Shown here: piece after piece, positions 1-49,637 of the stretch | Position numbering within the stretch: position 1 is the first letter of the stretch | Layout of the letters: each line of letters begins with the position of its first letter | Source: an uncultured Flavobacteriales bacterium | Lineage (GTDB): Bacteria; Bacteroidota; Bacteroidia; Flavobacteriales_E; Vicingaceae | Length of the DNA: 49,637 bases | Direction of reading: 5' to 3' | Assembly: GCA_905479915.1 (NCBI GenBank) | Contig: CAJQOH010000018.1 | Location: 1 to 49,637 of the forward strand | Translations under genes and position numbers: made by a program | The notes under the pieces: model-generated | What the model was told of the DNA's origin: nothing | Databases searched by the model: none | Seen by the model: only the letters and a program-made list of their open reading frames with translations

Positions 1-325
1 TGGCTGTACAAGTACAATAACAAAGACAGCAATTGTAACCGGTGAGTACGGTATTTTTGTTCCAAATGCATTTACCCCTGATAACGATGACCTTAATGAA
101 GGTTTCCATCCAAAAGGATTTGGTATTGATGCTGATGATTACTCTTTCTTTATTTTCGATCGTTGGGGAGAATTAATTTATGAAACACATACAAAATTCA
201 ATGCTTGGGACGGATCTTACAAAGGTGAAATTGTTCAAAATGGAGTTTATGTTTGGAAATTAGACTTTAAGGATATAAACGGTCAAGATCATTCCAAAGT
301 TGGTCATGTAAATATTGTAAGGTAA
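1..325 (+). CDS. T9SS type-B (gliding motility-associated) C-terminal sorting domain, 5' truncated
   Basis: The reading frame is open from base 2 and ends at TAA 323-325, so this is only the last 107 residues of a larger protein. The sequence VPNAFTPDNDDLNEGFHP, then FDRWGELIYET, NAWDGSYKG and NGVYVWKL, is the classic 'gliding motility-associated C-terminal domain' (CHU_C / T9SS type B sorting signal). The domain directs large surface or secreted proteins through the type IX secretion system across the outer membrane. The functional part of the protein lies outside the window, so its role cannot be given. I am very sure of the domain. Confidence 0.93.
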   Translation, partial: GCTSTITKTAIVTGEYGIFVPNAFTPDNDDLNEGFHPKGFGIDADDYSFFIFDRWGELIYETHTKFNAWDGSYKGEIVQNGVYVWKLDFKDINGQDHSKVGHVNIVR

Positions 326-441
326 AGTTTGGCAAGATTAATGAAGGTAAGATCTTAAAACTGAGGGGAAAACGCATTAGTGATTAACATTACCATGTTA
401 ACACTTAATTTGTTTTCAAGATTCTCAGCTAAGAAAAAGTT

Positions 442-449
442 TACTTTTG
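442..449 (+). promoter_or_regulatory. -7 promoter box TACTTTTG
   Basis: TACTTTTG matches the Bacteroidota -7 consensus TAnnTTTG and ends 13 bases before the ATG at 463. I see no TTG at the usual -33 distance. The same octamer recurs upstream of other genes in the window. Confidence 0.5.
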
Positions 450-462
450 TTTTATTAGTTAT

Positions 463-735
463 ATGTCAAACAACACTAAACATAACGAGAAAGACACTCA
501 AAAATCTCATCTTAAGGATATTTTCTCTATCAATGATTTAAGAGAAAAAGATTATCAAGATATTGATTTACTCCCTAACGAACGTTTGGCATTAAAGAAT
601 TATGATCGTTACCGAATTGCTGAATTAAACAAGCAAACATCAGAAGATAAATTTCATAACAAGTACATGCAACTTCAAGTAATGGCTAATCTAAGTCCAT
701 TCGAAGAGTTTTTAAAGGAAGAGTACTTTAGCTAA
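463..735 (+). CDS. Small hypothetical protein (90 aa)
   Basis: This is a 90-residue soluble, highly charged protein, rich in Lys, Asp, Glu and Asn, with no signal peptide or membrane segment. A likely helical middle part reads LPNERLALKNYDRYRIAEL and the C-terminal end is FEEFLKEEYFS. I do not recognise the family. It is probably a real gene because a good -7 box precedes it, its codon use is like its neighbours, and it fills a gap between two T9SS genes on the same strand. It is separated by 137 bases from the preceding gene and by 76 from the next, so it probably has its own transcript. Confidence 0.6.
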   Translation: MSNNTKHNEKDTQKSHLKDIFSINDLREKDYQDIDLLPNERLALKNYDRYRIAELNKQTSEDKFHNKYMQLQVMANLSPFEEFLKEEYFS

Positions 736-811
736 AGAGCTACCGTTCATCAAATAATACCTGCCGTATCTATTTATTTTTTATCTTTACGTGATATCAA
801 AATAAATTACT

Positions 812-1888
812 ATGAAAAAAATATACTTAACCCTAATTACACTTTTAAGTTTATCTGCTATATCAATAGCACAACCTATACTAACCCCAGCAAACTTTAC
901 ACCTTCTGTAGGTGACCTTCAACTTTATTATGTTGCAGATACAAATACAGTAATAGATAATACTACAGGAGCCAATGTTATCTTTGATTATAGTAACATG
1001 GCAGGGTACGGTTTAACCCAAACACAATACATTGTAAATCCAACTACTACAACTTTTGCTTCAGACTTTACCAGTTCTACTACAGCTGACACAACTGGAG
1101 GGTTTGCTATTAATAAAAACTATTCTCAAGTTCATGGAACTGATAGTATTACAAAAACAGGTATAGTTGCTAATATTCCTACTTATGGAACTGTAGTTGG
1201 AAAATACGATGTAGATCCAGAAATAACAATGAAGTTTCCTTTTAGCTATCCAAACACATACTTCGACAATTACTCAGGATCTTTTACAGTAAGTGGTGTA
1301 ACAGCAAATGGCGCTGGAAATGCAACTGTTAATGCAGATGCATGGGGAACATTGTTATTGCCTCATGGAGTTTCAATTGATTCAGTATTAAGAGTAAAAA
1401 CATCTGAATATTTAATAACAGACACTATTGTAATTCCATTTGTTATTACAATTAATCCAATCACTGTTATCGGAGAGAATATTAATTACTACAAACCTAG
1501 TTTAAGTAAGTTTCCTTTACTTTCAATAGTTAATGGGTCTTATACACAAGACAACAATATTATAGATACGAGTAGTGCTTTTATTTGTCAATATCCACTT
1601 GGTACTGTTGGTATTAATGAAGTGAATAGTAACATCAATACTACTGTTTTTCCAAACCCAACAAATAAAGATGTTACAACACTGTCTTTTGATTTAGAAG
1701 AGCAAGCAAATATTAATGCTACGCTTTTAAATAGTTTAGGGCAAAACGTAAAAACTATATTTAATGGAGTTTTACCTAAAGGGAGCAACAAAATGAATAT
1801 TGAACTTTCCAACTTAAGTAAAGGGTTATATTTTATCAATCTAACTGTTGATGGTAAAACTACAACAACAAAACTTTTAGTCGAATAA
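812..1888 (+). CDS. Secreted protein with T9SS type-A sorting domain
   Basis: The 358-residue product starts with a signal peptide (MKKIYLTLITLLSLSAISIAQ) and ends with a Por-type T9SS sorting domain of about 80 residues, recognisable by VFPNPTNKDVTTLSFDLEE, then NSLGQNVKTI and GLYFINLTVDGK. The region between (about residues 22-265) is rich in Thr, Asn and Val and looks beta-structured. It matches no family I can name. Two cues suggest an extracellular beta-sandwich protein: tandem TTTT/STTAD stretches, and hydroxyl-rich strands such as TVSGVTANGAGNATVNA. It should be exported by Sec and then by T9SS to the cell surface or medium. A strong terminator follows directly. Confidence 0.88.
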   Translation: MKKIYLTLITLLSLSAISIAQPILTPANFTPSVGDLQLYYVADTNTVIDNTTGANVIFDYSNMAGYGLTQTQYIVNPTTTTFASDFTSSTTADTTGGFAINKNYSQVHGTDSITKTGIVANIPTYGTVVGKYDVDPEITMKFPFSYPNTYFDNYSGSFTVSGVTANGAGNATVNADAWGTLLLPHGVSIDSVLRVKTSEYLITDTIVIPFVITINPITVIGENINYYKPSLSKFPLLSIVNGSYTQDNNIIDTSSAFICQYPLGTVGINEVNSNINTTVFPNPTNKDVTTLSFDLEEQANINATLLNSLGQNVKTIFNGVLPKGSNKMNIELSNLSKGLYFINLTVDGKTTTTKLLVE

Positions 1889-1906
1889 GTTATTTTTAAT
1901 CTAAAC

Positions 1907-1940
1907 AAAAAAAGGAGTTCTAAAGAGAACTCCTTTTTTT
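1907..1940 (+). terminator. Rho-independent terminator
   Basis: The stem GGAGTTC (1914-1920) pairs with GAACTCC (1927-1933) around a 6-base loop. A run of seven T follows (1934-1940) and seven A precede the stem (1907-1913). It lies 18 bases after the stop codon of the secreted protein gene. Confidence 0.9.
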
Positions 1941-1989
1941 ATACTATAACTTTTCTTTTAACGTTTATAATAGAAATAAACAATCTATT

Positions 1990-2100
1990 ATGATACAACA
2001 AATCCTAGAATTTCTCGAGAAATGTGAGCACTGGTTCAATGCTCACTTTGGTTGGTTTTTTATAAATGGAAGAAAGGAAAATGAAAGGCTAAACTCCTAA
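1990..2100 (+). CDS. Candidate 36-aa small protein
   Basis: An ATG-started frame encodes 36 residues: MIQQILEFLEKCEHW, then FNAHFGWFFING and a charged tail RKENERLNS. It looks like an amphipathic helix followed by an aromatic WFNAHFGWFF core, which is unusual for random sequence. I have an impression of similar short proteins in Bacteroidota but cannot confirm it. It lies 49 bases beyond the terminator of the preceding gene. Its stop codon ends exactly one base before the stop codon of the convergent methyltransferase gene, which suggests that a compact genome has preserved this frame. I see no clear -7 box. Confidence 0.5.
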   Translation: MIQQILEFLEKCEHWFNAHFGWFFINGRKENERLNS

Positions 2101-2619
2101 TCATTTCAAAACAAGTTGCCTTACCGCTTCAAACAACACAACTGAAGCAGACTGCACAACATTCATAGAAAAGCTCTCTCCAATCATTGGAATGTGAACA
2201 GACGTTTCACAATTCGTTACCACACCATCCTCCATTCCTGTAGTTTCATTTCCAAAAAAGAAACAAAAAGGACTCTGTATATCTTTAAACTCAAAATCAT
2301 TTAAAGCAACCGATTCAGAAGTTGTATCTACAGCAATTTTCAAAATATTTTTTGGAAGGCTTCCCCAGAGTTGCTCCTCAGTAACAAACGTCCATTCTAT
2401 TTTATTAAATGAAGTTGTTGCATTTCTTTTAATTTTTGAAGTTTTATAATCAGCTTCATCTCCAACAAAAAAGACTTTTTTTACGCCAAAATTATCACAG
2501 ACACGAAGCAATGCCCCTAAATTTTCTGCTGAAGAAAACTTCCATGCAATCACAATTGGAGGGTTATTCCAGCCAGCCGTTTCGTGCTGATTAAAATAAG
2601 TTTGATTATCAATTTTCAT
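2101..2619 (-). CDS. TrmH/SpoU-family RNA 2'-O-methyltransferase
   Basis: The 172-residue product carries the SpoU (SPOUT) signature motifs in order: motif 1 near NLGALLRVCDNFGVKKVFFVG with Asn and Arg, motif 2 FFGNETTGM, and motif 3 IPMIGESFSMNVVQSASVVL. SpoU enzymes transfer a methyl group from S-adenosylmethionine to a ribose 2'-OH in tRNA or rRNA. The target cannot be told from sequence. I chose ATG 2617-2619 because it overlaps the stop codon of the upstream aldehyde dehydrogenase gene in a TAATG junction, typical of translational coupling. The frame continues to a TTG at 2634, which is less likely. The length suits a catalytic domain alone, with no N-terminal RNA-binding domain. Confidence 0.9.
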   Translation of the reverse strand: MKIDNQTYFNQHETAGWNNPPIVIAWKFSSAENLGALLRVCDNFGVKKVFFVGDEADYKTSKIKRNATTSFNKIEWTFVTEEQLWGSLPKNILKIAVDTTSESVALNDFEFKDIQSPFCFFFGNETTGMEDGVVTNCETSVHIPMIGESFSMNVVQSASVVLFEAVRQLVLK

Positions 2620-4061
2620 TATAATTTTATACAAACATTCTTTGGCTCAGTAAAGAATTCAAAAGCATTAAAGCCGCCTTCACGACCAACACCAGATGCT
2701 TTAACACCTCCGAAAGGAGTTCTTAAATCTCTTAACAACCAAGTGTTTACCCAAACAATACCTGAATGTAATTGTGCAGCAACATTATGTGCTTTAGTAA
2801 TATCTTGCGTCCAAACAGTAGCAGCCAAACCATATTTAGTACTATTTGCCATTTGTAAAACTTCTTCTAAAGTGTCAAAAGGCATAATTGTAACAACTGG
2901 TCCAAAAATTTCTTCTTGATTTGTTCTACAATCAAAAGATAAACCTTCAATTATTGTTGGAGCAATGTACCATCCGTTTTTTTGATCTCCATCTAATTTT
3001 ACTTGATGACCTCCTGTTAAAACAGTCCCCCCTTCTTCTTGAGCTATATCAACATAACTCAACACTTTTTCCATGTGAGATTGAGAAACTACAGCACCCA
3101 ATTTACTTTCAGCATCAAAAGGGTTACCTACTTTCAATTGCTTTGTTTTCTCAACAAAAGCATCTCGAAATTTCTCATAAATACCTCTCTGTACAAATAT
3201 TCTTGAACCACATAAACAAATCTGTCCTTGATTCGCAAAAGAAGAATGCATTGTTGTACCTAAAGCTTTTTCAAAATCACAATCATCAAAAATAATATTG
3301 GGATTTTTACCCCCTAACTCTAAAGATAATTTCTTAAACATTGGAGCTGCAGTCCTTGCAATTTCGGCACCTGTAACAGTTCCTCCAGTAAAAGAAATTA
3401 CAGGAATATCTGTATGTTTTGTAATAGCAGCACCAACCTTATGGCCTAATCCGTGAACAATATTTAACACTCCTTTTGGTAAACCTGCTTCAATACATAA
3501 TTCTGATAACAAATAAGCCGTGTATGGTGTTACCTCTGAAGGTTTTGCAACAACGGTATTTCCTATCGCTAGTGCAGGAGCAATTTTCCAACTAAACAAA
3601 TACAAAGGCAAATTCCACGGAGAAATACATCCACAAACACCTATCGGTTCCCTAGTAGTATAGTTGATCGCTGTATCTTCCATCTGATGAGCTTCGGAAG
3701 CATAATGCAATACACCAGTAGCATAAAAATTAAAGTTAGCTGCAGCTCTTGGAATATCAACTCGCTTAGCCAAACTTAACGGTTTACCATTATCTCTTGA
3801 TTCGGCCTCAGCAAAACGATCTAAATTGTCTTCAATTAAATGAGCCAACTTTTGTAATATTCTTGCTCTTTTCTCTTTTGGAGTCTTGCTCCACTCGGGA
3901 AATGCAGCTTTAGCAGCTTTTGTAGCTATTTCAACATCATTCTCATCAGAATCAGGAATTAAAGAATAAACGGTTCCAATAGATGGGTTATAATTGTCAA
4001 TATAATTTCCAGAAACAGGAGCTACCATTTCTCCATTAATGTAATTTGCTATCTTTTCCAT
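2619..4061 (-). CDS. Aldehyde dehydrogenase, 2-aminomuconate/2-hydroxymuconate semialdehyde type
   Basis: This 480-residue NAD(P)-dependent aldehyde dehydrogenase has the catalytic Glu in LSLELGGKNPNII and the catalytic Cys in FANQGQICLCGSR, plus the cofactor-site segments ISPWNLPLYLFSWKIAPAL, KPSEVTPYTAYLL and ISFTGGTVTG. The pattern TREPIGVCGCISPWNLPLYL and the length fit the ALDH8 / aminomuconate-semialdehyde dehydrogenase group, which oxidises 2-aminomuconate 6-semialdehyde in the kynurenine pathway. The two preceding enzymes of that route are encoded near 41.5-43.5 kb, which supports the assignment. The start ATG 4059-4061 gives MEKIANYINGEMVAP, the family N-terminus. A longer TTG-started frame to 4121 adds residues with no family match. 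It is divergent from the ArsR gene and coupled to the methyltransferase gene. Confidence 0.88.
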   Translation of the reverse strand: MEKIANYINGEMVAPVSGNYIDNYNPSIGTVYSLIPDSDENDVEIATKAAKAAFPEWSKTPKEKRARILQKLAHLIEDNLDRFAEAESRDNGKPLSLAKRVDIPRAAANFNFYATGVLHYASEAHQMEDTAINYTTREPIGVCGCISPWNLPLYLFSWKIAPALAIGNTVVAKPSEVTPYTAYLLSELCIEAGLPKGVLNIVHGLGHKVGAAITKHTDIPVISFTGGTVTGAEIARTAAPMFKKLSLELGGKNPNIIFDDCDFEKALGTTMHSSFANQGQICLCGSRIFVQRGIYEKFRDAFVEKTKQLKVGNPFDAESKLGAVVSQSHMEKVLSYVDIAQEEGGTVLTGGHQVKLDGDQKNGWYIAPTIIEGLSFDCRTNQEEIFGPVVTIMPFDTLEEVLQMANSTKYGLAATVWTQDITKAHNVAAQLHSGIVWVNTWLLRDLRTPFGGVKASGVGREGGFNAFEFFTEPKNVCIKL

Positions 4062-4129
4062 AATTCGATTTTGAAGGATAAAATTAGCTATTTTAAGATG
4101 ATATCGACCGTCCAAATACAATTAAACAC

Positions 4130-4162
4130 ATATAGCTTTTTATATATATAGTTTTTTATATA
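4130..4162 (+). repeat. Tandem direct repeat, putative ArsR operator
   Basis: ATATAGCTTTTTATATA (4130-4146) is repeated with one change at 4146-4162 (C to T at its seventh base), giving a 16-base period. The pair lies directly upstream of and overlapping the -7 box of the ArsR gene, where a repressor would sit. It also lies within the divergent space to the aldehyde dehydrogenase gene. Operator function is inferred from position only. Confidence 0.5.
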
Positions 4163-4168
4163 CATTTG
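4161..4168 (+). promoter_or_regulatory. -7 promoter box of the sulfur operon
   Basis: TACATTTG fits the Bacteroidota consensus TAnnTTTG and ends 21 bases before the ATG of the ArsR gene. It partly overlaps the second copy of the 17-base repeat, so DNA binding there would block transcription. Confidence 0.55.
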
Positions 4169-4189
4169 CATGGATTATTTTGAATCCTT

Positions 4190-4477
4190 ATGATAGCAAT
4201 AAATAAATTAGAAAATGCTTCGGAAATGCTAAAAGCGATAGCACATCCCGTTAGAATTTCCATTGTTGAGATGCTTGGTTCTAATAAACAGTTAACTGTT
4301 ACTGAAATTTACGAATCTTTAAACATAGAGCAAGCAGTAGCTTCTCATCATTTAAGTATCATGAAAAATAAAGGAATACTGTTATCGGAACGTTCTGGGA
4401 AGAATAGTTATTATTCTCTCAAACATCAAAGTTTATCTGAAATAATTACTTGCATCGATAAATGCCAAAGCTGCTAA
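4190..4477 (+). CDS. ArsR/SmtB-family transcriptional regulator with C-terminal Cys cluster
   Basis: This 95-residue winged-helix protein has the ArsR pattern: AIAHPVRISIVEML (helix 2-3), then TVTEIYESLNIEQAVASHHL with the recognition helix, and ILLSERSGKNSYYSL (wing). It is the first gene of the sulfane-sulfur operon and probably its autoregulated repressor. Known persulfide sensors of this fold (SqrR, BigR) use one Cys in helix 2 and one in the last helix. Here helix 2 has no Cys, and all three Cys (C88, C92, C95) lie in the last eight residues as CIDKCQSC. The ligand may therefore be persulfide or a metal bound at a different site. The stop lies one base before the ATG of the next gene. 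Confidence 0.9.
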   Translation: MIAINKLENASEMLKAIAHPVRISIVEMLGSNKQLTVTEIYESLNIEQAVASHHLSIMKNKGILLSERSGKNSYYSLKHQSLSEIITCIDKCQSC

Positions 4478-4478
4478 T

Positions 4479-5279
4479 ATGGAATTAGAAATTATAGGAT
4501 ATATATGTGCCATTTTAGTTGGCCTTTCTTTAGGTTTAATTGGTGGTGGTGGATCCATTTTAACAGTGCCTATTCTTGTCTATTTACTCGGTGTTGAAGC
4601 AGCTGATACGGCTCCAGCTTACTCATTATTTGTTGTTGGAACAGCAAGCCTAATAGGAGCAACTATTAAATACAAAGAAGGCTTTGTAAACATGAAAACT
4701 GCTGTTATTTTTGGATTACCAGCTATTGCAGCTGTCTATTTTACGAGAAGAATCTTAGTACCTGCAATCCCTGACAACATATTTACCATTGATGATTTCA
4801 TCTTTACAAAACGAATTTTTGTAATGGGATTATTTGCTGTATTAATGATAGTAGCTTCAATTTCTATGATTAAAGGGCGAAAAGATGTTGAGCAACAAGA
4901 CGATAAAAAATTTAATTACCCTTTAATTTTAATTGAAGGAGCTATTGTTGGGGTTATAACCGGCTTAGTTGGTGCTGGAGGAGGATTCATTATAATTCCA
5001 GCACTAGTAATGTTAAGTGGATTATCCATGAAAAAAGCGGTAGGAACATCTTTAGCCATTATTGCTGCAAAGTCATTGTTCGGATTTTTAGGAGACCTAT
5101 CAGTAATAGAAATAGATTGGAAATTATTATTAAGCTTTACAGCCTTTGCTGTTAGTGGAATTTTTATTGGAAACAAACTGTCACATAAAATAGACGGATC
5201 AAAACTTAAAAAAGGATTTGGTTGGTTTGTTCTAATAATGGGAACATACATATTTATAAAAGAAATATTTTTAAATTAA
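4479..5279 (+). CDS. TauE/SafE-family sulfite/anion exporter
   Basis: The 266-residue protein is an integral membrane protein with about eight hydrophobic segments arranged as two homologous halves. Each half starts with a glycine-rich motif: LIGGGGSILTVPILVYLLG near residue 20 and GLVGAGGGFIIIPALVML near residue 160. This is the DUF81 / TauE/SafE family, whose members move sulfite, sulfoacetate or related anions. In Staphylococcus aureus a TauE gene stands in the same operon as the persulfide dioxygenase CstB, as here. The likely job is export of sulfite made by the downstream dioxygenase. Spacing to both neighbours is one to four bases, so it is co-transcribed. Confidence 0.9.
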   Translation: MELEIIGYICAILVGLSLGLIGGGGSILTVPILVYLLGVEAADTAPAYSLFVVGTASLIGATIKYKEGFVNMKTAVIFGLPAIAAVYFTRRILVPAIPDNIFTIDDFIFTKRIFVMGLFAVLMIVASISMIKGRKDVEQQDDKKFNYPLILIEGAIVGVITGLVGAGGGFIIIPALVMLSGLSMKKAVGTSLAIIAAKSLFGFLGDLSVIEIDWKLLLSFTAFAVSGIFIGNKLSHKIDGSKLKKGFGWFVLIMGTYIFIKEIFLN

Positions 5280-5283
5280 TACA

Positions 5284-6699
5284 ATGTACGTAGAACAATT
5301 ATTTACGCAATGTTTAGCCGAGATGGCTTACTATATCGAATCAAATGGAGAAGCTGTAATTATAGATCCTCTAAGAGAGCCTACAACATACCTTGAATTA
5401 GCAAAAAGTAGAAATGCAAAAATTAAATATGTGTTTTTAACACATTTTCATGCTGACTTTGTATCCGGGCACGTAGATTTAGCGAAACAATCTGGAGCAA
5501 CCATTGTCTTTGGACCAAATGCCAAAACAGAATTTAGCTTTCATTCTGGAAAAGACAATGAAGAATTCAAAATTGGAAACATTACATTGAAGCTACTTCA
5601 TACACCAGGACATACAATGGAATCATCATCTTATTTATTGATAGATGAAAACGGAGATACACCCTGTATTTTTACTGGAGACTGCTTATTTATTGGTGAT
5701 GTAGGGAGACCTGATTTAGCGGTTAAATCTGATTTGACAGAAACTGATTTAGCAGAACACTTATTTGATTCTTTAAGAAACAAAATTATGCCTTTATCAG
5801 ATGATATTACTGTTTATCCAGCACATGGAGCAGGATCCTCTTGTGGAAAAAATATGAGTTCTGAAACTTTTGATACACTTGGCAATCAAAAAGAAACAAA
5901 TTATGCACTAAGAGCTGATATGACAAAGGAAGAATTTGTTAAAGAAGTAACTACCGGTTTACTTCCTCCTCCACAATATTTCCCTAAAAATGTTGGGATG
6001 AACAAAGGTGTAAATAAAACATACGATGCAATAATAGATGATGCTAATAAACCACTTGCTCTTTCAGATTTTGAAAGTTTAGCAGCTAAATCAAACACAT
6101 TGATCTTAGATGTTAGATATGAAGATGATTTTGTTAAAGGATTCATAAAGAATGCTATCTTTTTTGGTATTGATGGAACTTTCGCTTCGTGGGTAGGAAC
6201 ACTAATTGAAGATTTAAATACACCTATACTTTTAGTTTGTCCTGAAGGAAGAGAGCACGAAACGATTACACGACTATCTAGAGTTGGGTTCGATAATGTT
6301 CAAGGATATTTAAAAGGAGGATTTAAAACGTGGAAGGATGCAGACAAAGAGATAGACACTATAGAAAGTATTTCTCCGCAAGATTTTGCACAAAATTATT
6401 ACTCAAAAGATATTAAAGTGTTAGATGTTAGAAAGGTTTCTGAATATGATTCGGAGCACATTGAACACAACCATGTTTCTAATTTACCTTTAGCTGATAT
6501 AGCTAAAAACCATACCGAATTGAACAAAACTGAAGATTATTACATTCATTGTAGAGGTGGATATCGTTCAGTCATTTTCTCATCTATATTAAAACGAAAA
6601 GGGTTTGCTAATCCTGTTAATATTGAAGGTGGGTTTGAAGTATTGAAAGAAATTGATCCAATTAAATTAACGGCATTTATTTGCCCATCAGAATTATGA
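5284..6699 (+). CDS. Persulfide dioxygenase-rhodanese fusion (CstB/ETHE1-like)
   Basis: The 471-residue protein joins an N-terminal metallo-beta-lactamase domain to two rhodanese domains. The first has the ETHE1 persulfide dioxygenase pattern: [11 protein letters not shown] (H54, H56, D58), [27 protein letters not shown] and [11 protein letters not shown]. The first rhodanese domain (about 260-350) has Cys319 in LLVCPEGRE. The second (about 375-460) has Cys423 in the active loop HCRGGYRS. This order matches S. aureus CstB, which oxidises a persulfide to sulfite and combines it with more persulfide to give thiosulfate. Proteins of this type bind Fe(II) and act in the cytoplasm. In CstB the middle rhodanese domain is degenerate, whereas here it keeps a Cys. 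The stop overlaps the next ATG. Confidence 0.93.
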
Positions 6700-7241
6700 A
6701 TCTAATAACAGATCCCTGGCCCTGGTATATTTCTGGACCTTTAATAGGTTTAACAGTTCCGCTATTATTACTAATTGGAAACAAAAGGTTAGGAATTTCT
6801 TCAAGTCTAAAACATTTATGTGCCGCTTGTATTCCTAAAGGAAAAATTGAGCTATTCAATTATGATTGGAAAGCTCAATCTTGGAATTTATTTTTTGTTT
6901 TAGGTCTTATTTTAGGAGGCTTGACTCTTAATATTTTAACTGATCTTGATTATCAAGTATCAATAGCTGATAGCACTAAAACAGATTTAATTGAATTTGG
7001 GGTTTCTGATTTTAAAGGACTTTTTCCTAAAGAACTATTCTATTGGAAACCAAGTAATATCTGGGTTCTAATCATTGGAGGCTTCTTTGTTGGTTTTGGG
7101 TCTCGTTATGCAAATGGATGCACTTCAGGGCATGCAATTATGGGGCTATCATTATTAAAACCAGGCTCTCTTATTGCCGTTATTGGCTTTTTTATTGGAG
7201 GATTGATTATAACTCACCTAATTTATCCATTCATTTATTAA
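6696..7241 (+). CDS. YeeE/YedE-family thiosulfate transporter, N-terminal half
   Basis: The 181-residue membrane protein has several transmembrane segments and the YeeE/YedE (DUF395) signature [18 protein letters not shown] near residue 140. A second Cys pair, LCAAC, lies near residue 45. YeeE (TsuA) of other bacteria is one longer polypeptide that passes thiosulfate along pore cysteines. Here the transporter is divided between this gene and the next. I chose ATG 6696-6698 because it overlaps the TGA stop of the dioxygenase gene (ATGA), and upstream in-frame codons lie inside that gene. It probably imports or salvages thiosulfate, which links to the rhodaneses in the same operon. Confidence 0.9.
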
Positions 7242-7244
7242 CGT

Positions 7245-7658
7245 ATGAAACACTTAAAATACGTCTTAGCAGGAATGCTCTTTGGAATAGTTTTAATTAA
7301 ATCCGAAGCTGTCTCTTGGTTTAGAATTCAAGAGATGTTTCGTTTCCAATCTTTTCATATGTATGGCATAATTGGATCTGCAGTTATAGTAGGAATAACA
7401 AGCATCCTTCTTATTAAAAAATTCAACCTAAAAACATTTAACAACGAAAAAATTGACCTATCGTTAAATCCTCCAAAAAAAGTAAACACCTTATTGGGCG
7501 GAATTATTTTTGGCTTTGGTTGGGCTTTAATAGGAGGTTGTCCAGGCCCTCTTTACGCATTGGTAGGTGCTGGAAACATAATATATCTTATTCCAATCGC
7601 TGGATTAATTCTAGGGACAATGGTATACGGAATCATTAAAAATAAATTACCACACTAA
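7245..7658 (+). CDS. YeeE/YedE-family thiosulfate transporter, C-terminal half
   Basis: The 137-residue membrane protein has about four transmembrane segments and the second-half YeeE/YedE motif GFGWALIGGCPGPLYALVG near residue 90, with the conserved Cys in GGCPGP. It begins three bases after the preceding half-transporter gene, so the two are made together and probably form one pore as a heteromer or heterodimer. Split YeeE pairs next to rhodanese or metallo-beta-lactamase genes are common in Bacteroidota and Proteobacteria. The substrate is inferred as thiosulfate or another sulfane-sulfur compound from homology and operon context. Confidence 0.9.
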   Translation: MKHLKYVLAGMLFGIVLIKSEAVSWFRIQEMFRFQSFHMYGIIGSAVIVGITSILLIKKFNLKTFNNEKIDLSLNPPKKVNTLLGGIIFGFGWALIGGCPGPLYALVGAGNIIYLIPIAGLILGTMVYGIIKNKLPH

Positions 7659-7668
7659 AATCAAAATT

Positions 7669-7941
7669 ATGAGTTACGAAAACATTAATGTAAAAGAAGC
7701 AACAATTATAGATGTAAGGGAGCCTTCTGAATGTGCTGAGGGTATGATAGAAAGTTCTATTAACATCCCTCTTGGAGATGTTCCAAATAAAATTGAAGAA
7801 TTAAAAGCAATGAAAAAACCACTGGTTTTATGTTGTAGATCAGGAAATAGAAGTGGACAAGCTGCTCAATTTTTAACAGCAAACGGATTAGAAGAAGTAT
7901 ATAACGGTGGTACTTGGCAAGAAGTTAATGCTAAACTATGA
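7669..7941 (+). CDS. Single-domain rhodanese
   Basis: The 90-residue cytoplasmic protein is one rhodanese domain. It contains IIDVREPSECAEGMI near the start, the substrate loop INIPLGDVP and the active-site loop LCCRSGNRSGQAA, in which the second Cys is the sulfur acceptor. Rhodaneses carry sulfane sulfur from thiosulfate or persulfide to acceptors such as cyanide, thioredoxin, glutathione-like thiols or protein cysteines. It follows the transporter by ten bases, and its stop overlaps the ATG of the next gene (ATGA). It probably receives thiosulfate-derived sulfur in the same pathway as the persulfide dioxygenase. Confidence 0.93.
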   Translation: MSYENINVKEATIIDVREPSECAEGMIESSINIPLGDVPNKIEELKAMKKPLVLCCRSGNRSGQAAQFLTANGLEEVYNGGTWQEVNAKL

Positions 7942-8153
7942 TAAACCTTATTTCAACATATAAAATTCCACTTGTTGTTGCCTTTTTAGGTGCTCTTGTA
8001 GGTTTTCTATATTGGAATTTTATAGGCTGCTCTACTGGCACATGTGGCATAACCGCAAATTGGGAATCAAGCATGGGGTTTGGAGCTATTATGGGTTGGT
8101 TTGTCGGAGATATTGCTAAAGATAAAACAAGAAAATTAAAAAATGATGAATAA
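7938..8153 (+). CDS. Small two-helix membrane protein, DUF6132-like
   Basis: The 71-residue protein has a transmembrane helix (IPLVVAFLGALVGFLYW), a short loop with two cysteines (GCSTGTCGIT), a second hydrophobic helix (SMGFGAIMGWFVGDI) and a basic/acidic tail. The pattern resembles small Bacteroidota proteins that I recall as DUF6132, found near rhodanese genes. No biochemical role is known to me. The CSTGTC pair beside the membrane suggests handling of sulfur or a redox role, but this is inference. It is coupled to the rhodanese genes on both sides by overlaps of 4 and about 11 bases. Confidence 0.75.
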   Translation: MINLISTYKIPLVVAFLGALVGFLYWNFIGCSTGTCGITANWESSMGFGAIMGWFVGDIAKDKTRKLKNDE

Positions 8154-8577
8154 AATTTTAGGGGTACTTTTTATAGGGATTACAACAGTTGCATTTGCTT
8201 GTTCGGAAACGGAGACACATGATGTAACTATCAATCAAGCTCAAAACGAGCAAACCAAAAACTTAAAGGAAGATGTTAGCGTTAATAGGTTTGCTCAACT
8301 CATAAATTCAGGGAAAGGCCAGGTTTTAGATGTGCGCACTCCAGAAGAATGGCAAGAAGGGATCATTGAAGGAGCAATAAAGTCCAATTTTTATGCTGAA
8401 GATTTTTCATCTCAATTAAAAAATTTAGACCCTAACAAACCTGTTTATGTGTATTGTAAATCTGGAGGAAGAAGCGGTAAAGCTGCAAACCAGTTAAAAG
8501 AAATGGGGTTTACAGTTTACAATTTAGAAGGCGGAATAACTGCATGGAAAAAGGAAGGAAAATCAACAGTTAAATAA
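8143..8577 (+). CDS. Rhodanese-domain lipoprotein
   Basis: The 144-residue protein starts with a short basic region and hydrophobic stretch, MNKILGVLFIGITTVAFAC, followed by SETETHD, which looks like a bacterial lipoprotein signal with a relaxed lipobox (AFAC). A rhodanese domain follows (about residues 45-140) with VLDVRTPEEWQEGIIEG and the active loop YCKSGGRSGKAA. It should be anchored on the periplasmic side, making it the extracytoplasmic member of the four rhodanese domains in this operon. Two adjacent ATG codons (8143 and 8146) are possible starts. The first overlaps the previous gene by 11 bases. It is the last gene before a new promoter. Confidence 0.88.
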   Translation: MMNKILGVLFIGITTVAFACSETETHDVTINQAQNEQTKNLKEDVSVNRFAQLINSGKGQVLDVRTPEEWQEGIIEGAIKSNFYAEDFSSQLKNLDPNKPVYVYCKSGGRSGKAANQLKEMGFTVYNLEGGITAWKKEGKSTVK

Positions 8578-8598
8578 AAAATTAATTGAAAATTAAAC

Positions 8599-8606
8599 TA
8601 ACTTTG
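8599..8606 (+). promoter_or_regulatory. -7 promoter box of the PurF-like gene
   Basis: TAACTTTG fits the Bacteroidota TAnnTTTG box and lies 28 bases before the ATG at 8635, indicating that the gene has its own promoter separate from the sulfur operon. Confidence 0.5.
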
Positions 8607-8634
8607 TTCTTCATTTCACGGCTAAAATAAAAAT

Positions 8635-10533
8635 ATGAGTGACGCTATTAAACACGAGTGTGGTATTGCACTAGTAAGGCTTTTAAAACCAATAGATTAC
8701 TACATAAAAAAGTACGGAACTGCCACTTATGGGCTGGACAAAATGTACTTGTTAATGGAAAAACAGCACAACCGTGGACAAGATGGTGCTGGATTAGCCA
8801 ATATAAAATTTGATGTTGCTCCTGGAGAGCGTTATATCAGTCGTTACCGTTCTAACGATCAACAGCCTATCAAAGATATTTTTGGAAAGATTAATGAGAA
8901 GTTTCAAACTGTAGTTGACAAAGATCCTTCGTTAATGCAGGATGCAGATTGGCTAAAGAAAAATGTTGCTTTTACAGGAGAGTTATCTTTAGGACACCTG
9001 AGGTACGGAACATTTGGAGGAAATAGTATTGAACATTGTCATCCTTTTTTAAGACAGAACAATTGGATGACTAAAAATTTAGTTGTTGCGGGGAACTTTA
9101 ACTTAACTAATGTTGATGAGCTTTTTAATATCCTTGTTGAAATAGGACAACATCCAAAACAAAAATCTGATACCGTTACCGTAATGGAAAAGATTGGCCA
9201 TTATTTGGATGAAGAAAATCAAGAACTATTTGATAAATTTAAAGCACAAGGTCATTCTCGTCAAGAGATTTCTAAATTAATTGCCAAAGACTTAGACATT
9301 CAAAATATATTAGAAAAATCTGCAGCAGATTGGGATGGTGGTTATGCTATGGCAGGATTAGTTGGCCATGGAGATGCTTTTGTATTAAGAGATCCTTCAG
9401 GAATTAGACCAGCTTTTTATTATCAAGATGATGAAGTTGTTGTTGTAGCTTCTGAAAGACCAGTAATCCAAACGGCTTTTAATGTGCCTATAGAATCAGT
9501 TCAAGAAATTGATCCAGGACATGCTTTAATCATCAAAAAAGATGGTGATATTTCAATGAAGCAAGTGCGTAAACCACTTGAGAAAATGTCTTGTTCTTTT
9601 GAACGAATTTACTTTTCTAGAGGAAGTGATAAAGACATTTATAAAGAAAGAAAACAACTGGGAAGAAATGTTGTTCCTCAAATCTTAGCATCTATAGATA
9701 ACGACTTAAAAAACTCTGTATTCTCTTTTATTCCAAATACCGCTGAAATTTCTTTTTACGGTATGATGAAAGGGATGCAAGAAAAATTGAATGCAGCCAA
9801 GCTTAAAAAAATTAAAGCTTTAGGAGATAATCCTTCTGATGAAGCTTTAGCAGAAATTTTGGCCTTGAGAAATAGAATGGAAAAAATTGCCATTAAAGAT
9901 GCTAAACTGAGAACCTTTATTACCCAAGATGATAGTAGAGATGATTTAGTTGCTCATGTTTATGACATTACCTATGGCAGTGTCTATGAGACTGACAACC
10001 TTGTTATCATTGACGATTCTATTGTTAGAGGAACTACTTTAAAGAAAAGTATTCTTAGAATTTTAGACCGACTAAACCCTAAGAAAATTGTTGTTGTTTC
10101 TTCTGCTCCGCAAATTAGATACTTAGATTGTTATGGAATTGACATGGCAAAAATGGGAGATTTCATTGCTTTTCAAGCGGCAATTGCATTATTAAAAGAC
10201 CAAGGAAAAGAGCATATCATTGAAGAAACATATCAAAAATGTAAGGCCCAAGAAAACTTGCCTAAAGAGCAAATAATCAACAATGTAAAAGACATTTACG
10301 CTCCTTTTACTGCTGAAGAAATTTCTAAAAAAATATCTGAACTGTTAACACCAAAAAACATCAATGCTGAAATTGATATTGTTTATCAAAGTATAGAAGG
10401 ATTGCATGCCGCTTGCCCTGATCATAAAGGAGATTGGTATTTTACAGGAAACTATCCTACCCCTGGAGGAAACCAAGTAATTAATAGAGCATTTATTTAC
10501 TACGTTGAAGGGATAGACAAGAGGGCTTATTAA
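8635..10533 (+). CDS. purF: Amidophosphoribosyltransferase, long Bacteroidota form
   Basis: The 632-residue protein joins an N-terminal Ntn-type glutamine amidotransferase domain to a C-terminal phosphoribosyltransferase domain. The catalytic Cys is C9 in HECGIALV, so an eight-residue propeptide must be removed. RGQDGAG, the segment GHLRYGTFGG and the stretch VVAGNFNLTN belong to the glutaminase. The PRPP-binding loop is VIIDDSIVRGTT near residue 465. The enzyme makes 5-phosphoribosylamine, the first step of purine synthesis. It is longer than the E. coli enzyme (about 505 residues), with insertions around residues 190-220 and 370-410. Some genomes of this group carry a second, shorter PurF, so this one could be a paralogue. 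It seems monocistronic. Confidence 0.9.
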   Translation: MSDAIKHECGIALVRLLKPIDYYIKKYGTATYGLDKMYLLMEKQHNRGQDGAGLANIKFDVAPGERYISRYRSNDQQPIKDIFGKINEKFQTVVDKDPSLMQDADWLKKNVAFTGELSLGHLRYGTFGGNSIEHCHPFLRQNNWMTKNLVVAGNFNLTNVDELFNILVEIGQHPKQKSDTVTVMEKIGHYLDEENQELFDKFKAQGHSRQEISKLIAKDLDIQNILEKSAADWDGGYAMAGLVGHGDAFVLRDPSGIRPAFYYQDDEVVVVASERPVIQTAFNVPIESVQEIDPGHALIIKKDGDISMKQVRKPLEKMSCSFERIYFSRGSDKDIYKERKQLGRNVVPQILASIDNDLKNSVFSFIPNTAEISFYGMMKGMQEKLNAAKLKKIKALGDNPSDEALAEILALRNRMEKIAIKDAKLRTFITQDDSRDDLVAHVYDITYGSVYETDNLVIIDDSIVRGTTLKKSILRILDRLNPKKIVVVSSAPQIRYLDCYGIDMAKMGDFIAFQAAIALLKDQGKEHIIEETYQKCKAQENLPKEQIINNVKDIYAPFTAEEISKKISELLTPKNINAEIDIVYQSIEGLHAACPDHKGDWYFTGNYPTPGGNQVINRAFIYYVEGIDKRAY

Positions 10534-10556
10534 GTATTTATTCAATTGCTTACTAG

Positions 10557-12149
10557 ATTTATAATATCTTTTTTTTAGCTCTATTAGGGCTAAATGCGTT
10601 TTCAAACAATGATATCTTAAAGCAGGTTTGGCTAGATAAAAGCTATCACGATACTATAAGAATTGATGCGCTATCTAAATACAATTCAAGAAAATATTTA
10701 TATACCAATCCAGATAGTGCGTATTATTTAGCTTCAGAACAATTAAAGCTATCCAAAGAAAACAATTATAAAAAAGGAATTGCTTCAGCCTATAATACCC
10801 AAGGAACTGTTTTACTCTTTAAAGGAGAATTAAATAAATCTTTAGCTCTTTATTTTAAAGGTTTAGAAATACAAAAATCAATAAAAAACCAAGGAGGAAT
10901 TGCTTCTGCTTACGTAAATATTGGAGCCGTTCAACTTGAAATGGGGAATTATACCGAAGCATCAAACTTCTTTTTTAAATCCTTAGCAATTTTTGAGCAA
11001 CTCAATATAAAATCAGAAATAGCTGGGTCATTAAATAACATTGGAATCATTTTCAACCTGCAAAAAAACAATACTAAAGCTCTAGAGTATTACTTAAAAG
11101 CTAAAAAAGTGCTTGATAATTCTAATAATCCACGAGCATTAAATTTTACCCTAAACAATATTGCTGAAATTCACTTTGAAGATAACAACTATGAAAAAGC
11201 TATAAAAATTAACCAAGAAGCACTTCAGATAAGCACTAAATCAGGAGATAAAAGCATGACCTCTCTTTCGCTTTACAACTTAAGTTTGAATTATGGCAAA
11301 ATGAATGATTACAAATTAGCAGAACAATATGCTCAAGAATCATTATCCATTCAAAAAGAAATTGATTATAAATATGGAATATCTAAAAATTACAACAACC
11401 TATCAAACATTTATTTTAAGCAGAATAAGCTAAAAAAAGCTGAAAATTTTGCCAACGAATCATATCAATTGGCATTAGCAATTGAAAATGTTGAAATATT
11501 GAAAGACGTATCTGGAAACCTCTTTAAAATTTATAAAACTCAAAACAATTTACAACAAGCGCTGCATTATTTCGAATATCACAGCCTATTAAAAGATAGT
11601 ATTGAAAATATTGAACTACAAAAGCAATTGCTTAACAAAGAATTTAACTATAAATATGAAAAACAAAAATTAGAAGACCAATTAAAATTAGAAAATCAAA
11701 AAAAAATAGATACACTTAAACGAAAAACTGAGCGGTATTCTCTACTATCATTTTTCTCATTAACCATAATAATTATAGGATTCTTCATAAAAAGAAGATC
11801 AAACTTTATTAAAGAAGAAAAGAAACAACTTATTAATGAAATTAAACTGTTAAAAGCAGAAGCCGTTTTAAAGGTTGCCCCAAGTTTAGATTTTGAAAAA
11901 GTTGATTTAGATAAAGAAAAAATTGACGCACATTTGGAGAAACCATTAAATCCTTCCGATTGGAAAATTTTAAATGTGCTTTGTGATAACCCATTAATTA
12001 CCAATGCAACAATTGCCGATGAAGTCGCTTTAAGTGTTCAAGGGGTTAGTTCTTCACTAAAAAAAATGTACCTGCTGTTTGACTTAAAAAAAGCGAAAGA
12101 AAATCAACGAATAGCTCTTGTTGCAAAAACAATAAAACTCTCTAATTAA
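10557..12149 (+). CDS. TPR membrane protein with C-terminal HTH domain; 5' end disturbed at a T8 run
   Basis: The frame open from 10557 codes for tetratricopeptide repeats (TPR) (e.g. GIASAYVNIGAVQLEMGNY, IAGSLNNIGIIFNLQ), then a coiled coil, a transmembrane helix (LLSFFSLTIIIIGFFI) and a winged HTH-like domain (SDWKILNVLCDNP to SSSLKKMYLLFDL). This layout is typical of Bacteroidota TPR/HTH sensor proteins, which may bind DNA from the membrane. The first ATG in frame is 10941, but the 128 codons before it clearly code for TPRs and, at the beginning, a signal-peptide core (FFLALLGLNAFS). No usable start exists in this frame. A TTG-started frame from 10546 would join it if the T8 run 10569-10576 held one more T. 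Confidence 0.8.
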   Translation: MYNIFFLALLGLNAFSNNDILKQVWLDKSYHDTIRIDALSKYNSRKYLYTNPDSAYYLASEQLKLSKENNYKKGIASAYNTQGTVLLFKGELNKSLALYFKGLEIQKSIKNQGGIASAYVNIGAVQLEMGNYTEASNFFFKSLAIFEQLNIKSEIAGSLNNIGIIFNLQKNNTKALEYYLKAKKVLDNSNNPRALNFTLNNIAEIHFEDNNYEKAIKINQEALQISTKSGDKSMTSLSLYNLSLNYGKMNDYKLAEQYAQESLSIQKEIDYKYGISKNYNNLSNIYFKQNKLKKAENFANESYQLALAIENVEILKDVSGNLFKIYKTQNNLQQALHYFEYHSLLKDSIENIELQKQLLNKEFNYKYEKQKLEDQLKLENQKKIDTLKRKTERYSLLSFFSLTIIIIGFFIKRRSNFIKEEKKQLINEIKLLKAEAVLKVAPSLDFEKVDLDKEKIDAHLEKPLNPSDWKILNVLCDNPLITNATIADEVALSVQGVSSSLKKMYLLFDLKKAKENQRIALVAKTIKLSN

Positions 12150-12179
12150 ATTTATTTTTCTTTCTTCCCTAAATCAAAC

Positions 12180-12206
12180 TACCTAAAATTAGATTCTACT
12201 TAGGTA
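12180..12206. promoter_or_regulatory. Inverted repeat TACCTAA/TTAGGTA at the M1 peptidase promoter
   Basis: TACCTAA (12180-12186) and TTAGGTA (12200-12206) form perfect 7-base arms with a 13-base spacer. The right arm overlaps the -7 box TATATTTG (12205-12212), so it could be an operator. No regulator can be assigned. Confidence 0.4.
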
Positions 12207-12212
12207 TATTTG
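12205..12212 (+). promoter_or_regulatory. -7 promoter box of the M1 peptidase gene
   Basis: TATATTTG matches TAnnTTTG and ends 17 bases before the ATG at 12230. Confidence 0.5.
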
Positions 12213-12229
12213 TTGTTTAACTCATTTCA

Positions 12230-13864
12230 ATGAAAAAAGCAGCTTTACTTTTTATTTTTATCATCCTAACAGCTTATTGTTCTTTAGCCCAAAAGACATT
12301 TACTCATCAAGATACATTAAGAGGCGCAATTACTCCAGAAAGAATTTGGTGGGATGTTACCTATTACCACTTAAGTGTTAACGTAAATATTGAAAAAAGA
12401 ATAATTACTGGAAATAACCGTATACAATACAAAGTATTGGAATCAAACCAAACACTACAAATTGAGCTTCAAGAGCCTTTAAAAATTTCAAAAATCATTC
12501 AAAACGAAAAAGAACTAAACATCAAAAAAGACGGCTACTCTTACTTTATAGAACTTTTAGACAAACAAGAAAAAGGTGCTATTAATGAACTAACAGTTTA
12601 TTATGAAGGGAAACCCCAAGAAAGTAAAAATCCGCCTTGGAGTGGAGGCTTAACCTGGAAAAAAGATGACAATGGAAATGATTGGATTGTAACTACCTGT
12701 CAAGGTGATGGAGCCAGTTTATGGTGGCCAAATAAAGATCATGCTTACGATGAACCAGATAGTATGCTCATCAGCATAACAGTGCCCAAACATTTAATGG
12801 ACGTTTCAAATGGAAGGTTAAGAAGTACAGTCAAAAACAAAGATAAAACCAAAACATACAATTGGTTTGTATCAAACCCAATTAACAACTATGGTGTCAA
12901 TATGAATATTGGCGATTACGTCCATTTTAAAGAAAAATACAAGGGTCTTAATGGCAATTTAGACTGCGAATATTATGTGTTAAAAAACAACCTTAAAAAA
13001 GCAAAAGAACAATTTAAAGAAGTCCCTAGAATGCTTAAGGCCTTTGAACATTGGTTTGGTCCCTACCCTTTTTATGAAGATGGCTACAAACTAATTGAAG
13101 TGCCCTACGCAGGAATGGAACACCAAAGTTCTGTTACCTATGGCAATGGATTTAAGAATGGATATAAAGGTAGAGATGTTAGTGGATCTGGCTGGGGAAT
13201 GAAGTTTGATTTTATAATTGTTCATGAATCGGGTCATGAATGGTTTGCCAATAACATTACCCATAAAGATGTTGCCGACATGTGGATACATGAAAGCTTT
13301 ACTTCTTATTCAGAAAACCTATTTGTTGATTATCATTTTGGTAAAAAAGCCTGTGAAGAATATGTTCAAGGAATTCGTAAAAACATTTTAAATGACCGGC
13401 CAATTATAGGAACCTATAATGTTCATCATGAAGGCTCTGCGGATATGTATTACAAAGGAGCTAACATATTGCATACCCTACGCCAATTAATCGAAGATGA
13501 TGAACTTTGGCGTTCAATTTTAATAGGATTAAATAAAGAATTCTACCACCAAACAGTTACTTCCCAACAGATTGAAGATTATATAAGTAAAAAAACAAAA
13601 AAAGATTTATCCGCTTTTTTTAATCAATATTTAAGAAGTACAGAACTTCCAACATTAGGATATATGGAGATGAGCTATGGAATACGATACAAGTACAACA
13701 ATATTGTAGAAAATTTTGATATGCCCATAAGAGTATTTATCAATGAGGAAGAAAAGTGGATTTTTCCATCTTCTGAATGGAACACTTTAGAATTTGACAA
13801 TAAAGATCAACTCGTTTTTGATCCAAATTTCTACCTCAACATTAAAGTCCTACCTGATGAGTAA
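12230..13864 (+). CDS. M1-family zinc metallopeptidase, secreted
   Basis: The 544-residue protein has a signal peptide (MKKAALLFIFIILTAYCSLAQ), an N-terminal beta domain and the gluzincin core. The zinc motif HESGH (in IIVHESGHEWFANNI) is followed after 18 residues by the third ligand Glu in WIHESFTSYSE. The substrate-binding motif, GxMEN in M1 enzymes, reads GMEHQS here, keeping the Glu but replacing Asn with His. A conserved catalytic Tyr is likely in MYYKGANILHTLRQL. M1 enzymes remove N-terminal residues from peptides; this short form lacks the long C-terminal helical domain of PepN. It has no T9SS sorting domain, so it should stay in the periplasm. It has its own promoter. Confidence 0.92.
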   Translation: MKKAALLFIFIILTAYCSLAQKTFTHQDTLRGAITPERIWWDVTYYHLSVNVNIEKRIITGNNRIQYKVLESNQTLQIELQEPLKISKIIQNEKELNIKKDGYSYFIELLDKQEKGAINELTVYYEGKPQESKNPPWSGGLTWKKDDNGNDWIVTTCQGDGASLWWPNKDHAYDEPDSMLISITVPKHLMDVSNGRLRSTVKNKDKTKTYNWFVSNPINNYGVNMNIGDYVHFKEKYKGLNGNLDCEYYVLKNNLKKAKEQFKEVPRMLKAFEHWFGPYPFYEDGYKLIEVPYAGMEHQSSVTYGNGFKNGYKGRDVSGSGWGMKFDFIIVHESGHEWFANNITHKDVADMWIHESFTSYSENLFVDYHFGKKACEEYVQGIRKNILNDRPIIGTYNVHHEGSADMYYKGANILHTLRQLIEDDELWRSILIGLNKEFYHQTVTSQQIEDYISKKTKKDLSAFFNQYLRSTELPTLGYMEMSYGIRYKYNNIVENFDMPIRVFINEEEKWIFPSSEWNTLEFDNKDQLVFDPNFYLNIKVLPDE

Positions 13865-13971
13865 AAAATAAAACTTACAGAAAGTTTAAGCTTAGCCATA
13901 CTCCAACAAATCTTATCGGTATTAATATGCAATGTTCTTTTAAAAAAGAATATTTGTATTTTGCATTTAAT

Positions 13972-16143
13972 ATGAAATACATTCTTCAAATACTTTTTTG
14001 TCTATTCTTTTTTCAAGGGATAAGTCAAAACTATGCTGACAAAGATTACTACTTGGTTGATAGTTTAGAAATAGATAAAGTTTCTGACTCCGACAAAAAA
14101 CTACTGGACAGTTGTCTAACTATTTTTCATCAAGCAAAAGACGATACCACTAGATTAAAACCAATTGCTCGAATTATTGAAGAAAGCTGGGATGACAGAG
14201 TATGGCCCAAATATAACCAATGGGTTTATCACTTTACTCAAGAAAAATTAAAAGAAAATCCAAACGAAAAAATCAAGTATAAGCTTTCTAAAAGACTTGC
14301 AAGTTCTCTTAATAACATTGGTTATTACAACAGCACAAAAGGCAACATCTCTGAAGCATTAAAGTTTTATGAAAAAGGGTTAAAACTTCAACGCGAGTTA
14401 GGAGAAAAAAAGGATGCTGCAAATTCTTTAAATAATATCGGAACCATTTATAAAAAACAAGGAGATATTCCTAATGCTCTAGAGTATTATCATGAAAGCT
14501 TAAAGATATTCACTGAATTAGATGCAAGTTCTGGAATAGGACAAGCTTTAAATAACATAGGGAATATTTATCAAGAACAAGGAGATCCCAATTTAGCCCT
14601 TGAATATTTCCATAGAAGCAAGAGTTTATATAAAAAATTAGGAAACGAAAGGGCATTAGCAACAATTCTTAATAACATTGGATTTACTTATTTTAAAAAG
14701 AAGAATATTCCTAAAGCCTTAGATTATTACGAACAATCTATTGCTATTCGAAAAAAACTAGAGGACCATAGAGGTATGGCCAATTGCTTCAACAACATTG
14801 CTTCCGCTCATGAACATGTACTTAATCATGAAAAAGCAATGGAGTTCTACTTAAAAAGTAATAAGATTTACAACGAAATTGGATCCAAGCTTGGTCTATC
14901 AACTAGCTCCGTAAATATAGGAAGAGTACTCTATCATCAAGGGAAAGTCTCCGAAGCTAAAAAGTATATTTCAACAGGTTTGGAGTTGGCGAAAAAAGCG
15001 GGTTCTCCAAGAAACATATTAGGGGCGGCAAAATTGTTAAGTCAAATTTATGAAGATAAAGGCAAAGGAATGAAAGCTTTAGAAATGCACAAACTGTATA
15101 TTACCATGCATGATAGTGTAGAGAATGAAAGGAATCAAAAAGCTGTTATTCAACAAAATGCAAAGTATCAATATCAAAAAGAAAAAGCAATTGATGATGC
15201 TGAAAGAGATAATCTAATCGCTATTCAAGAAAAAGAAAAAGAGAAACAAACTATAATTTCTATTGCTACTGCATTTGTCTTAATTTTAGTGCTAATTTTT
15301 TCATTTTTTGTAATTACTCGTTTAAAAATTACTCGAAAACAAAAGGTATTAATTGAAGTTCAAAATAAAGAGATTGTTGATTCTATTACCTATGCTAAAA
15401 GAATTCAAGAAGCCATTCTACCATCTACAGAATTATTCAATAAAACGTTCCCTTCAAATTTTATTTATTACAAACCAAAAGATATCGTTGCTGGAGACTT
15501 CTATTGGCTTGAATTAGCTCCAGTTATCAAAGAGCCCTTAATCTTTTTTGCAGTAGCAGATTGTACTGGACATGGAGTGCCAGGGGCAATGGTTAGTGTT
15601 GTTTGTAACAATGCTCTTAACAGTTCTGTCCGAGAACATAAGTTAACAGACCCCGGACAAATTTTAGATAAAACTCGAGAAATTGTAGTAGAACAATTTA
15701 ATAAATCACAAACAACATCCATCAGTAACATTAGAGATGGAATGGACATTGCCTTGTGTGTTCTAAATACAAAAACCAATGTAATTAAATTTGCAGGGGC
15801 TTATAACCCTTTATGGATTATAAGAAACGGCTCTGAAACAATAGAAGAACTTAAAGCTACACGACAAGCTATTGGAAAAGTAGACAATCCTCAGCAATTT
15901 AAAACCAGTGAAACAGCACTTAATAAAGGTGATCAAATTTATTTATTTTCTGATGGGTTTGCTGATCAGTTTGGTGGCAGTAAAGGCAAAAAGATGATGA
16001 ATAGAGGTTTCAAAGAATTGTTAGTTTCCAATAGAACTGCGTCTTTAGAAAATCAAAAACAACAACTCCACACTCATTTTGAAACTTGGAGAAATGATCT
16101 AGAACAAATTGATGATGTTTGCGTAATTGGAGTGAAGATATGA
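13972..16143 (+). CDS. TPR sensor with SpoIIE/PP2C-type serine phosphatase domain
   Basis: The 723-residue protein has a signal/anchor (MKYILQILFCLFFFQGISQ), about seven periplasmic TPR repeats of the LNNIGxIYxxQG type (residues 90-380), a coiled coil, a transmembrane helix (IISIATAFVLILVLIFSFFVI) and a cytoplasmic SpoIIE phosphatase domain. Phosphatase motifs are AGDFYW, VADCTGHGVPGAMVS, DGMDIALCV, FSDGFADQFGG and IDDVCVIGVKI, with the metal-binding Asp residues kept. Such proteins probably dephosphorylate an anti-sigma-factor antagonist or similar Ser/Thr-phosphorylated partner; none is encoded nearby. I chose the ATG at 13972 because the signal peptide begins there. An in-frame ATG at 13927 would add 15 residues in front of it. 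Confidence 0.92.
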   Translation: MKYILQILFCLFFFQGISQNYADKDYYLVDSLEIDKVSDSDKKLLDSCLTIFHQAKDDTTRLKPIARIIEESWDDRVWPKYNQWVYHFTQEKLKENPNEKIKYKLSKRLASSLNNIGYYNSTKGNISEALKFYEKGLKLQRELGEKKDAANSLNNIGTIYKKQGDIPNALEYYHESLKIFTELDASSGIGQALNNIGNIYQEQGDPNLALEYFHRSKSLYKKLGNERALATILNNIGFTYFKKKNIPKALDYYEQSIAIRKKLEDHRGMANCFNNIASAHEHVLNHEKAMEFYLKSNKIYNEIGSKLGLSTSSVNIGRVLYHQGKVSEAKKYISTGLELAKKAGSPRNILGAAKLLSQIYEDKGKGMKALEMHKLYITMHDSVENERNQKAVIQQNAKYQYQKEKAIDDAERDNLIAIQEKEKEKQTIISIATAFVLILVLIFSFFVITRLKITRKQKVLIEVQNKEIVDSITYAKRIQEAILPSTELFNKTFPSNFIYYKPKDIVAGDFYWLELAPVIKEPLIFFAVADCTGHGVPGAMVSVVCNNALNSSVREHKLTDPGQILDKTREIVVEQFNKSQTTSISNIRDGMDIALCVLNTKTNVIKFAGAYNPLWIIRNGSETIEELKATRQAIGKVDNPQQFKTSETALNKGDQIYLFSDGFADQFGGSKGKKMMNRGFKELLVSNRTASLENQKQQLHTHFETWRNDLEQIDDVCVIGVKI

Positions 16144-16164
16144 ACGAAAATGGAGCAGCAAGTA

Positions 16165-16179
16165 CTGAGCGAAGTCGAA
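16165..16179 (+). repeat. Dispersed 15-mer CTGAGCGAAGTCGAA
   Basis: This 15-mer lies just after the stop codon of the TPR/phosphatase gene. Near-identical copies occur at 44874-44888 and 47995-48009. It belongs to a short interspersed repeat that sits in non-coding spacers. Confidence 0.6.
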
Positions 16180-16193
16180 TAGGGATTAAACGT

Positions 16194-16224
16194 AAAAAAG
16201 GGAACAATAAATGTTCCCTTTTTT
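16194..16224. terminator. Bidirectional terminator between convergent genes
   Basis: GGGAACA (16200-16206) pairs with TGTTCCC (16212-16218) around a 5-base loop, with A6 before and T6 after. It can end transcription of the TPR/phosphatase gene (plus) and of the korAB operon (minus). Confidence 0.88.
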
Positions 16225-16245
16225 ATTTCAGTTCGGCTCTTAAAC

Positions 16246-17268
16246 CTACTCTATTTCCCATGTAACACCACTATTCATTAGCTCATCTACTGAACTAAAT
16301 TTCGCATTTTCTTTTTCTGAATCAATTTGTTTCCAAACATTTTCATCAAATGAATCGCAAACAACTTGTCTAATTACTCCAAAAGCAACCGGAAAATCTG
16401 GTGCAGACATATTAATTAACATATTGTGTAACGTACTATCTTCAGCATATGCATCATGTACTAAAATATCTGCTTCAGTTACTCCATTCTCACCAATTGT
16501 TGCAACTTCTAATTTTAGTCCATTTAAAACAATCCCTTTGTTTTTATCTTTTCCAAAAATCATTGGTTCTCCATGAGTTAACCACAGTTGCATATCCAGC
16601 TTTACATCTTTTGCAGTTACATTAGCAAACACCTTATCGTTAAAAATGATACAGTTCTGTAAAATTTCAACCAAAGCTGTTCCCTTGTATTGTTCTGCCT
16701 GAATCATCACCTCAGACATTCTTTTAGGGTCAATATCTATTACTCTTGCAAAAAAGTTTGCCTGAGCTCCTAAAGCTAATTTTCCAGGGTTAAAACTTCT
16801 ATCTACCGTTCCTTGAGGAGAAGATTTTGTTTTAATTCCTGTTGCAGAAGTCGGAGAGAACTGTCCTTTTGTAAGACCATAAATTTCATTGTTAAACAAC
16901 AAAATATTAATGTCAATATTTCTTCTCAATGCATGGATGTAATGGTTCCCACCTATAGCCAAAGCATCTCCATCTCCAGTAACTTGCCAAACACTTAAAT
17001 TAGGGTTGGCTAATTTAACTCCCGTAGCAACAGCTGGAGCTCTTCCATGGATTGTATGAAAGCCATAAGTATTCATATAGTAAGGAAAACGTGATGAACA
17101 CCCAATCCCTGAAATAAATACAATGTCCTCTTTCTTTTTGCCAATCTCTGGCATTACTTTTTGAACCGCCTTTAATATAGCGTAGTCTCCACATCCAGGA
17201 CACCACCTAACATCTTGGTCAGTTTCAAAATCTTTAAATGTTAACTTTTCTTCTACTAAATGTTCCAT
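16246..17268 (-). CDS. korB: 2-oxoacid:ferredoxin oxidoreductase, beta subunit
   Basis: The 340-residue protein contains the iron-sulfur and thiamine diphosphate (TPP) sites of the beta subunit: WCPGCGDYAIL and SGIGCSSRFPYY (cluster Cys residues), the TPP motif VTGDGDALAIGGNHYIHALR with NNEIYGLTKGQFSPTS, and a later Cys near residue 205. It forms one enzyme with the alpha subunit upstream, splitting CoA thioester formation and CO2 release from a 2-oxoacid, with ferredoxin as electron acceptor. The sequence resembles the 2-oxoglutarate enzyme (KorB) more than the pyruvate enzyme, but substrate choice is inferred. There are two bases between the korA stop and this start. The gene ends before a bidirectional terminator. 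Confidence 0.9.
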   Translation of the reverse strand: MEHLVEEKLTFKDFETDQDVRWCPGCGDYAILKAVQKVMPEIGKKKEDIVFISGIGCSSRFPYYMNTYGFHTIHGRAPAVATGVKLANPNLSVWQVTGDGDALAIGGNHYIHALRRNIDINILLFNNEIYGLTKGQFSPTSATGIKTKSSPQGTVDRSFNPGKLALGAQANFFARVIDIDPKRMSEVMIQAEQYKGTALVEILQNCIIFNDKVFANVTAKDVKLDMQLWLTHGEPMIFGKDKNKGIVLNGLKLEVATIGENGVTEADILVHDAYAEDSTLHNMLINMSAPDFPVAFGVIRQVVCDSFDENVWKQIDSEKENAKFSSVDELMNSGVTWEIE

Positions 17269-17270
17269 CT

Positions 17271-19109
17271 TTAAGCTTCCAATAAGTTATTAAATTCAGT
17301 TATCAATTGACCTTTAGAAAAAGGTAACCCTTGTATTTTATTGTATTGTAAATAATCAAACTGGGGCAATTCACTTTGTAAAAGCTTTACAAATTGTCCA
17401 TTGTTCAATTCACAAACAACTATCTTTTTAAACTTTGAAAATACCTCAGCAGTATTTTTAGGCAACGGATTAATATAGTTGAAATGAGCATGGGCAACAG
17501 ACTTTCCTTCAGCTAACATTGCTGAAACAGCAGTATGTAAACCTCCATAAGTTCCTCCCCATCCAACAACCAATAAGTCAGCATCATCACTCCCATTCAC
17601 TTCTAGGTTAGGAAGAAAATCGGCTACTTTTTTTACCTTTTCAGCTCTAACTTTAACCATTTCTTCATGGTTATTAGGATCATAAGAAACATTTCCCGTT
17701 ACCGCTTGCTTTTCTAAACCTCCTATTCTATGCTCTAAACCTTTCATTCCTGGTTTAGCCCAAGTTCTATTTAATTTATCCTCAGTTCTTGCATATGGGC
17801 TCCAATCCGCTTCACCTTCTTTTGCTAAAGCCGGTTGTATATCAGGCATTTCTGAAACGCTTTTTATTTTCCAAGGTTCTGCTCCATTTGCAATAAATCC
17901 ATCAGTTAATAAAATAACAGGTGTCATATGCTCTACAGCTAATTTTGCTGCCATATATGCGTAATCAAAACAATTTGATGGTGTACTTGCCGCTAAAACG
18001 ATAACAGGGCTTTCACCATTTCTTCCATAAACTGCTTGTAATAAATCAGACTGCTCCGTTTTAGTTGGCAAACCGGTTGATGGACCACCTCTCTGCACAT
18101 CAATGACAACTATTGGAAGCTCTGTCATCATCGCTAAACCAATTGCCTCCCCTTTCAATGCCAATCCTGGGCCTGATGTAGAAGTAATTGCTAAGCTTCC
18201 TGCAAAACTTGCTCCAATTGAAGAACAAATACCTGCAATCTCATCCTCAGCTTGTAACGTTACAATATTGAAATTCTTATACTTTGATAACTCATGTAAA
18301 ATATCAGAAGCTGGAGTTATAGGGTAAGTTCCTAAAAATATATCCAGCTTTGCTCTTTCTGAAGCTGCCATTAACCCCCAAGCAGTAGCTTCATTACCCA
18401 TGATACTTCTGTACTTTCCTTTTGGCAATGTTGCCGCCTTTACTTTGTAGGATGAAGGCAGTAACTCCACTGTTAAAGCATAATTATAACCAGCTTTTAA
18501 TGCTTGTTTATTTGCTTTAGCAATTTCAGGTACTTTCCCAAATTTAGCATCTAAATAATCTTCAGTAATGTTTAAAGGTCTACTAAACAACCAATAAACA
18601 ATCCCTAACGCAAACATGTTTTTACTTCTTGATCTAAATTTGTTTTCTATATCACAATCCGCAACACTGTCTTTAGTCAATTTAGTAATGGGAGCTTCAA
18701 TAACATTATAACCTGCTAAAGTGCCATCCTCTAAAGGGTTTGTTTCATAACCTGCCTTTTCAAAATCTTTAATTTTAAAATTATCGCTATCAACGATTAT
18801 TGTTCCATTATCTCTAATCCAATCAATATTTGCCAATAAAGCTGCAGGGTTCATCGCAATTAAAACATCCGCTTCATCTCCAGGAGAGAATATTCTATTA
18901 CTTCCAAACTGAATTTTAAACCCACTAACCCCAGCAACAGTACCCTGTGGTGCTCTAATTTCTGCCGGAAAATCTGGGAAAGTAGCCAGGTCATTACCAA
19001 TAAAAGCAGCAGTATTACTAAATTGAGTTCCAGTAAGCTGCATTCCGTCACCAGAATCACCAGCAAACTTGATTACAACTTGATCTATTTCCTCTATATT
19101 TTTCGACAT
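17271..19109 (-). CDS. korA: 2-oxoacid:ferredoxin oxidoreductase, alpha subunit (gamma-alpha fusion)
   Basis: The 612-residue protein begins with the gamma domain (VVIKFAGDSGDGMQLTG, IRAPQGTVAGVSGF), continues into the alpha domain (TYPITPASDILHELS, AGICSSIGASFAG, STSGPGLALKGEAIGLAMM, GGPSTGLPTKTEQSDLLQA) and ends in a further CoA/TPP-side domain. Gamma-alpha fusion is usual for the two-subunit KorAB type. I chose ATG 19107-19109 (MSKNIEEIDQ): a longer frame to 19154 adds a stretch with no family match and would run across the -7 box at 19128. Together with KorB it can run reductive or oxidative 2-oxoacid chemistry. An NAD-linked 2-oxoglutarate dehydrogenase is also encoded in this window. 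Confidence 0.9.
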   Translation of the reverse strand: MSKNIEEIDQVVIKFAGDSGDGMQLTGTQFSNTAAFIGNDLATFPDFPAEIRAPQGTVAGVSGFKIQFGSNRIFSPGDEADVLIAMNPAALLANIDWIRDNGTIIVDSDNFKIKDFEKAGYETNPLEDGTLAGYNVIEAPITKLTKDSVADCDIENKFRSRSKNMFALGIVYWLFSRPLNITEDYLDAKFGKVPEIAKANKQALKAGYNYALTVELLPSSYKVKAATLPKGKYRSIMGNEATAWGLMAASERAKLDIFLGTYPITPASDILHELSKYKNFNIVTLQAEDEIAGICSSIGASFAGSLAITSTSGPGLALKGEAIGLAMMTELPIVVIDVQRGGPSTGLPTKTEQSDLLQAVYGRNGESPVIVLAASTPSNCFDYAYMAAKLAVEHMTPVILLTDGFIANGAEPWKIKSVSEMPDIQPALAKEGEADWSPYARTEDKLNRTWAKPGMKGLEHRIGGLEKQAVTGNVSYDPNNHEEMVKVRAEKVKKVADFLPNLEVNGSDDADLLVVGWGGTYGGLHTAVSAMLAEGKSVAHAHFNYINPLPKNTAEVFSKFKKIVVCELNNGQFVKLLQSELPQFDYLQYNKIQGLPFSKGQLITEFNNLLEA

Positions 19110-19127
19110 TAAATTTAAATTTGATAG

Positions 19128-19135
19128 CAAATTTA
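19128..19135 (-). promoter_or_regulatory. -7 promoter box of korAB
   Basis: Read on the minus strand the bases give TAAATTTG, a full TAnnTTTG match, ending 18 bases before the korA ATG. The rest of the 367-base gap up to 19476 holds no gene or clear repeat that I can support, only a weak 6-base hairpin near 19262-19285. Confidence 0.5.
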
Positions 19136-19476
19136 CGATAACCACAAATAGCATGATTAAATAATCCTATAAGTTTATGAACGAATAATAGTTAATTTAG
19201 TAAAAAGCAGTTCTTTACTCATCCTTTTCACAAAATTAACTTATTAAAAATCATTTAGACTAGAGATAATGGAACAATAATCTCTTTAGCTATCTAATTG
19301 GTCTTTCAGAGAAAAACATAGTAACTTCAAAAATGCAATTTATCATTGAGGACGAATGTATTGACTAAAAAATTAAATATCCAAAAACGCCATTACATCT
19401 TAAAGAAAGTGAATACAAATATAGCAAGAACAGTAAACTTGATTAAAAATAAAGAACCTATTAAATAAAAAAACTT

Positions 19477-20364
19477 TTAATACTTAATTATTTGTTTACT
19501 GATCAGTTTCGATCCTGAATTTATTCGAATAAAATATATCCCTTTTTTTAAAACATCTGTTTTAATTGTAATATAGTTTGTATTACTTTTCTTAGAAAAA
19601 ACAATTTTCCCAGTTAAGTCTATAATTTCAATGTCTCTCTGTTTTTTCTCTTTAAAACTAATATTTAATTGTTCCCTAAAAGGATTGGGAAAAAAATCAA
19701 ATGTATCTTGGGATATATTATATTCTTCAGCTATAGTATTTAATGAAGGATTAAATGGTGGTGATATTATTTCACATCCATCAACAGACATAACCTCAAC
19801 TGTATAATCTTCAGAAGTAATAGAATCAAACTCCAAAATAGAATCGTTAGCTCCAACGATCAACGTACCATTTTTATACCATTGATAAGAAGATACATAT
19901 TGATAATCGGTTTTAACAATTAAGGTCGAATCATTTAAACCTGATATTGTTGGAGTAAGTATCGGAGTTATTTTAAATAGTTGATAGGGGTTTGTTGTAT
20001 TACCATTTACTCCGCTACTTACAAAGGAAATAGTAACATTAAGCGGTTGTACAATATCCTGACTCAAAGAATAATGCTGAAAAGTTAATGTTTCACCATT
20101 TGGCAGGTTGCTATAAACCGTTAAGAAAACCAAATGCTTTCCATTAACGGTTTGCATAATTTCTCCAACACCTCTAACAGTGACTCCTTCAAAAGCAGCA
20201 ATAGAATCACCTATTTCTCCCGAAAAATTACAAGTATCCACCAAAACACCTGTAATATTCATACTAAACTGATAATCTACTGGATTAACAGTCCAATTTG
20301 GACTAGCTGAAAATGCTAAGCTAGTCCAAAATAAAGTTCCTAAAACTAAAATATAATGTTTCAT
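19477..20364 (-). CDS. Secreted protein with T9SS type-A domain, partner of the giant LamG protein
   Basis: The 295-residue protein has a signal peptide (MKHYILVLGTLFWTSLAFS), then a module of about 110 residues beginning PNWTVNPVDYQFSMNITG with IAAFEGVTVRGVGEI and HLVFLTVYSNLPNGE. It continues with a short Ig/PKD-like stretch (YQWYKNGTLIVGANDSILEF), then a T9SS sorting domain (FDFFPNPFREQLNISF, LKKGIYFIRINSG). The first module is also present in the 3154-residue protein upstream. The two genes lie 25 bases apart on the same strand, so they are probably one operon and both are exported through T9SS. Function is unknown. The shared module suggests that both bind the same surface structure or each other. 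Confidence 0.88.
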   Translation of the reverse strand: MKHYILVLGTLFWTSLAFSASPNWTVNPVDYQFSMNITGVLVDTCNFSGEIGDSIAAFEGVTVRGVGEIMQTVNGKHLVFLTVYSNLPNGETLTFQHYSLSQDIVQPLNVTISFVSSGVNGNTTNPYQLFKITPILTPTISGLNDSTLIVKTDYQYVSSYQWYKNGTLIVGANDSILEFDSITSEDYTVEVMSVDGCEIISPPFNPSLNTIAEEYNISQDTFDFFPNPFREQLNISFKEKKQRDIEIIDLTGKIVFSKKSNTNYITIKTDVLKKGIYFIRINSGSKLISKQIIKY

Positions 20365-20389
20365 CTTTTCTTATTTATTAATAATAAAG

Positions 20390-23300
20390 CTATTGTTTAA
20401 TTATTTTCTTAAGTATAGTCTCTCCATCCAATTCTACTTTAATAAAGTAAACACCTTCCGTCATTTTTTCAATAGAATTCCAAGTAAACTCATTAAATCC
20501 AACAACCGTTTTATCTTGTGTAATTGTTTCAATTACCCGCCCAACAACATCAGTTAATTTAATTTCTAATAGCTCCTCTTTATCTGTCACAAAGGAAATT
20601 TTTAAATATTCCCTGAACGGATTAGGGTGAATTTGAATATCAATACCATCAATCATTTCATTTTTAATAGATAATTCATTGCTAATTCTTAAATAAACCA
20701 ATTCATTTGTTTCATAAGGAATAACAGTGTCAATATCTTGAATTATGTTTAAATCATTATCCAACAATTTAAACGAAATTGAATCAGATGACTCTCCATG
20801 AACGGTTAAGTAAAATTTATTTTCTTTTGACCTAACCATTCCTCTAATATTATTTGCCTTATCGTAAGCCGCTAAAATAGTATTATCAGGGATACCAATA
20901 TCTGCAATAACATTCATATTGGTTGGATAAATAGTGTAAGGAATTTGATCTTCAAACTCAATCACATTTTCTCCCATTTTACCACTAAAATTGGCATATC
21001 TAGGATAAATAATACTTCCATTTGTAGAAGAATTTAACATATACCCTTTTTGAGGCTCTAATAAGCTTAAAGTTCCCTTCCAGCCTAATAGAGCATCGTA
21101 TATCGCAAATTGTTGCTGGCTTTTTATAACATCACCTGTATTAAAAGTAACACTACTCAACGCTTCATTTACGCTCAAACTTGAGGTCTGTAAATATCCT
21201 ATCCAATTCCATCCAGGCTCAATTTTTACAGGGGCATTTACTAAGTTTACAGGTTGACCTGTAATTTCAAAAGAAGTGTCTTTTTGTGTTGACAACCTAA
21301 ATGATGATGAGATATTAATAGAGTCTAAACTCCCTATCCAAGATTGGATTGTACCATCATATTGTGTATAATCTTCTGCATTTCTAAAAACATCTGCTGC
21401 TGCTGGGACAAAATCATTTAACGCCATATTAACAGAAGCATCATTCAAAGTTAAAGGAAAAGATAACCAATTCCATCCATTGTTTACTTCATACATTAAT
21501 GCAACTTGTGCATCCGTATTCAGCACAACAGGAGATCCAATTGTTCCCAAAATAGCATTATTCCCAAAGTTAATATTGAATGGAGTTACATTATTGTGTA
21601 TTACTCCAACACTTGCATCCCAAGCTTTAAAAACAATGTTCTCTATACTATTTGAATTACTATAAATATTTAAAAAGACTCTGTATAAATCTCCTGAAGA
21701 AATGTACTGAACTTTACCTACACCTCTTAATTCATTATTAACATAAGCTGCAACCATATCCATAGTATCGGTTGAAATAATACTTTGTTGTTGAAATTCT
21801 CCAACAAGGCCCATTGAATATTGAAACTGTGATCCATCAATTGTCCAGTCTGGAGTTTTTGCTTTAACATTTAACTTTAGAGTTAAAATTTCATCAAACC
21901 CAAAACCAGTTGTTAATGCAATAAACTCTTCATAATCTCCAATATTTAGACCTGGTAAAACATCAAACGTAATCGTTTGCCTGCTTAATGCTCCAATATT
22001 TCCAGAAGTTTGAGTTGCTTGTAACCAAGAAGGAAGGTTAGAGATTGTAAATATTTGATTAGAACCACTATTATTTACTACATCCACTGTAAATTGATAG
22101 TCTTCTCCAACAAGTATTTCTGCTTGATGAATATCATCACCCCAAACTACTTGATTTTTATCTACATAGGCCAACCAAGTTACTGCAGAATTCATTTTAT
22201 TACCGTTCATATCTTGTAAGTTTCTCACGGTAATGTCTAACTCAACATTTTCTATTTGAGCAGCAGGTGTAATTGGTGTTATAATTATTTCATCATTATT
22301 AACAGCGTAAGTAAAGTTTACTGATTTAACCGAACGCTCAATTTTAATTGGAGCCGTTGTATTACTATGTGCCATTCCTCCCATTAATTGAGATGAGTGT
22401 GCTTGCAAGCCAATACTCGACTTATCAGATAAATCTGCAAATGTTTCAGTTAATACTAACTGACCAAATGAGTTAGTTGTATATTCTTCAAAGGGAAAAT
22501 AAGCCATTAAACCGTACTCGTCTCCTTTTAATCTATACTTAGCATCTCTTTCAATCTGATCACCTTGACGTGCCGCGTACCAAAATTTAAGTTCATCTAT
22601 TTGACCCGTTAAGTGTTGGTCTATTGTTTCTCCTCCTAACTCTTCTCTTCCATACGCTCCAATGTAAATCTTAGACCCTCCGAAAGCAGAAAATTTTGTA
22701 CTGGATATCGCTCCAGTTAAATTACCATCAACATATGTTTTCGTATTCCCTAAACGGTTAGATACTAAAGCAAAATGATGCCAGTTGTCATCGAAAAAAT
22801 TAACATCACTTACTTTCAATTCATAACCTGCATTCTTAACATACAACTTACTATTTGCATCGGAATAAATAGCCCAAGAAGATTCATTGTAATTTACTAC
22901 AGAGTTATCAATATTACCATTCGATAATAAAGTTTTATTTACACCACTTCCACTTTTAAACCAGAAAGATATGGTAAAATCAGTTTCTTTATCAAAGTTT
23001 AGTGTAGCTGAGTTAATTGCAAAATAATCGTCCACTCCGTCAAAAGTTATTGCTCTTCCATCTTGAGCAAAACTCCACGTAGCATCGTGAATAGCAGCTC
23101 TTCTTCCAGTTTTATCAGCAAGTACAGTTCCTTCTCCTTTATCCATTGTCCAATAGCCTAATAATCCAGCTGCATTCTTCGCTTGGGTTAATAGATAATT
23201 AGCTGTAATTTCAGAGCTTGTTCTTACATCATTCCATAAACGCAGCTCATGGATATTCCCTTTAAAAGTATTTCCAATTTTTATCGGTAATGTACTTTCA

Positions 23301-26300
23301 GTAATTGTTGATGTAAGTGTCCCCGAAGCATCTCCAATTCCTGCAACATACAAATCAACAGACTTATTGGTATTGTCAAAAACAACGGCATAATGTGTCC
23401 AATCGTTATTGTTAATTACTGTATTTGAAACCAATGCTTTTCCATCAATGTTAAAATAAAAATTATCTGCTGCATCAAACCCTATTTCCCATTGTCCATC
23501 TTGTTTTGCAAGTACTTCAGCACCTGTAGCATTTCTCTTTGCAAAAAATTCAATAGAAAACGATCTATTTTCAAGGTTCGTTATAGGAATAGTCATTTCA
23601 TCTGTCCCATCAAAGTAAAGACTTGTGTAATGAGCAATATCTGTACTGTTAAGTACCCCTCTGATATCAATATCTAACCCTGCATTAATTAAACCAGTAT
23701 TAATTTGTTCGTTAAACTTAATGCTAATCTCATCACTTGGAGATAAAATCCCATTAATTGGTTTAGGTGCTCCAAAATTATGTGGATTTACTCTATCTAC
23801 AATTCCAGAATAAATTGGAGAAAGTCTTTTTACCTGATTAGGACAAGTAGTCTCTATTTGGATATCATAATTCCCATCCAATAAATTACTCATATCAAAA
23901 TCTGCAGTAGTATAAGGAGAGCTTCTCGATAACAACAGGGTATCAGCTCCTGCATTATCTTTATTAAAGAAACTCATCGCATTAATCCAAGTAGCACTCG
24001 TACTTGGTTTAAAACGCATTACCGCTTTCTCAAATCCTGCAAAATTTAAGTCATAATCTCCAATAATGTAAGGAAGCGTATCATTAAACGAGCTATTTAG
24101 TACCCATTGATCTGTTGGAGCCAATAAGGAGGACTTTGTACAAGTAGGCACAAATGATACACTAAAAGTTGTTGAAACCTCAATAGAAGTATCACACACA
24201 GATTGAAAGATTAATGTTAGATCCTTAAACTCATTTTCTTGCGGACTTTTTTGTACCAGCATTGTTTTATTGATACTGGTTCCTGCCGGAATCTTAAAAG
24301 ATCTATTCGGGTCTTGTCCATCAATGGAAACAATTGCTCCGTGAGGGTTAGATGCCGCATCTAATTCCAAATCGTAAATCATAATATCGTCTGGGTTTTC
24401 ATTCACTAAGGTTAATGTAAATACCGCTTCTTGATCGGATGGAATACCCACCTGCACAGCCGGACTAATAGAGATACCAGGTCGCTCTCTTTGTACAGTA
24501 GCTGGTGAAAGAACATGTTGCCCTGGTTCAAAATACTTGGTCTTTACTTCATCTTCGTAAGGACAAGAAGTTTCTGCTCCTTTTATCTTGAAAATAGGCC
24601 CGTTTTGATTTCCTCCGTCTAAAATATCCACTGAGTAAAAATCTCCTAGGTTTTCATCCTCTAAGGTAAATTCATAAGCAATACTATGAGATTCTCCTCT
24701 AGAAGTTTCTCCACTTGTTTGTAAACCAACAGTAAAAGAGTTGGTAGCTTCTATTCCTGTACCACTTACTGTAGCCCCAGCTATAGTTGCTAATGTATTG
24801 GATACGTTAACCTCATAACTAAACATGTAAGACATATCATTACTCAGTGTAACACTTCGAGAATAAGATGTTCCTGAACTAAAAGAAACATTCTTTTCCA
24901 ATTCTGATACGGCTTGTTCTAACAATACCACAGAATGGTCTGGTCCTGAACCAACTGCTGTACCTATATCTCCAGCTGGAGGAACACTTTGTCCATCAGC
25001 AGCATTTACCTTCATTTCTTCATTTAAGGCAATGGCTTCTTCCCACAAACGTATTTGTTGATTGTATTTTCTTACAGGGTCTATGACAACAGAGTCAGGG
25101 TGAAAAACTTTTGTAAAAGTATAACTCGGCCCATCATTATCTGCAGGATGATCTTTTGGATAATCGCTAGTAGCAGCAGCCCCCCATTTTGGATCGTCAT
25201 TGTTAGACCCATACAAAGGATTTGTTGCCGGAATTTTAGAGGTATAATCTGCATCGGTAAGAAGTAAATCATTTCTCAATTGTTTTAAATTAGGAATTAA
25301 ATCTTCTATAATGTGTTTTTGAGTATATATAAAGTAAGTTCCAAAATCAGTAGGATCTACCGTAAATCCTTTTCTACTCCCTAATTTATACGTAAACCCT
25401 GATGCTGTTTTGGTAGAATCGGAAGTTTTACACTTTACGTCTCCTCCACAAGCATTACTTGGTATGAATTCCAAATAATCTGCTACACCAAAAGTCATAT
25501 TTTGTGATTTCCCGATGTAAATATCTGCATCAGCTCCTACAAATTCTGGGTCTGCACTTGTACTAATGTCTTCTTGAATGGTAATGGTTTCTCCATAATC
25601 TTGACCACCACCTAAGGTTGTTGATATATCAAAAGTATTCACTAAGCTACCTTTGATCTCTGTAGCAGTTGCGAGACCTACCCCTACAGCAAATTTAGCT
25701 CCAACCTTCACATTTTGTTCAAATGAGCCACCAATGGAACCTCCGACATACCAAGAAAAATTACTTCTAATTTCACTGTCTTTTACTAAAGTAGCAAAGC
25801 TATTAGATCCTGGGGGATCTCGTAAAATATGACTGGGCATTTCTGGGCCTTCAGTTACAAAACTTGTTCCGCCTTGTTTATTTCCAATAACGTAAGCATC
25901 CATTTCCCAGGAACTAGAAGTTAACCCTATTTGCGAGGTAATTTCTATTTTTTTAGTAAAATCTTTTTCTGGCTCTGATGGATTTTGAGTAATGTTAGGC
26001 TCACCAACAGTAAAAACATACAAAGAGTCTCCATCAATATCCGTAATGTCAAAAACATCCAAGTTTCCAGAAAGCCCATTGTTTACAGTAATTTGTGCAT
26101 CAGTTACTCCTACAGTATCATGTACAGTACCAACATCATTGTTCGTGTAAATTTCACTTACCTTAATTAAACAAGCATAATCATTGTGCTGTAAAAATGC
26201 TGGATAAACTAACCCGCTAGTATAAATCGTATCTATATCACCTTTATTAAATACAATTAAAGAATCTTCTCCTTTACTAAATGGATTTCCTACATTATCG

Positions 26301-29300
26301 GAAACGGTTAAAGTATGTCGAGATCGATAGATATAATCTTTCTTATAATGAAATTCTACTTCATCAACATGAATTACATTACCTAAAGCATCGTACACCG
26401 TATCTTTAATTTCTTGTAAAGGCAAGGTATTGGATAGTTTAACTAATTCCACAGGAAAGGTAATCGTTGGGTTACTTTCAATAATAATCTCAGGGTTAGC
26501 ATGAGATGTAGCTCCTTTAAAATAATAATCTAAAGGAAATACTTCTGTAACAAATTCACCATACTGATCCGTTTCAACTGTATCTGCGTAAGTACATCCT
26601 GTAGCTTCCAAAACAATTTTTGCAGTTCCAATGTTATTCTTTGTTCGATGTAATCCCGTAATTTGATCTCCTTCTCGCGTTCCTCCAACAGCCTTACCTA
26701 TTACTTTTATTTTTGTATTGTCTACAAACACTTTTCCAGGCCCAGTACCAAAATCAATAGGTTGCTGAAAGTCATGTGTACCTGTTTCAGGATACCTTCC
26801 TTTAAAGAAGGTGTGTCCTGATTTTTCAAAAGAAATGTAATGGTCTCCAATAGGTACAGTAACATCAAATTTCCCGTCTGTCTGAGTAGTGACAGGTTGC
26901 CCATCTTTTATAGCAAAAGTTCCATCAACCTTTACGTAAACACCTGCTGCAGGACAATATACGTCATTGTTGTTTTCTCCATAAAACAGATACCCAATAA
27001 CAGGGAAAGCAGATATATCTTCAAAATCCTGATTATTACTTACAGGACTTGATTTCCCAACAAAAACAGTTCTATTGTTAGGTTTAAATTGATGGTTAGG
27101 AATATAAGGAGTTATGTTAAATATTTCTCCATTATCCGCATAACTCATGTGCTTAATAATATAATTTCCATCTACATCTGTAACTGCATTATTTCCTAAT
27201 TTAGAACTACTTGGAACCACGTTGCTAAAAGTAGGGGTATTCCATGTATACCTTGTCATTACACCATGGCGGTTATTGAAATTGTTTCCTGAAGTGAATG
27301 AAGCATCATATACCTTATTTCCTACTCCTTCTTCAAAACGCAAATACATCCCTAAACCAGACTCATTACCTTGTAAAAACCCATTCATTTCGGCATTAAT
27401 CTGCGTTTCAGATTTGGCAATTCCCCACAGTCTAAACTCATCCATATACCCTTTAAAAGAAGCTGAAGAAGTTGGAGTATCGTCTAGTCTACTGTTTGTT
27501 CCTACTACAAAAGCATGCCCAAAAGAACCCTTTGTTATGTTTAATTCTTGTTGAAAAGAAAGTGGATCTCCATTCTTATCTATATTTGATCCATCTACAA
27601 AAACATTAATTGTTTCTGTATTATTATCATAAGTAATTGCAAAATGATGCCATTCATTGGGGTGAATATCTATACTAATAGGATAATCGACAGTTCCTGT
27701 TCTTAACTTCCATACGCTATTACCGTTACTTGGAGTAACTAATGCTAAATAATCTCCTGAAACCCCTGTTCTACCTACCCTAAAGATATAACTACTATTA
27801 TATTCTACCGGATTTGCCCAGAACTCTATGGTTTTATCGTTATCATTCAACACAAAATCAAGGTCTACCTGATTATATTCCACTAAAGATGTTACCCAAT
27901 TTGCACTAGCTTCGTCCACAAAAAGAAAGTGGTCTCTATCTCCATCAAAATAAAGAGATTGATTCAAATTATTTCCAATGTTACTCTCTCCTAATATTTG
28001 ACAACCTTCTACACTAATACCTCCCGTATATTCAACACGGCCGGTAACGATTCCATAAGGAGATCTAAAACCTATAGCAGATGCCGTATCTGAAATTAAA
28101 TCAGCTGCAGCACAATTCCCTTCTGCAGCAATAAAGTATTCATATAAGGTGTTTGCTTCCTGGTTTTCGTCTTTATATGTTCTTAAATTAGGGTCTACAG
28201 TTGCAACTAAAGCTGGAGCAATAGTTTCGCCAAGTTTTCTTCGATAAACTTTTTGTTCCGTTAAAGCTCCACCATTATTTTCAACTGTCCAATCAAGCTG
28301 AACATAATCAGAATGATAGCCTTTACTTGCTAAAAGTGCCCTTAAACCGTATGTATCTTTAATGTCTCCTGGCATATATATATTTCCTGTTGTTGCTATT
28401 TCCAATTCACCAGAACAAGAATTACTTACCTTAACAGTATATGTATTATCTATACAAATGGAGCTTTCAGAAAAAGTTTTTGAAGTAGTATTTGCACTAA
28501 TTCCTTCAATTAAAGGAGTCCCATCTCCATTTTTATAAATTAAAAATTCGTCTTCATTGTTCCATTCATCTGTCCAGTTAAGTGTAATGGTTTTATTTGT
28601 TTCATTTTTCGTTGCTGTAATCCCTGCTGAAGGTGTTGTTAATCCTCCTTTTACCTGTGTTGTTGTATATTGATATGAAGAGTACCTTACATCACTTCCC
28701 CTAACCCCATTGGCATTAACACGAGTAGCTGACCTTACTTTATACCTATATTGCTGGTTGGTTGAAAATGCAGTATTATCAACAAATGTAAATGTTGTGG
28801 TATTCGCTCCTTTATTACTAGTAATAGGATCTGACCCAACAATATCGGCACCATGATCTGTTCCTGCTTTATACTCAGCAATTTTTACAGTTGACCCGCC
28901 AATTTTTTCTTTGTAGATACCAAAATAGACCTCCATGCATTCTTGATTATCTACTTCCCATTTCAATGTTCTTTCACTACGGTTACAAATATCTCCTTCA
29001 ACTCTAAAATTATTAATCTCACTTATCTCAGGTGTTATTATTATACTCGTTATAGCATTATACGGCTCACCTGTGTAATCATGCTCCTCCAAAACCAGTG
29101 TTAAACGGTATTCATAATCTTTACAATCATCTGTTAAAGTATGAGTATAAGAAGAACGTGATCCACTAATCTTTCCATCAACTTCTTTCCAAGCACCATA
29201 GGTAGTTGAACCCGCATTTTTTGTTCTTACATCTAGTGTGTAATACCAGTCGTCTGTAGCCTCACCTATTTGTGTAGCAGCAGTAGGTTTTGTAAAACTG

Positions 29301-29854
29301 ATTACATTATTACCACTGCTATTTTTAACAACAGATAAATTGGTGAATTTCCAGCTATTTGGCAAGCCGTTTCCTCCAATGTTTTTTAGAGTTACATAAT
29401 CTGCATTAAGATATGACCCATCACAATCGCCCAAATTAGACTCATAAGAGCTAATTTTAAACGTGTAATCTGCCCCCAATATAGGGTTATCTAAATAGCG
29501 GTAAATATAATCTGATAATTTATTCGCAGTTACTGAACCTGTAGAACCATCTATTGTATGATTATTCGGTATTGTGGTTAACCCAGTATTACTATGAGTA
29601 GTCCCATATTTGTATCGAATCGTTACTTTAGGGTAAGTATGTGTGCTACCTCCACAGGGAGAAGATCCATCACCCCATCCTCCAGATCTTCGTTTAAATC
29701 GAATCACAATACGATCATTACTTGAGTCATAATAAGATGATACATATTCTGTTCCTATGTATGCTTTTGCTTGGTTGGTAAAAGCTACCCCCATTAGCAT
29801 TAGAACAGTTAAAATAACTTTATTAAATGTTGTTTTTTCGGCTCGTTTTATCAT
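20390..29854 (-). CDS. Giant secreted LamG-domain protein with T9SS sorting domain (3154 aa)
   Basis: The protein has a signal peptide (residues 1-31, ending NQAKA), fibronectin-III-like segments (about 170-600), a LamG/concanavalin-like domain (about 630-845), carboxypeptidase-regulatory-like beta domains with DGNYII, TDGKFDVTVPIGDHYIS and DQYGEFVTEVFP (about 890-1110), and a long unassigned beta-rich core (about 1330-1860, starting near HILRDPPGSNSFA). Two more LamG domains follow (about 2075-2235 and 2265-2450, with YFDGTDEMTIP and TFDGVDDYFAIN). Two copies of the module shared with the neighbouring gene start near 2660 and 2960, and a Por sorting domain (HPNPFREYLKIS to GVYFIKVELDGE) ends the protein. 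LamG domains often bind glycans, so a cell-surface adhesin or polysaccharide-binding role is plausible but unproven. There is no enzyme motif that I can see. Confidence 0.9.
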   Translation of the reverse strand: MIKRAEKTTFNKVILTVLMLMGVAFTNQAKAYIGTEYVSSYYDSSNDRIVIRFKRRSGGWGDGSSPCGGSTHTYPKVTIRYKYGTTHSNTGLTTIPNNHTIDGSTGSVTANKLSDYIYRYLDNPILGADYTFKISSYESNLGDCDGSYLNADYVTLKNIGGNGLPNSWKFTNLSVVKNSSGNNVISFTKPTAATQIGEATDDWYYTLDVRTKNAGSTTYGAWKEVDGKISGSRSSYTHTLTDDCKDYEYRLTLVLEEHDYTGEPYNAITSIIITPEISEINNFRVEGDICNRSERTLKWEVDNQECMEVYFGIYKEKIGGSTVKIAEYKAGTDHGADIVGSDPITSNKGANTTTFTFVDNTAFSTNQQYRYKVRSATRVNANGVRGSDVRYSSYQYTTTQVKGGLTTPSAGITATKNETNKTITLNWTDEWNNEDEFLIYKNGDGTPLIEGISANTTSKTFSESSICIDNTYTVKVSNSCSGELEIATTGNIYMPGDIKDTYGLRALLASKGYHSDYVQLDWTVENNGGALTEQKVYRRKLGETIAPALVATVDPNLRTYKDENQEANTLYEYFIAAEGNCAAADLISDTASAIGFRSPYGIVTGRVEYTGGISVEGCQILGESNIGNNLNQSLYFDGDRDHFLFVDEASANWVTSLVEYNQVDLDFVLNDNDKTIEFWANPVEYNSSYIFRVGRTGVSGDYLALVTPSNGNSVWKLRTGTVDYPISIDIHPNEWHHFAITYDNNTETINVFVDGSNIDKNGDPLSFQQELNITKGSFGHAFVVGTNSRLDDTPTSSASFKGYMDEFRLWGIAKSETQINAEMNGFLQGNESGLGMYLRFEEGVGNKVYDASFTSGNNFNNRHGVMTRYTWNTPTFSNVVPSSSKLGNNAVTDVDGNYIIKHMSYADNGEIFNITPYIPNHQFKPNNRTVFVGKSSPVSNNQDFEDISAFPVIGYLFYGENNNDVYCPAAGVYVKVDGTFAIKDGQPVTTQTDGKFDVTVPIGDHYISFEKSGHTFFKGRYPETGTHDFQQPIDFGTGPGKVFVDNTKIKVIGKAVGGTREGDQITGLHRTKNNIGTAKIVLEATGCTYADTVETDQYGEFVTEVFPLDYYFKGATSHANPEIIIESNPTITFPVELVKLSNTLPLQEIKDTVYDALGNVIHVDEVEFHYKKDYIYRSRHTLTVSDNVGNPFSKGEDSLIVFNKGDIDTIYTSGLVYPAFLQHNDYACLIKVSEIYTNNDVGTVHDTVGVTDAQITVNNGLSGNLDVFDITDIDGDSLYVFTVGEPNITQNPSEPEKDFTKKIEITSQIGLTSSSWEMDAYVIGNKQGGTSFVTEGPEMPSHILRDPPGSNSFATLVKDSEIRSNFSWYVGGSIGGSFEQNVKVGAKFAVGVGLATATEIKGSLVNTFDISTTLGGGQDYGETITIQEDISTSADPEFVGADADIYIGKSQNMTFGVADYLEFIPSNACGGDVKCKTSDSTKTASGFTYKLGSRKGFTVDPTDFGTYFIYTQKHIIEDLIPNLKQLRNDLLLTDADYTSKIPATNPLYGSNNDDPKWGAAATSDYPKDHPADNDGPSYTFTKVFHPDSVVIDPVRKYNQQIRLWEEAIALNEEMKVNAADGQSVPPAGDIGTAVGSGPDHSVVLLEQAVSELEKNVSFSSGTSYSRSVTLSNDMSYMFSYEVNVSNTLATIAGATVSGTGIEATNSFTVGLQTSGETSRGESHSIAYEFTLEDENLGDFYSVDILDGGNQNGPIFKIKGAETSCPYEDEVKTKYFEPGQHVLSPATVQRERPGISISPAVQVGIPSDQEAVFTLTLVNENPDDIMIYDLELDAASNPHGAIVSIDGQDPNRSFKIPAGTSINKTMLVQKSPQENEFKDLTLIFQSVCDTSIEVSTTFSVSFVPTCTKSSLLAPTDQWVLNSSFNDTLPYIIGDYDLNFAGFEKAVMRFKPSTSATWINAMSFFNKDNAGADTLLLSRSSPYTTADFDMSNLLDGNYDIQIETTCPNQVKRLSPIYSGIVDRVNPHNFGAPKPINGILSPSDEISIKFNEQINTGLINAGLDIDIRGVLNSTDIAHYTSLYFDGTDEMTIPITNLENRSFSIEFFAKRNATGAEVLAKQDGQWEIGFDAADNFYFNIDGKALVSNTVINNNDWTHYAVVFDNTNKSVDLYVAGIGDASGTLTSTITESTLPIKIGNTFKGNIHELRLWNDVRTSSEITANYLLTQAKNAAGLLGYWTMDKGEGTVLADKTGRRAAIHDATWSFAQDGRAITFDGVDDYFAINSATLNFDKETDFTISFWFKSGSGVNKTLLSNGNIDNSVVNYNESSWAIYSDANSKLYVKNAGYELKVSDVNFFDDNWHHFALVSNRLGNTKTYVDGNLTGAISSTKFSAFGGSKIYIGAYGREELGGETIDQHLTGQIDELKFWYAARQGDQIERDAKYRLKGDEYGLMAYFPFEEYTTNSFGQLVLTETFADLSDKSSIGLQAHSSQLMGGMAHSNTTAPIKIERSVKSVNFTYAVNNDEIIITPITPAAQIENVELDITVRNLQDMNGNKMNSAVTWLAYVDKNQVVWGDDIHQAEILVGEDYQFTVDVVNNSGSNQIFTISNLPSWLQATQTSGNIGALSRQTITFDVLPGLNIGDYEEFIALTTGFGFDEILTLKLNVKAKTPDWTIDGSQFQYSMGLVGEFQQQSIISTDTMDMVAAYVNNELRGVGKVQYISSGDLYRVFLNIYSNSNSIENIVFKAWDASVGVIHNNVTPFNINFGNNAILGTIGSPVVLNTDAQVALMYEVNNGWNWLSFPLTLNDASVNMALNDFVPAAADVFRNAEDYTQYDGTIQSWIGSLDSINISSSFRLSTQKDTSFEITGQPVNLVNAPVKIEPGWNWIGYLQTSSLSVNEALSSVTFNTGDVIKSQQQFAIYDALLGWKGTLSLLEPQKGYMLNSSTNGSIIYPRYANFSGKMGENVIEFEDQIPYTIYPTNMNVIADIGIPDNTILAAYDKANNIRGMVRSKENKFYLTVHGESSDSISFKLLDNDLNIIQDIDTVIPYETNELVYLRISNELSIKNEMIDGIDIQIHPNPFREYLKISFVTDKEELLEIKLTDVVGRVIETITQDKTVVGFNEFTWNSIEKMTEGVYFIKVELDGETILKKIIKQ

Positions 29855-29882
29855 AAAATTATAATTTTCATTTATAAGCCTA

Positions 29883-29913
29883 CAAATTTAAAACTAAGTA
29901 CCTCCCCTGTCAA
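29883..29913 (-). promoter_or_regulatory. Promoter (-33 TTG and -7 TAAATTTG) of the giant gene
   Basis: On the minus strand TTG (bases 29913-29911) is followed after 20 bases by TAAATTTG (29890-29883), a good Bacteroidota promoter. The start codon lies 28 bases downstream of the -7 box. The -33 element touches one copy of an upstream direct repeat. Confidence 0.6.
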
Positions 29914-29946
29914 TCCGTACTGACACCGCAAACACATCCGTACTGA
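29913..29946. repeat. Direct repeat ATCCGTACTGA x2, putative activator site
   Basis: ATCCGTACTGA occurs at 29913-29923 and 29936-29946, a period of 23 bases. It lies at and just upstream of the -33 element of the giant gene, within the 323-base gap to sucA. The rest of this gap is AT-rich; a TACTTTG-like box precedes sucA, but I see no gene. Confidence 0.55.
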
Positions 29947-30177
29947 TACTGTCCAGTTATACTTTTAAATTAAAAAAATGATAGCTTTTAAGGTTGAGAA
30001 TAAAAACTTTAGTACTGTTTTTATTCTCAAAAAAGAAAATGTAAAAATCGAAGAATAAGATCTATTACTTAAACAAACATTTTTTCTTTAATAGAAAGTT
30101 TCAAAAATAATTATTTTATGAGCAGATAGTATTTATATATTTATTTACTTTGTGTATTATTTTACCAAAATTAAGGC

Positions 30178-32898
30178 ATGGATAAACATTCCTATTTGAG
30201 TAATGTTGATGGAAGAGTTATTGAAGACTATTATCAACAGTACCTTAACAACCCTCAAGATGTAGGAGAGGGGTGGCAAAAGTTTTTTGAGGGCTTCGAG
30301 TTCGCAAGAAATAATTATGATACTGATGTTCCTGAAGGTTTCGACAAGGAATTTAAAGTAATTGATTTAATCAATGCCTACCGATCTCGTGGTCATCTTT
30401 TTACAAAAACAAATCCTGTTAGAGCTAGAAGACAATATTCTCCAACGTTGGATATTGAAAACTATGGTTTAGAAAAGGCCGACTTAGAAACTGTTTTTCA
30501 AGCAGGAAATGAGGTAGGTATTGGTTCTGCAAAGCTAAAAGACATTATTTCTCATCTAGAAGAAACCTATTGTCAGTCTATCGGAATTGAATACACGTAC
30601 ATCAGAAAACCTGAAGAAGTTGCTTGGATTAAAGAAAAAATAGAACTTAAAAATAGAGCTGTTTTTAATCCAGAAGAAAAAAAGCACATCTTACACAAAT
30701 TAAATCAAGCGGTTGTTTTTGAACAATTCTTACACAAAAAGTTTGTTGGTCAAAAACGATTCTCTCTAGAAGGAAACGAAGGTCTTATACCAGCTTTAGA
30801 TGCCGTGGTTGAAAAAGGGTCTGAATTTGGAATTGAAGAGTTTATTGTTGGAATGGCTCACAGAGGAAGATTAAATGTTTTAGCCAACATTTTTAACAAA
30901 ACTTACTCTGCAATATTCAGTGAGTTTGAAGGAAAAGAATACGAAGACAATATTTTTGATGGTGATGTAAAATACCATTTAGGGTACTCTTGTGATATAG
31001 TTGCCGATAACGGCAAAAACGTTCACATGACTTTGGCTCCAAACCCATCGCATCTAGAAACCGTTGCCCCTGTTGTTTCAGGAATTGCACGTTCTAAAAT
31101 AGATACTTATTTAGGAGATCAGAGTAAAATTGTTCCTATCATTATACATGGTGATGCTGCAATTGCAGGGCAAGGGTTGGTTTATGAAGTTGCTCAAATG
31201 GCTCAATTAGATGGCTATAAAGTAGGAGGAACTTTACATATTGTTGTAAACAATCAAATTGGTTTTACTACAAACTACTTAGATGGAAGATCTAGTACGT
31301 ACTGTACAGATGTTGCAAAAGTTACTTTATGTCCGGTGTTCCATGTAAATGGAGATGATGTTGAAGCTGTTATTCAAACAGTAAAACTTGCATTAGAATA
31401 TCGCCAAAAATTCAATAAAGATGTTTACATCGACATTTTAGGGTATAGAAAATATGGACATAACGAAGGTGATGAACCTCGTTTTACTCAACCTTTACTA
31501 TATAAAGCAATTGGTAAACATGCCAATCCAAGAGATTTATATTTAGATAAACTTATTGCTCAAGGAATTGTAAACAAAGCTGACGAGAAAAAGATTGAGC
31601 AATCGTTTAGCGCTATGCTTCAAGAAAGATTAGATGAAGCAAAAGAAATCAAAAAAGCTACGGTAACTCAATTCTTAAAAAGAACTTGGGAAGGGTTTGA
31701 ATATAGTCAACCTGACAGCTTTTTAACATCTCCAGAAACAGGTTATGATAAAGCTAAATTATTGGCTATCGGAAAAAGCATAAGTACTTTACCAACTGAT
31801 AAGAAGTTTATTAGAAAAACAACACGACTATTCGAAAACAGGTTAAAACAAATAGAAGAAGGCTCTGAACTAAGTTGGGATGCTGGTGAGTTATTAGCTT
31901 ACGGATCTTTATTAGATGAAGGTGTACCTATTCGTTTTACTGGTCAAGATGTAGAAAGAGGTACATTCTCTCATAGACATGCTGTTGTTAAAGTAGAAGA
32001 TTCTGAAGAAGAATACACTCCACTAAACAACATTTCAGAAAACCAAGCGCCACTACACATCTATAACTCTTTATTATCAGAGTATGGTGTTTTAGGTTAT
32101 GAATACGGTTATGGTATGGCTACACCAAAAGGGTTAACAATTTGGGAAGCTCAATTTGGAGATTTTAACAATGGAGCACAAATTATTATTGACCAATTCT
32201 TAAGTGCTGCCGAAGATAAATGGAAAACACAAAATGGATTAGTAATGTTACTTCCTCATGGCTATGAAGGACAAGGAGCAGAACACTCTAGTGGTAGAAT
32301 GGAAAGATTCTTACAGCTATGTGCTGACAACAACTTACAAGTTGCCAACTGTTCAACTCCAGCAAACTTCTTCCACATCTTAAGAAGACAATTAAAATGG
32401 AAGTTTAGAAAACCATTAATTGTATTTACTCCTAAAAGCTTACTTAGACTACCTGCATGTACTTCTACATTAGATGAAATGGCAACAGGTCGTTTCCAAG
32501 AAGTTATAGATGATACATCGGTAAATGCTAATGAAGTAGATACGGTTGTTTTCTGTACAGGTAAATTTTATTATGACTTATTAGCCAAACAAGAAGAAAT
32601 TGGTGGGGCAAGTAATATTGCTTTAGTTAGAATAGAACAACTTTACCCTTTACCAAAAAATCAATTGGCAGATATTGTTGCAAAATATCCAAATGCAAAA
32701 AAACACATTTGGGCACAAGAAGAACCTGCAAACATGGGTGCTTGGGCAAGTATGAGGCGTCATTTTACAACAATTGATTTAGAATTAATTTCATTAAGAG
32801 CGAGTGGTGCTCCTGCTACTGGATCATCAAAAGCTCACGCAGTAAGACAAGCAGATATTATTAACAGAGTATTTGAAAACGCATTAGTTAAGAATTAA
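30178..32898 (+). CDS. sucA: 2-oxoglutarate dehydrogenase E1 component
   Basis: The 906-residue protein has the E1o N-terminal segment (DGRVIEDYYQQYLNNPQDV), which docks on the complex, the active-site stretch GMAHRGRLNVLANIFNK, the thiamine diphosphate site IHGDAAIAGQGLVYEV with NNQIGFTTNYLDGRSS, and the transketolase-like C-terminal part YEYGYGMATPKGLTIWEAQFGDF with HGYEGQGAEHSSGRMERFL. It decarboxylates 2-oxoglutarate and passes a succinyl group to the lipoyl arm of E2, encoded seven bases downstream. Length fits the family. The E3 subunit (dihydrolipoyl dehydrogenase) is not in this window and is presumably shared. An AAGG stretch lies just before the ATG. Confidence 0.96.
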   Translation: MDKHSYLSNVDGRVIEDYYQQYLNNPQDVGEGWQKFFEGFEFARNNYDTDVPEGFDKEFKVIDLINAYRSRGHLFTKTNPVRARRQYSPTLDIENYGLEKADLETVFQAGNEVGIGSAKLKDIISHLEETYCQSIGIEYTYIRKPEEVAWIKEKIELKNRAVFNPEEKKHILHKLNQAVVFEQFLHKKFVGQKRFSLEGNEGLIPALDAVVEKGSEFGIEEFIVGMAHRGRLNVLANIFNKTYSAIFSEFEGKEYEDNIFDGDVKYHLGYSCDIVADNGKNVHMTLAPNPSHLETVAPVVSGIARSKIDTYLGDQSKIVPIIIHGDAAIAGQGLVYEVAQMAQLDGYKVGGTLHIVVNNQIGFTTNYLDGRSSTYCTDVAKVTLCPVFHVNGDDVEAVIQTVKLALEYRQKFNKDVYIDILGYRKYGHNEGDEPRFTQPLLYKAIGKHANPRDLYLDKLIAQGIVNKADEKKIEQSFSAMLQERLDEAKEIKKATVTQFLKRTWEGFEYSQPDSFLTSPETGYDKAKLLAIGKSISTLPTDKKFIRKTTRLFENRLKQIEEGSELSWDAGELLAYGSLLDEGVPIRFTGQDVERGTFSHRHAVVKVEDSEEEYTPLNNISENQAPLHIYNSLLSEYGVLGYEYGYGMATPKGLTIWEAQFGDFNNGAQIIIDQFLSAAEDKWKTQNGLVMLLPHGYEGQGAEHSSGRMERFLQLCADNNLQVANCSTPANFFHILRRQLKWKFRKPLIVFTPKSLLRLPACTSTLDEMATGRFQEVIDDTSVNANEVDTVVFCTGKFYYDLLAKQEEIGGASNIALVRIEQLYPLPKNQLADIVAKYPNAKKHIWAQEEPANMGAWASMRRHFTTIDLELISLRASGAPATGSSKAHAVRQADIINRVFENALVKN

Positions 32899-32904
32899 AG
32901 AATT

Positions 32905-34104
32905 ATGGCTTTAGAAATGAAAGTTCCCTCTCCGGGAGAATCAATTACAGAAGTAGAGATTGCACAATGGTTAGTTGAAGATGGCGATTATGTAGAAAAA
33001 GATCAAACCATTGCAGAAGTAGATTCTGATAAAGCAACTTTAGAGTTGCCTGCAGAAGAAGCAGGAATCATTACGCTTCAAGCAGAAGAAGGTGATGTTG
33101 TACTTGTTGGAGGAGTTGTTTGTTTAATTGATACAACTGCAGAAAAGCCTGCTGATTTTGAATCTAAAGCAAGCGCAGATACCAGTAATGATGATGCTAT
33201 TCCTAATCCGGGCCCAGCAAAAACATCAGCTAAAGTAGATGTAAAAGCAACACCAGTTGCTAAAGAAATGATCGCTGCAAATGATATCAATCCTTCTGAA
33301 GTTAAAGGAAGTGGTAGCAATGGAAAAATTACAAAGAAAGATATTGGACTTTACTTAAACGGTAAAGAAGGAAAGCAAGGCGAAAGAAAGAAAATGAGCA
33401 TGCTACGAAGAAAAGTAGCAAAACGATTGGTAGCTGTAAAGAATGAAACAGCAATGTTAACTACTTTTAATGAAGTAGACATGAAGCCAATTATGGACAT
33501 AAGAAACATCTATAAAGAAGCATTTAAAGAAAAACATGGTGTAGGTTTAGGTTTTATGTCTTTATTTACAAAAGCAGTAACCAATGCACTCAAAGAATTC
33601 CCTGCTGTAAACTCTATGATTGATGGAGATTATATGGTAAGTTATGATTTTGCTGACATTGGAATTGCCGTGAGTTCACCAAAAGGATTAATGGTTCCTG
33701 TTGTAAGAGAAGCTCAAGATTTGAGTTTAATGGAAATTGAATCTGAAATTAAACGTTTAGCAGTCAAAGCTCGTGATGGGAAAATTGACATTGCTGATAT
33801 GGAAGGAGGAACATTTACAATTACAAATGGCGGTGTTTTTGGATCTATGTTAAGTACACCTATTATCAACCCCCCACAAAGTGCTATTTTAGGAATGCAC
33901 AACATTGTTGAGCGACCAGTTGCAATAGATGGAAAAGTAGAGATAAGACCAATCATGTATGTTGCTTTATCTTATGATCACCGTATCATTGATGGAAAAG
34001 AATCTGTTGGTTTCTTAAAACTAGTTAAAGAACAGTTGGAAGATCCTAAAGAACTTATTTTAGGTGCATTAGCTCCAAATGATGTTTTTGATGATCTAAA
34101 GTAA
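32905..34104 (+). CDS. sucB: 2-oxoglutarate dehydrogenase E2 (dihydrolipoyl succinyltransferase)
   Basis: The 399-residue protein has one N-terminal lipoyl domain with the lipoylated Lys at K43 in [14 protein letters not shown], a flexible Ala/Lys/Asp-rich linker, a peripheral E3-binding domain ([19 protein letters not shown] to KKDIGLYL, about 113-150) and the catalytic acyltransferase domain (about 160-399). The active-site His and Asp lie in [16 protein letters not shown] near the end. It transfers succinyl from lipoamide to CoA. With SucA upstream it forms a two-gene operon, the usual arrangement. The sequence [14 protein letters not shown] and the single lipoyl domain favour the succinyl form over the acetyl form. 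Confidence 0.96.
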
Positions 34105-34151
34105 AGGGTATCCTTTCATTAAAATGAAACAGAAGTAATATTAATTCTAAC

Positions 34152-34643
34152 TCAATTAACAATTAATTCTGTGGTAGAGATCATATTGCTTGTTTGAAAA
34201 GCTCTGTCTTTAATTCTAATATCATAACGAAAAGTATCTACGTTAAAATCATACTGTAAATCCAGTGTAATTTCACCTTCTAGAGTGCTTTGCCCTTCGT
34301 TTTCCAAAAAGGGAAACCTTAAGTTTAAATCTCCAGTATCATAGGCCTGGTTCTGAACATTAAACGTTATTATAGGTGACTTTAACTCCCAGATTCCATT
34401 CCTTTTTTCATAATAATCAATTAACACATTGTGCTCTTGCTCTCCCGAATTTTCATCTTGTTTTAATCCTAAATCCCCATCACTATCAAAAAATTCAAAC
34501 CGAACAATACCATATGACTTATCTGACGAAAGTTGAGCATCCAAAAAAGTAATTACTGGAGGTGCTGGCTCTGGATCTTCTTTTGAACATCCAAAAGAAA
34601 AGAGAATAGAAAATAATATAGCTATTTTTACAATTGATTGCAT
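34152..34643 (-). CDS. Hypothetical lipoprotein
   Basis: The 163-residue protein has a lipoprotein signal (MQSIVKIAILFSILFSFGC), with the lipid-carrying Cys at residue 19 followed by SKEDPEPAPPV. The rest is a beta-rich domain with an acidic repeat-like motif (FFDSDGDLGLKQDENSGE), resembling a calcium-binding or C2-like sandwich but not assignable to a named family. It is probably attached to the inner face or surface of the outer membrane. It is convergent with sucAB, 47 bases away, and divergent from the LuxE-like gene with only 23 bases between the two start codons, so its promoter must overlap that gene. Confidence 0.75.
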   Translation of the reverse strand: MQSIVKIAILFSILFSFGCSKEDPEPAPPVITFLDAQLSSDKSYGIVRFEFFDSDGDLGLKQDENSGEQEHNVLIDYYEKRNGIWELKSPIITFNVQNQAYDTGDLNLRFPFLENEGQSTLEGEITLDLQYDFNVDTFRYDIRIKDRAFQTSNMISTTELIVN

Positions 34644-34666
34644 AAGTTAAAATTACTAATAAATTT

Positions 34667-35647
34667 TTGAGCCTAACCGATTCCATATTTGACATAACTT
34701 CTGACAAAGAATTTAATCAACTTGCTATTGAAATATTTAAATTTCAGTACCATAATAATTCTGATTATCAAACATTTTGTAAACACCTAAATATTGAACC
34801 TACAGCAGTTAAAACGATAAATCAAATCCCATTTTTACCCATTGAATTTTTTAAGACTCACCAAATAAAAACTGGTGAATTTATTGAGCAACAAGTCTTC
34901 TTAAGTAGTGGAACCACTGGCCAAACTCAAAGCAAACATTATATAAAAGAGTTATCTCTTTATGAAAACAGCTATAATAAAGCATTTAAACACTTTTATG
35001 GGAGCATAGAAGAATACTGTGTTTTAGCTTTGCTTCCTTCATATTTAGAACGAGAAGGTTCTTCTTTAATCTATATGGTAGAAGATTTAATCCAAAAAAG
35101 CAACAACATAGAAAGTGGTTTTTTTCTCCAAAACCATTCAGAAATGATTGAAATACTGCAAAAAAACATCAAAAACAATCAAAAAACGATTCTTTTTGGA
35201 GTTTCTTTCGCCTTACTAGATTTAGCTGAACAGCATCAAATTAACATGAACAATGTTATTATTATGGAAACTGGAGGAATGAAGGGGAAACGAAAAGAAT
35301 TAACAAGAACAGAACTTCACAGTATTTACAAAAAAAGCTTCAACGTGTCTGAGATTCATTCAGAATATGGAATGACCGAATTATTATCTCAAGCATATTC
35401 CAAAGGAAATGGTGTTTTTGAAACACCAAACTGGATGAAAGTCATGATTAGAGATATCAATGACCCTTTTACATTTCTAGACAACAACAAAACTGGAGGG
35501 ATTAATGTAATTGATTTGGCGAACATTAACTCTTGCAGCTTTATCGCAACACAAGATTTAGGAAAGAAAAACACAAACAACAAATTTGAAGTTCTGGGCC
35601 GGTTTGACAACAGTGATTTACGTGGTTGTAATTTGCTAATAAACTAA
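34667..35647 (+). CDS. LuxE-like acyl-protein synthetase / acyl-activating enzyme
   Basis: The 326-residue protein belongs to the LuxE/adenylate-forming family. The ATP-binding loop reads LSSGTTGQTQSKHY, a second motif is METGGMKGKRKELTR, and SEYGMTELLSQAYS corresponds to the adenylation motif. LuxE proteins activate fatty acids for luciferase, but the Bacteroidota homologues have no lux context, so here the acyl substrate and acceptor are unknown. No ATG is available; translation most likely begins at TTG 34667-34669 (MSLTDSIFDITSDKEF), which gives the family N-terminus. The upstream stop in frame is at 34643. It is divergent from the preceding lipoprotein gene. Confidence 0.85.
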   Translation: MSLTDSIFDITSDKEFNQLAIEIFKFQYHNNSDYQTFCKHLNIEPTAVKTINQIPFLPIEFFKTHQIKTGEFIEQQVFLSSGTTGQTQSKHYIKELSLYENSYNKAFKHFYGSIEEYCVLALLPSYLEREGSSLIYMVEDLIQKSNNIESGFFLQNHSEMIEILQKNIKNNQKTILFGVSFALLDLAEQHQINMNNVIIMETGGMKGKRKELTRTELHSIYKKSFNVSEIHSEYGMTELLSQAYSKGNGVFETPNWMKVMIRDINDPFTFLDNNKTGGINVIDLANINSCSFIATQDLGKKNTNNKFEVLGRFDNSDLRGCNLLIN

Positions 35648-35762
35648 TTATTATATATAAGATCCCATTTTAAAAATGGGGTTAGTTCAGTTTACTATTT
35701 TGAAAACAAGTTTTATATAATTGAATTCAAAATAGAACCTCACTAAGTTAAGAAAAATTAAA

Positions 35763-35770
35763 TACTTTTG
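35763..35770 (+). promoter_or_regulatory. -7 promoter box TACTTTTG
   Basis: TACTTTTG lies 50 bases before the ATG of the lipoprotein gene at 35821, in a 173-base gap that otherwise holds only a CCCATTT/AAATGGG hairpin near 35664-35680. Confidence 0.45.
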
Positions 35771-35820
35771 TTTGGAACAATATTTGTTAATACAAAGGCT
35801 TTTAAACCTATTTTAATATT

Positions 35821-36375
35821 ATGAAATCACTATTTTTAAACAAATCATTAATTATTGTTGCGCTTGGAGCTATTACATTCTTTACTTCATGTAAGTCTAC
35901 AACACCATTTACAAATTCAGTAAGAACAAAGTATAATTTGGATGAAGCCAAATTGAAAAAGATGCAGTTCTACATTTCTAGTGATATTACATTACAACGA
36001 GGAGAGCAAGGTCAAAAATCTCAAGAACTAGATGCCGATGGTAAATTGGTAATCTCTAGCTCGGCAAGTTTAGATAATATATTAGTAGATGGAAAAACTC
36101 CTGGAGTTTGTGTTAAAGTATTAAAAGGAAATAAACTAGCCATTAGTTTTTTCGAATCTGATGACCAATATTTAGTATTTGGAGATCCAAATAATAGAGG
36201 GAGATATAACCTTATGGGGGCAGAATGGAAAAATGGAAAAGGGAAAATCAACTTTGGCGGAAAAACATATTATATCATGCCAGGTGGAGCAGGTGCTTAC
36301 TTAAAGTTTGAAATGCAAAAAGTAAAAGAGTACAAAACAACAAGTACAAAAGCAAAAGGAAGAACAGTTAACTAA
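35821..36375 (+). CDS. Hypothetical lipoprotein (184 aa)
   Basis: The protein begins with a lipoprotein signal ending in a lipobox (GAITFFTSC, Cys at residue 24) followed by KSTTPFTNSVRTKYNLDE. The following domain is beta-rich with a conserved-looking SDITLQRGEQGQK segment, a central ISFFESDDQYLVFGDPNN and a glycine-rich end (GGKTYYIMPGGAGAYLKFEMQ). I recognise it only as a Bacteroidota-type conserved hypothetical. It is likely outer-membrane attached. It is preceded by a TACTTTTG box and followed by a perfect long hairpin before the next gene, so it is probably monocistronic. Function unknown. Confidence 0.75.
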   Translation: MKSLFLNKSLIIVALGAITFFTSCKSTTPFTNSVRTKYNLDEAKLKKMQFYISSDITLQRGEQGQKSQELDADGKLVISSSASLDNILVDGKTPGVCVKVLKGNKLAISFFESDDQYLVFGDPNNRGRYNLMGAEWKNGKGKINFGGKTYYIMPGGAGAYLKFEMQKVKEYKTTSTKAKGRTVN

Positions 36376-36394
36376 TCATATTAAACATCTCGTT

Positions 36395-36444
36395 TTGCGA
36401 GGAACAAAGTAGTCTGAATTAATAAACTATTTTGTTCCTCGCAA
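36395..36444 (+). terminator. Long hairpin between lipoprotein gene and purine nucleoside phosphorylase gene
   Basis: The 19-base arms TTGCGAGGAACAAAGTAGT (36395-36413) and ACTATTTTGTTCCTCGCAA (36426-36444) pair throughout, with one G-U pair in RNA, around a 12-base loop. No clean T-run follows directly (GCATTTT). It may be a terminator, an attenuator or an interspersed palindrome. Confidence 0.6.
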
Positions 36445-36467
36445 TGCATTTTACAAGAATCTATTCA

Positions 36468-37277
36468 ATGAAAAATCTACAAGAAACAGTAACTTATCTT
36501 AAAAATGAAGGTTTTAATGACCCGGAAATCGGTATAGTATTAGGAACTGGTTTGGGGGGATTAGTCTCTGAAATAGAAATTATCAAATCTGTTGATTATG
36601 ATAAAATTCCGCACTTCCCTATTTCTACCGTAGAGTCTCATCATGGTAAGCTAATATACGGAACCATTAGAGGTAAAAAAGTAGTGGTGATGCAAGGGCG
36701 TTTTCATTATTATGAAGGTTACAATATGAAGGAAATTACTTTCCCTATTAGAGTAATGAAGCTATTAGGAGTGCAAAACCTTTTAATATCTAATGCAGCT
36801 GGAGCAGTAAACTTAGCATTCAAAAAAAGTTCTTTAATGATGATAACTGATCACATTAACCTGTATCCAGATAATCCATTAATTGGGAAAAATTGGGATG
36901 ATTTTGGCCCTCGTTTTCCAGATATGAGTGAACCCTATTCGAATAAACTAAATAACCTGTTAAGAGACATCTCTAAAGAAAACGACATCCAATTGCACGA
37001 AGGAGTTTATGTTCCTGTTACAGGGCCTAACTTAGAAACAAGAGCTGAATACAAGATGATCCGTTTATTGGGTGGTGATGCTGTAGGAATGAGTACCGTT
37101 CCAGAAGTAATAGTTGCCAAACATATGGACTTACCTTGTTGTGCTATTTCTGTTTTAACAGACGAGTGTGACCCAGAGCATTTAGAACCTGTTGATATTG
37201 CTGATATTTTAGCTGCTGCTGCAATTGCAGAACCTCAATTAACAAAGCTATATACTGAACTAATAGAAAGGCTATAA
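36468..37277 (+). CDS. Purine-nucleoside phosphorylase, trimeric class
   Basis: The 269-residue enzyme has the class II PNP pattern: LGTGLGG (phosphate loop), a His-containing active-site segment (STVESHHGK and QGRFHYYEGYNM), SNAAGAVN, GPNLETRAEYKMI (the purine-site Glu) and GMSTVPEVIVAKH. It cleaves purine nucleosides to base plus ribose 1-phosphate. In this family a conserved Asn next to the purine decides specificity for 6-oxopurines, and the matching residue here is Asp (D232 in SVLTDECDP). I chose ATG 36468 (MKNLQETVTYL) because the in-frame codon at 36432 lies inside the preceding hairpin. The stop overlaps the next gene. Confidence 0.9.
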   Translation: MKNLQETVTYLKNEGFNDPEIGIVLGTGLGGLVSEIEIIKSVDYDKIPHFPISTVESHHGKLIYGTIRGKKVVVMQGRFHYYEGYNMKEITFPIRVMKLLGVQNLLISNAAGAVNLAFKKSSLMMITDHINLYPDNPLIGKNWDDFGPRFPDMSEPYSNKLNNLLRDISKENDIQLHEGVYVPVTGPNLETRAEYKMIRLLGGDAVGMSTVPEVIVAKHMDLPCCAISVLTDECDPEHLEPVDIADILAAAAIAEPQLTKLYTELIERL

Positions 37278-37678
37278 TGAACAATCACGAAGAAAAATTA
37301 AGCCTAATTCAAGATTTGATTGGATTAAGCTTAGCAGACGGTAATGAAGATTTTAACGAAGGAAATTTCATTTATACAATTGCCAATAGTCTAGGAGTAT
37401 CTGAACTTGAAGTTTCAGCACTTAAAAACACCCCAGTTAAATACAGTCCTGCAGATAAAGAAACGGATAGAATCATCCAATTTTACCGCTTACTATTATT
37501 AATGGGAGTGGATCAAAAAAAGACTGATTCTGAAATCGCTTTCTGTAAAGAAGTTGCCTTAAAAATGGGGTTAAATCCAATTGCGGTAAATGACACCATT
37601 AAGAGCATATTGGAATCTGAAACAGGAATGATGTCTCCAGAAGATGTAATTAAAATCTTTCAAATTCAACATAACTAG
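37277..37678 (+). CDS. TerB-like helical protein
   Basis: The 133-residue cytoplasmic protein is predicted all-helical. The segments LSLIQDLIGLSLADGNEDF and FCKEVALKMGLNPIAVNDTI have the spacing of acidic residues (DGNEDFNEGN) seen in TerB-like proteins, where they bind metal. It has no signal peptide. Its ATG overlaps the PNP stop codon by one base (TAATG), so it is translationally coupled to the phosphorylase. Genes of this type are often placed near stress or nucleotide genes in Bacteroidota, but the role is unknown. I am moderately sure of the family. Confidence 0.6.
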   Translation: MNNHEEKLSLIQDLIGLSLADGNEDFNEGNFIYTIANSLGVSELEVSALKNTPVKYSPADKETDRIIQFYRLLLLMGVDQKKTDSEIAFCKEVALKMGLNPIAVNDTIKSILESETGMMSPEDVIKIFQIQHN

Positions 37679-37749
37679 ACCTCAAAGGCCTTTCTCAATT
37701 TTAATCTAGAGCATTCCACTTTGGATTAATTCTTGCACCACAGGTGTTC

Positions 37750-38487
37750 ATGAAAAGCATTCTTTCTATACTACTTGTATTCTCATTACTTTTTGTAAAA
37801 GCAACTACTATTAGTGTAGTTACTTATAACGTAAACTATCATTTTATCAATAAAAATGTAGTTAGCATCTTGGATTCAATAAATGCTGATGTAGTTTGTC
37901 TTCAAGAAACAAATGCTGCTTGGGAAGATATAATTAAAAAGGGACTGATAAGTAAATACAGTTTTATCGAATTTAAACATCGCGGTACAGCTGGAGGATA
38001 TGCAATACTCTCAAAATATCCAATAATCAATACTCAATATATTCGTAACGAGCCTGGCTGGTTTCCTGCATGGGCAACCACTATAAAAAAGAATAATGAT
38101 TCCATACAAATATTAAACACGCATTTAAAACCAGGACTTACTCGTAAAGGTAGAATCGGCTGGAATGCATACTTCAAAGCAGAAGAGGTTCATATTGAAG
38201 AATTAAAAACATTTATAGCGAAGTTAAACCTTAATCTCCCTACTATAATCCTAGGTGACTTTAATGAAAATGACAATGGAAAATCAATGAAATGGTTACT
38301 TGATGAAGGCTTTGATGATGCCTTACCTAAATTTGATAAAAGAACAAAAACTTGGCGATGGGTTATTCTGAAAGGGAGATATGATCATATTGTCTCTAAC
38401 CAAAAACTAATCTGTACCGATGCTAAAGTCTATAAACTGGGAAAATCTGATCACTTCCCGGTATTGGGTGTTTTTGAAGTAAAGTAA
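37750..38487 (+). CDS. Endonuclease/exonuclease/phosphatase (EEP) family protein, secreted
   Basis: The 245-residue protein has a signal peptide (MKSILSILLVFSLLFVKATT) and the full EEP fold: TYNVNYH (start of domain), LQETNAAW (metal Glu), RGTAGGYAILSKYPI, LNTHLKPGLTR, ILGDFNEND (metal Asp/Asn), YDHIVSN and SDHFPVLGVFE (catalytic His). Members hydrolyse phosphodiesters in DNA, RNA or lipids, or remove phosphates; the exact substrate is not visible. The location is periplasmic or extracellular. I chose the ATG at 37750, as the frame reaches back to a GTG at 37744 only two codons earlier. A dispersed repeat follows the stop codon. Confidence 0.92.
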   Translation: MKSILSILLVFSLLFVKATTISVVTYNVNYHFINKNVVSILDSINADVVCLQETNAAWEDIIKKGLISKYSFIEFKHRGTAGGYAILSKYPIINTQYIRNEPGWFPAWATTIKKNNDSIQILNTHLKPGLTRKGRIGWNAYFKAEEVHIEELKTFIAKLNLNLPTIILGDFNENDNGKSMKWLLDEGFDDALPKFDKRTKTWRWVILKGRYDHIVSNQKLICTDAKVYKLGKSDHFPVLGVFEVK

Positions 38488-38491
38488 CTAC

Positions 38492-38615
38492 GTCATTGCG
38501 ATAAATGAAACGCAGTGAAATAAAGAAGCAATCTCAACTTAATAATAAGAATTGCTTTGTTTTATTTTCAGATCCCCAGTCAAGCTGAGGATGACAAAAA
38601 CAAATTCGCAATGAC
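38492..38615. repeat. Palindromic intergenic repeat element
   Basis: It is bounded by perfect 10-base inverted ends GTCATTGCGA (38492-38501) and TCGCAATGAC (38606-38615). Inside, GAAATAAA and GAAGCAAT pair with ATTGCTT and TTTTATTTTC. It contains a 26-base block (38571-38596) that recurs at 41436-41461. It lies between convergent genes and has no gene content. Confidence 0.7.
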
Positions 38616-38618
38616 AGC

Positions 38619-39770
38619 CTAAACAAGCGTCTCCAAATAATGAGATTCTACGTGATACTCCTTTTTAAGATCATCTATTTTTTTAGCTATCGCTTCTGTA
38701 TCTGGCTTTTTGTTTGATTTTTGCCCTACTAACATTACATTTTTACGGGTATGTTCATTAGAGATAAACTCAAACACTTTTGTTGAATATTGGTTCTTTT
38801 CTAAGATTAAAGCGCGGATGGTATCAGTTACCATTTCAAACTGACGCTCTTTAAAAATACCATACTTTAAAATAGGATTTTCCTGTTCCTTTCCTTTTAG
38901 CTGTTGTCTTATTTGTTTGTGACAACAAGGAGCCGTTATTACCAAGTTTGCATTAGCACTAATTGCTTTACCTAAAGCATCATCCGTTGCAGTATCACAA
39001 GCGTGTAAAGCAATTAAAATATCAATCTTTTTAGGTTTGTATTCTTGAATGGTTTGACGAACAAACTTTAGTCCTTCAAAACCGCATTCCTTAGCAGTTT
39101 TATTACAAAACTCAACTAACTCTTCTCGTAATTCTATACCTGTAATTGTTACTTCTCTCTTTCTTTGATTAGTTAAATAATCATACAAAGCAAAAGTTAA
39201 ATATCCTTTACCAGAACCCATATCTACAATAGATATCTCTTTTGATAAATCAGCATTCTTCATCAAGTTTTCGATGATTTCTAAGTACTTGTTTATTTGC
39301 TTGTACTTATCTGCCATCTTAGGAATTACAACTCCATTTTTATCTATTATTCCTAATAAATTCAAATACTTTCCTAATTGAGCTCTTCTTTCCTTAGGCT
39401 TATCATGTGTTTCTGGCGGTTTGTTTTTAAAACTTGGATAAGAAGTTCTTGTAGAAACTTTTCCTTTTTTAGAAAACTGTATCGTAAAATCCTCTTCTAA
39501 AGTGAAAAGGATTCCCACTTTAAATTTTTGATTTAACAATTCAGAAAAAACACCTTTAGCTTCTTCTAACGTATAGTTCTTAACCTGATCATTAGTTTGA
39601 TAATGATACGTAAACGACAACATTCTTTCTTCTTTTATCGTAGCAATACGAACATAAACATTGTGTAACCCATCACTTTTATAAGCTGGTTTACTTAATG
39701 TAATTTTTACAAAGTTATCATCAGTATAACTTTTGTCTAACTTTTCAAAAAAAGGAGCTAAATCATTCAT
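38619..39770 (-). CDS. SAM-dependent methyltransferase (Methyltransf_32-like)
   Basis: The 383-residue protein has an N-terminal region of about 170 residues and a Rossmann-like methyltransferase domain. Motif I is VDMGSGKGYLTFALYDYL, the acidic ribose-binding residue is in ITGIELREELVEFC, the catalytic-type loop ALHACDTATDDALGKAI follows, and the motif PCCHKQIRQQL is typical of the Methyltransf_32 group, related to METTL25 and TRM13 proteins. A nucleic-acid substrate, probably tRNA, is suggested by that kinship but not shown. It is divergent from the acetyltransferase gene. Its -7 box ends four bases before the ATG, so its mRNA should be leaderless. Confidence 0.8.
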   Translation of the reverse strand: MNDLAPFFEKLDKSYTDDNFVKITLSKPAYKSDGLHNVYVRIATIKEERMLSFTYHYQTNDQVKNYTLEEAKGVFSELLNQKFKVGILFTLEEDFTIQFSKKGKVSTRTSYPSFKNKPPETHDKPKERRAQLGKYLNLLGIIDKNGVVIPKMADKYKQINKYLEIIENLMKNADLSKEISIVDMGSGKGYLTFALYDYLTNQRKREVTITGIELREELVEFCNKTAKECGFEGLKFVRQTIQEYKPKKIDILIALHACDTATDDALGKAISANANLVITAPCCHKQIRQQLKGKEQENPILKYGIFKERQFEMVTDTIRALILEKNQYSTKVFEFISNEHTRKNVMLVGQKSNKKPDTEAIAKKIDDLKKEYHVESHYLETLV

Positions 39771-39774
39771 CCTG

Positions 39775-39812
39775 CAAAGTTATCGATAATAAAATGAGAA
39801 AAAGTACTTTTG
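39775..39812. promoter_or_regulatory. Back-to-back leaderless promoters of the methyltransferase and GNAT genes
   Basis: On the minus strand TAACTTTG (39782-39775) ends four bases before the methyltransferase ATG. On the plus strand TACTTTTG (39805-39812) ends four bases before the acetyltransferase ATG. The whole gap is 46 bases. Confidence 0.65.
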
Positions 39813-39816
39813 AAAA

Positions 39817-40308
39817 ATGAGCCTACAATTTCAAAGAATAACAAAAGAAAACATAGCTCCTGCATTGGCAATTTACAATTGGTATGTACTTAATTCTACT
39901 GCAACCTTCCATTTAGAAGCTGTACCCCAAAAAGAATTAGAAAGAATGGTTTCTGTTGGGCATTCGAAATATCAATCTTTTCTGATTTTATATAACGGTG
40001 AGGTTGCAGGGTTTTGTTACCTTTCTCAATTTCGATACAAAGAAGCTTATGATAAGTCTGCCGAAATTACCCTGTATTTAGATAAAAGTGCAACAGGAAA
40101 AGGTATTGGAAAAGCAACATTAACTTATCTAGAAGAAATTGCGAAAGACAACAACATTAGCAATTTAGTAGCTGTAATTACCGAAGATAATGCCGCAAGT
40201 ATTGCCATGTTCGAAAAATACAATTATCTTAAAGTAGGCCACCTTAAAAATATTGGGATAAAATTTGGAAAACCCTTAGACGTGGTTTCTTATCAGAAGG
40301 AAATTTAA
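39817..40308 (+). CDS. GNAT-family N-acetyltransferase
   Basis: The 163-residue protein has the GNAT fold, with LAIYNWYVLNSTATFHLE at the start, a strand-turn-strand in GEVAGFCYLSQFR and the acetyl-CoA loop ATGKGIGKATLTYL followed by LVAVITEDNAASIAMFEKYNY. It resembles the phosphinothricin-acetyltransferase-like subgroup, which acetylates small amines or amino acids. The true substrate cannot be inferred. The translation start is fixed by the ATG next to the -7 box, and the spacing means a nearly leaderless mRNA. An interspersed repeat follows the gene, so it appears to end an operon of one gene. Confidence 0.88.
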   Translation: MSLQFQRITKENIAPALAIYNWYVLNSTATFHLEAVPQKELERMVSVGHSKYQSFLILYNGEVAGFCYLSQFRYKEAYDKSAEITLYLDKSATGKGIGKATLTYLEEIAKDNNISNLVAVITEDNAASIAMFEKYNYLKVGHLKNIGIKFGKPLDVVSYQKEI

Positions 40309-40319
40309 CATTTTAGTCC

Positions 40320-40470
40320 TGTCATTCTGAACAATATTTTATTTCAACTTTAGTTGGATTATAAAATGACGTGATGAATCTATTTTATCATATTCAAGTC
40401 TCCTTTTTAGATACTTCATTTTATTTTCTTCTGGAAATTAATTTCCAATAAAACTACATTCAGCATGACA
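40320..40470. repeat. Palindromic intergenic repeat element
   Basis: Ends TGTCATTCTGAA (40320-40331) and TTCAGCATGACA (40459-40470) form imperfect 12-base inverted repeats with one mismatch. A perfect 16-base palindrome TGGAAATTAATTTCCA lies at 40432-40447. It occupies almost the whole gap between convergent genes. Confidence 0.6.
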
Positions 40471-40482
40471 AAAAGAAGGGGC

Positions 40483-41400
40483 TTAAAAGAAAAAAGGATG
40501 GAATTTTTGTTCTCCTAACGTATTGAATTCTAACGTAGGCAATGGAAACTTAATCATATTGAGAAAAAAGAAAGTAGATTTTAAAAACTTAGATTTAGTT
40601 TTGATTTTATCCAAGTCCAAATCTAAAGACAGGTAATAACTCCGGTATCGTTGAATAGGTGCTACCCAAGCACCATTGTGATAAATTCTTGGGTTGTTTT
40701 CGCCAGACAGCATCCCATAAGCTCCATACCCTCCAGCAACATTCAACCATTTCGGAATAACAGATTGATGTTTAAAAACAGACCTTAGATTTAATGACCA
40801 CCAAAAAGTCTGACCATTGTAATCTGCTACCACCCTGGAAATATCAGTATCTCCCAAAACTCCAGGTTTATATTTTGCCAATTCAGTATGATGATAGGAA
40901 AACTTAAAAGTTAACACTTGCTTTTTAAAGGCCAACTCTTGACCAATCAGTAACAAACTACCGGAGGCATTGGCCACCATATCCATTGGTGAAAAACCCC
41001 ATTCAGCATAATTTGCGTCCAAAAGTTCAACCGAAGTCATGAATAAAAATCCATAAGAACCGCCATACCAAATGGCTTTTTTATCTTTTACTCCAGCCCA
41101 CCTCATCGATTGCACTCCTAGTTTACCCATTGCATAAGTAGTATAAGCATGTCCATACTTATCTATCTGAAGCCATCCTGCATTATCATTTTTAACATGA
41201 AATCCTACCCAACTGTTATCTTGATACCAAACTGTAGCTAAACCCGTTAGCATACCACCATAAAACAAACCTCCAGCCCCTCCAACCAAACCAAGCCTTA
41301 CTGGTTTATACGCTCGTTGAGAAGTATCCACAGGGCTTTGTGCTCTTAAATTAAAAAGAAAACAAAAGGCAATAATAATGAGTATAAATTTCTTTAGCAC
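40483..41400 (-). CDS. DUF2279-family secreted or outer-membrane protein
   Basis: The 305-residue protein begins at a GTG (MLKKFILIIIAFCFLFNLRAQ, a signal peptide). It contains the DUF2279 / YfiM-like pattern NAGWLQIDKYGHAYTTYAMG, then GGSYGFLFMTSVELLDANY and WGFSPMDMVANASGSLLLIG. Polar periplasmic segments and a basic aromatic C-terminus follow (LKSTFFFLNMIKF). Function is unknown. It may be a membrane-associated beta-barrel-like or lipid-related protein. A TTAATTTG-like -7 box lies next to the start. It is downstream of the ACMSD gene, separated by a repeat, and probably has its own transcript. Confidence 0.8.
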   Translation of the reverse strand: MLKKFILIIIAFCFLFNLRAQSPVDTSQRAYKPVRLGLVGGAGGLFYGGMLTGLATVWYQDNSWVGFHVKNDNAGWLQIDKYGHAYTTYAMGKLGVQSMRWAGVKDKKAIWYGGSYGFLFMTSVELLDANYAEWGFSPMDMVANASGSLLLIGQELAFKKQVLTFKFSYHHTELAKYKPGVLGDTDISRVVADYNGQTFWWSLNLRSVFKHQSVIPKWLNVAGGYGAYGMLSGENNPRIYHNGAWVAPIQRYRSYYLSLDLDLDKIKTKSKFLKSTFFFLNMIKFPLPTLEFNTLGEQKFHPFFF

Positions 41401-41435
41401 AGCGCCAAATTAAGTTTATTATTATGAATAAAATA

Positions 41436-41461
41436 GATTCCCAGCCAAGCTGAGAATGACA
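41436..41461. repeat. 26-bp copy of the dispersed repeat block
   Basis: These 26 bases match 38571-38596 with three differences, in the same orientation (GATTCCCAGCCAAGCTGAG at the start). The block lies between the DUF2279 and ACMSD genes. Confidence 0.55.
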
Positions 41462-41465
41462 TTCT

Positions 41466-42515
41466 TTACCCTAACCATCTTAACACATTGTCTCTCCAGA
41501 TCTCATTAGCTTCGCGTTGGGTTAGTATATCCACCTCAACAGCAAAGTCAATTACTCTACCTGGAAAAGAGTTTCCAACACCTTCCATTTCTCCGAGGGG
41601 GTAAGGATCATCTAACCCTGCAACAATTTGAGAAACACCTACTCTGCGCTTCAATAATTCTAAGGTATAAGAATCGTGAACCAAAGTGTCAAAAAATAAG
41701 TTCTTATGTCCTAAAGATGCTCTTGGGTTTTCTGTTCCTTCAAAGAGATCGGGTCTTCCATCAAACCCTTGTAATCTTCTTCCATAATTCGCCATTCCCA
41801 ACATACAACCATGTGCAAAACAAGTTCTCATATTTGGAAATCTATTAGGAATATCATTTAGGGTATATAAGTGCAAAGTATCAGCACATTGTGCCATCAT
41901 CCATACCAAATGAAAACGCCAATACTGATCTTTCAAATTAACGATCTTCTCTCCATCATAAGGATGAATTTCAACAGCCAAATTGTATTTATTGGCCATT
42001 TCATAAATTGGAAATACGGATTTATCAGCAATTGAAATCCATTCATTTGCAGCATTTAAAAAATGGGTAGGCAAACAAAGTAGCTTAAGCCCTAGTTCAG
42101 TTACACATCTTTCTATTTCTGCCAAAGCATCATCCATATATAGAGGCTGAACAACAAAACCACAAGTAAATTTATCTGGATTACCATGTTGCACAGATGC
42201 ATTAAAATCGTTTTGCCATTGGATGGCATCTTTAGCATCTTGACGCTGCCATCCATTACAATATATTTGAGATAAGTTAAGCATCACACCATGATCGATG
42301 TTATACTTCTCCATCCATATTAACTTATCTTTTAAGAAAAAACTAGGATCAGTAATTGGCCTAGACCAATCTCCTTGACGCATAAATTTTTTGTCCTCAT
42401 CTATCCAAAACAATTTTTTATCCTTCATAAACTGAGGGATTTGATTTGGTTCAGGCAATATATGTCCGTGTCCGTTTATTCTTTTTTTATGCTTAGCGTT
42501 TTGTAATTGGTGCAT
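41466..42515 (-). CDS. Aminocarboxymuconate-semialdehyde (ACMS) decarboxylase-like amidohydrolase
   Basis: The 349-residue protein is an amidohydrolase-fold enzyme of the ACMSD family. The metal-binding motif NGHGHILPEP gives His16 and His18, AVEIHPYDG supplies the next metal ligand His, FAHGCMLG lies in the core, and GLDDPYPLGE carries the active Asp. The tryptophan-rich segment WFHLV-like QYWRFHLVWMMAQCADTL is also typical. ACMSD removes CO2 from 2-amino-3-carboxymuconate 6-semialdehyde, the product of the dioxygenase encoded three genes away, steering the kynurenine route to aminomuconate semialdehyde. The metal is zinc in homologues. A four-base gap separates it from the four-helix-bundle gene, so it is co-transcribed. 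Confidence 0.9.
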   Translation of the reverse strand: MHQLQNAKHKKRINGHGHILPEPNQIPQFMKDKKLFWIDEDKKFMRQGDWSRPITDPSFFLKDKLIWMEKYNIDHGVMLNLSQIYCNGWQRQDAKDAIQWQNDFNASVQHGNPDKFTCGFVVQPLYMDDALAEIERCVTELGLKLLCLPTHFLNAANEWISIADKSVFPIYEMANKYNLAVEIHPYDGEKIVNLKDQYWRFHLVWMMAQCADTLHLYTLNDIPNRFPNMRTCFAHGCMLGMANYGRRLQGFDGRPDLFEGTENPRASLGHKNLFFDTLVHDSYTLELLKRRVGVSQIVAGLDDPYPLGEMEGVGNSFPGRVIDFAVEVDILTQREANEIWRDNVLRWLG

Positions 42516-42519
42516 AGTC

Positions 42520-42888
42520 TTATAATTTCTTCTTATAATGATTCATGAACCCTGACAATAGTTTGTTCACAACCGTAATTTGTTTCAATATATTATCAAG
42601 TTGTTCTTTTGATATAAACTTTAGATCAAACGATAAATATAATTGTGTTTCTAATTCATACAATGAGCCTCTTGAAATATAAAAAAATCGTAATGAATCT
42701 TTTGGTGTAAATCGTCCAATTCCTTCTGCGATATTCGATGGAACAGAAATCGCAGATCGTTTTATTTGCGAAGAAATACCATACAATTCTTCTTTTGGAA
42801 ATTCTGATACTAATTCATAAATCAATTTAACTAAAATTCTTGATTCTTTCCAAGTATTTAATTCAGTATAACTTTTCCCTTTCTCCAT
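42520..42888 (-). CDS. Four-helix-bundle protein (S23/IVP family)
   Basis: The 122-residue protein is an all-helical member of the family first seen as open frames in 23S rRNA intervening sequences. Motifs are WKESRILVKLIYELVSEFP, GISSQIKRSAISVPSNIAEGIGR (the diagnostic segment) and FYISRGSLYELETQLYLSFDL. Such proteins form pentamers in known structures, but their cellular role is unsettled. The ATG at 42888 (MEKGKSYTEL) is preferred over a TTG extension. It is placed between the dioxygenase and decarboxylase genes of the kynurenine pathway, with short gaps, which is a context worth noting. Confidence 0.88.
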   Translation of the reverse strand: MEKGKSYTELNTWKESRILVKLIYELVSEFPKEELYGISSQIKRSAISVPSNIAEGIGRFTPKDSLRFFYISRGSLYELETQLYLSFDLKFISKEQLDNILKQITVVNKLLSGFMNHYKKKL

Positions 42889-42950
42889 AGCACAATGCAC
42901 AAATAACAATCTTCATTTACCCCCTCCTAAAACTCATCATCCATCACTCT

Positions 42951-43496
42951 CTACTCACCACCTTTAATAATAAATTTAGGATCCGTTTCCATTACTGTAC
43001 CACAATTATCACATGTTCTATGCGCTTCAGAATTAAAAAACTTCTTAAACACATCTAAAAAATCTTTTTCTATATCGTTAAGTGTAAAGCGCTCTTCAAA
43101 TAGCTTATGGTTACAGTTATCACAAAACCACATCAATCCATCCCTAAAGTCCGTCCCTTTTCTAACCCTTTCTATTACTAGTCCTATAGATCCTTCATCA
43201 CGATTTGGTGAATGCGGTATATTTGCTGGCAACAAAAACATTTCTCCTTCCTTAATTGGAACTTTTACTGCCTTCCCATCCTGCTGGATAGTAACTTGAA
43301 TATCCCCTTTAATTTGATAAAACAATTCTTCCGTTTCATTAAAGTGATAATCCTTACGAGCATTAGGTCCACCCACTACCATTACAATAAAATCTTTACC
43401 CAGTGGGTACATGTTTTTATTCGCAATTGGTGGCTTTAATTTATCTTTATTGTCTTCAATCCATTGATTGAAATTAAAAGGCATCGTTACAGACAT
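42951..43496 (-). CDS. nbaC: 3-hydroxyanthranilate 3,4-dioxygenase
   Basis: The 181-residue cupin is an iron(II) ring-cleavage dioxygenase. The metal-binding residues lie in YHFNETEELFYQIKGD (His, Glu) and LLPANIPHSPNR (His). A second, rubredoxin-like metal site has the Cys pairs WFCDNCNHKL and RTCDNCGTV near the C-terminus, as in bacterial enzymes. It opens 3-hydroxyanthranilate to 2-amino-3-carboxymuconate 6-semialdehyde, which the nearby ACMSD protein decarboxylates. I chose ATG 43494-43496 (MSVTMPFNFNQW). The upstream extension to 43565 crosses a strong terminator hairpin, so it is not coding. Confidence 0.93.
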   Translation of the reverse strand: MSVTMPFNFNQWIEDNKDKLKPPIANKNMYPLGKDFIVMVVGGPNARKDYHFNETEELFYQIKGDIQVTIQQDGKAVKVPIKEGEMFLLPANIPHSPNRDEGSIGLVIERVRKGTDFRDGLMWFCDNCNHKLFEERFTLNDIEKDFLDVFKKFFNSEAHRTCDNCGTVMETDPKFIIKGGE

Positions 43497-43542
43497 AAGC
43501 TTGTTTTTTGTTTGGTCTAAAAGTATGAAGAAAGTAGATAAT

Positions 43543-43571
43543 AAAAAACCCCAGATGTTATACATCTGGGG
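43543..43571 (-). terminator. Rho-independent terminator of the acidic T9SS protein gene
   Basis: Read on the minus strand, CCCCAGATGT pairs with ACATCTGGGG around a 3-base loop and is followed by six T. It lies 30 bases after the stop codon at 43602. Confidence 0.92.
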
Positions 43572-43601
43572 TAACTAACTAAACTAACAATAAAGGTTGG
43601 C

Positions 43602-44717
43602 CTATTTTATAACTATTTTACTAGAACTTGTCTTTTTATCCTGTACGATTTGTACAAAATAAATACCTTCACCTTTATCACTTATATCAATACTGTTAAG
43701 GTACTTACCATTAAAGTCTGACACCATTTCAGAGTAAACAACTTTTCCTTGTACATCAACTATTCTTATCCCTACAGGTTTTTCACTATCTAATTTAAAA
43801 CTTAAATCAAACTTTCCATCACTTGGGTTAGGACTAAATTTTAATTTATTTAATGATAATTCTGATGTAGAAGCAGAAGCTGGTTTAGTTCTCTTTTTTG
43901 AAGACCTCTCATCTGTTACAACTTTAGAAATAACAACTACCTTTTTCATTTCCTCTCCATTTTTATCATCTATATCAACATTAATTGACACGTTATGTTT
44001 GCCTGTAATTTTTCCATCTTCTCCAATAAACATGATTTTATGACCCTCTCCAAGCTCTTCGTCATCCAACTCCATTTCTTCTCCATCAACAATCTTTTTC
44101 ATGGTAACATTTCCGTTTTCATCAACCGTTTTTATGATTTTAACAGAATGTGCTTCTTCTCCTTCTTCATTGCTTTCAATCAAAACCTCAACATCTTTCA
44201 TGGTCGCTTCAATATCAATATTTTCGCCTAAATGCTCAATATGTTTATGAATGTCCCCTACATTTATTTCCATCTCCTCTCCATTCACCATCATTTTAAT
44301 CACTCCATCTTCTCCCTCACTTCCTTCTAACATGTTAAAATCAAAATTCATCTCAACATCCTCTTCTCCATCTCCTGCTTTAAACTTCATTATTTTAACT
44401 CCATTTTCATCCTCACCATTAATATCCATATCAAAGTTAAAATCAAATGTACCAGAATCTCCATCCATCATCATTACTTTGATCATCTCATGAATGCCTT
44501 CTCCATCAATTCCTTCATGTAGTTTTTCTATCCAGCTTGTGTTTTCATCACAATTAAAAGTAGAATCGATAACAGTCTTTTCTCCATTTATAATTTTAAC
44601 AATTTTTACTTTACATTTCTTATCTTCATTTCCCTCTTTAGGATTGGTAAATGAAAAAACTCCAACAACCAAAACGATTAAGCCAACTGGAATTAATAGT
44701 GTTTTTAAATTTTTCAT
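43602..44717 (-). CDS. Acidic secreted T9SS protein with VNGEE repeats, divergent from a two-component system
   Basis: The 371-residue protein has an N-terminal hydrophobic segment (LLIPVGLIVLVVGVFSFT) serving as signal, a very acidic middle (residues 30-270, runs such as DGDSGTFDFNFDMD and EDGVIKMMVNGEEME) and a T9SS sorting domain (KFSPNPSDGKFDLSFKLD, GIYFVQIVQDKK). The middle part repeats a [IV][ND]GE[EK] strand-turn unit: KIINGEKTVID, MMVNGEEMEIN and KIVDGEEMELD. The same unit occurs in the periplasmic domain of the histidine kinase encoded on the other side of a 176-base divergent gap. It could bind cations because it is so acidic. Function is unknown; co-regulation with the kinase is likely. 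Confidence 0.88.
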   Translation of the reverse strand: MKNLKTLLIPVGLIVLVVGVFSFTNPKEGNEDKKCKVKIVKIINGEKTVIDSTFNCDENTSWIEKLHEGIDGEGIHEMIKVMMMDGDSGTFDFNFDMDINGEDENGVKIMKFKAGDGEEDVEMNFDFNMLEGSEGEDGVIKMMVNGEEMEINVGDIHKHIEHLGENIDIEATMKDVEVLIESNEEGEEAHSVKIIKTVDENGNVTMKKIVDGEEMELDDEELGEGHKIMFIGEDGKITGKHNVSINVDIDDKNGEEMKKVVVISKVVTDERSSKKRTKPASASTSELSLNKLKFSPNPSDGKFDLSFKLDSEKPVGIRIVDVQGKVVYSEMVSDFNGKYLNSIDISDKGEGIYFVQIVQDKKTSSSKIVIK

Positions 44718-44755
44718 AACTCTTTAAGTTTTAAGTTTAACAATTATTTACACTA

Positions 44756-44763
44756 CAAATTTA
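44756..44763 (-). promoter_or_regulatory. -7 promoter box of the acidic secreted protein gene
   Basis: Minus-strand TAAATTTG ends 38 bases before the ATG. TACCGCAT is repeated directly upstream (44762-44769 and 44775-44782 on the plus strand). No TTG stands at -33, which fits a promoter that needs an activator. Confidence 0.55.
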
Positions 44764-44786
44764 CCGCATGCTTCTACCGCATAGTG

Positions 44787-44824
44787 TTAAAGGGCTCTTA
44801 AAGAAAGTTAAGGAAAAGTTAAAG
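44787..44824. promoter_or_regulatory. Four phased TTAAAG direct repeats, putative response-regulator site
   Basis: TTAAAG starts at 44787, 44798, 44808 (TTAAGG) and 44819, with steps of 11, 10 and 11 bases, i.e. one helical turn each. This is the typical arrangement for OmpR/PhoB-family dimers. It lies upstream of the -7 boxes of both divergent transcripts. Confidence 0.6.
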
Positions 44825-44873
44825 TTGAAGTTTGAAACATCTTAAACGTTAAATTTACAACAATAAATGCCCC

Positions 44874-44888
44874 TTGAGCGGAGCCGAA
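44874..44888 (+). repeat. Dispersed 15-mer next to the histidine kinase start
   Basis: TTGAGCGGAGCCGAA is a copy of the repeat at 16165 and 47995, with two or three changes. It lies five bases before the kinase ATG at 44894. Confidence 0.5.
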
Positions 44889-44893
44889 AGGAA

Positions 44894-46459
44894 ATGAAAA
44901 AAAGGATACTACATATTTTAATCGCTTTAATGAGCTTTTCCTTAATAGGTATTATTTGGGTACAAGTGTATTGGATTCAAAATGCTATTAAAGTTAAAGA
45001 AGCTCAATTTGATCAGTTAGTAAATGATGCATTAAACCATGTAGTTACTAATTTAGATGACAACGAGTCCATCATTTTTATCAGCGATCAACTTCACGAC
45101 ATTTCTTCTGACATAGTTATTACTAAAGATTCTTTAAAAGAAGGTCATAACATTAAAAAATGGGTAAAGCGTTTTTCTTCCATAGATTCCACAAATTCAG
45201 AGGGAGAATCATTCAATTATCAAATTAGTGCAGATTCCGATGAGGAAGGAATGGAAATGAAGATCAATGTAAATGGTGATGAAAAAACAATTGAACTAAA
45301 AGATATTGAACATCTTTTCAGTGGGGATTCATCCATTTTTAAAGCTGAAAAAGAAATCGCTATTGGTAAGCGTTTTAGCAATATCATCGTTAAAATGGTA
45401 AATGAGTTTAAAGACATTGATCAACCGATAGAGCACATTTTAAAAACTGTTCAACTTGAATCTATTATCAACACAAGTTTAATTGACAATGGAATTACTA
45501 CTCCTTTTACTTATGCTGTTCTTCATGAAGGAGAGATCGTAACTGAATTTGCTTCAGAAGGTTTTGTTTTAGGGCAAAACAATTTTAATGTTTCTCTATT
45601 TAAACACAACCTATTTGACAAATCAGCACAGCTTTCTATAAATTTTAAAGGAAAAAAGAGTTACATCTTAAAATCGATGGGAATCATGTTACTTACCTCT
45701 ATTCTCTTTACCTTAATCATCATCTTAACCTTTACATTTACTGTACACTATATGGTGAAGCAAAAGAAACTTTCTGAAATGAAGAATGACTTTATCAACA
45801 ATATGACCCACGAATTTAAAACCCCTATTTCTACAATATCTTTAGCTGTAGATTCTATAACACACCCCAAAATCATTGATGATAAAACTCAAATAAATCA
45901 CTTTGCAGATATTATCAGAAAAGAAAACCAACGAATGAACAAACAAGTTGAGAGCGTTTTAAACACTGCTTTAGGTGAAAAAGATGAGTTTAATTTTGAC
46001 AAAACCATTGTGAACATAAACGAGATCATTCAAAAAATTCCAGAAAGAATGAAACTCCTATTAGAAAAGAATTCCACTAATCTAATACTTACGCTTTCTG
46101 ATACAAATCTTAACATTTTAGGTGATGAAATGCATTTACAAAATGCCATTTGCAATTTAATTGAAAACGCGATTAAGTACAACAACAATACTCCAAAAGT
46201 TAATGTTGAATCCAGCCTTGTAAATGGTTTTTGTGAGATTAAAGTAACCGACAATGGTATTGGAATGAGTAGTGAAACTCAAAAAAAGGTTTTCGATAAG
46301 TTTTACAGGGTAGAGACAGGAAACATTCACACCACTAAAGGTTTTGGTATTGGATTGAGTTATGTAAAAGCTATTGTAAATTCCCATAAAGGTGCCATTG
46401 CTTTAAAAAGTAAAATCAATCAAGGAACAATAATCACTATAAGTATACCTGCGGCTTGA
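44894..46459 (+). CDS. Sensor histidine kinase
   Basis: The 521-residue protein has a transmembrane helix (ILHILIALMSFSLIGIIWVQV), a periplasmic domain of about 240 residues, a second transmembrane helix (LLTSILFTLIIILTFTFTV) and a HisKA/HATPase core. The phospho-acceptor His is H306 in NNMTHEFKTPIS. ATP-lid motifs are CNLIENAIKYNN, DNGIGMSS and GFGIGLSYVKAI. The periplasmic part carries the stretch EMKINVNGDEKTIELKDI, which resembles repeats in the divergent acidic secreted protein. I chose ATG 44894 (MKKRILHIL) because the in-frame ATG at 44867 would encode the dispersed repeat. The stop overlaps the TTG start of the regulator. Confidence 0.92.
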   Translation: MKKRILHILIALMSFSLIGIIWVQVYWIQNAIKVKEAQFDQLVNDALNHVVTNLDDNESIIFISDQLHDISSDIVITKDSLKEGHNIKKWVKRFSSIDSTNSEGESFNYQISADSDEEGMEMKINVNGDEKTIELKDIEHLFSGDSSIFKAEKEIAIGKRFSNIIVKMVNEFKDIDQPIEHILKTVQLESIINTSLIDNGITTPFTYAVLHEGEIVTEFASEGFVLGQNNFNVSLFKHNLFDKSAQLSINFKGKKSYILKSMGIMLLTSILFTLIIILTFTFTVHYMVKQKKLSEMKNDFINNMTHEFKTPISTISLAVDSITHPKIIDDKTQINHFADIIRKENQRMNKQVESVLNTALGEKDEFNFDKTIVNINEIIQKIPERMKLLLEKNSTNLILTLSDTNLNILGDEMHLQNAICNLIENAIKYNNNTPKVNVESSLVNGFCEIKVTDNGIGMSSETQKKVFDKFYRVETGNIHTTKGFGIGLSYVKAIVNSHKGAIALKSKINQGTIITISIPAA

Positions 46460-47148
46460 AAAAAAAATACTCCATATTATTAGTTGAAGATGAAGAGAAT
46501 TTTGGCTCTGTCTTAAAAAACTACTTAGAATTAAACGATTACATTGTTACACTCTGCATGGACGGAAACAAAGGCCTTGTTGAATTTAAAAATAACATTT
46601 ATGATCTCTGTATTTTAGATGTAATGATGCCGCTGATGGATGGTTTTAGTTTGGCAGGTGAAATAAAAAAAATGAACCCATCTATTCCTTTAATATTTTT
46701 AACTGCCAAAAAGTTAAAAGAAGACGTTTTAAAAGGGTATGAGATTGGGGCTGATGACTACGTTACCAAGCCTTTTGATACAGAAGTTTTACTGTACAAG
46801 TTAAAAGCAATTTTAAACAGGAACAATAACGTTATTCAAAAAGAGGTAACTTCTAATCATACATTTGGAGCTTTTCATTTTAACACCGATACACGAGAAT
46901 TATCTTCAGACCAATCCTTAAAAAAGCTTTCTCCGAAAGAGTCTGAACTCCTAAAATTATTATGCGAAAATATAAACCAAGTTGTTTCTAGAGATCTTGC
47001 TCTTAATCAAATATGGAAAGACAACAATTACTTTACTACCCGAAGCATGGATGTGTTTATAGCTAAACTTAGAAAATACCTTAAGGAAGATTCTTCTATA
47101 GAAATAATTAATGTTCACGGAAACGGATTTAGATTGTTAGTAAAATAA
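46456..47148 (+). CDS. OmpR/PhoB-family response regulator
   Basis: The 230-residue protein has a receiver domain (ILLVEDEENFGSVL, phospho-acceptor Asp at D55 in LCILDVMMPLMDG, then FLTAKKLKEDVLKGYEIGADD and YVTKPF) and a C-terminal winged-helix DNA-binding domain (KLSPKESELLKLLCENINQ, TTRSMDVFIAKLRKYL). The start is TTG 46456-46458, overlapping the kinase stop TGA by two bases. It is the cognate partner of the kinase and is expected to bind phased direct repeats; four such repeats stand in the divergent region upstream of the kinase gene. Confidence 0.93.
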   Translation: MKKKYSILLVEDEENFGSVLKNYLELNDYIVTLCMDGNKGLVEFKNNIYDLCILDVMMPLMDGFSLAGEIKKMNPSIPLIFLTAKKLKEDVLKGYEIGADDYVTKPFDTEVLLYKLKAILNRNNNVIQKEVTSNHTFGAFHFNTDTRELSSDQSLKKLSPKESELLKLLCENINQVVSRDLALNQIWKDNNYFTTRSMDVFIAKLRKYLKEDSSIEIINVHGNGFRLLVK

Positions 47149-47150
47149 AT

Positions 47151-47158
47151 TACTTTTG
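47151..47158 (+). promoter_or_regulatory. -7 promoter box TACTTTTG of the SDR gene
   Basis: TACTTTTG lies 19 bases before the SDR ATG at 47178 and directly after the regulator stop codon. Confidence 0.5.
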
Positions 47159-47177
47159 CCCTTCTAAAACCAGAAAC

Positions 47178-47969
47178 ATGAACTTAGAATTAACAGGAAA
47201 AAATGCCATTGTATGTGGTAGTACTCAAGGAATAGGAAAAGCTATTGCCGTTGAACTAGCTCTTTTAGGTGCAAACATCATATTAGTAGCCAGAAATGAA
47301 CAAAAGCTGGTTAATGTAAAAAATGAACTAGATACTTCAAAAGGACAAAATCACAATTACATTATTGCAGATTTTAGCACACCTCCCCAATTAAAACTAC
47401 ATGTAGAAAACTACATTGAAGTAAACGAAATTGAAATCAACATTTTAATTAATAATACAGGAGGTCCTGCAGGAGGGTTAATTGAAAATGCAAAAGCGGA
47501 TGAGTTTATAGATACTTTCTCTAATCACTTAATCTGTAACCATATTTTAATGCAAGCAGTTAAAGAAGGAATGAAAACCAGTGGTTATGGAAGAGTCATT
47601 AACATCATTTCTACTTCAGTTAAACAACCATTAAATGGTCTAGGTGTTTCGAATACAATTAGAGGAGCTGTTGCAAGCTGGGCAAAAACATTGGCTAATG
47701 AGTTAGGTGAATTTGGTATTACAGTAAATAATGTTTTACCAGGAGCAACTGATACTGTTCGTTTAAAATCTATTATTGAAAATAAAGCTGCCAAAACTGG
47801 TGGTAATGTTGAAGACATTAAACAAGGTATGGCAGATATGGTTCCTATGAAGCGTATTGCTCAACCTGAAGAAGTTGCTAATGCTGTTGCATTTTTAGCT
47901 TCTCCAGCAGCAAGCTACATTAACGGAATTAATGTTCCAGTTGATGGAGGTAGAACAAAGAGTTTATAA
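47178..47969 (+). CDS. SDR-fold protein with altered catalytic Tyr/Lys
   Basis: The 263-residue protein has the SDR Rossmann motif in the form CGSTQGIG (residues 13-20), ILINNTGGPAGG and INIISTSVKQP (candidate Ser), but the usual YxxxK active site is replaced by S158-N-T-I-R162 in VSNTIRGAVASWAKTLANELG. The PG motif and SPAASYINGINVPVDGG end are normal. SDR proteins with this change resemble a subgroup listed as beta-ketoacyl-reductase-like that lacks the standard tetrad, so ordinary hydride-transfer chemistry is doubtful. It might be a regulatory or specialised dehydrogenase. In other Bacteroidota such genes sit close to kynurenine-pathway genes, to my recollection; here the dioxygenase and ACMSD genes are a few kilobases away. 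Confidence 0.85.
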   Translation: MNLELTGKNAIVCGSTQGIGKAIAVELALLGANIILVARNEQKLVNVKNELDTSKGQNHNYIIADFSTPPQLKLHVENYIEVNEIEINILINNTGGPAGGLIENAKADEFIDTFSNHLICNHILMQAVKEGMKTSGYGRVINIISTSVKQPLNGLGVSNTIRGAVASWAKTLANELGEFGITVNNVLPGATDTVRLKSIIENKAAKTGGNVEDIKQGMADMVPMKRIAQPEEVANAVAFLASPAASYINGINVPVDGGRTKSL

Positions 47970-47974
47970 TCATT

Positions 47975-48009
47975 GTCATCCTGAAGATGTCACACTGAGC
48001 GGAGTCGAA
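47975..48009. repeat. Dispersed repeat copy after the SDR gene
   Basis: GTCATCCTGA (47975-47984) is like the ends of the palindromic elements at 38492 and 40320. CTGAGCGGAGTCGAA (47995-48009) is a copy of the 15-mer found at 16165 and 44874. The two repeat families are joined here. Confidence 0.6.
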
Positions 48010-48042
48010 GTGTTGATTCAGAATCTAAATAGTTAACCCATT

Positions 48043-48071
48043 AAAAAAGCCGAGTTATACTCGGCTTTTTT
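48043..48071. terminator. Bidirectional terminator between SDR and TonB genes
   Basis: GCCGAGT (48049-48055) pairs with ACTCGGC (48059-48065) around a 3-base loop, with A6 before and T6 after. It serves the SDR gene (plus) and the TonB genes (minus). Confidence 0.92.
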
Positions 48072-48073
48072 AT

Positions 48074-48817
48074 TTATGGTCTTACAGAAAATTTTATTGG
48101 AACCTTATATAAAACTTTCACTCTTCTTCCATTGTCTTTTGCAGGTATAAACTCTGGAAGTGAGCTAACTGCGGCATAGGCTTCTCTTTCTAGCTCCTTT
48201 GGAATTTCATGCTTTTTATCATTTAAAATCTTAACATTGGTTACTTTACCTTTTTTATTTACTTCAAAATAAACAAAAGCCATATAAGAAGCTTCCCCTT
48301 TCATTTTTACCGATTCAGGAATACTCATTGTCCTTCCGAAATGTTGATACATCTTTTGGTGTGTACATATTTTTCGCTCTTTTTCTGATAGTTCTGCACA
48401 ATCTTTATAATGAGGCATGTGTTGTGCAAAAGAACGAGGAGCTTCTTCTTCCTTAATAACTTCTACCTCTTTCCAATCTCCTTCTTTAAATTCTACTTCC
48501 GATTGTTTTTTTACTTCTTCCTTTATTTCTACTTCCTTTTCTATAGGTTCATTTTTAACTATTTCGATTTTAGTTAAATCAACTTTCGGTTGTTTTATTT
48601 TTTCTTCAACAATTTCTTTTTCTATTTCGAAGGGTTTAACAGCCTCTATATCCCATTCTATTTCTTCAACAATTTCACCTCCTAAAGTGGCTATATGAAT
48701 TGGAGATGTCCATTCAAAAGCAACTAAAGTTAACCCTCCAGCAATTATTAATCCTATTTGAAAAAAGATTCCTCTTAACTTTTCTAATTTTTTGTTTTTC
48801 TGTTTAAAGTGGTTCAT
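48074..48817 (-). CDS. Energy transducer TonB (copy 2)
   Basis: The 247-residue protein has a basic N-terminus (MNHFKQKNKKLEKLRG), a single transmembrane helix (FFQIGLIIAGGLTLVAFEW), a Glu/Lys/Val-rich periplasmic spacer (residues 60-125, KEIVEEKIKQPKVDL, EKEVEIKEEVKKQSEVEF) and a TonB C-terminal domain (SYMAFVYFEVNKKGKVTNVKIL, AYAAVSSLPEFIPAKDNGRRVK). TonB couples the inner-membrane ion gradient to outer-membrane TonB-dependent receptors. The first 42 residues are almost the same as in the upstream TonB gene, as is the DNA. It also has a segment with two Cys (KDCAELSEKERKICTHQ), which is unusual. Confidence 0.92.
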   Translation of the reverse strand: MNHFKQKNKKLEKLRGIFFQIGLIIAGGLTLVAFEWTSPIHIATLGGEIVEEIEWDIEAVKPFEIEKEIVEEKIKQPKVDLTKIEIVKNEPIEKEVEIKEEVKKQSEVEFKEGDWKEVEVIKEEEAPRSFAQHMPHYKDCAELSEKERKICTHQKMYQHFGRTMSIPESVKMKGEASYMAFVYFEVNKKGKVTNVKILNDKKHEIPKELEREAYAAVSSLPEFIPAKDNGRRVKVLYKVPIKFSVRP

Positions 48818-48835
48818 AGTAGTAATATTTAATGG

Positions 48836-49528
48836 TTAACTTTTTAATTTAAATTTGATTCTGAAATTATAACTTACACTCACGGGTTTTCCTCTTTGTT
48901 TCCCTGGCTCCCAATTTGGCATCGCTTTAACAACTCTTATCGCTTCCTTATCAATTGTAGGGCTTACCCCGCGTAAAATTTTGACTTTCTTAATTGCCCC
49001 GTTTTTATTAATTACGAAATTTAAATATACCGTTCCTTGAACCCCTCCTGATTTATCAATACTCGGATACTTTAGATTATCTCTTAAAAACTTTAATCTT
49101 TCATGCTCTCCTCCTACAAATTGAGGCATTTTCTCTACTATAGTAAAAACTTGTGGAGGATCTACTGGTTCTGGATCTGAAGCAAATTCGTCAGGATCAA
49201 ACTCAGGAACCTCAACTGAGTTAGTTTTGACTTCTAAATCAGTTACTTCATCATCAAAAATCAAAATTTTATCTGGATTAATAGTAGGTGCTTGAATCAT
49301 TTCCACTTTTACTTTAGGTTTAACTATTTCGTCTTGAAAAGTAATTGGAGGTAATTCTGTAATATCAATTGTACAACCTATACAATCATCTTCAGGTGGA
49401 AGAATTTTGACAGAGCTTGTCCATTCAAAAGCAACTAAAGTTAACCCTCCAGCTATTATTAATCCTAGTTGAAAAAAAATTCCTCTTAACTTTTCTAATT
49501 TTTTGTTTTTCTGTTTAAAGTGGTTCAT
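48836..49528 (-). CDS. Energy transducer TonB (copy 1)
   Basis: The 230-residue protein has the same N-terminal part (MNHFKQKNKKLEKLRG and FFQLGLIIAGGLTLVAFEW), then a spacer rich in Pro, Asp and Val (KPKVKVEMIQAPTINPDKIL, DPEPVDPPQVF), and a TonB C-terminal domain (MPQFVGGEHERLKFLRDNL, GTVYLNFVINKNGAIKKVKIL, MPNWEPGKQRGKPVSVSYNF). Its C-terminal domain is the standard periplasmic-partner fold, with VGG and NWxPGxQxGKPV motifs. The spacer has two Cys (DDCIGCTID). It lies 18 bases upstream of the second copy, so both are likely one transcript. Since the N-terminal parts match but the spacers differ, one copy arose by tandem duplication. Confidence 0.93.
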   Translation of the reverse strand: MNHFKQKNKKLEKLRGIFFQLGLIIAGGLTLVAFEWTSSVKILPPEDDCIGCTIDITELPPITFQDEIVKPKVKVEMIQAPTINPDKILIFDDEVTDLEVKTNSVEVPEFDPDEFASDPEPVDPPQVFTIVEKMPQFVGGEHERLKFLRDNLKYPSIDKSGGVQGTVYLNFVINKNGAIKKVKILRGVSPTIDKEAIRVVKAMPNWEPGKQRGKPVSVSYNFRIKFKLKS

Positions 49529-49637
49529 AGTGCAGTATTTTAATAGGTTAGTATGTTTTATAAACTGAATTTACCTACTTTTATTACTTAGATGATTCGT
49601 ATTTACAATTCCATAAAATGAAAGGTCTTTTTTTTAG

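Follow-up and report, generated by a model that had tools for sequence, protein, structure and literature searches.

A conserved operator between an RprXY-type two-component system and a divergent T9SS-tailed acidic protein suggests an envelope-stress circuit

Results

A conserved phased operator separates the genes of an RprXY-type two-component system from a divergent gene for an acidic protein with a type IX secretion system (T9SS) sorting tail. Both lie in the window, the whole 49,637-nucleotide stretch analysed here from an uncultured Flavobacteriales bacterium. The reading we favour, with a probability of about 0.57, is that the response regulator binds the operator and that the acidic protein is its co-regulated secreted partner in a stress circuit with feedback on the kinase. 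The stress is probably that of the envelope.

The operator, a predicted site at 44787-44824 on the forward strand, consists of four direct TTAA(A/G)G repeats spaced 11, 10 and 11 bases apart, exactly as the original prediction had it. The hexamers are TTAAAG (44787-44792), TTAAAG (44798-44803), TTAAGG (44808-44813) and TTAAAG (44819-44824), and three of the four have a G directly 5'. Two overlapping matches to the three-hexamer pattern were found in the window, where 100 shuffles gave a mean of 0.00, and the whole 3.57 Mb genome has one further site. Direct repeats ~10-11 bases apart are expected as binding sites of OmpR/PhoB regulators, and candidate sites of this kind are both present and conserved here.

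The operator is positioned midway between two Bacteroidota-type promoters. The -7 box of the secreted-protein gene, TAAATTTG (44756-44763, reverse strand), reads TAnATTTG in 8/8 aligned same-genus intergenic regions (alignment A8, from which G013 was left out as extra sequence intervenes). The corresponding box of the kinase operon (44850-44857, forward strand) is TAAATTTA in the window and TAAATTTG in the seven aligned relatives; both boxes are kept at all eight loci. The kinase-side pair of repeats is likewise intact in 8/8 regions, and all four TTAA copies are exact in five. The flavobacterial promoter consensus is given as TAnnTTTG at -12 to -5 in the cited portion of PMC9723704. With the boxes set at these positions, the operator edges are near -36 relative to one inferred start and near -38 relative to the other. 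The operator is a real conserved element.

The kinase gene (44894-46459, forward strand) encodes an RprX-like sensor histidine kinase of 521 aa, as judged from its ORF, domains, alignment and profile. The start is most likely 44894 rather than the ORF-listing start at 44867, because the former is conserved in the alignment. A non-curated RprX-type profile scored the local kinase at 280 bits, the canonical paralogue in the same genome at 249 and the next kinase at 125. A fold search of the PDB with the kinase model returned no match at E up to 0.001. The regulator gene (46456-47148, forward strand) has a TTG start that overlaps the stop codon of the kinase gene directly upstream. Its product carries a receiver (PF00072, Response_reg, 94.9 bits) and a winged helix (PF00486, Trans_reg_C, 64.2 bits), in agreement with the predicted OmpR/PhoB type. 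Its best match among 102 families was NF051850, the RprY equivalog, at 288 bits; this is under the curated cut-off of 370, and we therefore call the regulator RprY-like and do not file it as RprY. No Pfam match to PglZ, the domain looked for as the mark of a PorXY-type regulator that works through an ECF sigma factor, was found in it.

The acidic protein (371 aa; 43602-44717, reverse strand) was characterised from its ORF, domain search, alignment and model. It has a hydrophobic N-terminus, called by eye as a signal peptide, a Cys35/Cys56 hairpin, an acidic repeat region and a T9SS type A sorting tail. The tail (residues 295-371; 43605-43835, reverse strand) matched TIGR04183 at 48.4 bits against a cut-off of 23, and was modelled with block pLDDT of 94-97 across most of residues 301-370; the mean for the full model is 56. 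The protein has both features expected of T9SS type A cargo, a sorting domain above cut-off and a signal peptide, the latter read by eye. The same tail is found on 8 orthologues and on some partners elsewhere, and the genome encodes SprA. The three predicted [IV][ND]GE[EK] units were found on the reverse strand as KIINGEKTVID (residues 41-51, 44565-44597, within the N-terminal hairpin), MMVNGEEMEIN (residues 142-152, 44262-44294) and KIVDGEEMELD (residues 208-218, 44064-44096), and their core residues are kept across 9 aligned orthologues. A Pfam scan of the acidic protein and the scanned partners gave no match to the LTXXQ/Spy-type family of CpxP and Spy.

The acidic protein and the local kinase are both present in 9 of 14 same-genus genomes and both absent in the other five. 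All 9 full-length homologues, the window's own included, adjoin the kinase, and none without a neighbouring kinase was found in the 14 genomes; the condition originally named as refuting the loop, homologues usually found without the kinase, did not arise within the genus. Genome G010 bears a joint-deletion scar: of the acidic and regulator genes only the ends remain, and everything between is gone. Completeness of the five genomes that lack the pair is 82-97%, which leaves room for some of the absences to be gaps; all five still have a canonical-type kinase. Overlapping three-copy matches precede the canonical rprX in 13/14 genomes, with four copies in the seven loci rechecked. No divergent secreted gene was seen beside canonical rprX in the window's genome, so an array of four copies can occur without a partner.

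At least two phased TTAA copies precede 72/79 RprX-type kinases across Bacteroidota, compared with 10.2 in shuffles. These 79 are a first sample of 80 kinase loci minus L121, where no kinase frame was recognised. A phylum-wide search matched a kinase in 49 of 148 genomes, and of the 30 loci taken into this second sample (one, L280, with a misread start) 28 have at least two copies, the window included. In the first sample, four copies occur at 11/17 loci with a divergent secreted protein versus 4/62 without (p 1.3e-6). In the phylum sample without the window they occur at 7/8 partner loci versus 0/21 others, the eight coming from two families only and seven of them from one. An independent-pairs comparison on the kinase tree, which holds RprX-type rows only, finds no significant link between copy number and partner (4.5 versus 0.5 of 7, median p 0.125). 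Partner status is a reading of N-terminus, divergence and sequence rather than a tool label, and a partner may go unseen where a locus lies close to the end of its contig. At L271 the divergent ORF resembles a serine hydrolase and is excluded from the partner counts.

Secreted partners recur divergently beside RprX-type kinases in several lineages. Many have the N-terminal hairpin that holds repeat unit 1 in the window, and the Asp of that unit is invariant in the 22 rows of alignment A9 (which omits L007, as well as L090, L107 and L141, in which the N-terminal motif is absent or misaligned). Judged by sequence, the partners are too divergent for homology beyond this short hairpin. Among 148 phylum genomes, including the window's own, a hairpin profile found only the window protein convincingly, the next match (8e-5) being a frame with two stops; the search is insensitive because its sample includes the L267-L278 genomes. 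Of 18 scanned partners, Pfam recognised a T9SS tail at E 0.01 in 5 and NCBIfam in 6; two of the 18, L066 and L073, are truncated where their contigs end. Many partners have no recognised tail and are therefore possibly periplasmic. One of the 18, identified by its sequence as L107, has a DegP-type PDZ domain.

A TTAAC-N5/6-TTAAC pair precedes htrA, at a distance of no more than 200 bases, in 19 of the 30 genomes examined (the window's own included; 0.08 expected), that is in 17/19 genomes of the window's family versus 2/11 outside it; htrA itself was matched in 34/38 genomes. This box may serve the canonical RprXY paralogue. Three-copy arrays precede M23 peptidase genes at two loci and TMEM260-like genes at two. 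The candidate RprY-type boxes at htrA, M23 peptidase and canonical rprXY suggest a role in the quality control of envelope proteins. Further sites precede a YdjM-family gene (C70:20253) and lie between what are presumably a lipoprotein-like frame and a dnaB-like gene (C27:1151). A box pair at 21418 of the window falls within a coding gene.

The original prediction also placed a repeat module in the kinase. The sequence INVNGDEKTIEL is indeed present at residues 124-135 when the kinase is numbered from the ATG at 44894 (45263-45298, forward strand). It belongs to an insert in the periplasmic domain that is predicted to form three strands (model residues 107-134, block pLDDT 50-65). I124, N127 and G128 are kept in six aligned full-length same-genus kinases and much of INVNGDEKTIEL is otherwise variable; Asn-Gly is a generic type I' hairpin turn. 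The kinship of this sequence with the secreted-protein repeats proved borderline at best. Alignment of the kinase and acidic-protein profiles by hhalign covered 43-49 columns at a probability of 9-19%. Its score of 30.4 is higher than that of any of 300 column shuffles (maximum 23.9), yet a reversed profile reached 26.5. In the whole genome, the kinase-sensor profile ranked the acidic protein (E 0.0074) second to a frame that we take to be pheT-like (E 0.0039), and in the genomes of six relatives it matched the secreted partner in 0/6. Matched kinase/partner pairs exceeded mismatched ones after composition correction (p 0.0033, 21 pairs), a signal that is no longer significant when the five poly-proline loci (p 0.052) and the window genus (p 0.115) are left out; the G006 pair reached z 0.8. 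The PPxPP motif is found in the sensors of 5/79 kinases and, among the 21 partners, at the same five loci. Repeat profiles of distant-class partners were searched against 2,679 ORFs, a set with three copies of the acidic protein of relative G013. The matches are suggestive only: two small secreted L161 proteins (E 0.09), an L117 frame (E 0.32) and then the G013 protein (E 0.65-0.83), with the window protein absent from the top 28 rows. A module common to kinase and secreted protein is thus unproven, being no better than a chance match genome-wide, and neither the profile comparison nor the genome searches support the argument that the kinase senses the same ligand.

Discussion

In the favoured circuit, the regulator of this second RprX/RprY-like system would bind the four in-phase GTTAA-type half-sites as two dimer sites. 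The half-sites are symmetric between the divergent promoters, so the regulator would control both its own operon and the acidic-protein gene, presumably by activation rather than repression and with envelope stress as the signal. The secreted protein would be an output of the envelope response and, until it is exported, probably also a periplasmic partner of the kinase, much as CpxP is of CpxA. Given its T9SS tail, its periplasmic level would also report on export. Similar arrangements in other Bacteroidota suggest an envelope-stress circuit with its own exported partner. Control of acidic-protein synthesis by the kinase and regulator, as predicted originally, is supported, short of proof, by the conserved operator and promoters, co-occurrence in the genus and parallels across the phylum. 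Counting against the circuit, the cited part of PMC3646045 presents the RprY of P. gingivalis as a repressor, and that of PMC9723704 connects the envelope-stress genes of F. psychrophilum with sigma-54 promoters.

The secreted protein could instead be no more than an end product of the response, one that makes no contact with the kinase: an acidic protein of the surface or the medium (cation-binding or coat-like, for example) made under envelope stress. This is a tenable reading to which we give less than even odds: regulation alone would account for the linkage and operator results, and the borderline likeness to the kinase and fragile matched-pair statistics fit it. The divergent recurrence of partners beside RprX-type kinases, many of them tail-less and possibly periplasmic, and the coincidence of PPxPP in sensors and partners of the same five loci count against this reading. 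The operator might also serve the canonical RprXY paralogue alone, with the local pair governing other genes. Phased arrays at both paralogues in the window's genome are compatible with this; we find it improbable, as the promoter that carries the operator is that of the local pair itself, and five genomes lack both the local kinase and the acidic gene yet keep a canonical-type kinase.

Two further explanations give the secreted protein or its repeats a role in sensing. The acidic protein might leave healthy cells through the T9SS and, if export failed, build up in the periplasm and engage the kinase sensor, turning on htrA and related genes. The tails on the window protein, its orthologues and some other partners, the SprA gene and the RprY-type box at htrA are in line with such a secretion monitor. 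Against it, only 5 or 6 of the 18 scanned partners have a recognised tail; we consider it unlikely. The original version, in which kinase and secreted protein share a module by duplication and the kinase senses its ligand, is more doubtful still: the profile alignment beats 300/300 column shuffles and matched pairs score above mismatched ones, but the low hhalign probability, the close reversed profile, the higher-ranking chance match, the six relatives' genomes and the low z of the G006 pair speak against it. Returning to the favoured circuit, we speculate that the recurrent, fast-evolving divergent partner of RprX-type kinases is an exported feedback ligand. Where it is T9SS-tailed, the kinase would read un-exported cargo and so tie HtrA and envelope genes to how much the T9SS or the outer membrane can export; we consider this generalisation unlikely.

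Among known systems, RprX/RprY of B. fragilis and P. gingivalis is like the local one in that RprY is the regulator's best NCBIfam family, and unlike it in the regulator's sub-threshold score and the separate canonical paralogue in the same genome. In P. gingivalis, the promoters bound by RprY include its own and those of chaperones, and the cited part of that report mentions no divergent secreted partner (PMC3646045). In B. fragilis, rprX/rprY was the only essential two-component system in a transposon screen, the cited part of which describes no signal for RprX (PMC4072883). The box and its place at htrA provide a testable regulon for RprX/RprY, and the secreted partner encoded beside the sensor a testable signal for RprX. 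The claim that no such system had been described needs qualifying, as the regulator belongs to an established type, RprY, and PorA, a T9SS CTD protein with a FimH-like domain, acts upstream of PorXY-SigP, where PorX has a PglZ domain and binds SigP, not DNA (PMC7712824, in the part cited). Both cases tie a T9SS CTD-bearing protein to a two-component system, its action on the kinase being one that we infer here; they differ in that the window regulator is a winged-helix protein. In the CpxP/CpxRA system of enterobacteria, a divergent secreted protein is encoded beside an OmpR-family system, and CpxP inhibits the kinase. The window resembles it in its divergent secreted gene, the candidate regulator boxes between and the boxed htrA/degP-type protease, and differs in the missing CpxP/Spy Pfam match, the T9SS tail on some partners and a kinase feedback that is conjectural. 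If correct, the favoured circuit would be a Cpx-like envelope-stress response in a phylum dependent on type IX secretion.

Operator and promoters at the divergent locus

The gene for the secreted acidic protein (43602..44717, minus strand; 371 residues, with a T9SS tail) is separated by an intergenic gap at 44718-44893 from the plus-strand genes for the sensor kinase and response regulator. For the kinase, the likeliest start is 44894, which is conserved among orthologues. The four TTAA[AG]G repeats originally predicted in this gap are present, as the hexamers TTAAAG, TTAAAG, TTAAGG and TTAAAG starting at 44787, 44798, 44808 and 44819. The three-copy hexamer pattern occurred a mean of 0.00 times in 100 shuffles of the window, and in the 3.57 Mb genome it was found at the operator and in one other place (G000:C70:20253, L003), which precedes a gene for a YdjM-family membrane protein by ~37 bases. 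The regulator combines a receiver with a winged-helix domain, and its best NCBIfam family is RprY, with a score under the curated cut-off.

Alignment of eight intergenic regions from the genus showed that the operator is conserved: the kinase-side pair was intact in 8/8 and all four TTAA copies were exact in 5/8. The -7 boxes of both divergent promoters were likewise kept in all eight. With the flavobacterial -7 box placed at -12 to -5, following the available portion of PMC9723704, the operator edges lie at ~-36 from the acidic protein's start and ~-38 from the kinase's start. In G013, a same-genus genome, the operator is on the kinase side and extra sequence lies between it and the acidic gene.

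Linkage and joint loss within the genus

Full-length homologues of the acidic protein (44-63% identity to the window protein) were detected in 9 of the 14 same-genus genomes, our own included. When these were checked for a neighbouring kinase, as the original prediction required, all nine adjoined the orthologous kinase, which is incomplete in three of them (at a contig end in G001 and G004, and by undetermined bases inside it in G002). In the remaining five genomes (G003, G007, G010, G011 and G012; 82-97% complete), the acidic protein gave tail-type matches only and the kinase matches were only distant, with best E values of 7e-12 to 1e-22. The pair is thus co-absent as well as linked. G010 retains a joint-deletion scar (L016 1484-1900), in which the 3'-terminal portions of the acidic and regulator genes abut each other, flanked by the neighbours that the window has; therefore, the acidic gene-kinase-regulator unit was lost there as one block.

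Phased arrays and divergent partners across Bacteroidota

We scanned with the window's kinase and took the best 80 loci among the matches listed, all labelled as Bacteroidota, of which 79 were readable. TTAA copies in 10/11-base phase were counted in the 300 bases upstream of each kinase. At least two copies were found at 72/79 loci (10.2 in shuffles), at least three at 21 (0.45) and at least four at 15 (0.05). Among loci without a divergent gene, a frequent form was a TTAA pair ~45 bases 5' of the start codon. A divergent secreted-looking protein, hereafter the partner, was judged present at 17/79 loci, and 11 of these 17 had four TTAA copies compared to 4/62 of the others (Fisher p 1.3e-6). 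In a second sample from the phylum, comprising 29 loci besides the window, at least four copies were found at 7/8 loci with a partner, which come from two families only and seven from one, versus 0/21 without. After tree correction the link between copy number and partner kept the same direction and was not significant. The canonical rprX paralogue counts against this link: it has overlapping three-copy matches in 13/14 same-genus genomes and four copies in 7/7 loci rechecked, and in our own genome no divergent secreted gene lies beside it. On the kinase tree, the partner label required 12 changes, at least seven of them forced by starred branches; as read from this tree, the partner-kinase association would be either old and often lost or repeatedly gained.

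By eye, 14 of the 17 partners carry a hairpin of the type K-V-K-I-x-K-x-x-N-G-K-x-x-x-I-D-T-T-F after a hydrophobic N-terminus, and its Asp is invariant across the 22 aligned rows. In the window protein, the conserved Cys35 and Cys56 sit at the two ends of the predicted first hairpin (local pLDDT about 60-70). Among 18 scanned partners, window included, a T9SS tail was recognised in five by Pfam and six by NCBIfam, and a DegP-type PDZ domain in one, by sequence the divergent partner of L107 (3185-3838). A further class in the phylum, with 8 loci, has an acidic protein as the partner, which carries units of type KVTVTTKENGEEKTEIFEGEEAEEYLDNM. A three-copy box also lies 5' of small secreted proteins of 106 and 95 aa in G003 (L161 1501-2935), and these were the top matches to the distant-class repeat unit (E 0.09, among 2,679 ORFs).

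Two other products of the window were noted by eye. A secreted-looking protein of 3,154 residues (20390-29854) has LamG-like stretches and a T9SS-like tail. A tandem pair of TonB-like proteins (48074-49528) has nearly identical N-termini (MNHFKQKNKKLEKLRGIFFQ), and probably represents a duplication.

Comparison of the kinase sensor with the acidic protein

The original prediction also proposed a repeat module common to the kinase sensor and the acidic protein. The predicted kinase structure (mean pLDDT 80; insert 50-65) has three strands at residues 107-134 bearing INVNGDEKTIEL, of which I124, N127 and G128 are retained in six aligned same-genus kinases. Foldseek gave no match of this model in the PDB at E up to 0.001. 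Profile comparison aligned the kinase stretch with the unit 2 region over 43-49 columns at a probability of 9-19%; the score beat 300/300 column shuffles, with the reversed control close. Genome-wide, the match was at chance level, being no stronger than one in a frame we take to be pheT-like, and it was absent from genome searches of six relatives. Homology of the unit is thus unproven.

Across 21 kinase/partner pairs, the scores, corrected for composition, were higher for matched than for mismatched pairs (p 0.0033). This signal was driven by five poly-proline loci: p was 0.052 without them and 0.115 when the window genus was also removed. PPxPP occurs in the sensors of 5/79 kinases; the ones among the 21 partners that contain it belong to these five loci too, so that exactly L080, L089, L096, L098 and L109 have poly-proline in both proteins; four of the five fall within one clade of the kinase tree. 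Kinase and partner may co-vary.

Candidate regulon

In our own genome, three-copy GTTAA arrays lie 73 bases upstream of htrA (four phased TTAA copies at G000:C6:15038; L144, L178), in the canonical rprX promoter (four-copy array at G000:C17:41155-41190; L147; this paralogue adjoins what we take to be a ComF-like gene), ~50 bases upstream of a TMEM260-like gene, and in the intergenic region at G000:C27:1151-1177 (L148), with a lipoprotein-like frame on one side and a dnaB-like gene on the other. TTAAC-N5/6-TTAAC was found within 200 bases upstream of htrA in 19 of the 30 genomes examined (0.08 expected), comprising 17/19 genomes of the window's family and 2/11 from other families (G040 and G048). 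This box is a candidate site for either of two paralogous regulators. In relatives, the array recurs 5' of M23 peptidase genes (L157, L160) and a TMEM260-like gene (L163).

Proposed mechanism and comparison with known systems

We propose that the RprY-like regulator would bind the operator and govern both divergent promoters, that the signal would be envelope or export stress, and that the partner may act on the kinase. The layout of the locus is that of CpxP and CpxRA, without sequence kinship in Pfam searches of the window proteins and the scanned partners. In titles and abstract openings, a coverage mostly outside subscription journals, we found no description of the divergent partner or TTAA box. 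The accessible parts of the respective papers describe RprY of P. gingivalis as repressing chaperone genes (PMC3646045) and, in F. psychrophilum, link sigma-54 promoters to envelope-stress genes (PMC9723704). The available text of PMC7712824 presents PorA as a T9SS CTD protein that acts on the two-component system PorXY, which provides a precedent for a T9SS CTD protein acting on such a system.
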